Part shown: positions 1 to 64,000 of the stretch, piece by piece
Position numbering within the stretch: the first letter of the stretch is position 1
Layout of the letters: each line of letters begins with the position of its first letter
From: Pseudomonadota bacterium
GTDB lineage: Bacteria > Pseudomonadota > Gammaproteobacteria > Burkholderiales > Burkholderiaceae_C
NCBI GenBank assembly: GCA_021845505.1
Contig: JAJZVU010000001.1
Coordinates: forward strand, 62,001-126,000
Length of the DNA stretch: 64,000 nucleotides
Reading direction: 5' to 3'
Program-made: the position numbers and the translations under genes
Notes under the pieces: generated by a model
The model's input: only the letters and a program-made list of their open reading frames with translations
Told to the model about the DNA's origin: nothing
The model's database searches: none

Positions 1-48
1 GCACATCGCAGACAGAATTCGCAAAAACTATGGCGCGGACGGATCGAA

Positions 49-2142
49 TCAAGCCGACAACCAGTCGCTGCCGCCGCCCAGCCAGCGCTGCAGATGCTCG
101 CGCGCGGCCTGCGGATGCTCGCGCAGCAGCACCTGCGCGGCCTCGCGCGCCGCCTCGAGCAGGTCCTGGTCCTCGCGCAGGTCGGCATGGCGCAGGCCCT
201 GCAGGCCCGATTGGCGCTGCCCCAGCAGTTCCCCCGGGCCGCGCAGCTCCAGGTCCTTCTGCGCCAGCACGAAACCGTCGCTGCTCTGGTGCAGCGCCTG
301 CAGCCGCGCGCTGGCGGTCGCCGACAGCGGCTCGGAGAACAGCAGCAGGCATTGCGCGGCCTGGCTGCCGCGGCCGACGCGGCCGCGCAACTGATGCAAC
401 TGCGACAGGCCGAAGCGCTCGGCGTGCTCGATGACCATCAGGCTGGCCGCCGGCACGTCGACCCCGACCTCGATGACCGTGGTGGCCACCAGCAGCCGCA
501 AGCGCGCGGCGGCGAAGTCGGCCATCACCTGCGCCTTGCTCGCCGCCGGCATGCGCCCGTGCAACAGCCCCACCAGATCGGCGCGTTCGCCCAGCAGCGA
601 CTGCAACTCGGCGTGCGTGGCCAGCGCGTCGCGCAACTCCTGCGCACCGCCTGCCGGCGCGTCCGCGGCGGGCTCGATCAGCGGACACACCCAGTACGCC
701 TGTCGACCCGCGAGCACCAGTTCGCGCACCCGGCGCATGACCTGGTCGCGCCGCTGCTCCGAGAACACCCGGGTGCGCACCGGCTGGCGGCCCGGCGGGG
801 CATGGGCGATGGTCGAAATGTCCAGGTCGCCGAACACGGCCATCGCCAGCGTGCGGGGAATCGGCGTCGCGGTCATCATCAGCAGATGCGGCTGGCGCTG
901 CTCGCCGGCGCCCTTGGCGCGCAAGCTCAGCCTCTGGGCGACGCCGAAGCGGTGCTGTTCGTCGACCACGGCCAGCGCCAGGCGGGCGAACCGCACCTTG
1001 TCCTGGATCACCGCATGGGTGCCGACGACCAGCGAGGCCTCGCCGCTGGCGGCGCGCGCCAGCGCCGCCTCGCGCTCGCCGCGCGGCTGCCCGCCGCGCA
1101 GCCAGGCCACCTCGACCCCCAGCGGCTGCAGCCAGCCGGCCAGCCGCTGCAGGTGCTGCGCGGCCAGGATGTCGGTCGGGGCCATCAGCGCGCATTGCAT
1201 GCCGCTGTCGATGGCCTGCGCGGCAGCCAGCGCCGCCACCACGGTCTTGCCGCTGCCGACGTCGCCCTGCAGCAGGCGATGCATCGGCTGCTCGCGCTGC
1301 AGGTCGGCAGCGATCTCGCCGACGCAACCGAGCTGGTCCGCGGTGAGGGCGAAGGGCAGCGCCTGCAGCAGCCGTTGCACCAGCCCGGCGTCGCGCCGGG
1401 GCAGCGGCCAGGCCCGCTGCTGCGCGCGACGCGATCGCGCCAGTTGCTGCGCCAGCTGCTGCGCCAGCAATTCGTCGAACTTCAGGCGCCGCCAGGCCGG
1501 GTGGTCGCGGCGCTCGAGCTGCGCGATGGCCAGCGTGGGCGGCGGCGCGTGCAGGGTGCGCAGCGCCTGCGCGATGGGCGGCAGGCCGAGCCCGTCGAGC
1601 ACCTCGGCAGGGAGCCATTCGCGCAGATCCAGCCGCGCCAGCGCGGCCGCCACGGCCTTGCGCAGCCAGGCCTGGCTGACGCCGGCGGCGGCCGGATAGA
1701 TCGGGGTCAGGCTTCGCGGAAGCGGCGCGTCGGCATCGCCGGCATGGCATACCGGATGCACCATTTCCGGACCGAACAAGCCGCGCCTGGCCTCGCCGCG
1801 GATGCGCAACAGCCGCCCCGCTGCGTACTGCCTGCTCCACCCGGGATAGAAGTGGAAGAAACGCAGTTCCAGGCGACCGCTGGCGTCTTCGACCTGCACC
1901 CGCAGCACCCGGCGCCGCCCGGCGACCACCTCGGCATGCACCACCCGTGCCAGCACCACGGCTACGCGCGCCTCGGGAAGTTCGGCGATCGGGGTGATGC
2001 GGGTCTCGTCGACGTAGTGCAACGGCAGGTGCAGTGCGTGGTCCCAGTCGCTGTGCAGCCCCAGCCGGGCCGCCGGCGAGGCCGCCGCAGCGCCCTGCGG
2101 CGCCTGCCGGCCGCCCTTCCCGGCAGCGCTGCGCCGCGTCAC
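49..2142 (-). CDS. recG: ATP-dependent DNA helicase RecG
   Basis: RecG (697 aa) remodels stalled replication forks and branched DNA. Visible in order: an N-terminal wedge/OB region, Walker A GDVGSGKT near residue 295, the DExH-type box DEQHRFG, the motif MTATPIPRTLA, and a second helicase lobe with QLRGRVGRG. The length matches the family (about 690 aa). The frame stays open upstream inside the next gene, but a GTG overlapping that gene's stop (GTGA) gives the family length, so it was chosen; longer versions add unrelated Arg/Ala-rich residues. The overlap suggests translational coupling with the metallo-hydrolase upstream. Family identity is certain, the start probable. Confidence 0.95.
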   Translation of the reverse strand: MTRRSAAGKGGRQAPQGAAAASPAARLGLHSDWDHALHLPLHYVDETRITPIAELPEARVAVVLARVVHAEVVAGRRRVLRVQVEDASGRLELRFFHFYPGWSRQYAAGRLLRIRGEARRGLFGPEMVHPVCHAGDADAPLPRSLTPIYPAAAGVSQAWLRKAVAAALARLDLREWLPAEVLDGLGLPPIAQALRTLHAPPPTLAIAQLERRDHPAWRRLKFDELLAQQLAQQLARSRRAQQRAWPLPRRDAGLVQRLLQALPFALTADQLGCVGEIAADLQREQPMHRLLQGDVGSGKTVVAALAAAQAIDSGMQCALMAPTDILAAQHLQRLAGWLQPLGVEVAWLRGGQPRGEREAALARAASGEASLVVGTHAVIQDKVRFARLALAVVDEQHRFGVAQRLSLRAKGAGEQRQPHLLMMTATPIPRTLAMAVFGDLDISTIAHAPPGRQPVRTRVFSEQRRDQVMRRVRELVLAGRQAYWVCPLIEPAADAPAGGAQELRDALATHAELQSLLGERADLVGLLHGRMPAASKAQVMADFAAARLRLLVATTVIEVGVDVPAASLMVIEHAERFGLSQLHQLRGRVGRGSQAAQCLLLFSEPLSATASARLQALHQSSDGFVLAQKDLELRGPGELLGQRQSGLQGLRHADLREDQDLLEAAREAAQVLLREHPQAAREHLQRWLGGGSDWLSA

Positions 2143-3122
2143 GGTGTGTCCGCTCGCGCAGCGGCGTCGACTTCGGGGTCGCCGACCCGGCCGTCGCGCA
2201 GCACCGCGGCGCCGGCACGGCACAGGTCGTCCAGCGTGCTGTCGAAGGCTGCCGCGACCGACTGCGCCGGCAGCTGGCGCCGCACGATGCGCGCGACCAG
2301 CTCGGCGCCCTCGAACCACTGGCGCACCCTCGGCAGCGGCAGCATGCTGCCCTGCTCGAGCAAATGGAACTTGAGCAGCACCCGCAGTGCGTGGGCGACA
2401 TGTCGCCGCGGGTCGCGTTCGAACATCTCCAGGCGTTCGCCCGCCCGCCGCAACGCCGCCTGCGCGTCGCCGAACACCGCGCCGTGCCCCGGCACGACCA
2501 GCGCCGGCTGCAGTTCGGCGATGCGCTGCAGGGTTCGCCGCTGGGCCGCGAAACCGTCGCCGCTGTCGAATTCGCAGAACAGCACGCCGAATCCGTACTC
2601 CCACAAGGCGTCGCCGGTGATCAGCAGCCGGCTGTCGGGCTGGAAGAGCATCAGCGCATGCGCGTCGTGTCCCGGCGCGGCGTGCGCCTGCCAGCGCAGT
2701 CCGCCCAGCTGCAGCACCTGGCCGTCGGCATAGCTGGCCGCGGCCGCGAAGGACTCGGCCTGCTGCCCGGCCTGCACGAAGCTCAGGCCGGATTCATCCC
2801 AGTCGTTGACCGCCTGCAGTTCGCCGGCCGGAACCACGATGGTGCACTGCTGCGGGCCGCCGTGCTCGCGCTGCAGCGCGGCGTTGCCCCCGCAATGATC
2901 CGAATGCAGATGGGTATTGACAATCCTGCGCAGCCGCCGCCCGGCGAGCGCGCCGCGCACGCCCTCGCAGGTGCGGCGGGCACGCGCCAGATGGCCGGTG
3001 TCGACCACGCTGGCCGACTCGGCATCGTCGAACAGCACCACGGTGTTGGAGCTGAGCCAGTCGTGCACCAGCACCTGGACTCCGGGAGGAAGCGCGATCG
3101 CATGCATGGGGCCCAGCAGCAT
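2139..3122 (-). CDS. MBL-fold metallo-hydrolase
   Basis: A 327-aa metallo-beta-lactamase-fold hydrolase. The metal-binding signature HLHSDH lies at residues 71-76, followed by a later His and Asp in APGHDAHAL and a further PGHG motif near residue 200, as in the glyoxalase II/RNase Z-like superfamily. The C-terminal third, after the last His motif, looks like the small helical domain often appended to MBL proteins that act on thioesters. The substrate is not determinable. It overlaps recG by four bases and probably shares its mRNA. An internal ATG five codons in (start at 3107) is an alternative start. Confidence 0.85.
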   Translation of the reverse strand: MLLGPMHAIALPPGVQVLVHDWLSSNTVVLFDDAESASVVDTGHLARARRTCEGVRGALAGRRLRRIVNTHLHSDHCGGNAALQREHGGPQQCTIVVPAGELQAVNDWDESGLSFVQAGQQAESFAAAASYADGQVLQLGGLRWQAHAAPGHDAHALMLFQPDSRLLITGDALWEYGFGVLFCEFDSGDGFAAQRRTLQRIAELQPALVVPGHGAVFGDAQAALRRAGERLEMFERDPRRHVAHALRVLLKFHLLEQGSMLPLPRVRQWFEGAELVARIVRRQLPAQSVAAAFDSTLDDLCRAGAAVLRDGRVGDPEVDAAARADTP

Positions 3123-3216
3123 AGCTCGGCGCGGCGCCCGGCGGCGCCGGGGGCACGCCGGCGCCGCCGCGCCGGCCTAAGATAAGGGCCCGTCGTCGCC
3201 TCCGCCGTGCCCGCGC

Positions 3217-4641
3217 ATGGACCGTGCCCTGCCTGCCCCGCCCGAGCTGCACGCGGCCCACGAGCGCCAGCGCGCAGCATTCCGCGCCGATCCGTACCCC
3301 GATTGGCCGGCGCGGCGCGACCGCCTGCGGCGGCTGCTGGACCTGCTGCAGCGCGAGCAGCGGCGCATCGCCGAAGCCATCTGCGAGGATTTCGGGCAGC
3401 GCGCCGCAGCCGAGACCGCGGTGCTCGACCTCGTGCCGTCGCTGGCGGCGCTGCGCCATGCGCTGCGCCACGGGCGCGGCTGGATGCGGCCGCGGCGGGC
3501 GCGGCCGTCGATCTGGTTCCAGCCCGCCAGCGCCCAGGTGCTGCCGCAGCCGCTGGGAGTCGTCGGCATCATCGCGCCGTGGAATTACCCGCTGTATCTG
3601 GCGGTGGGCCCGCTGGCCAGCGCGCTGGCCGCCGGCAACCGGGCGATGCTCAAGCTGTCGGAATTCACCCCACAGTTCGGCCGGTTGTTCGGCGAACTCG
3701 TGGCGGCTCGCTTCGACCCCGACGAACTCGTGGTCTTCCACGGCGACGCCGGGCAAGCCGCCGCCTTCGCGGCGCTCGCCTTCGACCACCTGCTGTTCAC
3801 CGGCTCGACCGCGGTCGGCCGCAAGGTGCAGGCCGCCGCCAGCGCGCACCTGGTCCCGGTGACCCTGGAACTCGGCGGCAAGTCGCCGGCCGTCGTGGCC
3901 CCGGACTTCGACCTGCGGCTGGCCGCCCGGCGCATCGTCTACGGCAAGCTGGTCAACGCCGGCCAGACCTGCGTCGCCCCCGACCACGTCTACGTGCCGC
4001 GCGCCCGGCTGCAGGCCTTCGCCGACGAGTGCGTGCGCGCGGCGCGCGCGATGTACCCGGCCGGGTTGCGCAGCGCCGACTTCTGCAGCGTGGTCGACTC
4101 ACGGCAATACCTGCGGCTGCGCGCGCTGCTCGAGCAGGCCGGCGCGGCCGGCGTGAGGATGCAGCCGCTGTTCGACGGCGAGCAGTTCGACGACGACGCC
4201 CACCGCCTGGCGCCGGTGCTGCTGTTCGACCCGCCGCCGGCGCTGCGGGTGATGCACGAGGAGATCTTCGGGCCGCTGCTGCCGCTGCTGGGCTACGACC
4301 AGCCCGAGCAGGCGATCGAGCGCATCAACGAACAGCCGCGACCGCTGGCGCTGTACTGGTTCGACGACGATTCCCGGCGGGTGCGCGAGGTGCTGCGCTC
4401 GACCCACTCCGGCGGGGTGGCCATCAACGACACGCTGATGCAGGTGGTGCAGGACGACCTGCCCTTCGGCGGCATCGGGCCGTCGGGAATGGGCCACTAC
4501 CACGGGCGTTGGGGCTTCGACACCTTCAGCAAGCTCAAGCCCGTGCTGCGGCAGCGCAGGCTGGCCGGCACCGCGCTGGTGCGCCCGCCCTACGGCACGA
4601 CCTTCGCGCGAGTGATCGAAGCGATGAAGCGCTGGGCCTGA
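3217..4641 (+). CDS. coniferyl-aldehyde-dehydrogenase-like aldehyde dehydrogenase
   Basis: A 474-aa NAD(P)+-dependent aldehyde dehydrogenase. The Rossmann-domain motif APWNYPL, the general-base Glu in ELGGKSP and the catalytic Cys in NAGQTCVAPD are all present, as is the C-terminal EEIFGPLLPLL segment. APD after the catalytic Cys, the short N-terminus and the overall length resemble the coniferyl-aldehyde dehydrogenase / fatty aldehyde dehydrogenase branch rather than betaine-type enzymes. It is transcribed divergently from the metallo-hydrolase across 94 bases and converges on the GNAT gene. The real substrate, aromatic or aliphatic aldehyde, cannot be told from sequence. Confidence 0.88.
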   Translation: MDRALPAPPELHAAHERQRAAFRADPYPDWPARRDRLRRLLDLLQREQRRIAEAICEDFGQRAAAETAVLDLVPSLAALRHALRHGRGWMRPRRARPSIWFQPASAQVLPQPLGVVGIIAPWNYPLYLAVGPLASALAAGNRAMLKLSEFTPQFGRLFGELVAARFDPDELVVFHGDAGQAAAFAALAFDHLLFTGSTAVGRKVQAAASAHLVPVTLELGGKSPAVVAPDFDLRLAARRIVYGKLVNAGQTCVAPDHVYVPRARLQAFADECVRAARAMYPAGLRSADFCSVVDSRQYLRLRALLEQAGAAGVRMQPLFDGEQFDDDAHRLAPVLLFDPPPALRVMHEEIFGPLLPLLGYDQPEQAIERINEQPRPLALYWFDDDSRRVREVLRSTHSGGVAINDTLMQVVQDDLPFGGIGPSGMGHYHGRWGFDTFSKLKPVLRQRRLAGTALVRPPYGTTFARVIEAMKRWA

Positions 4642-4683
4642 GCCGCTGGCCGGCGCGCTGCGCTGGCGCGGCCTGGCCGGCGC

Positions 4684-5328
4684 CTAGTCGGCGCCCGGCC
4701 CCTGCGGGCGGTGCAGCCCGAGCTTGATCGCGAAATCGAGCGCGGCCGCCGCGTCGCGCAGCCATTCGTCGAGATGGCTCAACAGGCTGCGCGGGGGAAT
4801 TTCCAGGAGCGCGTCCGTTTCGGACCCGCAGTTGCGCACATGCATGCCTGCGCGCCGCGCGATGCCCATCATCGCAACGTTTTCGCTCAGGCATTGCAGG
4901 CGCAGCGAGTGCAGGCCGCGGTTGCGGGCGAACATCGCCGCCCGCTCGAACAGCCGCGTTCCGATGCCCCTGCCGCGCCCCGCCGGCAGCACCGACACGC
5001 CGAACTCGGCCTGCCCGGCGTGGGCCTCTCCCATCGCCAGGTGCGCGACCGCGACCAGGCGCAGCCGGCGATCGAACACCCCGAACACTTCGTCGCGCGC
5101 GAAATCGATGCCGCCGACATAGCGCGCGATCTGCCGGTCGGTGGCCGCGTAGCCGAAGCGCAGGTAGCGATCCTCGGCCTGCAGCGCGAGGAAATGCTCG
5201 AGCAGCGCGGCGCGGTCGTCGATTCCCAGGCTGCGGATCGGCACCAGGCCGACGCCGGGATGCGTGCCGGGATGCGCGCCCGGGCCGGCGTGGCGCGGGG
5301 GTGGGAGGGGGGACGGGGCGGCCATCAT
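4684..5328 (-). CDS. GNAT-family N-acetyltransferase
   Basis: A 214-aa protein with one GNAT fold. The acetyl-CoA-binding signature is in [15 protein letters not shown] (motif A), preceded by the beta-strand FGVSVL and followed by the helix segment [19 protein letters not shown] (motif B). The N-terminal 30 residues are Pro/Ala/Gly-rich and probably disordered; start is a double ATG at 5328/5325. The acceptor is unknown: the family modifies amino acids, antibiotics or protein N-termini. It is transcribed away from rplM and shares the long gap with that gene. Confidence 0.8.
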
Positions 5329-5665
5329 GTTGTGCGGTGCAGCATGTACTATAGACCTGCTGCGAGCCCAGGCCACAGCCGCAAGCAGGGTTTTTTGGGA
5401 TAGAATGAAAAATTCCGGTTTTTTGGCCTCCGGAAAAAGCTTGCGGCCCGGGCCTTCCCGTCGACACTGCGGACACCATCGGCAGTGCGCCGGGTCGGAC
5501 ACCGATCTGCCGGAGCAGGCGTCCTGCCCGCCCGCTCCGCGATGGTCGCAAGCGCTGGCAGAGCCCGCCGTCGGCGCGACCCGACGATCCCCGCGAGACA
5601 TCGCCGGGCCACGCTCGCAGAGCGGGACAAACGGCCGCAACACCTCGGAAACGGTTCAACCAACC
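5329..5665. promoter_or_regulatory. rplM leader/promoter region with an AT-rich island
   Basis: This 337-base gap between divergent genes holds the promoter of rplM-rpsI. Its only AT-rich part is 5391-5440, containing TAGAAT (5401-5406) as a -10 candidate and an inverted repeat TTCCGG/CCGGAA (5413-5418 and 5430-5435). A second candidate -10, TACTAT, sits at 5347-5352 close to the GNAT start. No convincing -35 was seen at the right distance for either. A long leader (about 250 bases) would allow ribosomal-protein autoregulation, but no known L13 leader structure was recognised. rplM itself lacks a clear Shine-Dalgarno sequence. Confidence 0.4.
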
Positions 5666-6094
5666 ATGAAAACCTTCAGCGCCAAACCGGCCGAAGTGAA
5701 GCATGAGTGGTTTGTGATCGATGCCACGGACAAGGTCCTAGGCCGTGTCGCCAGCGAAGTGGCACGTCGCCTGCGCGGCAAGCACAAACCCATCTACACG
5801 CCTCACGTCGATACCGGCGATTTCATCATCGTCGTCAACTCGTCCAAACTGCGGGTCACCGGCAACAAGGCCGAGGACAAGATGTACTACCGCCACTCGG
5901 GCTACCCCGGCGGCATCCACGCCACCCGCTTCAAGGACATGCAGGCGCGGCACCCCGGGCGGGCGCTGCAACTGGCGGTCAAGGGCATGCTGCCCAAGGG
6001 CCCGCTGGGCTACGCGATGATCAAGAAGCTGAAGGTCTACGCCGGCGCCGAGCATCCGCACAGCGCGCAGCAGCCCAAGACCCTGGACCTGTGA
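5666..6094 (+). CDS. rplM: 50S ribosomal protein L13
   Basis: L13 (142 aa, the usual bacterial length) is an early-assembly protein of the large ribosomal subunit. The N-terminus [19 protein letters not shown] and the core segment [12 protein letters not shown] are characteristic. The upstream frame is open, but homologous proteins begin at this ATG. It is followed after 10 bases by rpsI with an AAGGAG ribosome site in the gap, the standard rplM-rpsI operon; both end at the terminator at 6543-6572. Confidence 0.98.
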
Positions 6095-6104
6095 AGGAGC
6101 GACG

Positions 6105-6497
6105 ATGATCGGCAATTGGAATTACGGAACCGGCCGCCGCAAGAGTTCGGTGGCGCGCGTGTTCATCAAGAAGGGTCAGGGCAAGATCACGGTCAACGGC
6201 CGCCCGCTGCAGGAGTATTTCGGCCGCCAGACCTCGATCATGGTGGTCAAGCAGCCGCTGGTGCTGACCGACAGCGAGAACCTGTTCGACATCCAGATCA
6301 ACGTGCGCGGCGGCGGCGAAACCGGCCAGGCCGGCGCGGTGCGCCACGGCATCACCCGCGCGCTGATCGACTTCGACGCCGCGCTCAAGCCGGCGCTGTC
6401 CAGCGCCGGCTACGTCACCCGCGATGCGCGCGCGGTCGAGCGCAAGAAGGTCGGCCTGCACGGCGCGCGCCGTCGCAAGCAGTTCTCCAAGCGTTGA
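6105..6497 (+). CDS. rpsI: 30S ribosomal protein S9
   Basis: S9 (130 aa), a small-subunit protein whose extended C-terminal tail contacts tRNA in the P site. The start [20 protein letters not shown] and the basic C-terminus ending RRRKQFSKR, with the family's terminal Lys-Arg, are diagnostic and complete. Second gene of the rplM-rpsI operon, preceded by a good AAGGAG ribosome-binding site overlapping the end of rplM. Confidence 0.98.
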
Positions 6498-6542
6498 ACC
6501 CGCGCAGCGGGCCGCTCGTTGCGGCCCGCGAGCCGGCGCAGG

Positions 6543-6572
6543 GCCCGTCCAGCGATGGACGGGCTTTTTTTT
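6543..6572 (+). terminator. Rho-independent terminator of rplM-rpsI
   Basis: Perfect 8-bp stem GCCCGTCC (6543-6550) / GGACGGGC (6557-6564), loop AGCGAT, followed by eight T residues. It lies 45 bases after the rpsI stop. Confidence 0.95.
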
Positions 6573-6694
6573 CATCCGCGCAACGCCTTGCGCCGCGCCA
6601 ATTCACCCCGAAGCATCATCCTGGGACAAAATACGGTCCGCGACATGACCGGCGGCGCAGGCGGGCCGCCGGCAGCGCCGACGAGGGGGGTTGC

Positions 6695-7219
6695 ATGGGA
6701 CTGTTTGCATGGTTGAGCCGGCACGTGCCCGGGCTGCCACGCGCGGGCGACGAGTTGCCGCAAGCCGACAGCCGCCTGCACGAGCCCGGGCCGCAGACGC
6801 GCTTCGGCATGCACCCGGGAGCCGTGGTGGCCGGGCTGGACTTCTTCCAGGCCATCGAAATGCAGCGGCGCTGGAAGCTGCGCCTGGCCGCCTACGCCCG
6901 CGGCGAGGCACGGCGGACCAAGGCCTGGCACGAGATCTCGCGCGACGACCAGTGCGAACTCGGCCGCTGGCTGCGCCAGGCGGCGCAACAGCAGCCCGGT
7001 CACGCCGATGTGCTCGGCCGCCTGCTGGCACAGCATGCGGCGCTGCACCGCGCCGCCGCCGAAGTCGTCCGCCTGGCCGACTGCGGCCAGCGCGACGCGG
7101 CGCTGCAGGCGCTGCGCCAGGGGGCCTTCGCGCAGGCCTCGCACGCCACGGTGGCGGGCCTGAGCGAACTGTTCACCAGTCTGAACGCCCGTCCGGCCGA
7201 CACACCGTCGCGCCACTGA
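6695..7219 (+). CDS. stand-alone CZB (chemoreceptor zinc-binding) domain protein
   Basis: A 174-aa soluble protein whose residues about 50-160 follow the CZB pattern: a W-K helix (RRWKLRL, 59-64), C-E-L-G-R-W-L with Cys87, and H-x-x-x-H with His114 and His118. In characterised CZB domains (for example in the diguanylate cyclase DgcZ) a His three residues before the Trp completes the zinc site; here that position is Gln57. The first 48 residues are unassigned. There is no catalytic or signalling domain attached, so the partner is unknown; CZB domains elsewhere sense zinc or hypochlorous acid. The ATG at 6695 has a G-rich stretch (GAGGGGGG) upstream. Confidence 0.75.
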
Positions 7220-7322
7220 GCCCTGCTGGGCGCCTTTGCCGCAGTGCGGCACGACCGCGCGCTGCCGGCGCTACCATGGCGGACTCGAGCCGCATGCGCG
7301 GCCGAGCCGAGGACAAAGCGCG

Positions 7323-8378
7323 ATGGCCATGGTGAAGGTTGGGATCGTCGGCGGCACCGGGTACACCGGGGTCGAACTGTTGCGTCTGCTGCTGGTGCAT
7401 CCGGCGGTGGAACTGCGCGCCATCACCTCGCGCAAGGAAGCCGGACAGGCGCTGGGGGACTTCTACCCGAGCCTGCGCGGTCGCACCGAACTGCGTTTTT
7501 GCGCCCCCGAGCAGGCCGCGCTGGACGAATGCGACGTGGTCTTTTTCGCCACGCCGCACGGAGTGGCGATGCAGCAGGCGCGCGCGCTGCTCGATTCCGG
7601 GGTGCGCATCGTCGACCTCGCCGCCGATTTCCGGCTGCGCGACACGACCGAATTCGAGCGCTGGTACGGCATGCCCCATGCCTGCCCGGATCTCCTCGCC
7701 GAGGCGGTCTACGGCCTGCCCGAGTTGAACCGGGACGCGATCCGCCGGGCGCGGGTGGTCGCCAACCCCGGTTGCTACCCGACCACGGTGCAGATCGGCC
7801 TGGCCCCGCTGCTGCGCCACGGCCTGGTCGACTGCGCTCACCTGATCGCCAGTTGCGCCTCCGGAGTGTCGGGCGCCGGGCGCAAGGCCGAGCTCGGCTA
7901 CCTGTACGCCGAGGCCTCGGACAACTTCAAGGCCTACGGGGTCAAGGGCCATCGCCATGCGCCGGAGATCGAACAGGAACTGCGCAGGCTGGCCGGCCTC
8001 GCACAGGGCGATCCGGGCCTGCGCTGCCTGTTCGTGCCGCACCTGGTCCCGATGATCCGCGGCATGCACAGCAGCCTGTTCGCGCGGCTCACCGACAGCG
8101 GCCGCGCCACCGACCTGCAGGCGCTGTTCGAGGGCTTCTACGCCGGCGAGGAGTTCGTCGACGTGCTGCCCGCAGGCAGCGCTCCGGACACCCGCAGCGT
8201 GCGCGGGGCCAACCTGCTGCGTCTGGCGGTGCACCGCCCGCAGCCCGACACCGCACTGGTGCTGGTGGTGCAGGACAACCTGACCAAGGGCGCCGCGGGC
8301 CAGGCCGTGCAGAACATGAACCTGATGTTCGGCCTGCCCGAACACGCCGGCTTGCAGGGCATCGCGCTGCTGCCTTGA
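7323..8378 (+). CDS. argC: N-acetyl-gamma-glutamyl-phosphate reductase
   Basis: ArgC (351 aa) reduces N-acetylglutamyl phosphate to the semialdehyde with NADPH, the third step of arginine synthesis. The N-terminal dinucleotide-binding motif [17 protein letters not shown], the active-site Cys in [12 protein letters not shown], and the C-terminal segment [12 protein letters not shown] are visible. The start is ATG 7323, with a second ATG two codons on (7329). The gap to the CZB gene is about 100 bases. This position beside rpsI and erpA is common in Burkholderiales. Confidence 0.96.
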
Positions 8379-8440
8379 CGCTGCGGCGCCGGCGCGGCGC
8401 CGGACGGACAAAGCCCCTTTTAGCGTAATGGGTGTATCGC

Positions 8441-8469
8441 CTGCGAAAGACGCGTCGGGGGCCTAAAAT
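8441..8469 (+). promoter_or_regulatory. erpA: candidate promoter of erpA
   Basis: A good -10 element TAAAAT (8464-8469) lies 17 bases after a weak -35 CTGCGA (8441-8446). Transcription would begin near 8476, leaving a leader of about 20 bases with AGGAG before the ATG. The -10 is convincing, the -35 poor; an activator such as an Fe-S regulator is possible but no operator was recognised. Confidence 0.35.
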
Positions 8470-8495
8470 GTCCCGGCTTGTACAGGAGAAACCCC

Positions 8496-8864
8496 ATGAG
8501 CGCAGTGTTCCATGACACCCAGGCCGTCGAGTCGGCCGACCCGTTGCTGTTCACCGAAAGCGCGGCGGCGAAGGTCAAGGAGCTGATCGACGAAGAAGGC
8601 AACCCCGAGCTCAAGCTGCGGGTGTTCGTGCAAGGCGGCGGCTGCTCGGGCTTCCAGTACGGCTTCACCTTCGACGAACAGGTCAACGAGGACGACACCC
8701 GCATGGTCAAGGGCGGGGTCACGCTGCTGATCGACGCGATGAGCCTGCAGTACCTGGTCGGTGCCGAAATCGACTACAAGGAAGGGCTCGAGGGGGCGCA
8801 GTTCGTGATCAAGAACCCCAACGCGACGACCACCTGCGGTTGCGGCTCGTCGTTCTCCGCCTGA
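8496..8864 (+). CDS. erpA: iron-sulfur cluster insertion protein ErpA
   Basis: ErpA (122 aa) is an A-type carrier that delivers Fe-S clusters to apo-enzymes such as those of isoprenoid synthesis. The three conserved cysteines are seen in [11 protein letters not shown] and the C-terminal CGCGSSFS. The start ATG has AGGAG eight bases upstream; the 20-residue N-terminal extension [10 protein letters not shown] is typical of betaproteobacterial ErpA. It converges on anmK. Confidence 0.95.
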
Positions 8865-8870
8865 GCCGCG

Positions 8871-8901
8871 GCGCGTGAGTCGGCGCCGCCGGCTCACGCG
8901 C
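8871..8901. terminator. bidirectional terminator-like hairpin between erpA and anmK
   Basis: Inverted repeat GCGCGTGAG (8871-8879) / CTCACGCGC (8893-8901), a perfect 9-bp stem between convergent genes, overlapping the anmK stop. There is no T-run, so it may slow or stop transcription only with Rho, or be accidental. Confidence 0.35.
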
Positions 8902-9997
8902 GGTAGATCGCCCCGAGCACCCGCTCGCCGCGCGCTCCGGTGACGCTCGGCAGGTTGCCGGGCAAGCCGTCGATGGCTCGCGCGGCGAGCCACGCGAAGG
9001 CGGCGGCCTCCACCTGTTGCGCGGGAAGGCCCAGTCGGGAAGTGTCGCTCACCCGGCAGTCGCCGAGGTGCCGGCGCAAGCGGCGCAACAGGTCGTCGTT
9101 TTCCCAGCCGCCGCCGCACACCAGCAGCTCCTCGGCCAGCGGCATGTGGCGCCGCAGCTCGGCGGCGATGCTGCAGGCGACCATTTCGGCGAGGCTGGCC
9201 TGCACGTCCTGCGGCGACGCGTCGGCAAACCCCTGCAGCCTGCGCTGCAACCACGCGCCGTCGAAATGGTCGCGCCCGGTGCTCTTGGGCGCCGGTGCGC
9301 CGAAGTACGGGTCGTCGAGCAGGCGCTGCAGCAGCCCCGGCAGCACCGAGCCGGTCGCGGCCCATTGCCCGCGGTCGTCGAAATCCCTGCCGAGCCGCTG
9401 CTGGGCCCAGAGGTCGAGCAGCGCATTGCCCGGCCCGCAGTCGAAGCCGAGCACCCGCCCGTCGCCGAAGAGCAGGCTCAGATTGGCGATGCCGCCGAGG
9501 TTCAGCACCGCCAGGTCCGCTCCCGGCCGGCCGAACACCGCGCGATGGAAGGCCGGCACCAGCGGCGCGCCCTGCCCGCCCGCCGCGACGTCGCGGCTGC
9601 GCAAGTCCGCCACCACGGTGATGCCGCAGGCCTCGGCGAGGTCCGCGGGAGCGAGCAACTGCAGCGTGTAGCCCAGGTCGGGGCGATGGCGCACGGTCTG
9701 TCCATGCGCTCCGACCGCCACCACCTGCGCGGCGGCGACCCCGGCCTGCCGCAGCACGTCCTCGAGCACGTCCGCATAGAGCCGGGTCAGCTCGGCCGCC
9801 GCGAGTCGCGCGCGGTGCAACTCGTCGTCGCCGCGCTGGTTGAGCGCAGCCAGCTCGGCGCGCAGCGCCTGGGGCATCGGTCGCTGGACATGGCCGAGCA
9901 CCCGGCAGTGCTCGCGTTGCAGCGCCAGCAGCACGCCATCGACCCCGTCCAGCGAGGTGCCGGACATCAGCCCGGCGAACAGCCGCGGCTGCGCCAC
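8894..9997 (-). CDS. anmK: anhydro-N-acetylmuramic acid kinase
   Basis: AnmK (367 aa) phosphorylates and opens 1,6-anhydro-MurNAc released from murein, feeding cell-wall recycling. Family signatures: [16 protein letters not shown] at the N-terminus, [24 protein letters not shown] and VCGGGWEND in the ATPase fold. The open frame runs far upstream through the next gene, but a GTG at 9997 places the conserved FAGLMSGTS motif about six residues from the start, as in relatives. It lies 20 bases downstream of the M23 gene, also a cell-wall gene, and is probably cotranscribed with it. Confidence 0.93.
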
Positions 9998-10017
9998 CGC
10001 TCGCGCCGCGCCCGCGG

Positions 10018-11415
10018 TCAGCCGGCGCGCCTGGCCGCCGCCGGCTCGTCCGCCGGGGGCAGCAGCGCGAGCAGGTGGGTGCGCGGCGCGGTGCTGGCGG
10101 CGAAGGCCGCGCGCAGCTGCGGCGGCAGGTGGGTACCCTTCGGCGTGTATTCGGCGATGTTCAACGGATTGACCGGCCTGCCCTGCACGAAGAACTGGAA
10201 GTACAGGTGGGGACCGGTCGACCAGCCGGTGTTGCCCGACAGCGCGACCACCTCGCCCTGCTTGACCGTCTCGCCCACATGCACGTCGAAACGGCTCAGG
10301 TGGGCGTAGATGGTGGCGAAGCCCCCCGGGTGCACGACCTTGACGTACTTGCCGTAGCCGGTGCCCCAGCCGGCGTAGACCACCCGGCCGTCGGCGATGG
10401 TGCGTACCGGGGTGCCGACCGGAATCGCCAGGTCGATTCCCTTGTGGAACTCGGGCTTGTGGAAGATCGGGCTGATCCGCCAACCGAATCCGGAGGTCAG
10501 GCGGTCGTAGGGCAGCGGCGAAAGCAGGAACGCCCGCGCCAGGCTGCTGCCGTCGGGCGCGAAATACGCCGCGTCCTGCGGGTGGCCCGGCGGGTCGAAC
10601 CAGACCGCCTTGTAGTCGTGCCCGCCTACGCTCATCTGCGCGGCCAGGATGCGCCCGACGCGCAGCACGTGGTCGCCTACCCGGTAGACCCTCCAGGCCA
10701 CGCTGAAATGGTCGCCAGAGCGCAGGTCGCGGCGGAAGTCGACTTCGGTGCCGAACATCCCGACCAGCTGCGAAGTCACGCTGTCGGGAATTCCCGCCGC
10801 GTCGGCGGCGGCGAACAGCGTCGAATGCACGACCCCGCTGGCGACGCGGATCTGCGGCTGCGCCTGCAGCAACTGCAGCCGGGTCTCGAATCCCCCGGCG
10901 GCGCGCGCCTGGATGCGCAACTGCTGCCAATCCGACTTGCCGCCCGCGTCGCCCTTCGGCGTGGCGGCCGGCAGCGCGGCCTGCAGCAAGCGCAGCCGGC
11001 CCAGCGAGTCGACCTCGGCGCCGACCATGGCTCCGCGGTCGCGCAGCAGCTGCGCCAGCGCCGGCTCGCGGGCCAGCGCGCGCAGCTGCGTGGGATCGGT
11101 CACCTGCAGGCGACGCAGCAGCGACGCCGCCGAATCCGAAGGCTCGACATAAGCCGTCGTGTACAGCAGCCGCGGCTGGCTGTCCAGCAGCCCGGCCTGT
11201 TGCGACACATCGAGTTGCACCGCCTGGCGCACCACGCCGGGCGCCGGCAGCACCGGCTGCGGGCCGTACTCGACCAGCGCGAAGGCGCTGACGCTGCTCA
11301 GCAGCAGCACCCCGCCGACCCCGGAGGCGACCCGCCCCGGGTGGGCTTCGACGGCCTCGCGCAGACGCAGCGCGAACTGGCGCAGACGGAAAGTGGTTCG
11401 GACAAACAACGACAT
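10018..11415 (-). CDS. M23-family (LytM-type) cell-wall protein with HxH changed to HxY
   Basis: A 465-aa inner-membrane-anchored periplasmic protein. One N-terminal transmembrane segment (about residues 25-45) is followed by a LysM/OapA-like region and a C-terminal M23 domain. The HxxxD motif is intact (His324, Asp328 in [10 protein letters not shown]), and the catalytic-type His in YAHLSRF is present, but the second motif reads H403-L-Y405 where active endopeptidases have HxH, whose second His binds zinc. It could be an inactive LytM factor that controls other murein hydrolases, or an enzyme with altered metal ligation. The start ATG has AGGAG upstream; the anmK gene follows at once. Confidence 0.85.
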
Positions 11416-11718
11416 GCGCGCTCCTGCAGGCTTGCCCGGCAAGCCAAGACCAACCCCACCGGAGCCGCGGCGGCACAGCGCGCGCGGTGCGCGCGTCGCG
11501 AGCGCGGCCCGGTCCAATACACTTCAAGCTGCGCGCCACGAGCGGCGCACCCTTGCGATCCGGATCTGCCCGCAGGGTCTGCGGGAGCCGCACGCAGCCC
11601 CAGGCGGGCGGCGTGGGCGGCGGCCGAAGCCGCATCAAGAGCCCAGGGGAGCGATCCGGTCACCCCCCCTGAATCGGGGAGTTTAGCAGCCCGACGCCGC
11701 TATTTTGTCAAAAACTTC
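11416..11718. promoter_or_regulatory. divergent intergenic region, M23 gene and tyrS
   Basis: About 300 bases between divergent starts. A TATTTT element (11701-11706) could be the tyrS -10, which would leave a very short leader; no matching -35 was seen. A run of C residues (11662-11669) precedes it. No T-box or other aminoacyl-tRNA-synthetase leader was recognised and there is no credible gene here. Confidence 0.3.
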
Positions 11719-12981
11719 ATGCCCTCCAACAACCTTGCTGCTTCCATCCCCAGCGCCGGCGACTCCGCCGGGCTGCCCGAGGCGATCCGCGAAGCGCTGG
11801 AAGTCACCCGCCGCGGCTGCGCCGAACTGCTGGTCGAAAGCGACTGGATCGCCAAGCTGCAGCGCAGCGCGGCCACCGGGCAGCCGCTGCGCATCAAGCT
11901 CGGCCTCGACCCCACCGCGCCCGACATCCACCTCGGACACACCGTGGTGCTCAACAAGCTGCGGCAATTGCAGGATCTCGGCCATACGGTGATCTTCCTC
12001 ATCGGCGACTTCACCTCGCGCATCGGCGATCCGTCCGGGCGCAACACCACGCGACCGCCGTTGACCATCGAGCAGATCCGCGCCAACGCCAGCACCTACT
12101 ACGCCCAGGCCAGCCTCGTGCTCGACCCGCAGCGTACCGAGATCCGCTACAACTCCGAATGGAGCGATGCGCTGGGGGCCGACGGCATGATCCGGCTGGC
12201 GGCGCGCTACACCCTGGCGCGGCTGCTCGAGCGCGAGGACTTCACCCAGCGCTTCCGCAGCAACGTGCCGATCGCCATGCACGAGCTGCTCTATCCGCTG
12301 ATGCAGGGCTACGACTCGGTGGCGCTGCGCAGCGACCTGGAGCTGGGCGGCACCGACCAGAAGTTCAACCTGCTGGTCGGCCGCGATCTGCAGAAGGAAT
12401 ACGGCCAGGAACCGCAGTGCATCCTGACCATGCCGCTGCTCGAAGGCCTGGACGGCGTGGACAAGATGTCCAAGTCCAAGGGCAACTACATCGGCATCCA
12501 GGAAGCCCCGGCGAGCATGTACGCCAAGCTGCTGTCGATCAGCGACACCCTGATGTGGCGCTACTACGAACTGCTGTCGTTCAAGCCGCTGGCCGACATC
12601 CGCCGGCTGCGCGCCGAGGTCGAGTCCGGGCGCAACCCCAAGGACGCCAAGGTGATGCTGGCGCGCGAGATCGTCACCCGTTTCCACGATGCCGCGGCCG
12701 CCGACGCGGCGCAGGCCGACTTCGAATTGCGCGCCCGCGGCGGGGTGCCGGAGGACATCGCCGAAATGCGGCTGAGCCTGCCGCCGGAAGGACTGGCGCT
12801 GCCGGCCGCGCTCAAGCAGGCCGGGCTGGTCCCGTCGACCGCCGAGGCGCTGCGCATGATCGCCCAGCACGGGGTGCGCATCGACGGCAGCCCGGTGGAG
12901 GACCGCGGGCTGCGGCTGCAGGCCGGCAGCTACGTGCTGCAGGTCGGCAAGCGCAAGTTCGTGCGGCTGCGCCTGGAGTGA
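11719..12981 (+). CDS. tyrS: tyrosyl-tRNA synthetase
   Basis: TyrS (420 aa), a class I synthetase that charges tRNA-Tyr. The first ATP motif HLGH (IHLGHTVVL), the tyrosine-pocket region [17 protein letters not shown], the second ATP motif [10 protein letters not shown], and a C-terminal S4-like RNA-binding domain (from about residue 350, GVRIDGSPV) are all present. The long N-terminus (about 40 residues before LGLDPTAPD) is the TyrRZ-type seen in many proteobacteria. It is divergent from the M23-type gene. Confidence 0.97.
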
Positions 12982-13032
12982 CCGCCGGCGCCCGCGCCGC
13001 GCGAACTGGCGCGGGAGCGCAGCCCCGCAGCG

Positions 13033-14280
13033 CTACAGCATCGGCGCGCGCGGCCGGTCGAGCGCGCGCTCGGCCAGCCTGGCGTACAGCGCCGCTCCCA
13101 GCGGCAGCACGGCGTCGTTGAAGTCGAAGCGCGGGGAATGCAACTGCGCGCCGCCGTGGTCGCCGACCCCCAGCCTGAGGTAGGCGCCGGGAACGGCCTG
13201 CAGCATGAAGGAAAAGTCCTCCGCCCCCATGCTCGGCGGCAGGTTGCGCACCACGGCCGACTCGCCGACCAGTTCGGCCGCGACCTCGGCCGCGTGGAAA
13301 GCCACCGCGGGAGTGTTGATGGTCGCCGGGTACACCCGCTCGTAGAGCAGCTCGGCCTGGGCACCGAAGGCCAGCGCCACCGACTGCACCAGCGGACCCA
13401 GGCGCGACTCCAGCAACTGCTGCACGTCGGCGCGGAAGCTGCGCGCCGTGCCGACCAGGCTGACGCGGCGCGGCATCACGCTCATCGCGCCCAGGTCGCC
13501 GGCCTGCATCGCGCACAGGCTGACCACGGCCTGCTGCGCCGGATCGACATCGCGCGCCACCAGGGTCTGCACCGCGGTGATCACGTGCCCGGCCACCAGC
13601 ACCGGGTCCACCAGCAGGTCGGGATGGGCGCCATGCCCGCCGGTGCCTGTGATGTGGATGGTGATGCGGTCGGCCGCCGCCATCATCGCCCCTGGCGCCA
13701 GGCCGATGCGGCCCGCGGGCAGTTGCGGCCAGTTGTGCATGCCGAACACCCAGTCGGTCGGGAAACGCTCGAACAGCCCGGCGTCGAGCATGGCCCGCGC
13801 GCCTCCCAAGCCCTCCTCGGCCGGCTGGAAGATGCAATGCACGCGGCCGGCGAAGGCGCGCGACGCCGCCAGATAACGCGCCGCCCCCAGCAGCATCGCG
13901 GTGTGGCCGTCGTGGCCGCAGGCATGCATCACCCCCGGGCGGGTCGAGCGCCAGGGCGAGTCGGTGTCCTCGTGCATCGGCAACGCGTCCATGTCGGCGC
14001 GCAGGCCGACCGCCAGCGGGCGCGGCTCGGCCTCCGGCGCCGGCGGATCGGCCGCGGCGGGCGGCGCCAGCCGGCCGTGGATCACCCCGACCACCCCGGT
14101 GCCGCCGATCCCGCAGTGCACCTCGTCGACTCCCCAGGCGCGCAGCCGGTCGGCCACGATCCGCGCGGTGCGCTGCTCCTGGAAGCCGAGTTCCGGATGG
14201 GCGTGCAGGTCGCGCCGCAGGCGGGTCAATTCAGCGTGGCAGGCACTGAGGAAGGGCAGCGGTCCGTCGACTGGGCTCAT
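13033..14280 (-). CDS. M20-family amidohydrolase (hippurate/IAA-amino-acid hydrolase type)
   Basis: A 415-aa metallo-amidohydrolase of the M20D group, which cleaves N-acyl amino acids. Metal-binding motifs: [12 protein letters not shown] (Cys/His ligands) and the EE pair in [15 protein letters not shown]; the satellite dimerisation domain lies between about residues 195 and 310. The start MSPVDG places [14 protein letters not shown] near residue 20, as usual for the family. It is divergent from bioA. Substrates in this family range from hippurate to N-acetyl amino acids; none can be assigned. Confidence 0.88.
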
Positions 14281-14445
14281 CGCGCGCAAGGTCCGGGCGG
14301 TACGGCGCGGACTGGGTCGAAATTGAACCACCGCCGGCGCGCGCCTGCAAACCATGCCGCGGCAAGTGTCGCATCGAAGATCGACGCCACGACCTTGTCT
14401 ATGATGTCCCCTTATCGCCCTCGGCGCGCCCGCCCTCGACCGACC

Positions 14446-15813
14446 GTGCAAACCCCCGCTTCCCCGGACAGCTCCGCGACGCTGGCGGCGCGCAGCCTGC
14501 GCAGCGTCTGGCATCCCTGCACCCAGATGAAGCGCCACGAGGCGGCGCCGCCGCGCTCGATCGTCGCCGGCGACGGCGCCTGGCTGATCGACAGCGAGGG
14601 CCGGCGCATTCTCGACGCCGTCAGTTCGTGGTGGGTCAACCTGTTCGGGCACGGCCGGCCCGAGATCAAGGCGGCGATCGCCGCGCAGATGGACCGCATC
14701 GAACACGTGATGCTCGCCGGCCTGACCCACGAGCCGGTGGTACGGCTGTCCGAGCGGCTGGCCGAGCGCACCGGCCTCGGGCATGCGCAGTACGCCAGCG
14801 ACGGGGCCTGCGCCAACGAGATCGCCCTCAAGCTCAGCGCCCACTACTGGCGCAACCTGGGGCAGCCGCAGAAGAACCGCTACATCGCGTTGCGCGGCAG
14901 CTACCACGGAGAGACCATCGGCGCGCTCGGGGTGACCGACGTCGAGCTGTTCCGTTCCAGCTATTTCCCGCTGTTGCGCCCGGCGGCCACGGTGCCCGCG
15001 CCCGACGCGCGCGCCGCGCGCGACCCGGCCGCGCTGCAGCAGGCGATCGACGCCGCCTGCCGGGCGCTCGACGAGTACCTGCGGCAGCAGGCCGCGCACA
15101 CCGCGGCGCTGATCGTCGAGCCGCTGGTGCAGTGCGCGGCGGGCTTCGTCTTCCATCCGCCGCAATACCTGCGGCGGGTGCGCGAGCTGTGCGACACCCA
15201 CCAGGTGCACCTGGTGGCCGACGAAATCGCAGTCGGCATGGGACGCACCGGCAGCTTCACCGCCTGCGAGCAGGCCGGCGTGCGCCCCGACCTGATGTGC
15301 CTGGGCAAGGGCCTGACCGGGGGCTTCCTGCCGCTGTCGGCGGTGCTGTGCACCGAGCCGGTATTCCAGGCCTTCTACGACGACGACATCGGCCGCGGCT
15401 TCCTGCATTCGCATTCCTACACCGGCAACCCGCTGGCCTGCGCCGCGGCGCTGGCCACGCTGGACCTGCTCGACGAGCCGCGGCTGGCCGCCAACCGCGC
15501 GCTGGCCGAGCGCCTGGACCGGTTGTTCGAGCCGCTGTATCGCCACCCGCGGCTGCGCCATGGCAGGCGCGCCGGAATGATCTGGGCCTGGGACGTCGAG
15601 CAGCCGCCGGCCGATTTCGCGCGCCGCTTCGGTCTGTGCGCGCTGGAGCGGGGCGTGCTGCTGCGACCGATCGGCTCGACGCTGTATTTCATGCCGCCGT
15701 ACGTCATCGCCGAGTCCGACGCCGAGCACCTGCTGCAGGCCACGCTGGGCGCGCTGGAGCACAGCCTGCGGCTGCCCGAGCGCGGCGGCCCGGCCGAGCA
15801 GCCGCTGGCCTGA
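14446..15813 (+). CDS. bioA: adenosylmethionine-8-amino-7-oxononanoate aminotransferase
   Basis: BioA (about 455 aa) makes 7,8-diaminopelargonic acid from KAPA and SAM using PLP. Diagnostic features: WHPCTQMK near the N-terminus, [11 protein letters not shown], the Asp of the PLP site in [14 protein letters not shown], and the PLP-lysine in [14 protein letters not shown]. Two in-frame ATGs at 14401 and 14404 would add 15 and 14 residues, but TATGAT there also looks like a -10 element and homologues start close to WHP, so the GTG at 14446 is preferred; neither start has a strong ribosome site. First gene of bioA-bioD-bioF. Confidence 0.92.
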
Positions 15814-15843
15814 GCACGGCATCGGCAGATCGCGGACGCTCCC

Positions 15844-16518
15844 ATGGCAACTCGACTCGCTCCGGCCTGGCTGGTCGCCGGCACCGACACCGAAATCGGC
15901 AAGACCCTGGTCGGCTGCGCGCTGCTGCGACGGCTGGCCGCGCGCCATGCGCGGGTGGTCGGCGCCAAGCCGGTGGCCGCCGGGGTCGAATCCGACGGGG
16001 TCAACGACGACGTGGCGCGGCTGCGCGCCTGCAGCACCCTGCGCGTGGCCCCCGAACTCGACAACCCCTATTGCCTGCCCGAGCCGATGTCGCCGCACGC
16101 TGCAGCCGCCCGCGCCTCGGTGTCGATCGACCTGGAGCGCATCGCCGACGCGGTGCAGCGGCTGCGCGAACAGGCCGACGCGGTGATCGTCGAGGGAGTC
16201 GGCGGCTTCCTGGTGCCGCTGTCGATGCGCGAGGACGGCGGCGACCTGGCGCGGCGCCTGCGGCTGCCGGTGATCCTGGTCGTCGGGCTGCGCCTGGGAT
16301 GCCTGAACCACGCGCTGCTCAGCCAGGAGGCCATCGCCGCGCGCGGGCTGGCGCTGGCCGGCTGGGTCGGCAACCAGGTCGACCCCCGCATGCTGGCGCC
16401 GCAGGCCAACGTCGAGCTGCTGCGCGCCAGGCTGCGCGCGCCCTGCCTGGGCATCGTCCCCCACCTGGCGCAGGCCGACGCCGACGCCGCGGCCACGCAT
16501 ATCCCATGGTCACCGTGA
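15844..16518 (+). CDS. bioD: dethiobiotin synthetase
   Basis: BioD (224 aa) carboxylates diaminopelargonic acid to dethiobiotin with ATP. The P-loop-like [14 protein letters not shown] at the N-terminus, AKPVAAGVE and the segment [12 protein letters not shown] are family signatures. It follows bioA by 30 bases and overlaps bioF by 13 bases, so translation is probably coupled. The C-terminus ends with HIPWSP, encoded where bioF starts. Confidence 0.95.
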
Positions 16519-17696
16519 ATCCTGCCCCCGCCGCCGCCACGCCTTCGGCGTGGGATTTCGCGTCCGAACTGCGCGCCATCGACGATGCCCAGCTGCGCCG
16601 CACGCGCAGGGTCATCGAGTCCTACGACGGAGTCCGGCTGCGCGTCGGCGGCCGCGACATGCTGGGGTTCTGCAGCAACGACTACCTCGGGCTGGCGCAA
16701 CACCCGGCGCTCGCCGAGGCGGCACGCGAAGGCGCGCAGCGCTGGGGCGCCGGCGCCACCGCGTCGCCGCTGGTGTGCGGCCACAGCCTGGCGCACGAAC
16801 AGCTCGAGCAGGACCTGGCGCGCCTGGTCGGCATGCCGCGGGCGCTGTACTTCTACGCCGGCTTCCCGGCCAACACCGGGTTGGTGCCGGCGCTGGCAGG
16901 GCGCGGCGACGCGGTGTTCTCCGACGCGCTGAACCACGCCTGCCTGATCGACGGCGCACGGCTGTCGCGCGCCGAACTGCAGGTCTACGGCCATTGCGAC
17001 GCCGCCGACCTGGCGCGCCGCCTCGCCGCGAGCAGCGCGCGTCGCAAGCTCATCGTCAGCGACGCGGTGTTCAGCATGGACGGCGACATCGCCCCGCTGC
17101 GCGAACTGCTGCGCCTGGCCGAGCGCCACGACGCGATGCTGCTGATCGACGATGCGCATGGCTTCGGCGTGCTCGGCCCCGGCGGCGCCGGCAGCGCGGC
17201 CGAGTTCGACCTGCGCAGCCCGCGGCTGCTGTACATGGCCACGCTCGGCAAGGCCGCCGGGGTGGCCGGCGCCTTCGTCGCGGGCAGCGAGGACGCGATC
17301 GAATACCTGATGCAGCGCACCCGCAGCTACATCTTCGCCACCGCGGCACCGCCGCTGGTCGCGCACACGCTGCGCACCAGCCTGCGGCTGATCGCCGAGG
17401 AGCAGTGGCGGCGCGACCACCTGCGCGAACTCGTGCGGCTGCTGCGCCAGCAGGCGCGGCTGCCGGCCGGCTGGCGCCTGGGCGAATCGACGACTCCGGT
17501 GCAACCTCTGCTGATCGGCGGCAACGAGGCCGCGCTGAGCGCGATGCAGCAGTTGTGGGAGCGCGGCCTGTGGGTGCCGGCGATCCGCCCGCCCACCGTC
17601 CCCGCCGGCAGCGCCAGACTGCGGCTGAGCCTGTCGGCCGCGCACACCGTGCAGGATCTGCAGCGCCTGCTGCAGGCGCTGGCGCACATCGCCTAG
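16506..17696 (+). CDS. bioF: 8-amino-7-oxononanoate synthase
   Basis: BioF (396 aa) condenses pimeloyl-ACP/CoA with alanine in a PLP reaction, the first ring-specific step of biotin synthesis. Conserved: [24 protein letters not shown], the aspartate in [13 protein letters not shown], and the PLP-lysine in [14 protein letters not shown]. The ATG at 16506 lies inside bioD; a GTG three codons later forms a GTGA overlap and is the alternative start. Neither bioB nor bioC follows: the downstream gene is on the other strand. Confidence 0.94.
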
Positions 17697-17715
17697 CAGG
17701 CTGCCCGGCGGGCCG

Positions 17716-18786
17716 CTAGTCCGCGGCGCCCCACACCAGCAGCGACTCGACGGGCAGTTCGACATCCACCTCGCAGCCGTGCTGCAGCCGATGCTGCTCG
17801 ACTTCGCGCCAGCCGGCGCTGAACCACAGCAGCGCATCGCCGCAGCGCGCCCCCACCAGCGCATGCCCGGTGTGGGCCATCAGGTGCTCGACGCGCCCGC
17901 GCAGGCGCTGCGGCGCAGGCGCGCGATGCGGCGCCGGCAGGCCCACCGCATCGGCCGCGACCGCCCAGTCCACCGACTGGCCGGGGCGCACTCCGGGAGG
18001 AGCCGGGGCGAGCAGCCGCACCCGGGCCTGCCGCCAGTCGAGCACCGCGTGCCCGTCGGCCAGTTCGAGCACCGTGGCGCCGAAGCGGTTGCGCACCCCC
18101 AGCAGCGCGGCGGCCTGCAGGCTGGCCGGGCGGGCGAACACCTGGCGCGCCGGGCCCTGCTGCACCACCCGCCTGCCGGCCAGCAGCACCACCCAGTCGG
18201 CCATCGCCGCCACCTGGGCGTCATGGGTGGCCGCCAGCACCGGCATGTCCAGCTGGTGCATGCGGGCGACCAGCTCGGCCAGCACCTCGTCGCGGGTGGC
18301 GGCGTCGAGCGCCGAGGTCGGCTCGTCGAGCAGCAGCAGCCTGGGCCGGCGCGCCAGCGCGCGAGCCAGCGCCACGCGCTGCTGCTGCCCCCCCGACAGC
18401 TCGGCCGGGCGCTGGGTGGCCTGCGCCTGCAGCCCCACCGCGCGCAGCAGCTCCAGCGCCTGCTCGCGCCTGCCCGACAGCCTGCCTCCCAGCGCGTAGG
18501 CCACGTTCTGCCAGGCATTCATATGGGGGAACAGCGCATAGCCCTGCGGCAGATAGCCCACCGGGCGACGTTGCGCCGGCAACCCGCCGAATGGCTCGCC
18601 GCTGCTGGGCAGCAACCCCGCGAGCGCCTTGAGCACCGTGCTCTTGCCCTCGCCGCTGGCGCCCAGCAGCGCGGTGAAGCCGCGCACCTCGAAGTCCAGC
18701 TGCAGCGCCAGCGGCTGGCGCACGTGCAGCCGCACCCGCAGCGCCGGCGCCGCCGGGTCCGCCCCGCATCGGCGCTGCGCGGTCAC
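17716..18786 (-). CDS. modC: ABC transporter ATP-binding protein, molybdate (ModC) type
   Basis: A 356-aa import ATPase. Walker A is GASGEGKST, the signature LSGGQQQR, Walker B LLLLDEPTSALD and the switch His in AATHD. After about residue 220 there is a molybdate-type C-terminal extension with a TOBE-like segment (RLRGRVEHLMAHTGHALV). This layout and pairing with a ModB-like permease point to molybdate or tungstate, though sulfate-type carriers share it. The GTG start overlaps the permease stop (GTGA). No binding-protein gene is next to it. Confidence 0.8.
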   Translation of the reverse strand: MTAQRRCGADPAAPALRVRLHVRQPLALQLDFEVRGFTALLGASGEGKSTVLKALAGLLPSSGEPFGGLPAQRRPVGYLPQGYALFPHMNAWQNVAYALGGRLSGRREQALELLRAVGLQAQATQRPAELSGGQQQRVALARALARRPRLLLLDEPTSALDAATRDEVLAELVARMHQLDMPVLAATHDAQVAAMADWVVLLAGRRVVQQGPARQVFARPASLQAAALLGVRNRFGATVLELADGHAVLDWRQARVRLLAPAPPGVRPGQSVDWAVAADAVGLPAPHRAPAPQRLRGRVEHLMAHTGHALVGARCGDALLWFSAGWREVEQHRLQHGCEVDVELPVESLLVWGAAD

Positions 18787-19643
18787 GACATCCCCCCTGC
18801 GGACTGCGCGACCGCCGCGCGCCGCGACCACAGGCCGCCGAGCAGCGGCAGCGGCAGGCCGATGACGAAGAACAGCCACAGCAGCGGGTACACCGCGTGC
18901 AGGCCGGTGTCCTGCAGGTTGACCCACATGCGCACCGGAATGCCCTGGGGGTAGTAGGCGATGATCAGCACCACCCCGAACTCTCCCAGCGCCCGCACCC
19001 AGGCCAGCGCCAGCGCGGCGGCCAGGCCGAGCCCGGCCAGCGGCAGGGTGATGCGAACGAAGGTGCGGGTGGCCGACTGCCCCAGGCTGCGCGACATCTG
19101 TTCGAGTTCGCGCGGAACCGCCTCGAAGGCCGCGCGTGCCGCGACGATGAAATACGGCGCGCTGGCGTAGACCTGCGCCAGCACGAAGGCCGACGGGGTG
19201 TTGGTCAGTTGCAGTCCCAGGTGGGCCAGCGGACGGCCGAGCCAGCCGTAGGGGCCGTAGCTGATGCTCAGCAGCAGGCCCATCGCCAGCGGCGGGGTCA
19301 GCAGCGGCAGCAGCACCAGCACCTCGCACGCCGACTTGCCGGGGAAATCGCGCCGCGCCAGCAGCCAGGCCGCCGGCGTGCCCAGCAGCGCCACGACCAG
19401 CATCGCCAGCAGGGTGTAGAGCAGCGACACCTGCAGCGCGCCGAGATCGCCGTGCTGCAGATGCATGCTGCGCCACGGGGTGCTGAGCAACAGGCCGGCG
19501 AAGGGCAGCGCCAGCACGGCCAGCGCGACCAGCCCCAGCGCGGCCAGCAGCATGGCATGGCGCGGCGTCGGCGCGGTCGCGGGTGGGTTCGGCGCTGGCA
19601 TCGAGTTCGCGGCGGGCGGTCGGGGGCCGCCCATCATAAGCAC
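18783..19643 (-). CDS. modB: ABC transporter permease, molybdate (ModB) type
   Basis: A 286-aa membrane subunit with about five to six hydrophobic segments and the cytoplasmic EAA loop EAVPRELEQMSRSLGQSATR-like region near residues 185-205 that docks onto the ATPase. The order LVVALLGTPAAWLLARRDFPGK resembles ModB/CysT-type permeases. The first 28 residues are Pro/Ala-rich; an internal ATG at residue 15 is an alternative start. The MFS gene ends only 18 bases upstream and the ATPase gene overlaps downstream, so all three are probably one transcript. Confidence 0.78.
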   Translation of the reverse strand: MLMMGGPRPPAANSMPAPNPPATAPTPRHAMLLAALGLVALAVLALPFAGLLLSTPWRSMHLQHGDLGALQVSLLYTLLAMLVVALLGTPAAWLLARRDFPGKSACEVLVLLPLLTPPLAMGLLLSISYGPYGWLGRPLAHLGLQLTNTPSAFVLAQVYASAPYFIVAARAAFEAVPRELEQMSRSLGQSATRTFVRITLPLAGLGLAAALALAWVRALGEFGVVLIIAYYPQGIPVRMWVNLQDTGLHAVYPLLWLFFVIGLPLPLLGGLWSRRAAVAQSAGGMS

Positions 19644-19661
19644 CGACGGCCCGATGCGGAC

Positions 19662-21326
19662 TCAATCGCCGGCACAGATGTCGATTCCGCTGGTCTCGGG
19701 CAGCAGCAGCATGCCGACGACCAGGCTGACGGCGGCCACCGTCACCGGATACCACAGACCGTGGTAGATCCCGCCGTCGTAGGCCACCAGCGCAAAGGCG
19801 ATGGTCGGCACCATGCCGCCGAACCAGCCGTTGCCCAGGTTGTAGGGCAGGCCCATCGACGTGTAGCGTATGCGCGTGGGGAACAGTTCGACCAGGGTCG
19901 CTGCGATCGGGCCGTAGACCAGCGCCACGTCGGCGACCAGCAGGGTCAGGATCAGCACCACCAGCGGGCCGTCGACCTGCGCCGGATCGGCTCGCGCGGG
20001 GTAGCCGGCCGCGGCCACCACCGCGCGCAGTGCCTGCTGCAGCGCGGCCATGCGGCGCCGCCGCTCGGGCACCGACATGCCGCGGGCATCGAACGACCGG
20101 ATGCGCCGGCCGCCGACCTCGATGAAGGCCGTGCCGGGGGCGTCGCGCCGCCGATAGTCCACGGCGACCGCGCTCAGCGCCTGCTTGGCCAGGTCGCAGG
20201 AACTGGTGAAGGGTTCCCCCTTGTCGGGACGCAGCGGGAACGAACAACTGCGCGGATCGGCCACCAGCACGACCGGATGGGTCCGCATCGCGAGGGCCAG
20301 CGCCGGATTGGCCGCGTCGGTCAACGCGTGGAACATCGGGAAATAGCCCACCACGGCGAGCAGGCAGCCGCTGAGCATCACAGGGCGCCTGCCGACGCGG
20401 TCGGACAGCCTGCCGAACACCCAGAACAGCGGAATCGCCAGCAGCAGCGAGATGCCGATCAGCAGGTCGGCCAGCGCGCCGTCGAGCTTGAGGGTGCGGG
20501 TCAGGAACACCAGCACGTAGAACTGGCCCGTGTACCAGATCACCCCCTGGCCGGCAGTCAGCCCGAACAGCGCGATGAACAGGCGGCGCAGGTTGTCGCC
20601 GCGCCCCAGCGCTTCGGTCAGCGGCGCCTTGGACGTTCGGCCGGCTCGCCGGATATGCACGAATGCGGGCGATTCGTGGAGCCGCAGGCGCATCCACACC
20701 GAGACCGCCAGCAGTGCGCTGGAGGCCAGGAAGGGCAGGCGCCAGCCCCAGCTGACGAACGCCTGCTCGCCCAGCAGCCGGCGCAGGCCGACATTGACCA
20801 GCAGCGACAGCAGCAGCCCGACGGTCGCGGTGGTCTGCAGCCACGCGGTGTAGGCGCCGCGGGCGTGCCGGGGGGCGTATTCGCCGACATAGGTCGCCGC
20901 TCCGCCGTACTCCCCGCCGACCGCCAGCCCCTGCAACAGCCGCAGCGCCACCAGGATCAGCGGCGCGGCCACGCCGATGGTCGAGTATCCCGGCAACAGC
21001 CCGGCGATGAAGGTCGACAACCCCATCAACAGGATGGTGACGAGGAAGGTGTACTTGCGCCCGATCAGGTCGCCCAGGCGGCCGAACAGCAGGGCACCGA
21101 AGGGGCGCACCAGGAATCCCGACGCAAAGGCCAGCAGCGCGAACACGAAGGCCGAGCTGCGGTCGAGCCCGGCGAAGAACTCCTGGCCGATGATCGCCGC
21201 CAGCGAGCCGTAGAGATAGAAGTCGTACCACTCGAACACCGTGCCCAGCGCCGACGCCACCAGCGCCCGCCGCTGCTCGCGGTCCAGGCGCTGCGTCGGC
21301 TGCGCGGGCGCCGGCGGCTCGATCAT
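19662..21326 (-). CDS. MFS transporter, metabolite:H+ symporter type
   Basis: A 554-aa major-facilitator protein of the MHS branch (ProP/ShiA-like). The N-terminal FEWYDFYLYGSLAAIIG, the loop 2-3 signature FGRLGDLIGRKYTF and LLQGLAVGGEYGGAATYVGEYA are typical. It is about 100 residues longer than ProP because of an insertion after the eighth membrane segment (about residues 350-450) with two cysteines and many charged residues, probably a periplasmic loop. Similar insertions occur in some MHS members. The substrate is unknown (dicarboxylates, betaines or shikimate in relatives). It is 25 bases downstream of the DUF1840 gene. Confidence 0.85.
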   Translation of the reverse strand: MIEPPAPAQPTQRLDREQRRALVASALGTVFEWYDFYLYGSLAAIIGQEFFAGLDRSSAFVFALLAFASGFLVRPFGALLFGRLGDLIGRKYTFLVTILLMGLSTFIAGLLPGYSTIGVAAPLILVALRLLQGLAVGGEYGGAATYVGEYAPRHARGAYTAWLQTTATVGLLLSLLVNVGLRRLLGEQAFVSWGWRLPFLASSALLAVSVWMRLRLHESPAFVHIRRAGRTSKAPLTEALGRGDNLRRLFIALFGLTAGQGVIWYTGQFYVLVFLTRTLKLDGALADLLIGISLLLAIPLFWVFGRLSDRVGRRPVMLSGCLLAVVGYFPMFHALTDAANPALALAMRTHPVVLVADPRSCSFPLRPDKGEPFTSSCDLAKQALSAVAVDYRRRDAPGTAFIEVGGRRIRSFDARGMSVPERRRRMAALQQALRAVVAAAGYPARADPAQVDGPLVVLILTLLVADVALVYGPIAATLVELFPTRIRYTSMGLPYNLGNGWFGGMVPTIAFALVAYDGGIYHGLWYPVTVAAVSLVVGMLLLPETSGIDICAGD

Positions 21327-21351
21327 GGTCGGCACCGCCGGGGCTGCGCGC

Positions 21352-21654
21352 TCACACCCCCCATACCACCGGGGTGTCGGCCGCCAGGCTGCGCTTGAGC
21401 AATTGCACGAAGGGCCAGGCGCGCTGGCGCAGGCCGATGGCCTGCGCCGAGCCGCCCTCCGCGGCCGGCCCCGCGGCACGGGCGCGCTCGTCCTCCTCGA
21501 CCGCCGCCTGCAGCGCCGCGATCGCCCGCTGCATGTCGGCCGGCTCGATGATGCCCTGGCGCCCCGGCTGCTTGCCGATGATTCCCAGGATGCGCTCTGC
21601 GGGCCCCTGGTTCATGTAGAGGTCGGAGTCGGCACGCGAGCGGAAGCGATACAT
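21352..21654 (-). CDS. DUF1840 domain protein
   Basis: A 100-aa protein with no assigned function, matching the betaproteobacterial DUF1840 family: start MYRFRSRADSDL, middle GKQPGRQGIIEPADMQRAI, and the C-terminal signature LRQRAWPFVQLLKRS ending in VVWGV. Residues 42-70 are acidic/Ala-rich. A second ATG one codon upstream (21657) is possible, but relatives begin with a single Met-aromatic. It sits at the head of a probable minus-strand operon with the MFS and ABC genes. Confidence 0.85.
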   Translation of the reverse strand: MYRFRSRADSDLYMNQGPAERILGIIGKQPGRQGIIEPADMQRAIAALQAAVEEDERARAAGPAAEGGSAQAIGLRQRAWPFVQLLKRSLAADTPVVWGV

Positions 21655-21901
21655 CATGGCGCAGGAACTGGGGGCTCGGCCGCCGAAGCCGTCGGCGCGC
21701 CGCCCGCACAGCATAAAGGCCTTCGGCCCGGGCAACCAGCGCGAGGGGCGCAGCGCGCCCGCGCCCGCGCCGGCCGGGAGGCCCGGGCGGGCCGGGCGCG
21801 CAGGTTTGCTGCTCCCGCTCACGATACTCGGCGGAGCACGCTGCGCAACCCCGCTCGGGCTTTTACACTGGGGTCATCGACGCAACCGTGCGAGCCCAGC
21901 C

Positions 21902-22351
21902 ATGTCCGACGAATCCGAGCAACTGGTGACCTTGCGCCAGCGCCGGGACTATGCCTTTGACATCGAATTCGGCGACGGCAAGCCCTTGCTGCTGGCCGAC
22001 GAGCCGCCGCCGCTGGGACAGGCGGCGGGTCCGTCGCCCGGCCAGCTGCTGCTGGCCGCCGTCGGCAACTGCATGAGTTCGAGCCTGCTGTTCGCGCTGC
22101 GCAAGTTCAAGAACGACCCCGGAGGCATCACCACCAGCGCGCGCGCGCGCATCGGCCGCAACGAGGCCGGGCGCTTGCGCGTGCTGCACATCGAGGTGCA
22201 GATCCGCCTGGGCAGGCCGGCCGACCAGCTGCAGCACCTCGATCGCATCCTCGATCAGTTCGAGGATTTCTGCACCGTCGGCCAGAGCGTGCGCGGCGGC
22301 ATACCGACCGAGGTCGCCGTGTTCGACTCCACCGGCCAGCGCCTGCACTGA
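21902..22351 (+). CDS. OsmC-family protein (peroxiredoxin-like)
   Basis: A 149-aa OsmC/Ohr-fold protein. The two conserved cysteines expected of thiol peroxidases of this fold are seen in VGNCMSSSLLFALRKF and DFCTVGQSV. OsmC/Ohr proteins reduce organic hydroperoxides; this one is closer to the uncharacterised OsmC-like branch (no canonical Ohr motif), so the substrate is open. A TACACT element at 21864-21869 may be its -10. The methyltransferase gene follows in the same direction. Confidence 0.82.
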   Translation: MSDESEQLVTLRQRRDYAFDIEFGDGKPLLLADEPPPLGQAAGPSPGQLLLAAVGNCMSSSLLFALRKFKNDPGGITTSARARIGRNEAGRLRVLHIEVQIRLGRPADQLQHLDRILDQFEDFCTVGQSVRGGIPTEVAVFDSTGQRLH

Positions 22352-22426
22352 CAGGCAGTGGCCACACCCGCAGGCCGACGACGGCCCGCGGCCGCTTCGC
22401 CGACCCACCCGACCGACCCCGCCGCC

Positions 22427-23074
22427 ATGGACTCCGCACCCCAGAACCCGCCCTCCGGCTTCGACGACCCACGCTCGCATTGGGACCAGCGCTTTGCCCG
22501 TCCCGGACTGCTGTTCGGCGAGCAGCCCAACCGCTACCTCGCCAGCCAGGCACACCGCCTGGCGCCCGGCTCCCGGGTCCTGAGCGTCGCCGACGGCGAG
22601 GGACGCAACGCCCTGTACCTGGCCTCGCTGGGCCACCAGGTCTGCGCCTTCGATCTTTCCCCGGTGGCGGTCGCCAAGGCGCGCGAATGGGCCGCGCAGC
22701 GCGGCCTGCAGGTGGACTTCCGGCTGAGCGCCGTCGACGACTGGGACTGGACGCCGGAGCAGTGGGACGCGGTGGCGGCGATTTTCGTGCAATTCGCCGA
22801 TCCGCCGATGCGCCAGCGCATGTTCGCCGGCATCTGGCGTTCGCTGCGTCCCGGCGGCCTGCTGGTGGTGCAGGGCTACACCGCGCGCCAGCTGGAACTG
22901 CGCACCGGCGGGCCGGGCAAGCTCGCCCATCTCTACCACGCCGACATGCTGCGCGGACTGCTGCCCCAGGCGCAGTGGCTGGAGTTGCGCGAATACGAGG
23001 ACGACATCGCCGAAGGCAGCGCGCACCTCGGGCACTCGGCGCTGCTGGGCGCGGTCGCGCGCAAGCCGGCCTGA
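22427..23074 (+). CDS. class I SAM-dependent methyltransferase (TehB-like)
   Basis: A 215-aa SAM-dependent methyltransferase. The SAM-binding motif I is VLSVADGEGRNALYLASLG (family VxDxGxGxN), motif II around VCAFDLSPVAV, and the post-motif region AIFVQFADPPM. It resembles the TehB/tellurite-resistance and thiol methyltransferase group; the substrate cannot be fixed. ATG 22427 is chosen; an upstream GTG at 22358 would add 23 Pro/Ala/Thr-rich residues. It lies about 75 bases after the OsmC-like gene and converges with the YXWGXW gene. Confidence 0.82.
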   Translation: MDSAPQNPPSGFDDPRSHWDQRFARPGLLFGEQPNRYLASQAHRLAPGSRVLSVADGEGRNALYLASLGHQVCAFDLSPVAVAKAREWAAQRGLQVDFRLSAVDDWDWTPEQWDAVAAIFVQFADPPMRQRMFAGIWRSLRPGGLLVVQGYTARQLELRTGGPGKLAHLYHADMLRGLLPQAQWLELREYEDDIAEGSAHLGHSALLGAVARKPA

Positions 23075-23096
23075 AGTCCGGCGCGGCGCGGTGCGC

Positions 23097-23441
23097 CTAG
23101 CGCCTGCGCCAATGCCCGGGCTGCTCGCGCCAGCCTCCGCCGTGGTGCTGCCAGCGCGGGGCGACCCAGACATAGCCCGGGCGCGGCGCCACCCAGCGCC
23201 CCGGATACCACACGTAGCGGGCGCCACCCCAGCTCCAGTAGCCGGAAATCCACCAGTACCCCGGCACCGGGGCGACCCCGACGACTTCCACCCGCGGTGC
23301 CGGCGGCGGCGCGGGCACCGCGACATAGCCGGGGTAGACCACCGCGCCGCCATAGCCGGCGTAGGGGGCCGGAGCCACCACGCAGCCGGCGAGCAGCGCC
23401 AGGCAGAGGGTTGCGCAAACGGAGCACAGGCTGCGCATCAT
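23097..23441 (-). CDS. YXWGXW-repeat lipoprotein
   Basis: A 114-aa exported protein. An N-terminal signal with lipobox LLAGC suggests a lipoprotein, probably outer-membrane. The mature part is Tyr/Trp/Pro-rich with repeated W-x-x-G-x-W-type units (GYWWISGYWSWGG, VWYPGRWVAPRPGYVW), the pattern of YXWGXW-repeat proteins; function unknown. AGGAG precedes the start; a double ATG makes 23441 or 23438 equally likely. It converges on the methyltransferase gene. Confidence 0.82.
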   Translation of the reverse strand: MMRSLCSVCATLCLALLAGCVVAPAPYAGYGGAVVYPGYVAVPAPPPAPRVEVVGVAPVPGYWWISGYWSWGGARYVWYPGRWVAPRPGYVWVAPRWQHHGGGWREQPGHWRRR

Positions 23442-23710
23442 CGGCACTCCTTGGCAGGGATCTGCGGGGCGGGCGGGTTTGTCGCGCCCATACTGCCCTA
23501 GGCGACAACCCCAAGGCCGAATCCCCGGCTCGATGCGACAATTGTCCTCGCCTGCAGCCGGCAGGGATGACTCCGGGAAGCGCGGAGTTTGATGTCGACC
23601 AGGGTGCGCACCCCGTTGCCCGGTCGTCACGGCACCCAACCCGCGACACAGCGGGCCTCACCCACCGCAGACGGCACGCGCCCCGGCGCGGCGCCCAACG
23701 AGGAGACACC

Positions 23711-24190
23711 ATGCAAGACCCCCGCCGTTCCCTTCTCCGATACGCCGCGGCAGCGGCCTGCGCGCTCGGCCTGGCCGGCGCCGCCCAGGCCTCCGGCTTT
23801 GCCGGTGCGCGCGCGACCCGCGACCACTACGGCGCGATCTTCCAGATCGACTCGGGCGGCCAGGGCGCGATCAAGAAGACCCTGAACAACATCGAGAACC
23901 TGCTCGGCGACCCCCGCCTCAAGGGCAAGCTGCGGGTCGAACTCATCGCCAACGCGAAGGGCTTCGCGATCTATGTGAAGAACAACGGCTTCGAGCAGAA
24001 GCTGCTGCATCTGCAAAAGCAGGGCGTGATCCTGGCGCAGTGCGCAAACACCCTGCGCGAACTCCATGTCGACCGCAAGGATCTCTACCCCTTCGTCAGC
24101 ATCGTGCCCTCCGGCATGGGCGAGATCACGCTGCGCGAGTCCGAGGGCTGGGCCTACATCCACCCGACTCCTCCGCACGAAAGCATGTGA
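23711..24190 (+). CDS. exported DsrE-family protein
   Basis: A 159-aa periplasmic protein. Residues 1-27 form a signal peptide that begins with a twin-Arg pair (DPRRSLLRYAAAA) and ends at AQA-S, so Tat export is possible though the motif is incomplete. The rest fits the DsrE/DsrF fold, with the conserved single Cys in LAQCANTL and the C-terminal IVPSGMGEI segment. Cytoplasmic DsrE relays sulfur; the role of exported forms is not known. AGGAG lies before the ATG; a terminator follows. Confidence 0.78.
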   Translation: MQDPRRSLLRYAAAAACALGLAGAAQASGFAGARATRDHYGAIFQIDSGGQGAIKKTLNNIENLLGDPRLKGKLRVELIANAKGFAIYVKNNGFEQKLLHLQKQGVILAQCANTLRELHVDRKDLYPFVSIVPSGMGEITLRESEGWAYIHPTPPHESM

Positions 24191-24229
24191 GGCTGCCGCC
24201 GGCCGCGACGCCGGCGGGCCCTGCCAGCG

Positions 24230-24255
24230 AACCCGGCCACCACGCCGGGTTTTTT
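24230..24255 (+). terminator. Rho-independent terminator after the DsrE-like gene
   Basis: Perfect 8-bp stem AACCCGGC (24230-24237) / GCCGGGTT (24244-24251), loop CACCAC, followed by a T-run. It separates the DsrE-like gene from groEL. Confidence 0.9.
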
Positions 24256-24378
24256 GTCGTCCGCGTTGCGCCAGCGCAGCCGATGTCCGCTGGCGCGCGG
24301 CCGCGCCGGCGCCTCGCGCCGGATACTCGTGCGCAGGGCCGGGCGCGTGGCGCCGGCCGCTGGCAAGTGGAGGCGCGG

Positions 24379-26004
24379 ATGGCGCACAAGCAGGTCTTGT
24401 TCAGGTCGCAGGCCCGCGAGAAGATCCTCGCCGGCGCGACCCAGCTCGCCGACGCGGTGCGCGTGACCCTCGGGCCGCGCTCCAAGTCGGTGCTCATCGG
24501 CCGCAAGTGGGGCACTCCGATCGTCTGCAACGACGGCGTCACCATCGCCAAGGAATTCGACCTCGCCGACGCCGAGCAGGATCTCGGGGCGCGCATGCTG
24601 CGCCAGGCTGCCGAGAAGACCGGCGATGCCGTGGGCGACGGCACCAGCACGGCCACCGTGCTGGCGCACGCGATCTTCGCCGACGGCGTGCGCAATGTCG
24701 TCGCCGGCGCCAGCGCGATCGACCTCAAGCGCGGACTCGAGCGCGCGGCGCGCACCGCGGTGCAGGCGCTGCGCGCGCTGTCGCGCCCGGTGACCACGCG
24801 CAAGGAAAAGTCCCAGGTCGCCGCGATCTCCGCGCACAACGACGCGGCCATCGGCGAGCTCGTCGCCGAGGCGATGGAGCGCGTGGGCAACGACGGGGTG
24901 ATCACCGTCGAGGAATCCAAGACCACCGACACCGTGCTCGACGTGGTCGAAGGCATGCGGTTCGACCGCGGCTACCTGTCGCCGTACTTTGTCAGCAATG
25001 CGGAGAAGATGGAAGCGGTGATGGAGAACTGCCTGGTGTTGTTGTGCGACCGCAGGATCTCGGGGATGAACCAGCTGCTGGGCTTGCTCGAGCAGGTGGT
25101 CAAGTCGGGCAGGCCGCTGCTGCTGGTGGCCGAGGAGGTCGACGGCGAAGCGCTGGCCACGCTGGTGGTCAACCATGTGCGCGGCGTGCTCAAGTGCTGC
25201 GCGGTCAAGGCCCCGGGGTACGGAGAGCGGCGCAAGGCCATGCTGCAGGATCTGGCCGTGCTGACCGGCGCGCAGGTGGTGTCCGATGAAACCGGCCTGA
25301 CCCTGGAGCGCACCGCCTTGGCCCAGCTCGGTTCGGCCGCGCGCGTGGTCGTCGACAAGGACGACACGACGCTGATCGGCGGCGCCGGACGGCGCGCCGA
25401 CATCGATTCGCGCATCGCCCAGATCCGCGCCGAACTCGAACAGGCAGGCAGCGACTACGACCGCGAGCAACTGCAGCAGCGGGTCGCGCGGCTCGCCGGA
25501 GGGGTCGCGGTGATCCGTGTCGGCGCCCCGACCGAGGCCGAGATGAAGTCGCGCAAGGAGGCCTTCGACGACGCCATCAGCGCGACCCGCGCGGCCGTGG
25601 CCGAAGGCATCGTGCCGGGCGGCGGACTCGCGCTGCTGCGCTGCATCGACGCGGTCGCCGGCGAGGAGGCGCGCTGCGAGGGCGACGAACGGACCGGTGT
25701 GCGCATGCTGCGACAGGCGCTGGAGGCGCCGACGCGCCAGATCGCCGAGAACTCGGCCGCCGACGGCGGCGTGGTCGTGGCGCGCATGCTCGAAGGCAGC
25801 GGCAACCAGGGATTCGACGCGGCGCGCAAGCAGTACGTGGACCTGTTCGACGCGGGCATCGTCGACCCCACGAAGGTCGTGCGGGTCGCGCTGGAGAACG
25901 CGGTGTCGGTGGCCAGCGTGCTGCTGCTCACCGAGGCCACGATGACCGAGATCCCCGAGGCAGCCCCCCGGCAGCCCGACAGCGCGCTCGAGGCACCGCT
26001 GTAG
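24379..26004 (+). CDS. groEL: 60-kDa chaperonin, orphan GroEL paralogue
   Basis: A 541-aa chaperonin with the complete family core: TLGPRSKSVLIGRKWG, the ATP-binding GDGTSTATVLA, AISAHNDAAIGELVAEAM, and EGIVPGGGLALLR. It differs from the housekeeping GroEL in its N-terminus (MAHKQVLFRSQAREKIL) and in lacking the Gly-Gly-Met tail; it ends with Pro/Ala/Leu residues. No groES lies beside it, so it must use a GroES encoded elsewhere or act alone. A GGAGG-like site precedes the ATG. No CIRCE (HrcA) operator was seen in the 120-base gap upstream. The type occurs as an extra copy in several proteobacteria. Confidence 0.95.
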   Translation: MAHKQVLFRSQAREKILAGATQLADAVRVTLGPRSKSVLIGRKWGTPIVCNDGVTIAKEFDLADAEQDLGARMLRQAAEKTGDAVGDGTSTATVLAHAIFADGVRNVVAGASAIDLKRGLERAARTAVQALRALSRPVTTRKEKSQVAAISAHNDAAIGELVAEAMERVGNDGVITVEESKTTDTVLDVVEGMRFDRGYLSPYFVSNAEKMEAVMENCLVLLCDRRISGMNQLLGLLEQVVKSGRPLLLVAEEVDGEALATLVVNHVRGVLKCCAVKAPGYGERRKAMLQDLAVLTGAQVVSDETGLTLERTALAQLGSAARVVVDKDDTTLIGGAGRRADIDSRIAQIRAELEQAGSDYDREQLQQRVARLAGGVAVIRVGAPTEAEMKSRKEAFDDAISATRAAVAEGIVPGGGLALLRCIDAVAGEEARCEGDERTGVRMLRQALEAPTRQIAENSAADGGVVVARMLEGSGNQGFDAARKQYVDLFDAGIVDPTKVVRVALENAVSVASVLLLTEATMTEIPEAAPRQPDSALEAPL

Positions 26005-26163
26005 CGCTCCCGGCCGCAGCGGCCCGGCCCGGACGCGACGGGGCAAGCAACCGCTCCCCGGCAAGGCCGCGTGCATCGCCGCACAATCGACCCCGTCTGC
26101 GCGGCCGCGCGCAGCGGCGCCGGCATGCGGCTGCAGGCCCGCGCAACGCGGCGGCCCATCGTG

Positions 26164-26190
26164 CCGGACGACCCGGACGACCCGGACAAC
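26164..26190. repeat. 9-bp tandem repeat, three copies, before the ALDH gene
   Basis: Units CCGGACGAC, CCGGACGAC, CCGGACAAC in direct tandem in the 271-base gap between groEL and the aldehyde dehydrogenase gene. The unit is not coding. Its reverse complement (GTCGTCCGG) resembles the 9-bp unit found before ptsN. Confidence 0.75.
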
Positions 26191-26275
26191 CCGCATCACG
26201 CTGCTGCCCGCCGGGCATCGCGCCGAACCCGTCTCCCCCCTGCCGCCATCCGCCCACCTCCACCGCCGATCCGCC

Positions 26276-27829
26276 ATGACCGCCACCACCAGCGCCTCCA
26301 CCAGCGCCTCCACCAACGCCTCCACCGCCGCCTCCACCGCCGCCTGCGTGCTCGCCCATTTCGGCCTCGATCCGGCGCCCGCTGGCGCGGACCTGCAGGT
26401 GGTCTCGCCGATCGACGGCAAGCCGCTGGCCGCACTGCGATGCCATGCTCCCGACGAGGTCGCGCAGGCGGTCGGCCGTGCGCGGGAGGCGTTCGGCGCG
26501 TGGCGCGACGTTCCCGCTCCCAGGCGCGGAGAGCTGGTGCGCCTGCTGGGCGAGGAACTGCGCGAGCACAAGGACCTGCTGGCCAGGCTGGTGTGCCTGG
26601 AAAGCGGCAAGATCCTTTCCGAGGCGCTGGGCGAAGTGCAGGAGATGATCGACATCTGCGACTTCGCGGTCGGCCTGTCGCGCCAGCTCTACGGGCTGAC
26701 CATCGCGTCCGAGCGTGCCGGCCATCGCATGATGGAGACCTGGCACCCGCTGGGCGTCGTCGCGGTCCTCAGCGCCTTCAACTTCCCCGTGGCCGTCTGG
26801 TCGTGGAATTTCGCGCTGGCCATCGTCTGCGGCAACGCGGTGGTCTGGAAGCCCTCGGAAAAGACCCCGCTGAGCGCGCTGGCCTGCCAGTCGGTGTTCG
26901 AGCGCGCGGCCAGGCGCTTCGGCGCCTGCCCCGCAGGGCTGTCCCAGGTGGTGGTCGGCGCGCGCGACGTCGGCCAGTCGCTGGTCGACGACCCTCGCGT
27001 CGCGCTCGTGTCGGCCACCGGCAGCACCCGCATGGGGCGAGAGGTCGGGCCCCGCGTGGCCGCGCGCTTCGGCCGCTGCCTGCTGGAACTGGGAGGCAAC
27101 AACGCGGTGATCGTCGCGCCTTCGGCCGACCTCGCGCTGGCGCTGCGGGGCATCGCCTTCGCCGCCGCGGGGACCTGCGGACAGCGCTGCACCACGACCC
27201 GCCGGCTGATCGTGCACGCGCAGGTGAAGGCCGCGCTGGTCGACGCGCTGAAGAAGGCCTATGCCGGGTTGCGCATCGGCGATCCGCTGGACGACGGCGT
27301 GCTGGTCGGACCGCTGATCGATCGCCCGGCCTTCGACGCGATGCAGCAGGCGCTGCGCGACGCCGCCGGCGAAGGCGGCCGGGTCACCGGTGGCGAACGG
27401 GTGTTGCAGGACCGCCATCCCGGCGGCTACTACGTGCGCCCGGCGATCGTCGAGATGGCGCGCCAGACCGACACGGTCCGCCGCGAGACCTTCGCACCGA
27501 TCCTGTACGTGCTCGAGTACGAGGACTTCGAGCAGGCGCTGCGCCTGCAAAACGACGTGCCGCAGGGACTGGCTTCGGCGATTTTCACCAACGACCTGCG
27601 CGAGGCCGAGACCTTCCTGTCGGCGCGCGGGTCGGACTGCGGAATCGCCAACGTGAACATCGGGACCTCGGGCGCCGAGATCGGCGGCGCGTTCGGCGGC
27701 GAGAAGGAGACGGGCGGCGGGCGCGAATCCGGCTCCGACGCCTGGAAGGGCTACATGCGCAGGTCGACCAACACCATCAACTATTCGGGGCAGCTTCCGC
27801 TGGCGCAGGGAGTGCGCTTCGACATCTGA
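26276..27829 (+). CDS. ALDH7-type aldehyde dehydrogenase (alpha-aminoadipic/piperideine-6-carboxylate type)
   Basis: A 517-aa NAD+-dependent aldehyde dehydrogenase. SAFNFPVAVWSWN, the base Glu in ELGGNNA and the catalytic Cys in GTCGQRCTTTRRL mark the ALDH7 (antiquitin/AmaB) family, which oxidises aminoadipic semialdehyde in lysine breakdown and related semialdehydes. Residues 5-25 are a low-complexity Ser/Ala/Thr stretch coded by a 12-bp tandem repeat, so the start ATG (26276) could be drifting by repeat number. No lysine-degradation partner is adjacent; it ends facing ssb. Confidence 0.88.
   Translation: MTATTSASTSASTNASTAASTAACVLAHFGLDPAPAGADLQVVSPIDGKPLAALRCHAPDEVAQAVGRAREAFGAWRDVPAPRRGELVRLLGEELREHKDLLARLVCLESGKILSEALGEVQEMIDICDFAVGLSRQLYGLTIASERAGHRMMETWHPLGVVAVLSAFNFPVAVWSWNFALAIVCGNAVVWKPSEKTPLSALACQSVFERAARRFGACPAGLSQVVVGARDVGQSLVDDPRVALVSATGSTRMGREVGPRVAARFGRCLLELGGNNAVIVAPSADLALALRGIAFAAAGTCGQRCTTTRRLIVHAQVKAALVDALKKAYAGLRIGDPLDDGVLVGPLIDRPAFDAMQQALRDAAGEGGRVTGGERVLQDRHPGGYYVRPAIVEMARQTDTVRRETFAPILYVLEYEDFEQALRLQNDVPQGLASAIFTNDLREAETFLSARGSDCGIANVNIGTSGAEIGGAFGGEKETGGGRESGSDAWKGYMRRSTNTINYSGQLPLAQGVRFDI
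26293..26340 (+). repeat. 12-bp tandem repeat inside the ALDH gene
   Basis: Four copies of a 12-bp unit beginning GCCTCCACC (at 26293, 26305, 26317, 26329), with the last three bases AGC, AAC, GCC, GCC. It codes for Ala-Ser-Thr-X repeats at residues 7-22, upstream of the conserved fold. Confidence 0.85.
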
Positions 27830-27945
27830 GCCCCCGGGCCGCGCCCGGCCGGCCGCGATCCGCACGGCCGCCCGCGGGACGCCCGGGCCGGCGGCCCCGA
27901 CCGCCGGGTCGATGCCTCCGAGGAGTCACCCGGCGTCCTGTCCCG

Positions 27946-28446
27946 CTAGAACGGGATGTCGTCGTCCATGTCGTCGAAGTCCCCACCGGCCGGCTTGGCG
28001 GCCGGCGCGGCGGCGCGCGACGCGGCCGGCTGGCCGCGCGGCTGCGACTCGCGGGGGGCGCCGCGCCCGCCGTCACGGCTGCGGCTGTAGCCCGAATCGT
28101 CGTCGCCGCCGCCCTCGCGCGAACCCAGCAGCTGCATCTCGGTGGCGACGATGTCGGTGGTGTAGCGTTCGACCCCGTCCTTGTCGGTGTACTTGCCGTA
28201 CTTGAGCCTGCCCTCGACGTACACCGGCCTGCCCTTCTTCAGGTATTCGCCCGCGATCTCGGCCAGCCGGTCGTAGAACACCACGCGGTGCCACTCGGTT
28301 TCCTCCTTGCGCTCGCCGGACTTGTCCTTCCATTGCCGGGTGGTGGCGATCGACACGTTGCACACGGCGGCGCCGGAGGGTGCGTAGCGCACCTCCGGGT
28401 CGCGCCCGAGGTTGCCCAGCAGAATCACTTTGTTGACGGAGGCCAT
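27946..28446 (-). CDS. ssb: single-stranded DNA-binding protein
   Basis: SSB (166 aa) coats single-stranded DNA in replication and repair. The OB fold starts at [21 protein letters not shown], with the [16 protein letters not shown] strand region; after residue 115 comes a Gly/Arg/Ala-rich linker and the acidic tail ends DDDIPF, the docking site for partner proteins. The ATG 28446 matches homologues. It is divergent from uvrA, as in many proteobacteria. Confidence 0.97.
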
Positions 28447-28483
28447 GGGAAGTCCTGATCGGTTGACGGTGCGGCAAAGGCCG

Positions 28484-28510
28484 AGCATAGCGCCGCTTCC
28501 CACCGGTCAA
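28484..28510 (-). promoter_or_regulatory. ssb: candidate ssb promoter
   Basis: On the minus strand, TTGACC (28505-28510) and TATGCT (28484-28489) are separated by 15 bases, slightly short. The -35 lies within the right arm (28501-28512) of an imperfect inverted repeat whose left arm GGTTGACGGTG is at 28461-28471. No LexA-type CTGT-N8-ACAG box was found in the gap. Confidence 0.4.
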
Positions 28511-28535
28511 CCAGCGGCGGCGGGCGATGGCGCTC

Positions 28536-28541
28536 TATAGT
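28536..28541 (+). promoter_or_regulatory. uvrA: candidate uvrA -10 element
   Basis: TATAGT lies 24 bases before the uvrA ATG. No good -35 is present 16-18 bases upstream, so it may be weak. Confidence 0.3.
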
Positions 28542-28564
28542 TACGGGTTGCTTGCGATCCCGCG

Positions 28565-31477
<2,913 letters not shown>

Positions 31478-31561
31478 GGCCCGCGCGCGCCGCTGCAGGC
31501 GCGGCGATCCGCTCTTAACATGGCCGCTTTCCACCCACTGACCCGCGACGGAGGATTGTCC

Positions 31562-32224
31562 ATGGCCCAGACCCTTTCCCTGCAGACCCAGGACGGCAAC
31601 CGCATCAGCGCCTACCTTGCCGAGCCCGGCGGCACGCCCAAGGGCGGGCTGGTGGTGGTGCAGGAAATCTTCGGCGTGAACCCCCATATCCGCAGCGTCG
31701 CAGACCGTTACGCGGCGGCCGGCTACCTGGCGATCGCGCCGGCGCTGTTCGATCCGGTCGAGCAGGGAGTCGAACTCGACTACAACCAGGCGGGCATGCA
31801 GAAGGGCTTCGATCTGGTCGGCAAGCTCGGCTTCGAGCGCGCGCTGGCCGGGGTCCAGGCGGCTGCCAAGGAGGTCTCGCGCGCGGGGCGGGTCGGCGTC
31901 GTCGGCTATTGCTGGGGTGGCAGCGTCACCTACCTGGCGGCGATCCGCCTGGCGCTGCCGGGAATCAGCTACTACGGGGGCCGCAACGTGCAACTGGTCG
32001 GCGAGAAGGCCAAGGCGCCGCTGCTGTTCCATTACGGGCTGAAGGACGCCCACATTTCGGAGGCCGATCGCGAGGCCGTGCGCAAGGCCAACCCCGAAGC
32101 CGAGTTCTACGTCTACGACGCCGACCACGGGTTCAACTGCGATGCCCGCGGCAGCTACGACGCGGCTGCCGCCAAGCTGGCGATGGAACGCTCGCTGGCC
32201 TTCCTGGCCAGGCACGTCGGCTGA
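31562..32224 (+). CDS. dienelactone hydrolase family protein
   Basis: A 220-aa alpha/beta hydrolase. The nucleophile Cys in VGYCWGGSV, an acid residue in HYGLKDAHIS and the catalytic His in DADHGFNC form the Cys-Asp-His triad of dienelactone hydrolase. In this family Cys replaces the usual Ser. No other aromatic-degradation gene is near, so the role in chlorocatechol breakdown is not supported; general carboxymethylenebutenolidase activity is likely. GGAGG lies upstream of the ATG. Confidence 0.87.
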   Translation: MAQTLSLQTQDGNRISAYLAEPGGTPKGGLVVVQEIFGVNPHIRSVADRYAAAGYLAIAPALFDPVEQGVELDYNQAGMQKGFDLVGKLGFERALAGVQAAAKEVSRAGRVGVVGYCWGGSVTYLAAIRLALPGISYYGGRNVQLVGEKAKAPLLFHYGLKDAHISEADREAVRKANPEAEFYVYDADHGFNCDARGSYDAAAAKLAMERSLAFLARHVG

Positions 32225-32257
32225 ACCCTGCCGGCGCGCGGCGGCCGGCGCCGCTGC

Positions 32258-33043
32258 TCAGCTGCCGCGCAGCCGGCCGCCGTGGTGCAGGAACTCCGCC
32301 CAGTCCTCGAGCTGGCGCGGCTCGCCGAACAGGTAGCCTTGCATCACCTGCAGCCCGACTTCGCGCAGCGCCTGGGCGTCCTCGACCTTCTCGACCCCCT
32401 CGGCGACGATCTGCACCCCCAGGCGCTGGCACAAGCCGATCAGGCTGCGCACGATTTCGCGGTTGCGCGGGTCGCGGTCGATACCGGTGCTGAATCCCGA
32501 CGGCAGCTTGATTTGCGCAGGGCTCAGCCGCTTGAGGTATTCGAGCGAAGCGTAGCCCTCGCCGAAATCGTCCATCGCGATCAGCACCCCCGCCTGCTGC
32601 AGCGACTGGATATTGCGCATCACGCTGGGGAACACCGGGATCTGCCGGCGCTCGGTCACCTCCAGCGCCAGGCGCTGCGCCGGCCAGTGGCTTTGCTCGA
32701 GCGCCCGCTGCACATGGGGCAGCAAGTCGGGGTCGCCGAGCTGGTCGGCCTCGACGTTGACCCCGACCAGTCCCTGCCAACCGGTCCAGTTGCTGAGCAC
32801 TCGCGCCTCGGCCACCGCGGTGTCGACCACCCAGAAGAACAACTGGCTGGTCTGCGACACCGAAAGCCGCGGCAGGAAGCTCAGCGGCGAATGCCGCCGC
32901 GGCGCGGTATCGGCGCGCCAGCGGAACAGCGCCTCGAGTCCGACGACCTCGCCCCCCGGATAGCGCACTTGAGGCTGGTATACCAACGACGGCGAACCGG
33001 ATCCGGTATGGGCCGCGATTTCGCTGAATACGTCTCGTTCCAC
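32258..33043 (-). CDS. stand-alone EAL-domain protein, active site partly altered
   Basis: A 261-aa protein consisting of one EAL domain, the c-di-GMP phosphodiesterase fold. Present: E37-A-L, the Asn in VNVEADQL, E128/E131 in EVTER, D158-D159-F-G, Lys179, AEGVE and QGYLFG. However the K-(I/L)-D motif after loop 6 reads K179-L-P181, so the expected Asp is replaced by Pro, and the preceding VD is PA. Whether it still hydrolyses c-di-GMP or only binds it is open. No GGDEF or sensor domain is attached. It is divergent from the M61 gene. Confidence 0.82.
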   Translation of the reverse strand: MERDVFSEIAAHTGSGSPSLVYQPQVRYPGGEVVGLEALFRWRADTAPRRHSPLSFLPRLSVSQTSQLFFWVVDTAVAEARVLSNWTGWQGLVGVNVEADQLGDPDLLPHVQRALEQSHWPAQRLALEVTERRQIPVFPSVMRNIQSLQQAGVLIAMDDFGEGYASLEYLKRLSPAQIKLPSGFSTGIDRDPRNREIVRSLIGLCQRLGVQIVAEGVEKVEDAQALREVGLQVMQGYLFGEPRQLEDWAEFLHHGGRLRGS

Positions 33044-33113
33044 GGAGCAGTCGATAGCAGGGGCAGGGGCGGGTAACGCCCGGCGGCGATCGCGGGCGCT
33101 CGCTCAGATTAGC

Positions 33114-35018
33114 ATGAAGGCCACCGGCACCCCGAGCAGCCCGAAGCCACCGCAGATGAGCGCCACGACACCGAAGCCGCGCAGCACGCGCCGCCCGACC
33201 GCCAGCCCTTCCCCGGGCGCTGCCGCGCGGGAGCGCGCGCCGCTGCGCTACCGGGTACGCATGCAGCAGTTGCACGCCCACGTGTTCGACGTCGAACTCG
33301 AGATCGAACACCCCGACCCGGCCGGGCAGGAACTGTGGCTGCCGGTCTGGATCCCCGGCAGCTACCTGGTGCGGGAATTCTCCCGCCACCTGCTGCAACT
33401 GCGCGCGCAGTGCGGCGACGCCGAGGTGGCGGTGCGCAAGACCGCGAAGAACCGCTGGCGCGTCGCCGCCTGCGCGGGGCCGCTGCGGCTGCACTGGCAG
33501 GTCTACGCCCACGACGCCTCGGTGCGCGCGGCCTGGCTGGATCCGTCGCGCGCCTTTTTCAACTTCAGCAGCCTGCTGCTGGCGGCTGCCGGCCTGGAGC
33601 AGCGCCGCCACGAGGTCCGCATCGAGCCGCCGCCGGCACTGCGCTGGACGCTGGCCACCACGCTGCCGGCGCGCCAGGTCGACGCGCGCGGCTTCGGGCT
33701 GTACGCGGCGGCGAGCTACGAGCAGTTGATCGACCATCCGGTCTCGTGCGGCGAGCAGCTGCAACTGGCCTTTCGTGCCGGGGGCGTCGCGCACCGCTTG
33801 GTCATCGAGCACGCGCAGCGGCTGCGCGGCCAGGTCGACGAGCGCCGGCTGCGCGCCGACCTCAGGCGCATCTGCCAGGCGCAGATCGAACTGTTCGAGC
33901 CGCAGACCAGGCGCCCGCCTTTCTCCCGCTACGCCTTCCTGCTCACCCCCGCGCCCGACGGCTGGGGCGGCCTGGAGCACGCCGACAGCAGCGCGCTGAT
34001 CTGCTCCGAGGCCGAGCTGCCGCACCCGCGCGACGGCGCCGACGCCGACGCCGGCTACCGCAGGCTGCTCGGGCTGTGCAGCCACGAGTACTTCCATGCC
34101 TGGAACGTCAAGCGCATCCGGCCGCAGGCCTTCAGCCCGCTGGACCTGGAGAAGGAAAACCTGACCGGGCTGCTGTGGCTGTTCGAGGGCTTCACCTCGT
34201 ATTACGACGACTTGATGCTGCGGCGCTGCGGGCTGATCGGCGCCGCGCAGTACCTGGAGCTGCTGGGCGCGTCGATGCGCGCGGTGCAGGCCACGCCGGG
34301 CCGGCATGTGCAAAGCCTGCGGGAGGCCAGCTTCGACGCCTGGATCAAGTTCTACCGCCCCGACGCCAACACCCCGAACGCCACCGTCAGCTACTACACG
34401 CTGGGCTCGCTGTTCGCGCTGGCGCTGGACCTGCACCTGCGCAGCCGCGGCAAGGGCAGCCTGGACGACGTGATGCGGCTGCTGTGGCGGCGCTACGGCC
34501 GCGCCGACGCTGCGCTGCGCGAGCAGGGCGTGCCCGAGGATGCGCTGCCCGGGATCGTGCGCGAGGCCTGCGGGCTGGACGTGCGCAGGTGGTTCGAGCG
34601 CCATGTCGACGGCCGCGAGCCCCTGCCGCTGCCCGCGCTGCTGCGCCGCTTCGGCGTGCGCACCAGCCACGCGGCCCCGCGCGCCGTCGACTCGCTGGGA
34701 CTGCGCGTGGAGGGCGAGGCGAACTGGCCGCGGGTGCTGCACGTGCGGCGTGACGGCTGGGCCGAGCACGCCGGACTGTGCGCCGGCGATACGCTGGTCG
34801 CGCTCAACGAACAGCAGGCCAGCCTGCAGGCGCTGAACCGCCAGTACGCCCGCTCGTCGCCAGGCGACTCCTGGTGCGTGCACGCGATGCGCGACGGCCG
34901 GCTGCTGCGCCTGCAGGCGGCGCTGCCGCCGCCGGCGCCCGGGCCGCTGCAACTGCAACTGGCCGAGCGACCCGGCGCCGGCGCGCGGCGCCTGCGCCAG
35001 GACTGGCTGGCCGCCTGA
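33114..35018 (+). CDS. M61 family peptidase (glycyl aminopeptidase-like) with PDZ domain
   Basis: A 634-aa zinc aminopeptidase. The HEXXH motif is in [17 protein letters not shown], with the downstream Glu in [18 protein letters not shown]-like domain occupies about residues 525-600 ([20 protein letters not shown]). No signal peptide is evident, so it is probably cytoplasmic or weakly exported; the first 45 residues are a Pro/Ser/Thr-rich leader. M61 proteins cleave N-terminal Gly or Ala. The stop is 29 bases before the enoyl-CoA hydratase gene. Confidence 0.88.
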
Positions 35019-35047
35019 ACCCGTTGCCCGCTTTCCAAGGAGACCCC

Positions 35048-35824
35048 ATGCAACCCGAGAACCTGCTGCTGCAAACCGACGGCCCGGTGGCGTTGATCCG
35101 CCTCAACCGCCCGCGCCAGCTCAACGCCCTGAACGACGCGCTGATGGATGAACTGGGACAGGCGCTGGCGATGTACGACGCCGACGAGGCCATCGGCTGC
35201 GTGGTGCTGACCGGAAGCGACAAGGCCTTCGCGGCCGGCGCGGACATCGCCGCGATGGCCTCGAAGGACTACATGCAGGCCTACCGCGAGGATTTCATCA
35301 CCCGCAACTGGGAGCGCATGCGCAGCATGCGCAAGCCGGTGATCGCCGCGGTCGCCGGCTACGCGCTGGGCGGGGGCTGCGAACTGGCGATGATGTGCGA
35401 CTTCATCATCGCCGCCGAAGACGCCCGCTTCGGCCAGCCGGAAATCCGCATCGGCATCATCCCCGGCGCCGGAGGCACCCAGCGTCTGCCGCGCGCGGTG
35501 GGCAAGAGCAAGGCGATGGACCTGGCGCTGACCGCGCGCCTGATGGACGCCGCGGAGGCCGAGCGCGCCGGCCTGGTGTCGCGGGTCGTGCCCGCCGCCA
35601 GGCTGCTCGACGAGGCGATGGACGCGGCGCGCACCATCTGCGGCTTCCCTCGCCACACCGTGATGATGGCCAAGGAATGCGTCAACCGCGCATTCGAATC
35701 GCCGCTGTCCGACGGCCTGCTGTTCGAGCGCAGGGTGTTCCACAGCCTGTTCGGCACCCACGACCAGCGCGAGGGCATGGCGGCCTTCCTGGAAAAGCGC
35801 CAGCCGGGATTCGAGAACCGCTGA
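35048..35824 (+). CDS. enoyl-CoA hydratase
   Basis: A 258-aa crotonase-fold enzyme that hydrates trans-2-enoyl-CoA in fatty-acid and amino-acid oxidation. The oxyanion-hole region is [11 protein letters not shown], and both catalytic glutamates appear: [11 protein letters not shown] and [19 protein letters not shown]. This pattern is that of short-chain (PaaF/FadB-like) enoyl-CoA hydratase. The ATG has AAGGAG upstream. It is close to the M61 gene, probably cotranscribed. Confidence 0.93.
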
Positions 35825-35846
35825 ATCCCGCGACGGACACGGGCAC

Positions 35847-35876
35847 TTGAGCATGGCCTGCGCTCGCGGCTACAAT
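35847..35876 (+). promoter_or_regulatory. promoter of the tRNA gene
   Basis: -35 TTGAGC (35847-35852), 18-base spacer, -10 TACAAT (35871-35876), ending 11 bases before the mature tRNA 5' end. The -10 matches the TACAAT form seen at other genes here. Confidence 0.8.
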
Positions 35877-35887
35877 CGGTCGCTTTT

Positions 35888-35964
<77 letters not shown>

Positions 35965-35975
35965 CTCTGCCCAGG

Positions 35976-36021
35976 CCTCGCGGCTGGCGCCCCTGCCGGG
36001 CGGCAGCCGCGGGGCTTTTTT
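35976..36021 (+). terminator. terminator after the tRNA gene
   Basis: A GC-rich hairpin between about 35979 and 36015 (CGCGGCTG pairing CAGCCGCG, plus GCCCC/GGGGC) followed by TTTTTT (36016-36021). Confidence 0.75.
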
Positions 36022-36141
36022 CCAGGCCCGTGCGCGGGTGCTGCGGGCCGGGCCTTGGGGAATGCCGCGCCCAGGCGTCGCCGATTCCGCGGCTGGCAGG
36101 CAACCGGCGCCCGCTCGGCGGCGCCCCGTACAAGGCGCGTC

Positions 36142-37035
36142 ATGACGACACCCAGCACCCGCAGGGGCATCATCCTCGCCGGTGGTTCCGGCACCCGGCT
36201 GTACCCGGTCACCCAGGTGGTGAGCAAGCAGTTGCTGCCGGTGTACGACAAGCCGATGGTGTACTACCCGCTGTCGACCCTGATGCTGGCGGGGATCCGC
36301 GAGATCCTGGTGATCTCCACCCCGCAGGACACGCCGCGCTTTGCGCAATTGCTGGGCGACGGCAGCCGCTGGGGACTGGATCTGCACTACGCGGTCCAGG
36401 ACAGGCCCGACGGGCTCGCGCAGGCCCTGGTCATCGGCCGCGACTTCCTCGGCGGCTCGGCCAGCGCGCTGGTGCTGGGCGACAACCTGTTCTGGGGCCA
36501 CGACCTGCAGCCGACGCTTCGCCAGGCCTGCGAGCAGGCCGAGGGTGCCACGGTGTTCGCCTACCACGTGCTCGACCCCGAGCGCTACGGGGTGGTCGAA
36601 TTCGACCGCCACGGCAAGGCGACCAGCATCGAGGAGAAACCCAGCCGCCCGAAGAGCAACTACGCGGTGACCGGGCTGTACTTCTACGATCGCGAAGCGC
36701 CGGACATCGCCGCGTCGCTCGAGCCCTCGGCGCGCGGCGAGCTGGAGATCACCGACCTCAACTGCCGCTACCTGGAGCGCGGCCGCCTTCAGGTGCGCTG
36801 CCTGGGGCGTGGCCACGCCTGGCTGGACACCGGGACCCACGAAAGCCTGCTCGACGCCGGGCAGTTCATCGCCACACTGGAAAAGCGCCAGGGCTTGAAG
36901 GTCTCCTGCCCGGAGGAGATCGCCTGGCGCCAGGGCTGGATCGACGGCGCGCAGCTGCAGCGCCTGGCCGAGCCGATGCGCAAGAACGGCTACGGCCAGT
37001 ACCTGCTGCGGCTGCTCGACGCGGACCCCGCCTGA
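36142..37035 (+). CDS. rfbA: glucose-1-phosphate thymidylyltransferase
   Basis: RfbA/RmlA (297 aa) makes dTDP-glucose from glucose-1-phosphate and dTTP, the first step of dTDP-L-rhamnose synthesis for surface polysaccharide. The nucleotidyltransferase signature is [16 protein letters not shown], with [30 protein letters not shown] and the Lys region [17 protein letters not shown]. Length is standard. It is followed after 23 bases by rfbC; the partner genes rfbB and rfbD are absent from the window. Confidence 0.95.
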
Positions 37036-37058
37036 ACCGCCGCGCAAGGAAGGCGCCC

Positions 37059-37613
37059 ATGCCGTATACCGTCACCGCCACCGCGTTGCCCGAGGTGCTG
37101 CTGCTCCAACCCAGGGTGTTCCACGACGCGCGGGGATTCTTTTTCGAAAGTTACAACCATCGCGATTTCGCCTCCGCGACCCGGGTCGACTGCGATTTCG
37201 TGCAGGACAATCACTCGCTGTCGGTGCAGGGGGTGCTGCGCGGACTGCACTACCAGATCCAGCACCCCCAAGGCAAGCTGGTGCGGGTGCTCAGCGGCAA
37301 GGTGTGGGACGTGGTGGTCGACCTGCGCCGCAGCTCGCCGCGCTTCGGGCGCTGGGTGGGCCTGGAGCTGTCGGCCGACAGTCGGCAGCAGCTGTGGGTT
37401 CCGCCCGGGTTCGCCCATGGCATCCTGGCGCTCAGCGCACAGGCCGAGTTGCTGTACAAGACCACCGACTACTGGTACGCCGAGCACGAGCGCTCGCTGG
37501 CGTGGAACGACCCCCGGCTGGGCATCGCCTGGCCGCTGGACGGCGCGCAGCCGACGCTGGCCGCCAAGGACGCCGCCGCGCCGACGCTGGATCGCGCCGA
37601 TTGTTTCGACTGA
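37059..37613 (+). CDS. rfbC: dTDP-4-dehydrorhamnose 3,5-epimerase
   Basis: RfbC/RmlC (184 aa) epimerises dTDP-4-keto-6-deoxyglucose. Cupin family motifs: QDNHSLSVQGVLRGLHYQ with the catalytic His, GKVWDVVVDLRR and WVPPGFAHGILAL. The next conserved residues, YKTTDYWYAEHE with the active-site Tyr, are intact. AAGGAAG precedes the ATG. Cotranscribed with rfbA. Confidence 0.95.
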   Translation: MPYTVTATALPEVLLLQPRVFHDARGFFFESYNHRDFASATRVDCDFVQDNHSLSVQGVLRGLHYQIQHPQGKLVRVLSGKVWDVVVDLRRSSPRFGRWVGLELSADSRQQLWVPPGFAHGILALSAQAELLYKTTDYWYAEHERSLAWNDPRLGIAWPLDGAQPTLAAKDAAAPTLDRADCFD

Positions 37614-37638
37614 ACGCGGGACGGCGTCGACTGGCGTG

Positions 37639-37644
37639 CCGCAG
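37639..37644 (+). promoter_or_regulatory. candidate -10 element for the small exported protein
   Basis: TACAAT lies 40 bases before the GTG start; no clear -35. It repeats the TACAAT form seen before the tRNA and lptA. Confidence 0.3.
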
Positions 37645-37683
37645 ACACTACAATCCGCGGCTCATTCCCTGAAGGAACCCCCG

Positions 37684-38064
37684 GTGCGAGCCCTTGCCCC
37701 ACTCTTCCCCGGCCGGCTGGTGCTGGCCGCCGTGGCGGCCTGCGCCATCGGCGCGGGCAGTGCGCAGGCGCAGACCGCCCCGGCACGCATCTATCCGATG
37801 GGAAGCCAGGTCGGCTATGCCAGCTTCGGCGCCGGCCCGACGCTGACGGTCAACTGCATCAGCTACCCGCTGGGCCCCGGCCTGCGGGTACTGACCGCCG
37901 GCCGCCACCTGCTGCTGCGCAACCAGCTCGCCGGGCTGCAGGGCCCGGCGGTGTTCGTGCGCGACGCCATGGGCAATGTGTTCAGGGTCTGGATGCTCGG
38001 CCCCGAGCAGAGCGTCCCCGCGGTCGCCGCCGCCCCGAATCAGTGCCTGTTCGGCCAGTATTGA
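37684..38064 (+). CDS. hypothetical exported protein
   Basis: A 126-aa protein not recognised as any named family. A clear Sec signal peptide (residues 1-29, [20 protein letters not shown] then AQAQ cleavage site) precedes a mature domain of about 97 residues rich in beta-branched and Gly residues, with two cysteines (one in VNCISYPLG, one in NQCLFGQY) that could form a disulfide. It starts with GTG, AAGGA nearby. It sits between rfbC and miaB and may belong to the periplasm; the relation to neighbours is unknown. Confidence 0.7.
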
Positions 38065-38122
38065 AGCTCGCCGAGGGGCTGCGGCGACGCGCCGCGCGGT
38101 GCCGCGCCCGGCGCACCCGACC

Positions 38123-39445
38123 ATGAAAAAACTCTATATCAAGACCTTCGGCTGCCAGATGAACGAGTACGACTCGGCCAAGATGGCCGATGTGCTCGGC
38201 CAGTCCGAGGACTGGCAGCCGACCGACACCCCGGACGACGCCGACCTGGTGCTGCTCAACACCTGCTCGATCCGCGAGAAGGCGCAGGAAAAGGTGTTCA
38301 GCGACCTCGGCCGGCTGCGCTTGCTGAAGGCCCAGCGCCCGCAGATGCGCATCGGCGTGGCCGGCTGCGTGGCCAGCCAGGAGGGCGCGGCGATCGTCGA
38401 GCGCGTGCCCTTCGTCGACCTGGTGTTCGGGCCGCAGACCCTGCATCGCCTGCCCCAGCTGCTCGAGCAGCGCGAACGCAGCGGGCGCGCGCAGGTGGAC
38501 GTGAGCTTCCCCGAGATCGAGAAGTTCGACCACCTGCCCGCCGCCCGCGCCGAAGGCGCCACCGCCTTCGTGTCGATCATGGAGGGTTGCAGCAAGTACT
38601 GCAGCTATTGCGTCGTGCCCTACACGCGCGGCGAGGAGGTTTCGCGGCCCCTCGACGACGTGCTGACCGAGGTCGCCGAACTGGCCGGGCAGGGCGTGCG
38701 CGAGGTCACGCTGCTGGGCCAGAACGTCAACGCGTGGCGCTGCCGGATCGACGGCGAGCCTGCCGACTTCGCGCTGCTGCTGGAGTACGTGGCGCAGATC
38801 CCAGGCATCGAGCGCATCCGCTACACCACCAGCCACCCCAACGAATTCACCCAGCGGCTGATCGACGCCCACGGCCGCATCCCCCAGCTCGCAGGCCACG
38901 TCCACCTGCCCGTGCAGCATGGCTCGGACCGCATCCTGGCGGCGATGAAGCGCGGCTACACCGTGCTGCAGTTCAAGCACATCGTGCGCAGGCTGCGCGC
39001 GGCACGCCCGGGGATCAGCATCGGCTCGGACTTCATCGTCGGCTTCCCGGGCGAGACCGACGCCGATTTCGAACAGTTGATCCAGCTGGTCGACGACGTG
39101 CGCTTCGACTCGAGTTTCAGCTTCGTGTTCAGCCCGCGCCCGGGCACGCCGGCCGCCGCGCTGGCCGACGACACCCCGCAGGACCTCAAGCTGCAGCGCC
39201 TGCAGCGGCTGCAGGCGCGCCTGGAAAGCCATGCGCGGGAGGTGTCCGAGTCGATGCTGGGCAGCGTGCAGCGGGTGCTGGTCGAAGGCCCGAGCAAGCG
39301 CAACCCCGAGGAGTGGCAGGGGCGCACCGAGAACAACCGCATGGTGCACTTCGCCGGGCCGGACGACCTGGCGGGCCGCATGCTCGAGCTGCGCATCGCC
39401 GCCGCCTACCCGCATTCGCTGCGCGGGGAACTCCCGCCGGGCTGA
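38123..39445 (+). CDS. miaB: tRNA-2-methylthio-N6-dimethylallyladenosine synthase
   Basis: MiaB (440 aa) is a radical-SAM methylthiotransferase modifying A37 of tRNAs reading UNN codons. The N-terminal cluster-binding cysteines are in [19 protein letters not shown] and [11 protein letters not shown]; the radical-SAM motif CxxxCxxC is [16 protein letters not shown]; a C-terminal TRAM domain follows (from about residue 375). Homologous start at ATG 38123. The frame upstream is open but not family-like. Confidence 0.97.
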
Positions 39446-39534
39446 GCCGCGGCGCGACGCCGCCCTGCGCTCGCGCGGGCCGCGCGGTCATCCGCCTCGC
39501 CCCGGCCGGGCGATCGCCAGCCGGGGCGCCGCCG

Positions 39535-40845
39535 CTAGCGGATCGCCAGCCGCAGCGAATCCCAGGCCCGCTTGAAAAAGCCGGCCTGCCGCACAGGCGT
39601 CAGCGCCACCAGCGGGAAACTGGCCAGCGGCTTGCCCGACAGCGACACCTGCAGCGTGCCCACGCGCTGGCCCGCGCTGAGCGGCGCCACCAGCGGGTTG
39701 TCGCGCTCGACCACGCTCTGGATGCGCGAGGCGTCGCCGCGGGGAACCGTGACCACCTCGCCCTGCAGGCTGCCGATTCCCACCTTCGACTGGGCGCCCT
39801 TCCACACCCTGGCCTGCAGCAAGGGCTTGCCGGGCTGCAGCAGGTGCAGGTCGTCGAAATTCTGGTAGGCCCAGTTGAGCAGCTCGGCGCTCTCGGCCAC
39901 CCGCGCGTGCTCGGTGGGGGTTCCCATGACCACGGTCATCACGCGCCGCGGCCCGGTCGGGGTGGTGCGCAGCGCGGTGGTGATCATGCAGTAGCCCGCG
40001 CTCTCGGTGTAGCCGGTCTTCATGCCGTCGACCGAGGGGTCGGTGAACAGCAGGCTGACCCGGTTGGGCTGGGTGATGTGGTTGTAGGTGAACTCCTTGA
40101 CCTTGAAGTAGCGCGCGAAGTCACCGGGGAAGTCGCGGATGATGTGGGTGGCGATCACCGCCAGGTCGTGCGCGCTGCTGTGGTGGTCGGGCGAGGGCAG
40201 GCCGGTGGGGTCGGAGAAATGGGTGTCGTGCAGGCCCCACTGCTGCGCCTGGCGGTTCATCATCGAGACGAAGGTGGCGGTCGAACCGGCCACCGTCTGC
40301 GCCAGGGTCATCGCGGCGTCGTTGCCCGACTGCACGATCATTCCCAGCAGCAGGTCGTTGACCGACACCGGCACGCGCGGGTCGATGAACATGCGCGAAC
40401 CCCCGGTGCGCCAGGCCTTCGCGCTTTCGTGCACCATCTGGTCGCGCTTGATCACCCCGTCGTGGATGGCCTTGAAGGTCAGGTAGGCGGTCATCAGCTT
40501 GGTCAGCGAGGCCGGGGCTTCCTGCAGGTGGGCGTCGTGCTGCGCCAGGATCTGGTTGCTGGTCATGTCCAGCACCAGCCAGCTGCGCGCATCCAGGGTC
40601 GGCGGGGTGACGGTCTGCAGCAGCGCGGCGGTCGGACCGTCGGGCAGGTTGCCGGGGGCGGCGGGCGCCGCGGCAGGCGCCGAGGCGGCCGGCGGCGGCG
40701 CAGCGGCGGCCAGCGCGGTGGCGACGCCGCCGCAGGCGGCGGCCAGCGCGAGCGCCAGCGCGCCGCTTGCGGCGCGCCGCGCCAGGCGACGGGAAACAGG
40801 CAAAGGGGAATGCGGAGTCGTGCGGGGACAACGGAACAAGGACAT
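39535..40845 (-). CDS. D-alanyl-D-alanine carboxypeptidase (PBP5/6 family)
   Basis: A 436-aa penicillin-binding protein that trims the terminal D-Ala from murein pentapeptides. All three serine-acyltransferase motifs are seen: SLTK (S-x-x-K), SGN, and KTG in DGMKTGYTES; a C-terminal PBP5-type beta domain ends the protein with an amphipathic tail (FFKRAWDSLRLAIR). A signal peptide and a Pro/Ala-rich linker (residues about 40-65) precede the catalytic domain. A GTG four codons upstream (40857) is an alternative start. Confidence 0.92.
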   Translation of the reverse strand: MSLFRCPRTTPHSPLPVSRRLARRAASGALALALAAACGGVATALAAAAPPPAASAPAAAPAAPGNLPDGPTAALLQTVTPPTLDARSWLVLDMTSNQILAQHDAHLQEAPASLTKLMTAYLTFKAIHDGVIKRDQMVHESAKAWRTGGSRMFIDPRVPVSVNDLLLGMIVQSGNDAAMTLAQTVAGSTATFVSMMNRQAQQWGLHDTHFSDPTGLPSPDHHSSAHDLAVIATHIIRDFPGDFARYFKVKEFTYNHITQPNRVSLLFTDPSVDGMKTGYTESAGYCMITTALRTTPTGPRRVMTVVMGTPTEHARVAESAELLNWAYQNFDDLHLLQPGKPLLQARVWKGAQSKVGIGSLQGEVVTVPRGDASRIQSVVERDNPLVAPLSAGQRVGTLQVSLSGKPLASFPLVALTPVRQAGFFKRAWDSLRLAIR

Positions 40846-41020
40846 GATGCGGATCACCCGATCGAGATAACGGCGGCAGGCCGCCGGCGGATGGAAAACA
40901 AGCCCGGGGGGCAGCCGATACGAACCTGCCGCACCATAGCAGCGCGGCGCCGGCAGGTTGTTTCCTCAGGTATCGCCGCGCGGGCTGCCCGCCCAGGGCG
41001 ATGCGTGGCCGGCGCGCGCC

Positions 41021-41683
41021 TCAGGCCGGGCGGGTGGCATGCCAGGCGCAAACCCACTCCTTCAGCGGCGTCAGCAGCCCGTGGAAGAAATGCCCGGCCC
41101 CCGGCACCACCAGCACCGGCTGCGCCTGCGGGCGGGCCCAGTCGAGCACCGCGGACAGCGGCACCACGTCGTCGCTTTCCCCGTGCACCACCAGCATCCG
41201 CGAAGCCAGCGGCCCGGCATCGGCGCGGCGCAGCGGCGGCACCTCGAAGGTCGCCACCGCGGGCGCCACCAGGCACAGGTGTGCGACCTCGGTGCCCTGG
41301 TCGCGCAATCGCGCGCACAGCCGGGTCGCGACGAAACCGCCGAACGAAAAGCCCGCCAGCGCCAGCTCGGCCGGCTGCGGCAGCCATTGGTCGCGGGCGA
41401 ACTGCAGCGCGGCGTGCAGGTCGTCGGCCTCGCCCAGGCCCGCGCCGTAGCTGCCCTGGCTCTGGCCGACGCCGCGGAAATTGGGTCGCACCACCAGGTA
41501 GCCCAGGCTCACCCAGGCCCGCGCCAGGGTCTGCGCCACCTTGTTGTCCAGCGTGCCGCCGTGCAGCGGGTGAGGATGGGCGATCAGCGCCAGGCCGCGC
41601 GGCGGCTGCGCCGGCTCGTCCCAGGCGATCTCCAGGCGGCCCGCGGGTCCGTCGATCAGCCGGCGTCGGGTCGCCGGGTTCAT
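41021..41683 (-). CDS. alpha/beta hydrolase
   Basis: A 220-aa alpha/beta hydrolase. The nucleophile elbow is GFSFGGFV (Ser), the acid residue lies in HGESDDVVP, and the base His in GAGHFFHG. The early segment ALIAHPHPLHGGTLDNKV is typical of the YfbB/YsxA-like dienelactone-like carboxyl hydrolases of unknown substrate. The ATG overlaps the ferredoxin stop by four bases (ATGA), so these two genes are translated together. Confidence 0.83.
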   Translation of the reverse strand: MNPATRRRLIDGPAGRLEIAWDEPAQPPRGLALIAHPHPLHGGTLDNKVAQTLARAWVSLGYLVVRPNFRGVGQSQGSYGAGLGEADDLHAALQFARDQWLPQPAELALAGFSFGGFVATRLCARLRDQGTEVAHLCLVAPAVATFEVPPLRRADAGPLASRMLVVHGESDDVVPLSAVLDWARPQAQPVLVVPGAGHFFHGLLTPLKEWVCAWHATRPA

Positions 41684-42006
41684 GCCGGCTGGTCCTCGTC
41701 CAGCAGCAGCCGCTCGACGATTTCCCCGCGCAGCAGGTGGCGCTCGACGATTTCGTCGATGTCCGCCTGGTCGACGTAGGTGTACCAGACCCCCTGCGGG
41801 TACACCACGCACACCGGCCCCTGCTCGCAACGTTCCATGCAGCCCGCGCGGTTGACCCGCACCTTGCCGGGGCCGGCCAGGCCGGCCTGCTTGACGGCCT
41901 TCTTGCAATGCTCGAAGGCCTGTTCGGCCCCCTGCGCGGCGCAGCACGGTCGCGGGCCGTCGCGCCGGTTCAGGCAGAAGAACACGTGGTATTGGTAGTA
42001 ACTCAT
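41680..42006 (-). CDS. thioredoxin-fold [2Fe-2S] ferredoxin
   Basis: A 108-aa Shethna-type (2Fe-2S) ferredoxin with thioredoxin fold. The N-terminal HVFFCLNRRDGPRPCC and the C-terminal cysteines in NRAGCMERCEQGPVCVV supply the cluster ligands. It probably carries electrons for an oxygenase or reductase that is not in view. Coupled to the downstream hydrolase; hemJ follows on the same strand. Confidence 0.88.
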   Translation of the reverse strand: MSYYQYHVFFCLNRRDGPRPCCAAQGAEQAFEHCKKAVKQAGLAGPGKVRVNRAGCMERCEQGPVCVVYPQGVWYTYVDQADIDEIVERHLLRGEIVERLLLDEDQPA

Positions 42007-42052
42007 CGCAATCCGCCATGCGCGCCCGGCCAGGGCCGGCGCGCCGCCGCGC

Positions 42053-42493
42053 TCAGAAGGGCTTGACCACCACCATCGGGACGATCACAAACAACGCGAC
42101 GGTGGGAATTTCGTTGAACCAGCGATACCAGCGGTGGCCGTGGCGGTTGCGCCCCTGCTCGAACTGCCGCAGCAGCCGGCGGCAGGCATGGTCGAAGGCC
42201 AGCAGCACCAGCACGAAAGCCAGCTTGACGTGCATCCAGCCGTTGCCCGGCCCGTGCAATCCGACTCCATAGTAGAGCCACAGCACGAGGCCGAAGCCCA
42301 GCGCGGGCACCATCAGGAGGGTCATGAAGCGCAGCAGCTTGCGCGCCATCAGCAGCAAGCGCTCGCGTTCGGCCTGCGCCTGCGGGCCGTCGCCGACCAT
42401 CGCCAGGTTGACATAGATGCGCGGCAGGTAGAAAAGCCCCGCGAACCAGGACACGACAAAAATCACATGCAGCGCTTTGATCCACAGGAACAT
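42053..42493 (-). CDS. hemJ: protoporphyrinogen oxidase HemJ
   Basis: HemJ (146 aa), the membrane protoporphyrinogen IX oxidase of many bacteria that lack HemG/HemY. Four hydrophobic segments; the conserved His is in FLWIKALHVIFVVSWFAGLFYLPRIYV and a conserved Lys in GWMHVKLAFVLVL. Position next to hemB supports the heme assignment. It lies upstream of the ferredoxin-hydrolase pair on the minus strand, 46 bases away. Confidence 0.9.
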   Translation of the reverse strand: MFLWIKALHVIFVVSWFAGLFYLPRIYVNLAMVGDGPQAQAERERLLLMARKLLRFMTLLMVPALGFGLVLWLYYGVGLHGPGNGWMHVKLAFVLVLLAFDHACRRLLRQFEQGRNRHGHRWYRWFNEIPTVALFVIVPMVVVKPF

Positions 42494-42596
42494 CGGGTCG
42501 TCTCGGAAGAATGCGGCCGGTCCGCACGCGCTGCCGCGACGCCCGGCCACGCGCGGCTCAGCGCACATTGTGCCTGCGCCCGCCTGGCGCCGCGCC

Positions 42597-42623
42597 AAAA
42601 AAAGACCCCGGCAAGAGCCGGGG
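42597..42623 (-). terminator. Rho-independent terminator of the minus-strand sRNA
   Basis: Stem CCCCGGC (42606-42612) / GCCGGGG (42617-42623), loop AAGA on the plus strand, with seven T on the minus strand (42597-42603). It lies upstream of hemJ and blocks read-through into it. Confidence 0.9.
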
Positions 42624-42695
42624 TGAACAGCCTTGAGTCGGTTCAAGGCACCCGCTCAGGGAGGAGAAGCGGGAGGAAGCGCCTCGCGGCGGCCA
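42597..42695 (-). ncRNA. putative sRNA on the strand opposite hemB (anti-hemB type), with two CCUCC motifs
   Basis: On the minus strand, a -10-like TATGAG (42702-42707) precedes a region of ordered hairpins ending in a strong terminator. From 5' to 3': a CGCC/GGCG stem closed by a GCGA tetraloop (42680-42691); CCUCC (42672-42676); a CCCGCU/AGCGGG hairpin (42651-42673) with a second CCUCC in its loop (42660-42664); a GCCUUGA/UCAAGGC hairpin (42631-42650); and the terminator stem CCCCGGC/GCCGGGG (42606-42623) with a U-rich tail (to 42597). I recall the anti-hemB motif from betaproteobacteria in just this place and orientation. Position of the 5' end is estimated. No minus-strand gene lies upstream, so this terminator needs its own RNA. 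Confidence 0.65.
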
Positions 42696-42708
42696 CCTGG
42701 ACTCATAG

Positions 42709-43827
<1,119 letters not shown>

Positions 43828-43855
43828 CGCGACGGCAAGCCGCGCCCGGCGCCGC

Positions 43856-44299
43856 TCAGCGCCACAGCACGACCAGCGCGACGGCCAGCCAGCCGAGGCC
43901 GAAGTTCAGCTGCACCAGCCGGTGCAGCTGCAGCAGCGCGGCCCCGGCCTGCGGCCATCGATCGTCCTTCGCGGCGCGGCACGCGCGGCGATAGGGCACG
44001 AAGAACAGCCAGACGAACACCGCGCTCATCAGCGCACCGATCCCGGCCATCGCCTGCCAGCCGGCCGGGACGAAGCCCCCCGCACGGGCCAGCAGCCCGC
44101 CGCCGCTGGCCAGCAGCAGCGCGATGCTCGGCCACACCAGCGCGAAAAAGCGTCGCAGCATGGCCAGCAGCAACTGCTGGCGCAGCGGCGGCGCGACCTG
44201 CAGCAGCGCCGGACGCACGGCGACGAGCATCAGGCTCATCCCGCCGAGCCAGACGATCGCAGCGGCCAAGTGAACAAAAAGCAACAAATCGTTCAGCAT
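43856..44299 (-). CDS. CopD-like membrane protein
   Basis: A 147-aa protein with four predicted transmembrane helices. The N-terminal HLAAAIVWLGGMSLMLVAVRPAL matches the copper-resistance D (CopD) domain in an abbreviated stand-alone form; conserved His is present in helix 1 and a further His in LQLHRLVQL. Whether it handles copper is not shown. It shares the general shape of HemJ (42053-42493), another CopD-like membrane protein close by. Confidence 0.72.
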   Translation of the reverse strand: MLNDLLLFVHLAAAIVWLGGMSLMLVAVRPALLQVAPPLRQQLLLAMLRRFFALVWPSIALLLASGGGLLARAGGFVPAGWQAMAGIGALMSAVFVWLFFVPYRRACRAAKDDRWPQAGAALLQLHRLVQLNFGLGWLAVALVVLWR

Positions 44300-44698
44300 G
44301 CAGGGTCCCCGGCCGATGCCTCGTCGCCTCCGCAGCCACTGCCGGCGGGGCTGCCGGGCAGCATCGACGAGCAGCCGGCGATACCGCCGGCAACGAAATG
44401 ACTGGATCGGGTGCTTAGGGTTTACGTATACTTCCGCCGTTTGGCCACGAGCGAATTGTTACAACGCCGGGCCGGGGCGGGACGAACTGGCGCGCGCCAC
44501 CACACTCGGCCGCGCGCGCCGGTGCACGGCGTGGTCGCGCGACGCAGCGTGGCGTCGCCAGCAAGTGTAGCCAGCGCACGCACGATGGGTGCGCCGGCTG
44601 TCCGGCAGGAGTCGCGGTGCGGCGGTGGCGCAGCGCCGCGGCCGGACAGCCTGCACAAGGCCTGCCGCCCCGCCCTTTCGCCCTTTGAACGCAGCACC
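44300..44698. promoter_or_regulatory. intergenic leader of the atp operon with a hairpin
   Basis: About 400 bases between the divergent CopD-like and atpI genes. A TATACT element (44427-44432) could be a -10, but no good -35 was seen. An exact 11-bp inverted repeat GGCTGTCCGGC (44596-44606) / GCCGGACAGCC (44641-44651), arms separated by 34 bases, lies about 50 bases before the atpI start and could fold in the mRNA leader. No gene was found here. Confidence 0.4.
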
Positions 44699-45172
44699 GT
44701 GCAAGCCTTGGACACCTGGCAGGAAGACAACGACAACACCTGGCGCGAACCGCTGAGTCGCGCCCAGGCGCAGGCGCTGATGCGCGCCAAGCCCGGGGTG
44801 TCTGCGCTCGCCGTGGTCGCGCTGCAACTCGCGGTCACGCTGGCCGCGGGGCTGCTGGGCTGGGCGCTCGCCGGGCGTGCGGCCGGGCTGTCGGCGGCCT
44901 GGGGAGGCGCGGTGGTGGTGCTGCCGGCGGCGCTGTTCGCCGCGGCGATGCGCCGCTGGCTGGTGCGCCTGCCGCCGGCGTACGCGCTGTTCGGATTCGC
45001 ATTCGGCGAACTGCTCAAGATCGCCGCCACCGTGGCGCTGCTGCTGCTGGCGCCGCGGCTGCTGGGCAGCATCCACTGGCCGGCGCTGCTGCTCGGGCTG
45101 CTGGCCGCGCTGCAGGTCTACTGGATCGCCCTGCTGTTGCGCGGCAAGCCGCGCGCGCTCTCGAGCGACTGA
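44699..45172 (+). CDS. atpI: ATP synthase subunit I
   Basis: AtpI (157 aa), a small membrane protein that helps assemble the c-ring. Four hydrophobic segments with a short soluble N-terminus (QALDTWQEDNDNTWREPLSR). The GTG at 44699 lacks a strong ribosome site but the nearest homologous start; the frame upstream is not gene-like. First gene of the atp operon: atpI-B-E-F-H-A-G-D-C. Confidence 0.88.
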   Translation: MQALDTWQEDNDNTWREPLSRAQAQALMRAKPGVSALAVVALQLAVTLAAGLLGWALAGRAAGLSAAWGGAVVVLPAALFAAAMRRWLVRLPPAYALFGFAFGELLKIAATVALLLLAPRLLGSIHWPALLLGLLAALQVYWIALLLRGKPRALSSD

Positions 45173-45215
45173 TTCTTCCGCGATAACGCTGCGACCTTTC
45201 TTCCTTCCCTCCACC

Positions 45216-46076
45216 ATGGCCGCCCCAGAACAACCCATCACCGCAGGCGAGTACATCGTCCACCACCTGACCCAATGGACCAACGTGCCGCGCACGGGGG
45301 TGGTCGACTTCCATGTCATCGACATCGACTCGCTGGTGGTCACCGTGCTGCTGGGCGCGCTGGCCTGCTGGGTGCTGTGGCGGGTGGCGCGCAGCATGAC
45401 CAGCGGGGTTCCCGGGCGGCTGCAGGCGGCGGTGGAGTTCCTCGCCGAATTCGTCGACGAGCAGGCGCGGGGAATCGTGCGCAACGCCAGGTCCCGCGAG
45501 TTCGTGACTCCGCTGGCGTTCATCGCCTTCATCTGGATCGTCCTGATGAACGCCATGGACCTGTTGCCGGTGGACCTGCTGCCGCGCCTGTGGGAAGGCG
45601 CCGCCGCGGCGACCGGCCACAACCCGCAGCACGCCTATCTGCGCGTCGTGGCCACCGCCGACCTTTCGGTGTCGCTGGGCATGTCGATCACCGTGCTGCT
45701 GCTCAGCCTGTACTACGGCATGCGCATCAAGGGCATCGGCGGCTGGGTGCACGAGCTGTTCACCGCGCCGTTCGGCAACCACCCGCTGCTTTGGCCGCTG
45801 AACTTCCTGATGCAGCTGCTCGAGTACCTGGCCAAGACGCTGTCGCACGGCATGCGGTTGTTCGGCAACCTGTACGCCGAGGAAATCCTGTTCATGATCA
45901 TCGCGCTGATGGGCGCCGCCGGGCTGGGCAGCCTGTCGGGCTGGGCGCTGTTCTTCGGCAACATCGCGGCCGGCCTGGCGTGGTCGATCTTCAGCATGCT
46001 GATCATCGTGCTGCAGGGGTTCATTTTCATGATGCTGACCCTGGTGTACATCGGCCAGGCGCACGACCACCACTGA
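45216..46076 (+). CDS. atpB: ATP synthase subunit a (Fo)
   Basis: Subunit a (286 aa) forms the two proton half-channels next to the c-ring. The essential Arg lies in the helix containing KTLSHGMRLFGNLYAEEI, followed by the C-terminal helices GFIFMMLTLVYIGQAH; the N-terminal EYIVHHLTQW segment is also typical. Five or six transmembrane helices. 43 bases after atpI. Confidence 0.97.
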   Translation: MAAPEQPITAGEYIVHHLTQWTNVPRTGVVDFHVIDIDSLVVTVLLGALACWVLWRVARSMTSGVPGRLQAAVEFLAEFVDEQARGIVRNARSREFVTPLAFIAFIWIVLMNAMDLLPVDLLPRLWEGAAAATGHNPQHAYLRVVATADLSVSLGMSITVLLLSLYYGMRIKGIGGWVHELFTAPFGNHPLLWPLNFLMQLLEYLAKTLSHGMRLFGNLYAEEILFMIIALMGAAGLGSLSGWALFFGNIAAGLAWSIFSMLIIVLQGFIFMMLTLVYIGQAHDHH

Positions 46077-46132
46077 GCGCGCGCAGCCGAGCCACGCACC
46101 ACCGCTTCACCTCCGCTTTTCTCCCACTCTGA

Positions 46133-46408
<276 letters not shown>

Positions 46409-46470
46409 CCGGGCGAGCGTTGCCCCGGTTTGCACCACCCCGTCTCTGACACTACGCAAGGGTTAGCGCC

Positions 46471-46941
46471 ATGCATTTGGACGCAACACTGATTGCGCAG
46501 CTCATCGTCTTCCTGCTGCTGGCGGCGTTCACGGCCAAGTTCGTCTGGCCACCGATCACCAGGGCCCTCGACGAGCGCGCGCAGAAGATCGCCGACGGCC
46601 TGGCCGCGGCGGACCGCGCCAAGGCCGAACTGGCCTCGGCCAACCAGGAGGTGGAACGCGAATTGGCTCGCTCCCACCAGGAAAGCGCGCAGCGCCTGCA
46701 CGAGGCCGAACGGCGCGCGCTGGCGATGATCGAGGAAGCCAGGCACAAGGCCGAGGAAACGGCCGAGGGCATCGTCGCCCAGGCGCGCGCCGAGGCCGAG
46801 CAGCAGCTGGTCAAGGCCCGCGAAACGCTGCGCGACCAGGTCGCCGCGCTCGCGGTCAAGGGCGCCGAGGCGATCCTGCGCCGCGAGGTCGACGAGCGCG
46901 CCCACGCCGAGCTGCTGGCGCAGCTCAAGGCCGAACTCTGA
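46471..46941 (+). CDS. atpF: ATP synthase subunit b (Fo)
   Basis: Subunit b (156 aa), the peripheral stalk. One N-terminal transmembrane helix ([21 protein letters not shown]) followed by a long charged coiled coil (Ala/Glu/Arg-rich, about residues 40-150) that reaches subunit delta. Length is that of E. coli AtpF (156 aa). 13 bases before atpH. Confidence 0.96.
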
Positions 46942-46954
46942 GCCGGAGGACACG

Positions 46955-47500
46955 ATGGCCGAACTCGCCACCGTCGCGCGGCCCTATGCCGAGGCGATGT
47001 TCCAGGCCGCGCGCGGCGCGGCCGCCAGCGGATCGCTCGACGACATCGCCCAGCAGCTCGACGCGCTGGCCGCGGTGGCGCGCGACCCCGAGCTGCGCCA
47101 GCTGGCGGGCGACCCGCAGCTCGGCGCCGAGCAGCTCGGCGCCGTGATGCTGTCGACCCTGCCGCAGGCTCCCGCCGACGCGGTGCGCAACCTGCTGCAG
47201 GTGGTGCTGGAGAACCACCGCCTGGCCGCGTTGCCGGCGATCGCCGAGCAGTTCCACCGCCTGAAGGACGACGCGCAGCAATGCGCGGAGGTCGTGATCA
47301 CCAGCGCTTTCGCGCTCGACCAGCGCCAGCTCGGCGAGCTGCTGCCGACGCTCGAGCGCCGCTTCGCGCGCAGGCTGTACGCGCGTGTCGAGGTCGACCC
47401 CGCACTGATCGGCGGAGTGCGCGTGGCGGTCGGCGACGAAGTGCTCGACGCCTCGGTGCGCGCCCGCCTGGACGCCATGCGCAACGCCCTCACGGCTTGA
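46955..47500 (+). CDS. atpH: ATP synthase subunit delta (F1)
   Basis: Subunit delta (181 aa) joins the peripheral stalk to the F1 head. N-terminal ATVARPYAEAMFQAA and C-terminal VEVDPALIGGVRVAVGDEVLDASVRARL are the family signatures; helical N-domain then mixed C-domain. GGAGG before the ATG. Fourth of the Fo/stalk genes. Confidence 0.95.
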   Translation: MAELATVARPYAEAMFQAARGAAASGSLDDIAQQLDALAAVARDPELRQLAGDPQLGAEQLGAVMLSTLPQAPADAVRNLLQVVLENHRLAALPAIAEQFHRLKDDAQQCAEVVITSAFALDQRQLGELLPTLERRFARRLYARVEVDPALIGGVRVAVGDEVLDASVRARLDAMRNALTA

Positions 47501-47536
47501 GGCCCCCATCATCGCCCACGTATTGCGAGGCACCCC

Positions 47537-49078
<1,542 letters not shown>

Positions 49079-49172
49079 GCCGCCAGCCCTCGCACCCCAA
49101 CCCGGCGCCGCCCGCCGGGGCCGCCGCGCCAGCGCGGCGGCACGAGGCGGCCGCCCGGACCGGAGATCCCGC

Positions 49173-51534
<2,362 letters not shown>

Positions 51535-51586
51535 GCGACGGCCGCAGGGTTCGCCCCTGCGCCGCCGCCTGCCCTGCGGAGTGGTG

Positions 51587-52015
51587 ATGAAAACCTTTCA
51601 AATCGATGTGGTCAGTGCCGAAGAGCTGATCTATACCGGGCAGGCGCGCTTCGTGGCGCTTCCCGGCGAGGCCGGCGAACTGGGCATCCTCGCCGGGCAT
51701 ACCCCGCTGATCACCCGCATCCGGCCGGGCGCGGTGCGCATCGAGCGCCCCGACGGCGCGAGTACCGAGGAGGACTTCGTGTTCGTCGCCGGTGGGGTGC
51801 TGGAAGTGCAGCCGGGACACGTCACGGTGCTGGCCGATACCGCGATCCGCGGCAAGGACCTCGACGAGGCCAAGGCCCAGGAGGCCCTCAAGCTGGCGCA
51901 GGAAAACCGCGCCCACGCCAAGGAAACCCAGGACATCGCGGTGGTCGAGGGCGAACTGGCGATGCTGGCCGCGCAACTGGCGGCGATCCGCCGCATGCGG
52001 GGCAAGATCCACTGA
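51587..52015 (+). CDS. atpC: ATP synthase subunit epsilon (F1)
   Basis: Subunit epsilon (142 aa), which couples rotor to F1 and can inhibit ATP hydrolysis through its C-terminal helices. The beta-sandwich segment [23 protein letters not shown] is typical. ATG 51587 has GGAG nearby; a GTG two codons earlier is possible. Last gene of the atp operon. Confidence 0.95.
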
Positions 52016-52022
52016 CCCGTCC

Positions 52023-52044
52023 GCGGCACGCGCGAGCGTGCCGC
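52023..52044. terminator. hairpin after atpC
   Basis: A perfect 9-bp stem GCGGCACGC / GCGTGCCGC with a GCGA tetraloop, 8 bases after atpC. No T-run follows; it could mark the 3' end of the atp mRNA or protect it from exonucleases. Confidence 0.5.
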
Positions 52045-52086
52045 CTCGCTTGTGTAGCATCACGGCAGGAACCTCGTGCCCTGCCG

Positions 52087-53298
52087 ATGCCAGCCGCCCC
52101 CGCCACCCGCAGCGCAGCGCGCGCCAGCAGCCACCGCCGCGGCGCGGCGGCCGGCGCGCTGGCGACGGCGCTGCTGCTGGCCGGCTGCGCCAGCAGCCCG
52201 CCGCGCCGCGGTCCCGTTTCCGCTCAGCCCCCGCTGAACGCATCCAGCGGCTGCTTCGCGCCGCCGCCCAACCTGCGCGCCGCCTACAACCGCGACTACA
52301 CGGTGCTGGGCCGCACCTATGCGCCGCTGCGCAGCGCGTCGGGCTACGACGTCGACGGCACCGCCTCCTGGTATGGCTGGGAGTCCGGCGCGACGACCTC
52401 GATGGGAACCCGTTTCAACCCCCGCGCGTTCACCGCCGCCAGCCGGGTGCTGCCGCTGCCCACCTGCGTCGAGGTGACCAACCTGCGCAACGGCCGCAGC
52501 GCCCTCGTGCTGGTCGACGACCGCGGACCCTTTGTCGACAGCCGGGTGATGGACCTGTCCTACGGGGCGGCGAAGGCGCTGGGTGTGGTCGCCACCGGCA
52601 CCGCACCGGTGCGCATCGTCGCACTCGCCGCCGACACCCTGCAGACCTCGCCCGGCCCCGTGGCGGCGCCGCCGCCGCCGCTGCCCGCCGCCGCCGCCCC
52701 GCAGACCCGCTTCCCGCGAGCGCCCGCGCCGAGCGTGGCTTCGGCGCCGCCGCCGGCCGGCAGCGCGGCCGCGCCACCGGCGATGCAGATGACCCCGCTG
52801 CCGGCACTGGCGCCGGCCCCGCAGCCCTCGGCAGCCCCGCAGCCCGCACCGGCCCCGCAGCCCGCTCCGCCGGCCAGCAGCGCCAGCGCATCGCTGTCCG
52901 ACTGGCTGGCGCAGCAGCAGGCGGCCGCTTCGGCCGCGCTGGCCGCCCAGGCTCCGGCTCCGGGTGAGGCCCAGGCTCCGGCCCAGGCCCAGGCCCCGGC
53001 CCCGGCTCCGGCCAGCTCGGCCGCGTCGCCACCCGCGGCGCTGGCACCGATGCCCGGCGGCGCCGCGCAGACCTACGTGCAGACCGGCGCCTTCACCATC
53101 GAGGGCAATGCACGCCAGGAGGCCAGCCGGCTGCAACGCGCCGGCGTCGGCCCGGTGGAAGTCGTGCCCGGCTTTGTGCGCGGCCGCACCTGGTACAAGG
53201 TACAGATCGGCCCGCTGCCCGGCAGCGGCAACGAGCCCGGGCTGCGCAGCCGTCTCGCCGCGCTCGGGCTGCGCGACTACACCTTCGTGCACCAATAG
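52087..53298 (+). CDS. rlpA: RlpA-like septal lipoprotein with SPOR domain; catalytic residues substituted
   Basis: A 403-aa lipoprotein (lipobox LLAGC, Cys34). Residues 88-165 are the double-psi beta-barrel domain of RlpA (GTASWYG near residue 91), residues about 185-310 a Pro/Ala-rich linker, and residues 320-403 a SPOR domain that binds denuded septal glycan. In characterised RlpA the barrel carries E-x-x-D and a later His (spacing E+3, E+11). Here the same spacing reads Thr108, Asn111, Ser119; the downstream Asp pair (144-145) is kept. So it looks unable to act as a lytic transglycosylase. It lies downstream of atpC, followed by a minus-strand PsiF-like gene. Confidence 0.85.
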   Translation: MPAAPATRSAARASSHRRGAAAGALATALLLAGCASSPPRRGPVSAQPPLNASSGCFAPPPNLRAAYNRDYTVLGRTYAPLRSASGYDVDGTASWYGWESGATTSMGTRFNPRAFTAASRVLPLPTCVEVTNLRNGRSALVLVDDRGPFVDSRVMDLSYGAAKALGVVATGTAPVRIVALAADTLQTSPGPVAAPPPPLPAAAAPQTRFPRAPAPSVASAPPPAGSAAAPPAMQMTPLPALAPAPQPSAAPQPAPAPQPAPPASSASASLSDWLAQQQAAASAALAAQAPAPGEAQAPAQAQAPAPAPASSAASPPAALAPMPGGAAQTYVQTGAFTIEGNARQEASRLQRAGVGPVEVVPGFVRGRTWYKVQIGPLPGSGNEPGLRSRLAALGLRDYTFVHQ

Positions 53299-53315
53299 CC
53301 CGACCGGCGCGGCGT

Positions 53316-53618
53316 TCAGCCACGGCGGAGCAGGCACGCGCGCAGGAAGCGCGCGCGCTCGACGCCGCGCAACCCCCGCCAGCGTGCCTGGGTATTGCAG
53401 AACACCATGCGCTGCTGCTGGCGCCCGGCCCGCCGGCGCGGCGCAGCTCGCGCGCCATGCAGCGGGCCCAGGCATTGCGGCGACTGCGCCAGCCGGCGCG
53501 CGGCCTGGCCGTCCGGCAGCGGACATTCAGGGCGCGGTCGCACCGGGAAACTGGCGGCGCCGGCCGGGCTCGCCGCCAGCAGGCCCAGCCAGCAGGCGAG
53601 CAGCCAGCGCTCGAGCAT
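53316..53618 (-). CDS. PsiF-repeat exported small protein
   Basis: A 100-aa protein with signal peptide ([20 protein letters not shown]). Its C-terminal 30 residues follow the PsiF repeat: [26 protein letters not shown], with the spacing of paired cysteines. PsiF is a phosphate-starvation-inducible family of unknown function. An upstream ATG at 53633 would add five residues. It fills the gap between rlpA and argS, on the other strand. No recognised promoter. Confidence 0.65.
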
Positions 53619-53787
53619 CGGCAGACAGGTCATGGCGATCACGGCCGGCCCGCGCGAGCGGGCCGGACAAGCGCGGCGGGTGCGCGGGGGGCATCTTAGA
53701 ATGGCCTGCTTTGCCCCTGCCGCGGACGGCCTTCGCGGCAGCGCGAGCCCGCACCGCCCGGGCCACCTTGCCAACGCCCAGTCCATC

Positions 53788-55542
53788 ATGCGCGAATTCC
53801 TTCTCCGGCTGAACGACACCCTGGCAGCGGCCGCCGCGCAACTGCTGCCGCCGGGCCAGGAACTGGGGGCCGCGACCCTGCTGGAGCGGCCGAAGGCCGC
53901 CGGACACGGCGACTTCAGCTGCACCCTGGCGCTGCAACTGGCCAAGCGCGCCGCCCGGCCGCCGCGCGAGATCGGCCAGACGCTGCTCGCCGCGGTGCGT
54001 GCCGATGACCGGCTCGCCCAGGGCCTGCAGGCCGCCGAGGTGGCCGGCCCGGGCTTTGTCAACTTCACGCTGGCGCCCGCGCTGAAGCGGCAGGTCGTCG
54101 AGCAGGTGCTCGCGCAGCGCGAGGCCTACGGCCGGGTCGCCACCGACCCGGCGCGCCGGGTACTGGTGGAATTCGTGTCGGCCAACCCCACCGGGCCGCT
54201 GCATGTCGGCCACGGCCGCCAGGGCGCGCTGGGCGACACCATCGCCGCGCTGCTGGACAGCCAGGGTTGGGCGGTGACCCGCGAGTTCTACTACAACGAC
54301 GCCGGCGTGCAGATCGCCAACCTGGCGCGGTCGGTGCAGGCGCGAGCCCGCGGCATGGCGCCCGGGGACCCCGGCTGGCCCGAGGGGGCCTACAACGGCG
54401 GCTACATCGCCGACATCGCTCGCGACTACCTGGCGCGCGCCACGGTGCGCGCCGCCGACGGCCAGGCGGTGCGCGCGAGCGGCGAGGTCGAGGACCTGGA
54501 GGCCATCCGCAGCTTCGCGGTGGCCTACCTGCGGCGCGAGCAGGACATCGACCTCAAGGCCTTCGGCATCGCCTTCGACCACTACTACCTGGAATCCAGC
54601 CTGTACAGCGACGGGCGCGTGCAGCAGGCGGTGCACGCGCTGGTCACCGCCGGTCATACCTACGAGGCCGACGGCGCGCTGTGGCTGCGCACCACCGGCT
54701 TCGGCGACGACAAGGACCGGGTGATGCGCAAGTCCGACGGCAGCTACACCTATTTCGTCCCCGACGTCGCCTACCACCTGGCGAAATGGGAGCGCGGCTT
54801 CCACCACGCGATCAACATCCAGGGCTCCGACCACCACGGCACCATCGCCCGGGTGCGCGCCGGGCTGCGCGCGGCCGAGCCGGCGATCCCGGCCGACTAT
54901 CCGCGCTACGTGCTGCACAAGATGGTCACCGTGATGCGCGGCGGCGAGGAGGTGAAGATCTCCAAGCGCGCCGGCAGCTACGTCACGCTGCGCGACCTGG
55001 TCGAATGGTCGGGCGGGGTGCGCGAGGGCCAGCCCGACGACGAGCGCGACGCCGCGCTGCGCCGCGGCCGCGACGCCGTGCGCTTCTTCCTGGTGTCGCG
55101 CAAGGCCGACACCGACTTCGTGTTCGACGTCGACCTGGCGCTGGCGCAAAGCGACGACAACCCGGTGTACTACGTGCAATACGCCCACGCCCGCATCTGC
55201 TCGGTGCTGGCGCAATGGGCCGAGCGCGACGGCGGCGACGAGCGCGAACTCCCCGGCTGCGACCTTTCCCCGCTCGGGCAGGGCCGCGAGCTCGATCTGA
55301 TGATGCTGCTGGCCCGCTACCCCGAGATGCTGCGCCAGGCCACCGACGACCTCAGTCCGCACGACGTGGCCTTCTATCTGCGCGAGCTGGCCGCCGCGGT
55401 GCACGGCTACTACAACGCCGAGCGGGTGCTGGTCGACGACCCCGGGCTCAAGCGCGCGCGCCTGGCACTGCTGCTGGCGGCGCGCCAGGTGTTGCACAAT
55501 GCCCTGAGCGTGCTGGGGGTCAGCAGCCCGCAGCGCATGTGA
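53788..55542 (+). CDS. argS: arginyl-tRNA synthetase
   Basis: ArgS (584 aa), class I. The Arg-specific N-terminal domain (residues 1-110), the HIGH-type motif in [11 protein letters not shown], the KMSKS-like [15 protein letters not shown] and the C-terminal anticodon-binding helices (ending [13 protein letters not shown]) are present. ATG at 53788 matches the family; the frame is open further upstream. It is followed by a SPOR gene and dsbA in the order common in this group. Confidence 0.97.
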
Positions 55543-55598
55543 GCAGCACGCGCGACGCAACCGCTGCCAGCCGGCCCGCAAGCCTTCGACGACACACC

Positions 55599-56255
55599 AT
55601 GCCCTTCGCCCAACGCCCTCTTCCCATCCCGCGCGCGCAGCGCGGCGGCACCCTGCTCGGGGTCATCATCGGCCTGGTGCTGGGCCTGGCGATCGCGCTG
55701 GCCGCGGCGACCTACCTGAACCGCGCCGCGCTGCCGTTCATGAACCGCTACCAGCAGCGCCCGGTCAGCGCGGCCTCGCAGGCGGCGAACTGGAAGCCCA
55801 ACGCCGGCATCAGCGGCGGCGCGGTCCCGCCGGCGGCGGTCGCCGGGGGCAACAGCGTGGGCCGGGTCGCCAGCGCCCCGCTGTCGCCCAAGGCGATCGA
55901 GTCGCTGGCCGTACCCGCCAGCGGAGTGCTGGGCGCGCAGGGCGCGACCCGCGGCGGCGGGGTCGCGCCGACCCTGACGCCGGCTCCGGCAAGCTCGGCG
56001 GGCTCTGCCGCGACCCCCGGCGTGCAGTACATTGTGCAGATCGGCGCTTATGCCCACCGCAGCGATGCCGAGTCCCAGCGCGCCAGGGTCGCGCTGACCG
56101 GCCTCGAAGCCCATCTCGACGAGCGAGTCGTCGGCGGTCGCACGTTGTGGAGGGTGCGCGTCGGTCCGTACGCGAACTCCCAGCAGGCCGACGCGGCGCA
56201 ACGCACGTTGAACCAGCACGGAATCGGTTCGGCCGTGGTTCGCATCGGCCCGTAA
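55599..56255 (+). CDS. SPOR-domain membrane protein
   Basis: A 218-aa bitopic membrane protein. One transmembrane helix (LLGVIIGLVLGLAIALAAATY, residues about 19-40), a flexible Ala/Gly/Ser/Pro-rich linker, and a C-terminal SPOR domain (residues 140-218, QYIVQIGAYAHRSDAESQR to WRVRVGPYANSQQADAAQ). SPOR domains bind septal peptidoglycan, as in FtsN; this could be an FtsN-like division protein. Stands between argS and dsbA. Confidence 0.88.
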   Translation: MPFAQRPLPIPRAQRGGTLLGVIIGLVLGLAIALAAATYLNRAALPFMNRYQQRPVSAASQAANWKPNAGISGGAVPPAAVAGGNSVGRVASAPLSPKAIESLAVPASGVLGAQGATRGGGVAPTLTPAPASSAGSAATPGVQYIVQIGAYAHRSDAESQRARVALTGLEAHLDERVVGGRTLWRVRVGPYANSQQADAAQRTLNQHGIGSAVVRIGP

Positions 56256-56341
56256 GGCTTTGTTGCGTTTGCGGCTGTAACCGCGGTCTGCCCGGTGAAC
56301 GGCCGGTACGTTCATTTCCCCAAGAAGTGAAAGGAAGAAAC

Positions 56342-57001
56342 ATGATCCGTTGGTTGCTTCGCATCGCCTCCACTGCCCTGCTGGGCTTCGCGGTCGGCGC
56401 GCATGCCGGCGTGCCCACGCTGACCCAGGGGCAGGGCTACCAGAAGCTGGCCGTGCAGCAGCCGGTGAGCCCGCGAGACAAGATCGTGGTCACCGAATTC
56501 TTCTGGTACAACTGCCCGCACTGCGCGGCGATGGAGCCGCTGCTCGAGGCGTGGGCGAAGAAGCTGCCGTCCGATGTCGTGCTCGAGCGGGTGCCGGTGG
56601 CCTTCGCGCCGCAGTTCGTCGACCAGCAGAAGCTCTATTACGCGCTGAAGGCGCTGGGCAAGGTGAACCAGCTGCAAGGGGCGATCTTCGACGCCATCCA
56701 CCAGCAGCACATCCTGCTGATGACTTCGCGCCAGATGGCCGACTGGGTGGCCGCGCACGGCGTGTCCAAGCAGGCCTTCCTGAGCGCCTTCAACTCCTTC
56801 GGCGTGCAGATGGACGCCAAGCGCGCCACGCAGATGGTCAGCGACTACCAGATCGACGGCGTGCCCACGCTGGCCGTGCAGGGTCGCTACACGGTGTCGG
56901 CGTCGAACCCCCAGACCCCGGACAACCCCTCGGTGCTGGCGGCCGCCAGCTATCTGATCGGCAAGGTCCGCGCCGAAATGGCCAGCGGCTCCAAGCACTG
57001 A
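56342..57001 (+). CDS. dsbA: thiol:disulfide interchange protein DsbA
   Basis: DsbA (219 aa), the periplasmic oxidant that makes disulfides in secreted proteins. Signal peptide (residues 1-22, cut at AHA-G), active site CPHC in WYNCPHCAAME, and the cis-Pro loop VPTLAVQ. A GAAAGGAAG ribosome site precedes the ATG. A terminator follows at 57040. Confidence 0.95.
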   Translation: MIRWLLRIASTALLGFAVGAHAGVPTLTQGQGYQKLAVQQPVSPRDKIVVTEFFWYNCPHCAAMEPLLEAWAKKLPSDVVLERVPVAFAPQFVDQQKLYYALKALGKVNQLQGAIFDAIHQQHILLMTSRQMADWVAAHGVSKQAFLSAFNSFGVQMDAKRATQMVSDYQIDGVPTLAVQGRYTVSASNPQTPDNPSVLAAASYLIGKVRAEMASGSKH

Positions 57002-57039
57002 TCCAGGCGGCGCGGCGCCGGCCGCGGCCACCCGACCGA

Positions 57040-57062
57040 GCCCGCCGCTGGCGGGCTTTTTT
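57040..57062 (+). terminator. Rho-independent terminator after dsbA
   Basis: Stem GCCCGCC (57040-57046) / GGCGGGC (57050-57056), loop GCT, then six T (57057-57062). Confidence 0.9.
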
Positions 57063-57090
57063 GTCCCTGCACGCCCCGGCGTGCCTACAA
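57061..57090 (+). promoter_or_regulatory. lptA: candidate promoter of lptA-lptB-rpoN
   Basis: -35 TTGTCC (57061-57066), 18-base spacer, -10 TACAAT (57085-57090). Transcription would start about 57097, at or one to three bases before the ATG (57099), so the mRNA may be leaderless; there is no ribosome site before that ATG. The -35 overlaps the T-run of the dsbA terminator. Confidence 0.5.
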
Positions 57091-57098
57091 TGCGCGTC

Positions 57099-57758
57099 AT
57101 GGAAGCAAAGTTCGTGCCCAAGCCCCAGGCGTCGACCCTGCTGCGAGCGGCCGCCGCGCTGCTGGCGGCCGCGCTGTTCGGCGGCCTGCCCTGCGCGCAG
57201 GCGCTGCAGTCGGACCGCGCCCAGCCCCTGCTGGTCGACGCCGGAGCGATGCATTACGACGACATCGCCCAGGCCACGGTGTTCACCGGCAACGTGGTGC
57301 TGACCAAGGGCTCGCTGGTGCTGCATGCCGACAAGGTCGAGGTGCACCAGCGCGCCGACGGCTACGACGACGCGACCGCCTACGGCAGCGCAAGCCGGCC
57401 GGCGACCTTCGACCAGACGCTGGACGCCCCCGCCGGGCAGCCGCAGCCCACCGTGCATGGCAGCGCGCTGCAACTGCACTACAACGGGCGCAGCGACGTG
57501 ATCACCCTCACCGGCCAGGCGCTGCTCGAGCGCTACCTGGACGGCCGCCTGAGCGACCGCGCGCAGGGCGCGGTGATCACCTACGACGACATCACCGATG
57601 TGTTCACGGTGCAGGCGGGCAAGGCGGGAGCGAATCCGTCCAACCCCCACGGACGGGTGAAGGTGATGCTGTCGCCGCGCGCGCCGCTTCCGGGAAGCTC
57701 GGCTGCCGCCGGGCACGGCCCCCGCCTGCGCAGCTCCAGCGGGCTGAAGGCGCGATGA
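57099..57758 (+). CDS. lptA: lipopolysaccharide transport periplasmic protein LptA
   Basis: LptA (219 aa) bridges inner and outer membrane for LPS export. Signal peptide to about residue 36 ([14 protein letters not shown]), then the OstA beta-jellyroll with repeated strands ([27 protein letters not shown]). The last 30 residues are Pro/Ser/Gly-rich. Overlaps lptB by four bases (ATGA). Unusual: the usual upstream partner lptC (with kdsC) is not present; dsbA stands there instead. An ATG three codons upstream (57090) is an alternative start. Confidence 0.9.
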
Positions 57759-58555
57759 CCGACTCCAGCCTGCAACCGGCCGAGGCCGCCGCGCCGGCCG
57801 GCGAACACCGGCACGCCGGGCTGCTCAGCGTGCGGCGGCTGCAAAAGCGTTACGGCGGCCGCAGCGTGGTGCGAGACGTCAGCTTCGAGGTGCGCAGCGG
57901 GGAAGTGGTCGGGCTGCTCGGGCCGAACGGCGCCGGCAAGACGACCTCCTTCTACATGATCGTCGGCCTGGTGCGGGCCGACGCGGGAGAGATCCACCTC
58001 GACGGTCGCGACATCACCCAGCTGCCGATGTACCGCCGCGCCCGCCTCGGGCTGTCGTACCTGCCGCAGGAAGCCTCGATCTTTCGCGGCTTGACGGCCG
58101 CCGAGAACGTGCGCGCGGTGCTCGAGCTGCAGCGCGACCGCGAGGGCCGCCCGCTGAGCCGCGAAACCATCGAGCAGCGGCTCAGCCAGCTGCTGCGCGA
58201 ACTCCACGTCGAGCACCTGGCCGACACCCGAGCGCCCGCGCTGTCCGGGGGCGAGCGCAGGAGGGTGGAAATCGCCCGCGCGCTCGCGACCGATCCGCAG
58301 TTCATCCTGCTCGACGAACCCTTCGCCGGGGTCGACCCGATCGCGGTGATCGAGATCCAGCGCATCGTGCAGTTCCTCAAATCGCGCGGAATCGGCGTGC
58401 TGATCACCGATCACAACGTGCGCGAGACCCTGGGCATCTGCGACCACGCCTGCATCATCAGCGAGGGCAGCGTGCTGACCGTCGGGCGACCGCAGGAGAT
58501 CGTCGAGAACCCCGCGGTGCGCAAGGTGTACCTGGGAGAGAGCTTCCGGCTCTGA
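57755..58555 (+). CDS. lptB: LPS export ABC transporter ATP-binding protein LptB
   Basis: LptB (266 aa), the ATPase of the LptB2FG extractor. Walker [15 protein letters not shown], signature [15 protein letters not shown], Walker [17 protein letters not shown], and the switch His in ITDHNVRET. The C-terminal [19 protein letters not shown] is the LptB tail. Coupled to lptA; rpoN follows after 10 bases. Confidence 0.97.
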
Positions 58556-58565
58556 GATCACGGTG

Positions 58566-60137
58566 ATGAAGCAGTCGTTGAACCTGAGGTTGTCGCAGCA
58601 CCTGGCGCTGACGCCCCAGCTGCAGCAATCCATCCGCCTGCTGCAGCTGTCCACCGTGGAGCTGCAGCAGGAAGTCGAGCAGATGCTCGAACTCAACCCC
58701 TTCCTGGAACCCGACGACGACGCCGGCGGGGCCGGCGTCGAGCAGGCCGCGCCGGACGCCCCCGGCAACGCCCAGGCCGGCGAGGCCGCGCCGGCGTCGC
58801 CGGCGGAGGCGGCGCGCGCCACGGCTGGCGAAGCGGCCGCGACCGCGGGCGAGGGCGAGGCGGCCGAGGCGGCGCCCGAACTGCGACTCGACGCCGAGGA
58901 CTGGCGCGAGGGCGCGCACAGCGCCGATCCCGCCGAGACCGAGCAGGCCAGCGACAGCGCCGACTGGGGCGACGCCGCGGGCGGGGGCCGCCAGGGCGGC
59001 GGCGAAGGCGACGACGAGTTCGACCCGCTGGGCCTGGCCCATGCCGCCCAGGACCTGCGCGCCCACCTGCGGCTGCAGCTGGCCGGCTGCAGCCTGTCGG
59101 CGCAGGACCGCGCCGCCGCCGAGGCGATCATCGATTCCCTCGACGACGACGGCTACCTGCCGGAGCAACCCGAGCAGCTCGCCGCCGAACTGGCGCCCCA
59201 CGGCGACGCCCAGGACGTCGAGGCGCTGGCCCACGCGCTGCGCGTGGGCCAGCGGCTGGTGCAGAGCTTCGACCCCGCCGGGGTCGGCGCCGGCAACCTG
59301 GCCGAGTGCATGCGCCTGCAGTTGCTGCGCCAGCCGGCCAGCGACGCCGGGCGGCTGGCGCTGGAACTGTGCACCCCCGAACGCCTCGAATGGCTGTCGC
59401 GACGCGACTGGAAGCGCCTTGCGCGCGCGTTGCACGCCGATGAGGCCGCGCTGCGCGCGGCGCAGCAGGTCATCGCCCGGCTCGACCCCCGCCCCGGCGC
59501 GCGCTTCGCCGCGCAGGCCGCGCAAAGCGTGGTCCCCGACGTCATCGCGCAGCGCGTGGGAAAGCGCTGGCGCGCGGTGCTCAACCCGGATGTGCTGCCG
59601 AAGCTGCGCATCCACTCCCTCTACGCCGAACTGCTGCGACGCGCCCGCGACGGCGGCGGACTGTCCGGCCAACTGCAGGAGGCGCGCTGGTTCGTGCGCA
59701 ACGTGCAGCAGCGCTTCGAGACCATCGAGCGTGTCGCGCAGGCGGTGGTGGAGCGCCAGCAGGCGTTTTTCACCGAAGGCGAACTCGGCATGCGACCGCT
59801 GGTGCTGCGGGAGATCGCCGACGAACTCGGGTTGCACGAATCGACCATTTCCCGGGTCACGACACAGAAGTACATGCTCACTCCGCACGGCACTTTCGAG
59901 CTCAAGTATTTCTTCGGCTCGGGGCTGGCCACCGACAGCGGCGCCAGCGCCTCCAGCACCGCGGTGCGGGCGCTGATCCGCGCGATGGTGCAGCAGGAGA
60001 ACCCGGCCAGCCCGCTGTCGGACGGGGAGATCGCCGAACGCCTGGCGGCGCAGGGAATCAGCGTGGCGCGGCGCACCGTGGCGAAATACCGCGAAGCCCT
60101 GCGCATCCCGCCGACCACCCAGCGCAAGGTGGTCTGA
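58566..60137 (+). CDS. rpoN: RNA polymerase sigma-54 factor
   Basis: Sigma-54 (523 aa) transcribes genes that need an AAA+ activator, such as nitrogen-assimilation genes. Region I (QHLALTPQLQQSIRLLQLS), a long acidic Ala/Gly/Glu linker (about residues 50-155), the DNA-binding core and the C-terminal RpoN box ARRTVAKYREALRIPP are all present. A GTG one codon earlier (58563) is an alternative start. In relatives rpoN is followed by hpf and ptsN; here two other genes come between. Confidence 0.96.
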   Translation: MKQSLNLRLSQHLALTPQLQQSIRLLQLSTVELQQEVEQMLELNPFLEPDDDAGGAGVEQAAPDAPGNAQAGEAAPASPAEAARATAGEAAATAGEGEAAEAAPELRLDAEDWREGAHSADPAETEQASDSADWGDAAGGGRQGGGEGDDEFDPLGLAHAAQDLRAHLRLQLAGCSLSAQDRAAAEAIIDSLDDDGYLPEQPEQLAAELAPHGDAQDVEALAHALRVGQRLVQSFDPAGVGAGNLAECMRLQLLRQPASDAGRLALELCTPERLEWLSRRDWKRLARALHADEAALRAAQQVIARLDPRPGARFAAQAAQSVVPDVIAQRVGKRWRAVLNPDVLPKLRIHSLYAELLRRARDGGGLSGQLQEARWFVRNVQQRFETIERVAQAVVERQQAFFTEGELGMRPLVLREIADELGLHESTISRVTTQKYMLTPHGTFELKYFFGSGLATDSGASASSTAVRALIRAMVQQENPASPLSDGEIAERLAAQGISVARRTVAKYREALRIPPTTQRKVV

Positions 60138-60160
60138 GCCGGTGTGGATGGATCGGCGCG

Positions 60161-60679
60161 TCAGCCCGCGCCGCCGCGTATGCGCCGCACCAGCGCGGTG
60201 GTCGAGCGCCCGCCCACCAGCGGCAGCGCCTGCGCGCTGCCGCCCCAGGAGCGCACCAGCGCGGCCTCGGGCAGGCTGTCGACCGCGTAGTCGCCGCCCT
60301 TGACGTAGATGTCGGGGCGGACCTGCTCGAGCAGGCGCAGCGGCGTGCCTTCGTCGAACAGCACCACCAGGTCGACGCTGTGCAGGCCGGCCAGCACCAG
60401 CGCCCGGTCCTGCTCGGGGTTCAGCGGGCGCTCGGGCCCCTTGCCCAGGCCGCGCGCCGAGGCGTCGGAGTTCAGCCCGACGACCAGGCTGGCGCCCAGC
60501 GCGCGCGCCTGCGCGAGGTAGGTCACATGCCCGCGGTGCAGGATGTCGAACACCCCGTTGGTGAACACCAGCGGGCGCGGCAGCCGCGCCAGCGCAGCCT
60601 GCAACTGCTCGCGCCGGCACAGCTTGCGCTGCAGCGCCGGCGGCACTGCGGGCGACTGCGGGGCGCTCTCGGATGGCAT
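60161..60679 (-). CDS. rfaE2: D-glycero-beta-D-manno-heptose 1-phosphate adenylyltransferase
   Basis: A 172-aa cytidylyltransferase-fold enzyme that makes ADP-D-glycero-beta-D-manno-heptose for LPS core. The HxGH motif is in VFDILHRGHVTYL, with VGLNSDASARGLGKG and RPDIYVKGGDY. This is the adenylyltransferase half of HldE as a free protein. It converges on rpoN. Confidence 0.93.
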   Translation of the reverse strand: MPSESAPQSPAVPPALQRKLCRREQLQAALARLPRPLVFTNGVFDILHRGHVTYLAQARALGASLVVGLNSDASARGLGKGPERPLNPEQDRALVLAGLHSVDLVVLFDEGTPLRLLEQVRPDIYVKGGDYAVDSLPEAALVRSWGGSAQALPLVGGRSTTALVRRIRGGAG

Positions 60680-60810
60680 GTCGTCGATTGTCGCACGGCC
60701 GTACACTTTCGCTGGCGGCGCAGGGCCTCGCAAAAGCGGGCCCGAATGGAACAAACGGTACCATAGAACCGTTTTTGCGCAACGCAACACCCGCAACCCC
60801 CCGGATCCCC

Positions 60811-62235
60811 ATGGCCGATTCATCCCTCAGCTCGCGCCTGCGCGCGCAATCCTGCGGCATCGCCGCCCAACTGCGCATCGGGCTCGACCCGATGGTGCCG
60901 ATGCTGCTGGTCGGCGCACTGGTCGGCTTCGTCAGCGCGCTGGCCGTGGAGGGCTTCCGGCAGTCGATGTACCTGATCATGAGCCTGTACACCCACGGCG
61001 AGCACCTGGTCGCCGCGGCCGAGGGCCTGCCGCTGTGGGAGCGCGCGTTGATCCCGCCGCTGGCGGCGGTCTGCGGCGGGCTGATGATGTGGGCGGGCCA
61101 GCGCTGGATCCGGCGCCCGCGCGGCCCCGAGTACATGGAGGCGGTGCGGGTGGGCGACGGCCAGCTGCCGATGGCGCCCAACCTGGTCCGCACCGGTTCC
61201 TCGCTGGTCGCGGTCAGCGGCGGCATCACCATCGGCCGCGAGGGCACGATGATCCAGTTCGCCGCGCTGGTGTCCTCGATCATCGGACGCATCGGCCGCG
61301 CCGACACCGCGCACCAGCGGCTGATCGTCGCGTGCGGGGCGGCGGCCGGCTTTGCCAGCGCCTACCACGCGCCGATCGCCGGCACGATGTTCGTCGCCGA
61401 GATCATCCTCGGCGGTCTGCAGTTGCGCGAGATCGCCGCGGTGCTGGTGTCGGCGATCATCGGCGAGCTGACCACCCAGAGCCTGTTCGCCACCGGTCCG
61501 CTGTACCTGGCGCACGCGGTGCCGCCGGTGCATTTCATCGACCTGCTCGACGCCTCGCTGCTGGGCCTGCTGGCCGGCCTGCTCGGGCCGCTGTTCCTGT
61601 GGCTGCTCGACACCTCGCGGCGAGCCTGGCAGGCGCGGATCAACTGGCTGCCGCTGCGCATGGGGCTGGCCGGGGTGCTGATCGGCGCGCTGTCGATGAT
61701 CCGCCCCGAAGTCTGGGGCAACGGCTACAGCGTCGTGCAGTCGCTGCTGGTCGACCACTGGGCCGTGGGGGCGCTGGCCGCGGTGTTCCTGCTGCGTCTG
61801 GTCGCGGTCACCGCGGCCAGCGCGGCGGGAATCCCGGGTGGCGTGCTGACCCCGACGCTGGCGCTGGGGGGCATCCTCGGCCTGATGGTGTCGCACGTGT
61901 TCCTGATCCCCGACGCCAGCCATTCGCAGGCGCTGTGGACCCTGGTGGGCATGGGCAGCCTGCTGGCGGCCACCACCCACGCGCCGGCGATGTCGGCGAT
62001 CATGATGTTCGAGGTCACCCGCAACTACAACGTGGTGATGGCGACCATGCCGGCCTGTGTGATCGCCTCGGTGATCGGCAGCCTGCTGCGCCACCGCTCG
62101 GTCTACGCCGAGGCCCTCGGGCTGCGCGAGGAGCCCGAGGAACTGGGCCGCCAGGCGGCCGAGCACGCCTCCGGCCGGGCGGGCGGGGACGCCGCCGAAG
62201 GGGCCGGGGCGACGGCCGCCGCCGGGCCCCGCTGA
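60811..62235 (+). CDS. CLC-type chloride channel/antiporter
   Basis: A 474-aa membrane protein with about ten or more hydrophobic segments. CLC signatures: GDGQLP (in place of GSGIP), GREGTM with the gating Glu (place of GREGP), AAAGFASAYHAPIAGTMFVAE and GIPGGVLTPTLALGG (GxFxP region). The absence of Pro in GREGT is a variation. The C-terminal 35 residues are Ala/Gly-rich, with no CBS domain. Start ATG 60811. Not clear whether channel or H+/Cl- exchanger. Confidence 0.87.
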   Translation: MADSSLSSRLRAQSCGIAAQLRIGLDPMVPMLLVGALVGFVSALAVEGFRQSMYLIMSLYTHGEHLVAAAEGLPLWERALIPPLAAVCGGLMMWAGQRWIRRPRGPEYMEAVRVGDGQLPMAPNLVRTGSSLVAVSGGITIGREGTMIQFAALVSSIIGRIGRADTAHQRLIVACGAAAGFASAYHAPIAGTMFVAEIILGGLQLREIAAVLVSAIIGELTTQSLFATGPLYLAHAVPPVHFIDLLDASLLGLLAGLLGPLFLWLLDTSRRAWQARINWLPLRMGLAGVLIGALSMIRPEVWGNGYSVVQSLLVDHWAVGALAAVFLLRLVAVTAASAAGIPGGVLTPTLALGGILGLMVSHVFLIPDASHSQALWTLVGMGSLLAATTHAPAMSAIMMFEVTRNYNVVMATMPACVIASVIGSLLRHRSVYAEALGLREEPEELGRQAAEHASGRAGGDAAEGAGATAAAGPR

Positions 62236-62553
62236 ACCCCCGGAAGGGCCTTCGACAAGCCGCGCGCTCGCGACGGCTTGTCGACCTTTTAGTGACAGTT
62301 CGCGTGAATTGCTGGCCCATTCGACCAGAAAGGCCGGGTGTTCGGCCCATTCTTGCGGGTCGCGCGGCGGCCTCGCGGCAGCGCCGCCGGGGCCTTCCCG
62401 CAGCGGCTTGATTTTGCTACGCGGCGGGCGCACACTGGCATCGCCGGGTCGCGCGCGGGCCGCGCGGCGCGCCCCGACGGCCTGCTGCGCCGGCGTCGAG
62501 GGCTACCGGTAAGGACCTGCAACAACTGTTGTCATACGAATCAGGAGGGATTG
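62236..62553. other. intergenic region upstream of hpf
   Basis: 318 bases. After the clcA-type gene comes a hairpin terminator (62252-62290). A weak promoter candidate, TTGATT (62408-62413) and CACACT (62431-62436) with a 17-base spacer, could drive hpf. No sigma-54 -24/-12 element was recognised, and no gene. Confidence 0.3.
62252..62290 (+). terminator. terminator-like hairpin after the CLC gene
   Basis: Perfect 11-bp inverted repeat TCGACAAGCCG (62252-62262) / CGGCTTGTCGA (62274-62284) followed by CCTTTTA. Sixteen bases after the stop codon. Confidence 0.65.
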
Positions 62554-62889
62554 ATGAACCTGACCATCAGCGGCCATCACATGGAAGTCACCCCGGCGCT
62601 GCGCAGCTACGTCGAATCCAAGCTGCACCGCGTGACCCGTCATTCCGACCAGCTGATCAGTGTCAACGTGCTGCTGTCGGTGGAAAAGCAGAAGGAAAAG
62701 GAACGCCGGCAACGGGCCGAATGCAATCTGCAGCTCAAAGGACGCAACATCTTCGCCGAAAGCCAGGACCAGGACCTGTACGCCGCCATCGACGAACTCG
62801 TCGACAAGCTCGACCGCCAGGTGGTCGAGCACAAGAACCGCACGCGGGCCCACCAGGCCGTTGCGGGCAAGCATCTGGCCGCCTCCTGA
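62554..62889 (+). CDS. hpf: ribosome hibernation-promoting factor HPF (short form)
   Basis: HPF (111 aa) binds the 30S subunit in stationary phase and promotes dimer formation with RMF. Starts MNLTISGHHMEVTPALRSYVESKL; contains the conserved ECNLQLKGRNIFAESQDQDLYAAIDELVDKLDRQ. No C-terminal extension, so it is the short form. AGGAGG in the right place. Next genes ptsN and hprK. Confidence 0.93.
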   Translation: MNLTISGHHMEVTPALRSYVESKLHRVTRHSDQLISVNVLLSVEKQKEKERRQRAECNLQLKGRNIFAESQDQDLYAAIDELVDKLDRQVVEHKNRTRAHQAVAGKHLAAS

Positions 62890-62939
62890 GCCAGTGCACC
62901 GGGGGGCCGGCGGCGGCTGGCACGCCCGCCCACCCTCCC

Positions 62940-62993
62940 GGTCCACCCGGTCCACCCGGTCCACCCGATCCACCCCATCCACCCCATCCACGA
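62940..62993. repeat. 9-bp tandem repeat, six copies, before ptsN
   Basis: Units GGTCCACCC (three copies), GATCCACCC, CATCCACCC, CATCCACGA in a row, 51 bases after hpf. The unit is not coding. Confidence 0.9.
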
Positions 62994-63163
62994 ATTGCCC
63001 GCGGGTCTTCGCCCCGCCGCACGACTGCCGATACACTGAGCCTGCACGCAAGCGGTGCCTGGACCCCGCCCGGCGGGCAGCCCGCACGGGCGGGCTGCCG
63101 TCGACGGCGAGCCGGCCTGCGCATGCGTACTCCGCAACCCACGTCAGCACGGAAACCGATGCC

Positions 63164-63634
63164 ATGAATCCCCTGGCCCAGATCCTGCCGCTGGCCCATG
63201 TCCAGGTGAATGTCGAGGCCAGCAGCAAGAAGCGGGCCTTCGAGTTCGCCGGGCTGCTGTTCGAGAACCATCTGGGGCTCGCGCGCTCGGTGGTCACCGA
63301 CAACCTGTTCGCCCGCGAGCGCATGGGCTCGACCGGCCTCGGCCAGGGCGTGGCGATACCCCATGGCCGCATCAAGGGCCTGAAACAGCCCAGCGCCGCA
63401 CTGGTGCGACTGGCCGCGGCGGTGCCCTTCGAGGCGCCCGACAACCAGCCGGTGCAACTGCTGGTGTTCCTGCTGGTTCCCGAGGCGGCGTCGGCCAAGC
63501 ACCTGGAACTGTTGTCGGTGATCGCCGAGATGCTGTCCGACGACGCGTTCCGCCAGCGCATGCTCGACGCCGCCGACGCCCAGGCCCTGCATCGCCTGGT
63601 GCACGACTGGGCGACCCTGCAGCATGCGGCCTGA
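63164..63634 (+). CDS. ptsN: PTS IIA-like nitrogen-regulatory protein PtsN
   Basis: PtsN/EIIA-Ntr (156 aa) receives phosphate from NPr and controls potassium and nitrogen responses. The active His is in QGVAIPHGRIKG, and the RMGSTGLG segment precedes it. Length is standard. Starts at ATG 63164; ORF upstream is open, and two of the codons (ACC GAT) before it give no start. The region between hpf and ptsN carries the 9-bp repeat. Confidence 0.93.
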   Translation: MNPLAQILPLAHVQVNVEASSKKRAFEFAGLLFENHLGLARSVVTDNLFARERMGSTGLGQGVAIPHGRIKGLKQPSAALVRLAAAVPFEAPDNQPVQLLVFLLVPEAASAKHLELLSVIAEMLSDDAFRQRMLDAADAQALHRLVHDWATLQHAA

Positions 63635-63670
63635 GCGCGTCCCGGCCGCCCGCGCCCCGGCCCGCCCGCG

Positions 63671-64000
63671 TTGAAAGCCGCCACCCTCTCCGCCGACCGG
63701 CTGTTCGAGGCCAACGCCGCGCTGCTCAAGTGGCGCTGGGTGGCCGGCCAGAGCCATCCCGAAAGGCGCTTCGACGACGCCGCGGTGCAAGGCGCAGCGT
63801 CGGGCGCCGACCTCGTCGGCTACCTGAACTACATCCACCCGTACCGGGTGCAGATCCTCGGCTGGCGCGAGGTGCATTACCTGATGCACGCCGACGAGGC
63901 CGACAGCGGTCGGCGGGTGCGCAGGGTGATCGGGCTGGGGCCGCCGGCGCTGGTCATCGCCGACGGTCAGGAGCCGCCGCCGCCGCTGCTCAGGACCTGC
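63671..64000 (+). CDS. hprK: HPr kinase/phosphorylase (5' part, cut by window edge)
   Basis: The first 110 codons of HprK, which phosphorylates HPr/NPr on Ser or His. The start is TTG 63671: no ATG or GTG lies in this frame between the ptsN stop and this point. Recognisable: KAATLSADRLFEANAALLKW, then LNYIHPYRVQILGWREVHYL and IADGQEPPPPLL. The Walker A region is beyond the window. The stop is not seen, so the length is unknown. Confidence 0.8.
   Translation, partial: MKAATLSADRLFEANAALLKWRWVAGQSHPERRFDDAAVQGAASGADLVGYLNYIHPYRVQILGWREVHYLMHADEADSGRRVRRVIGLGPPALVIADGQEPPPPLLRTC

Follow-up and report, generated by a model that had tools for sequence, protein, structure and literature searches.

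The window (the whole 64-kb stretch of DNA that was analysed) carries a minus-strand RNA locus between hemB and a PF03653 gene that we take to be hemJ. Searching all 64 kb with Rfam at gathering cut-offs returned two matches, namely a tRNA and this locus, where the covariance model of the anti-hemB RNA (RF02837) matched positions 42676-42598 of the minus strand at 75.9 bits (cut-off 49.5) over its entire length (model positions 1-81 of 81). Because of this full match well above the cut-off, the locus belongs to an RNA family that had already been catalogued, which bears out the family assignment of the original prediction. The RNA is divergent from hemB (start at 42826) and does not overlap its coding region, hence it is not antisense there. 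According to two reports, ncS04, the homologue in Burkholderia cenocepacia, is a discrete, terminated RNA of 105 nt with both ends mapped, for which Hfq binding is reported; the work on Hfq is credited to Ramos et al. 2013 (PMC5688073, PMC4603805). The window RNA resembles ncS04 in its full match to the model, its position beside hemB and its length of about 100 nt. The features of the locus are given in Table 1.

Table 1. Features of the anti-hemB locus and its neighbouring genes (positions in the window)
Feature	Position	Strand	Remarks
anti-hemB sRNA	42597..42700	-	about 101-104 nt; predicted start 42697-42700, by analogy with 105-nt ncS04
5' hairpin	42674..42698	-	outside Rfam model; flush with seed stem; fold and alignment
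Seed hairpin	42651..42673	-	Rfam model, fold and alignment
Loop core CCUCCCUG	42657..42664	-	proposed anti-Shine-Dalgarno seed
Second CCUCC	42672..42676	-	stem junction
Middle hairpin	42630..42649	-	Rfam model and single-strand fold
Intrinsic terminator and T-run	42597..42624	-	stem 42624-42605; 8 pairs, 7 G-C
-35-like GGAACTT	42726..42732	-	RpoE/ECF02-like
-10-like TCTAT	42705..42709	-	spacer 16 from GGAACTT
hemB	42826..43827	+	PF00490 ALAD; divergent neighbour
hemJ-like gene	42053..42493	-	PF03653 UPF0093; downstream neighbour

The strong minus-strand terminator that had been noticed at this site was confirmed, and the three hairpins upstream of it were recovered in the predicted fold. Seven T (42603-42597, minus strand) provide a U-rich 3' end, and the predicted folding energy of the 112-nt minus strand is -51 kcal/mol (z -3.37, with 2 of 200 shuffles as good). 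Both CCUCC strings are also present as described, the one at 42664-42660 in a hairpin loop and the other at 42676-42672.

By searching 60 genomes (including that of the window) with the RF02837 model, we found a match at an E-value of 0.001 in 54 of them, with 52 passing the cut-off; six genomes (G028, G033, G036, G044, G053 and G054) gave no match at this E-value. To the 52 loci above the cut-off we added L054 (45.5 bits) and L055 (45.2 bits), the latter being a second copy, which gives the 54 loci considered below. With a DNA pattern built on the seed hairpin, at least 119 further stretches were detected in named genomes, and the matches listed include Paraburkholderia, Variovorax, Polaromonas, Nitrosospira, Thiobacillus and Methylophilales. 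In 48 of the 54 loci, hemB is found upstream in divergent orientation (within 200 nt in 47); among the six loci without an adjacent hemB, L024 and L050 are located at contig ends, and L014, L047, L051 and L055 have no hemB at all in their 1.5-kb flanks. A downstream hemJ on the same strand is present in 34 of the 54 loci, all within the window's family, and was not found by tblastn in the flanks (1.5 kb or less) of the 20 loci outside this family, for which reason a hemJ attenuator was rejected as a general role. The previously suggested link to heme synthesis is thus positional only. Several unusual arrangements were observed. In Nitrosospira briensis (L112) the seed hairpin occurs in tandem, as two minus-strand copies (741-763 and 864-886) 123 nt apart, and the second anti-hemB-like copy L055 (G059:C16) is preceded by TTGACA-N17-TATTCT. 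A radC RNA (RF01754, 84.2 bits) at 1669-1823 of L056 (G005:C43) is accompanied by a weak anti-hemB match (36.3 bits) with the string CCTCCCTGAG.

To derive a common structure with RNAalifold, we aligned 25 of the 54 loci, picked for diversity. The resulting structure comprises the terminator and two hairpins (the 5' and the seed hairpin, but not the middle one), with 93.4% of cells paired and a covariation of 0.434, compared with 0.202 after shuffling (0 of 500 shuffles as high) and 0.085-0.111 for slid versions of the structure. The 5' hairpin, which is absent from the RF02837 model, shows compensatory changes in all seven of its pairs in this alignment, with 94.6% of cells paired. A weaker test, in which an uninterrupted 5' helix was required, detected at least five pairs in 86 of 172 cases versus 25% of shuffles (174 occurrences, two of which had no stem found).

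The same loop core, CCUCCCUG, is found in 52 of the 54 loci, and this conservation is partly built in because the search model includes the loop. The second CCUCC had been described as partly paired at a stem edge; more precisely, it straddles two stems, with CCU closing the 3' arm of the 5' hairpin and CC opening the seed stem, because this arm directly abuts the seed stem. It occurs at this junction in 31 of the 54 loci (all 28 of the window's genus, together with L045, L047 and L051), and its stem end covaries with the partner strand across families, on which grounds the idea of two working CCUCC motifs was rejected. Of the two proposed motifs, the CU-rich copy in the loop therefore stands as nearly invariant, whereas the other is no separate conserved motif, and the comparison of the loops among relatives, by which the original prediction could have been refuted, likewise gave one conserved CCUCC and one that is not.

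Upstream of the predicted start, GGAACTT is combined with a TC-type -10 element, which we take to be the promoter pattern of RpoE (ECF02). The -10 element was formerly placed at TATGAG (42707-42702), which is probably not correct; TCTAT, which fits four of five scored positions, pairs with GGAACTT, and this combination was absent from the original prediction. A simple scan for sigma-70 promoters found none in 42200-43200. We assigned promoter scores (0-12) within the 58 nt ending 20 nt before the loop, with thresholds and classes set after the sequences had been seen, to 173 loci, i.e., the 54 from the 60-genome search and the 119 pattern-scan stretches listed (174 occurrences, one of which was too short for scoring). 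An RpoE-like score of at least 10 was obtained in 83 of these 173 loci (matches listed). By comparison, this score was reached by 1.4% of 3460 dinucleotide shuffles and, when places were drawn at random from these loci, by 0.22% of 3160. Such scores were observed in 24 of 28 loci of the window's genus, 16 of 26 in the rest of the 60-genome set and 43 of the 119 pattern-scan stretches listed. By class, the 54 loci of the 60-genome set comprise 40 E, 4 weak E, 4 sigma-70-like and 1 weak sigma-70 promoters and 5 without class, and the 119 pattern-scan stretches listed comprise 27 E, 11 weak E, 25 extended -10, 23 sigma-70-like and 12 weak sigma-70 promoters, with 20 lacking a class and 1 too short. 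Some extended -10 loci reach an E-pattern score of 10 through GAAACTT, and these may have dual promoters or remnants. The window locus thus differs from ncS04 and its Burkholderia relatives, which have an extended -10 promoter instead of an RpoE-like one. In L188 (from another strain of B. cenocepacia), counting 105 nt back from the T-run leaves 6 nt from TATGAT to the start of the RNA, a gap that supports reading these elements as a promoter.

Promoter classes were then compared with a quick HemB tree of 133 rows, in which 54 of 129 inner branches are open and L112 (two copies) was labelled by hand according to its upstream copy. One branch, with a support of 98, separates the 24 extended -10 rows from all others. 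The sister group of the window's genus (34 rows), which includes the named Comamonadaceae for which hemB was available, such as Variovorax, Polaromonas and Rhodoferax, contains 15 sigma-70-like, 5 weak, 13 unassigned and 1 E promoters; two further sigma-70-like rows are placed elsewhere, and E and weak-E rows occupy most other branches. The number of changes needed on the tree is 14 for E versus all others, 5 for the three strong classes alone and 5 when weak classes are pooled with strong ones. Judging from these sequences, Burkholderia and many Comamonadaceae have sigma-70-like promoters and probably produce the anti-hemB RNA more constitutively. Consistent with a sigma-70-like (extended -10) promoter in Burkholderia, the level of ncS04 did not change significantly across the seven conditions tabulated in the report, according to which short exposures to low iron, SDS, H2O2, NaCl or low pH mostly did not induce the sRNAs studied (PMC5688073). 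If the RpoE-like promoter is real, the unchanged level of ncS04 would be accounted for, as the B. cenocepacia locus has a different promoter, and species of the E type would be better hosts for the study of anti-hemB. One row of the tree, L137, comes from a metagenome bin titled Klebsiella pneumoniae, yet its hemB groups with betaproteobacterial rows, implying that the bin is probably mislabelled.

Sigma-E control was also considered within the window's own genome. RpoE is encoded (269.4 bits, cut-off 236.15), and four other matches to the RpoE model fall below the cut-off. Three overlapping promoter scores of 9 are found upstream of rpoE, and no promoter scoring at least 10 was detected in the 400-500 nt upstream of rpoE, rpoH and degP. 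Genome-wide, the strict promoter pattern occurs 2 times versus 0 for the reversed pattern and the relaxed one 10 versus 6 times, with no coherent regulon seen among the relaxed-pattern sites of the whole genome. One of these sites precedes a membrane protein that is YccA/BI-1-like by eye. A perfect palindrome, TTAGCACTC-N9-GAGTGCTAA, is situated directly before rpoH (L205, G000:C72) and presumably corresponds to CIRCE, the HrcA element. Beyond the window, its contig also holds weak ECF sigma-factor matches of 33.1 bits (L069, G000:C21:56957-57466) and 20.9 bits (L072, G000:C21:42374-42799). With regard to related bacteria, the SigE of Bordetella bronchiseptica is reported to use an E. coli sigma-E promoter (PMC3490749), and a study of B. 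pertussis describes the MicA-like CT_532, a different sRNA, as not RpoE-dependent and as showing no response to loss of the anti-sigma factor (PMC12235514). Considering that rpoE, rpoH and degP, as likely sigma-E genes, have no promoter scoring at least 10, the lack of a coherent regulon and the RpoE independence of CT_532, sigma-E control of anti-hemB in the window's genus is a good but unproved reading of the sequences. A link to stress, which had been raised without knowledge of this promoter, is suggested by the RpoE-like elements, namely to cell-envelope stress and outside Burkholderia and the majority of Comamonadaceae sampled.

Hfq is also encoded in the genome (95.2 bits, cut-off 61.7). 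In B. pertussis, two CU-rich, Hfq-dependent sRNAs were reported to account for more than 73% of sRNA-mRNA chimeras in RIL-seq, and the targets of both share a Shine-Dalgarno-like motif that is paired in vivo (PMC12235514). Moreover, CU-rich sRNAs of the ncS04 kind were predicted by the authors of the ncS04 study to cover ribosome-binding sites (PMC5688073). By analogy with these sRNAs, start regions of the GGGAGG type would be the expected pairing partners of the anti-hemB loop. At odds that we put slightly above even, anti-hemB is a trans-acting sRNA that occludes Shine-Dalgarno sites and is driven by an RpoE-type promoter in the window's genus and by sigma-70-like promoters in Burkholderia and many Comamonadaceae. 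Transcription would start a few nt after TCTAT from an RpoE-type (envelope-stress) promoter, and the four hairpins of the RNA of about 100 nt would display a single exposed loop, CUCCUCCCUG, whose pairing with GGGAGG-type Shine-Dalgarno sequences of several mRNAs would block ribosome binding, with Hfq probably bound to the U-tail. Acting in trans in this way, anti-hemB would provide the sigma-E response with an inhibitory arm in the window's genus and most deeper lineages sampled. Here we infer sigma-E dependence, Shine-Dalgarno pairing by anti-hemB and all of its targets. As for candidate targets, CAGGGAGG-N3-11-ATG is present at 6 places in the genome versus 2 for the reversed pattern, and two of these places stand at the start of long reading frames that match Pfam, one being cydB and the other a LonB-like protease. 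Among 21 other start regions of cydB, one, that of the nearest relative L220, retains CAGGGAGG (L236 was out of register, and a fragment, L241, distant sequences, L242-L245, and paralogues, L246-L248, were left out). The pattern AGGGAGGAG-N2-10-ATG has no match in the genome. With these two patterns, and with conservation followed for cydB, no conserved target of anti-hemB was found.

In the window's genus, the same anti-Shine-Dalgarno sRNA might owe its transcription to a housekeeping sigma factor or to an ECF factor other than RpoE, which would place it outside the envelope-stress response. The rpoE, rpoH and degP genes without a comparable promoter, the four additional RpoE-model matches below the cut-off and the sister clades that drive the same RNA from sigma-70-like promoters would all agree with such an arrangement. 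We nevertheless regard it as rather unlikely, given that GGAACTT (taken as the RpoE motif) is found at a near-fixed distance across many families and that the simple scan of the window region found no sigma-70 promoter.

It is also conceivable that the loop is bound by a protein or by another RNA (e.g., as a sponge or decoy) rather than serving as a seed for pairing with mRNAs. An order-wide invariant loop would be expected of a protein site as well, and the lack of a conserved target among the patterns searched points in the same direction; however, in vivo pairing with Shine-Dalgarno-like motifs is described for sister CU-rich sRNAs (PMC12235514) and ncS04 is reported to bind Hfq (PMC5688073), and we consider such a role improbable. 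A cis element that tunes heme synthesis locally, either as a leader or attenuator of hemJ or as an RNA antisense to a long leader of hemB, appears very unlikely: the adjacency of divergent hemB (48 of 54 loci) and of same-strand hemJ (34 of 54) speaks for it, but no hemJ was found in the flanks searched at the 20 loci beyond this family, there is no overlap of the RNA with the hemB coding sequence, four loci have no hemB in their 1.5-kb flanks and ncS04 is described as a discrete terminated RNA (PMC5688073).

For the trans-acting, Shine-Dalgarno-occluding sRNA that we favour, a conserved RpoE-like promoter would, if true, provide the RF02837 family with a signal and a testable role. No function or sigma-E promoter for anti-hemB was found in the literature searched, which was largely without subscription papers, and what looks new here is the covarying 5' hairpin beyond the Rfam model, the RpoE-like promoter and the lineage-dependent promoter types. 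From the tree we infer that the E-type promoter may be the ancestral state. More tentatively, and with a probability that we place somewhat short of even, anti-hemB may be an ancestral sigma-E-dependent repressor of translation in Betaproteobacteria, with the Burkholderia and Comamonadaceae groups having left the envelope-stress regulon separately by promoter replacement; our confidence was lowered slightly because a third of the rows on the Comamonadaceae side are unassigned. Anti-hemB would then be a functional counterpart, with an unrelated, loop-borne anti-Shine-Dalgarno seed, of RybB and MicA, which are sigma-E-dependent repressor sRNAs. What is shared is the proposed logic of a repressor sRNA under RpoE, and homology is not claimed; anti-hemB differs from both in that its seed lies in an internal loop. 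If sister clades do express one conserved sRNA from different types of promoter, this would clearly exemplify rewiring.

Likenesses to other small RNAs were also observed. The loop string CUCCUCCC, which we take to be a feature of the Cuckoo RNAs/CcsR of alphaproteobacteria, is present in 30 of the 54 anti-hemB sequences, including that of the window, and the likeness is one of loop string alone. The double-hairpin RNAs ncS03/05/27/62 of the Betaproteobacteria toxic small RNA family (RF02278) likewise combine a CU-rich anti-Shine-Dalgarno sequence with a terminator (PMC5688073). The anti-hemB model cross-matches an RF02278 RNA weakly (28.9 bits). Membership of the window locus in RF02278 was rejected, as the Rfam scan of the window gave RF02837 and a tRNA; the single RF02278 member of the genome is located elsewhere (L002/L073, G000:C50:1359-1419, minus strand, 69 bits). 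CT_433, one of the two CU-rich sRNAs of B. pertussis, is S17 and was compared with RF02278 in a preprint (PMC11722255, PMC12235514). CT_521 of the same species, likened here by its description, shares a CU-rich seed upstream of the terminator; it is Hfq-dependent, has a Shine-Dalgarno-like motif in its targets and lies between bp3747 and rpoH, not beside hemB (PMC12235514).

A further C-rich string, UCCCC[UC]UU, was observed in the terminator loop of 14 of the 26 loci outside the window's genus (e.g., L003, L004, L005 and L016) and in 0 of 28 within it. Among the pattern-scan loci listed, it is found in 16 of 27 with E, 5 of 11 with weak E and 2 of 21 with unassigned promoters, versus 0 of 61 others. 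It may represent a second C-rich seed that was lost in the window's genus.
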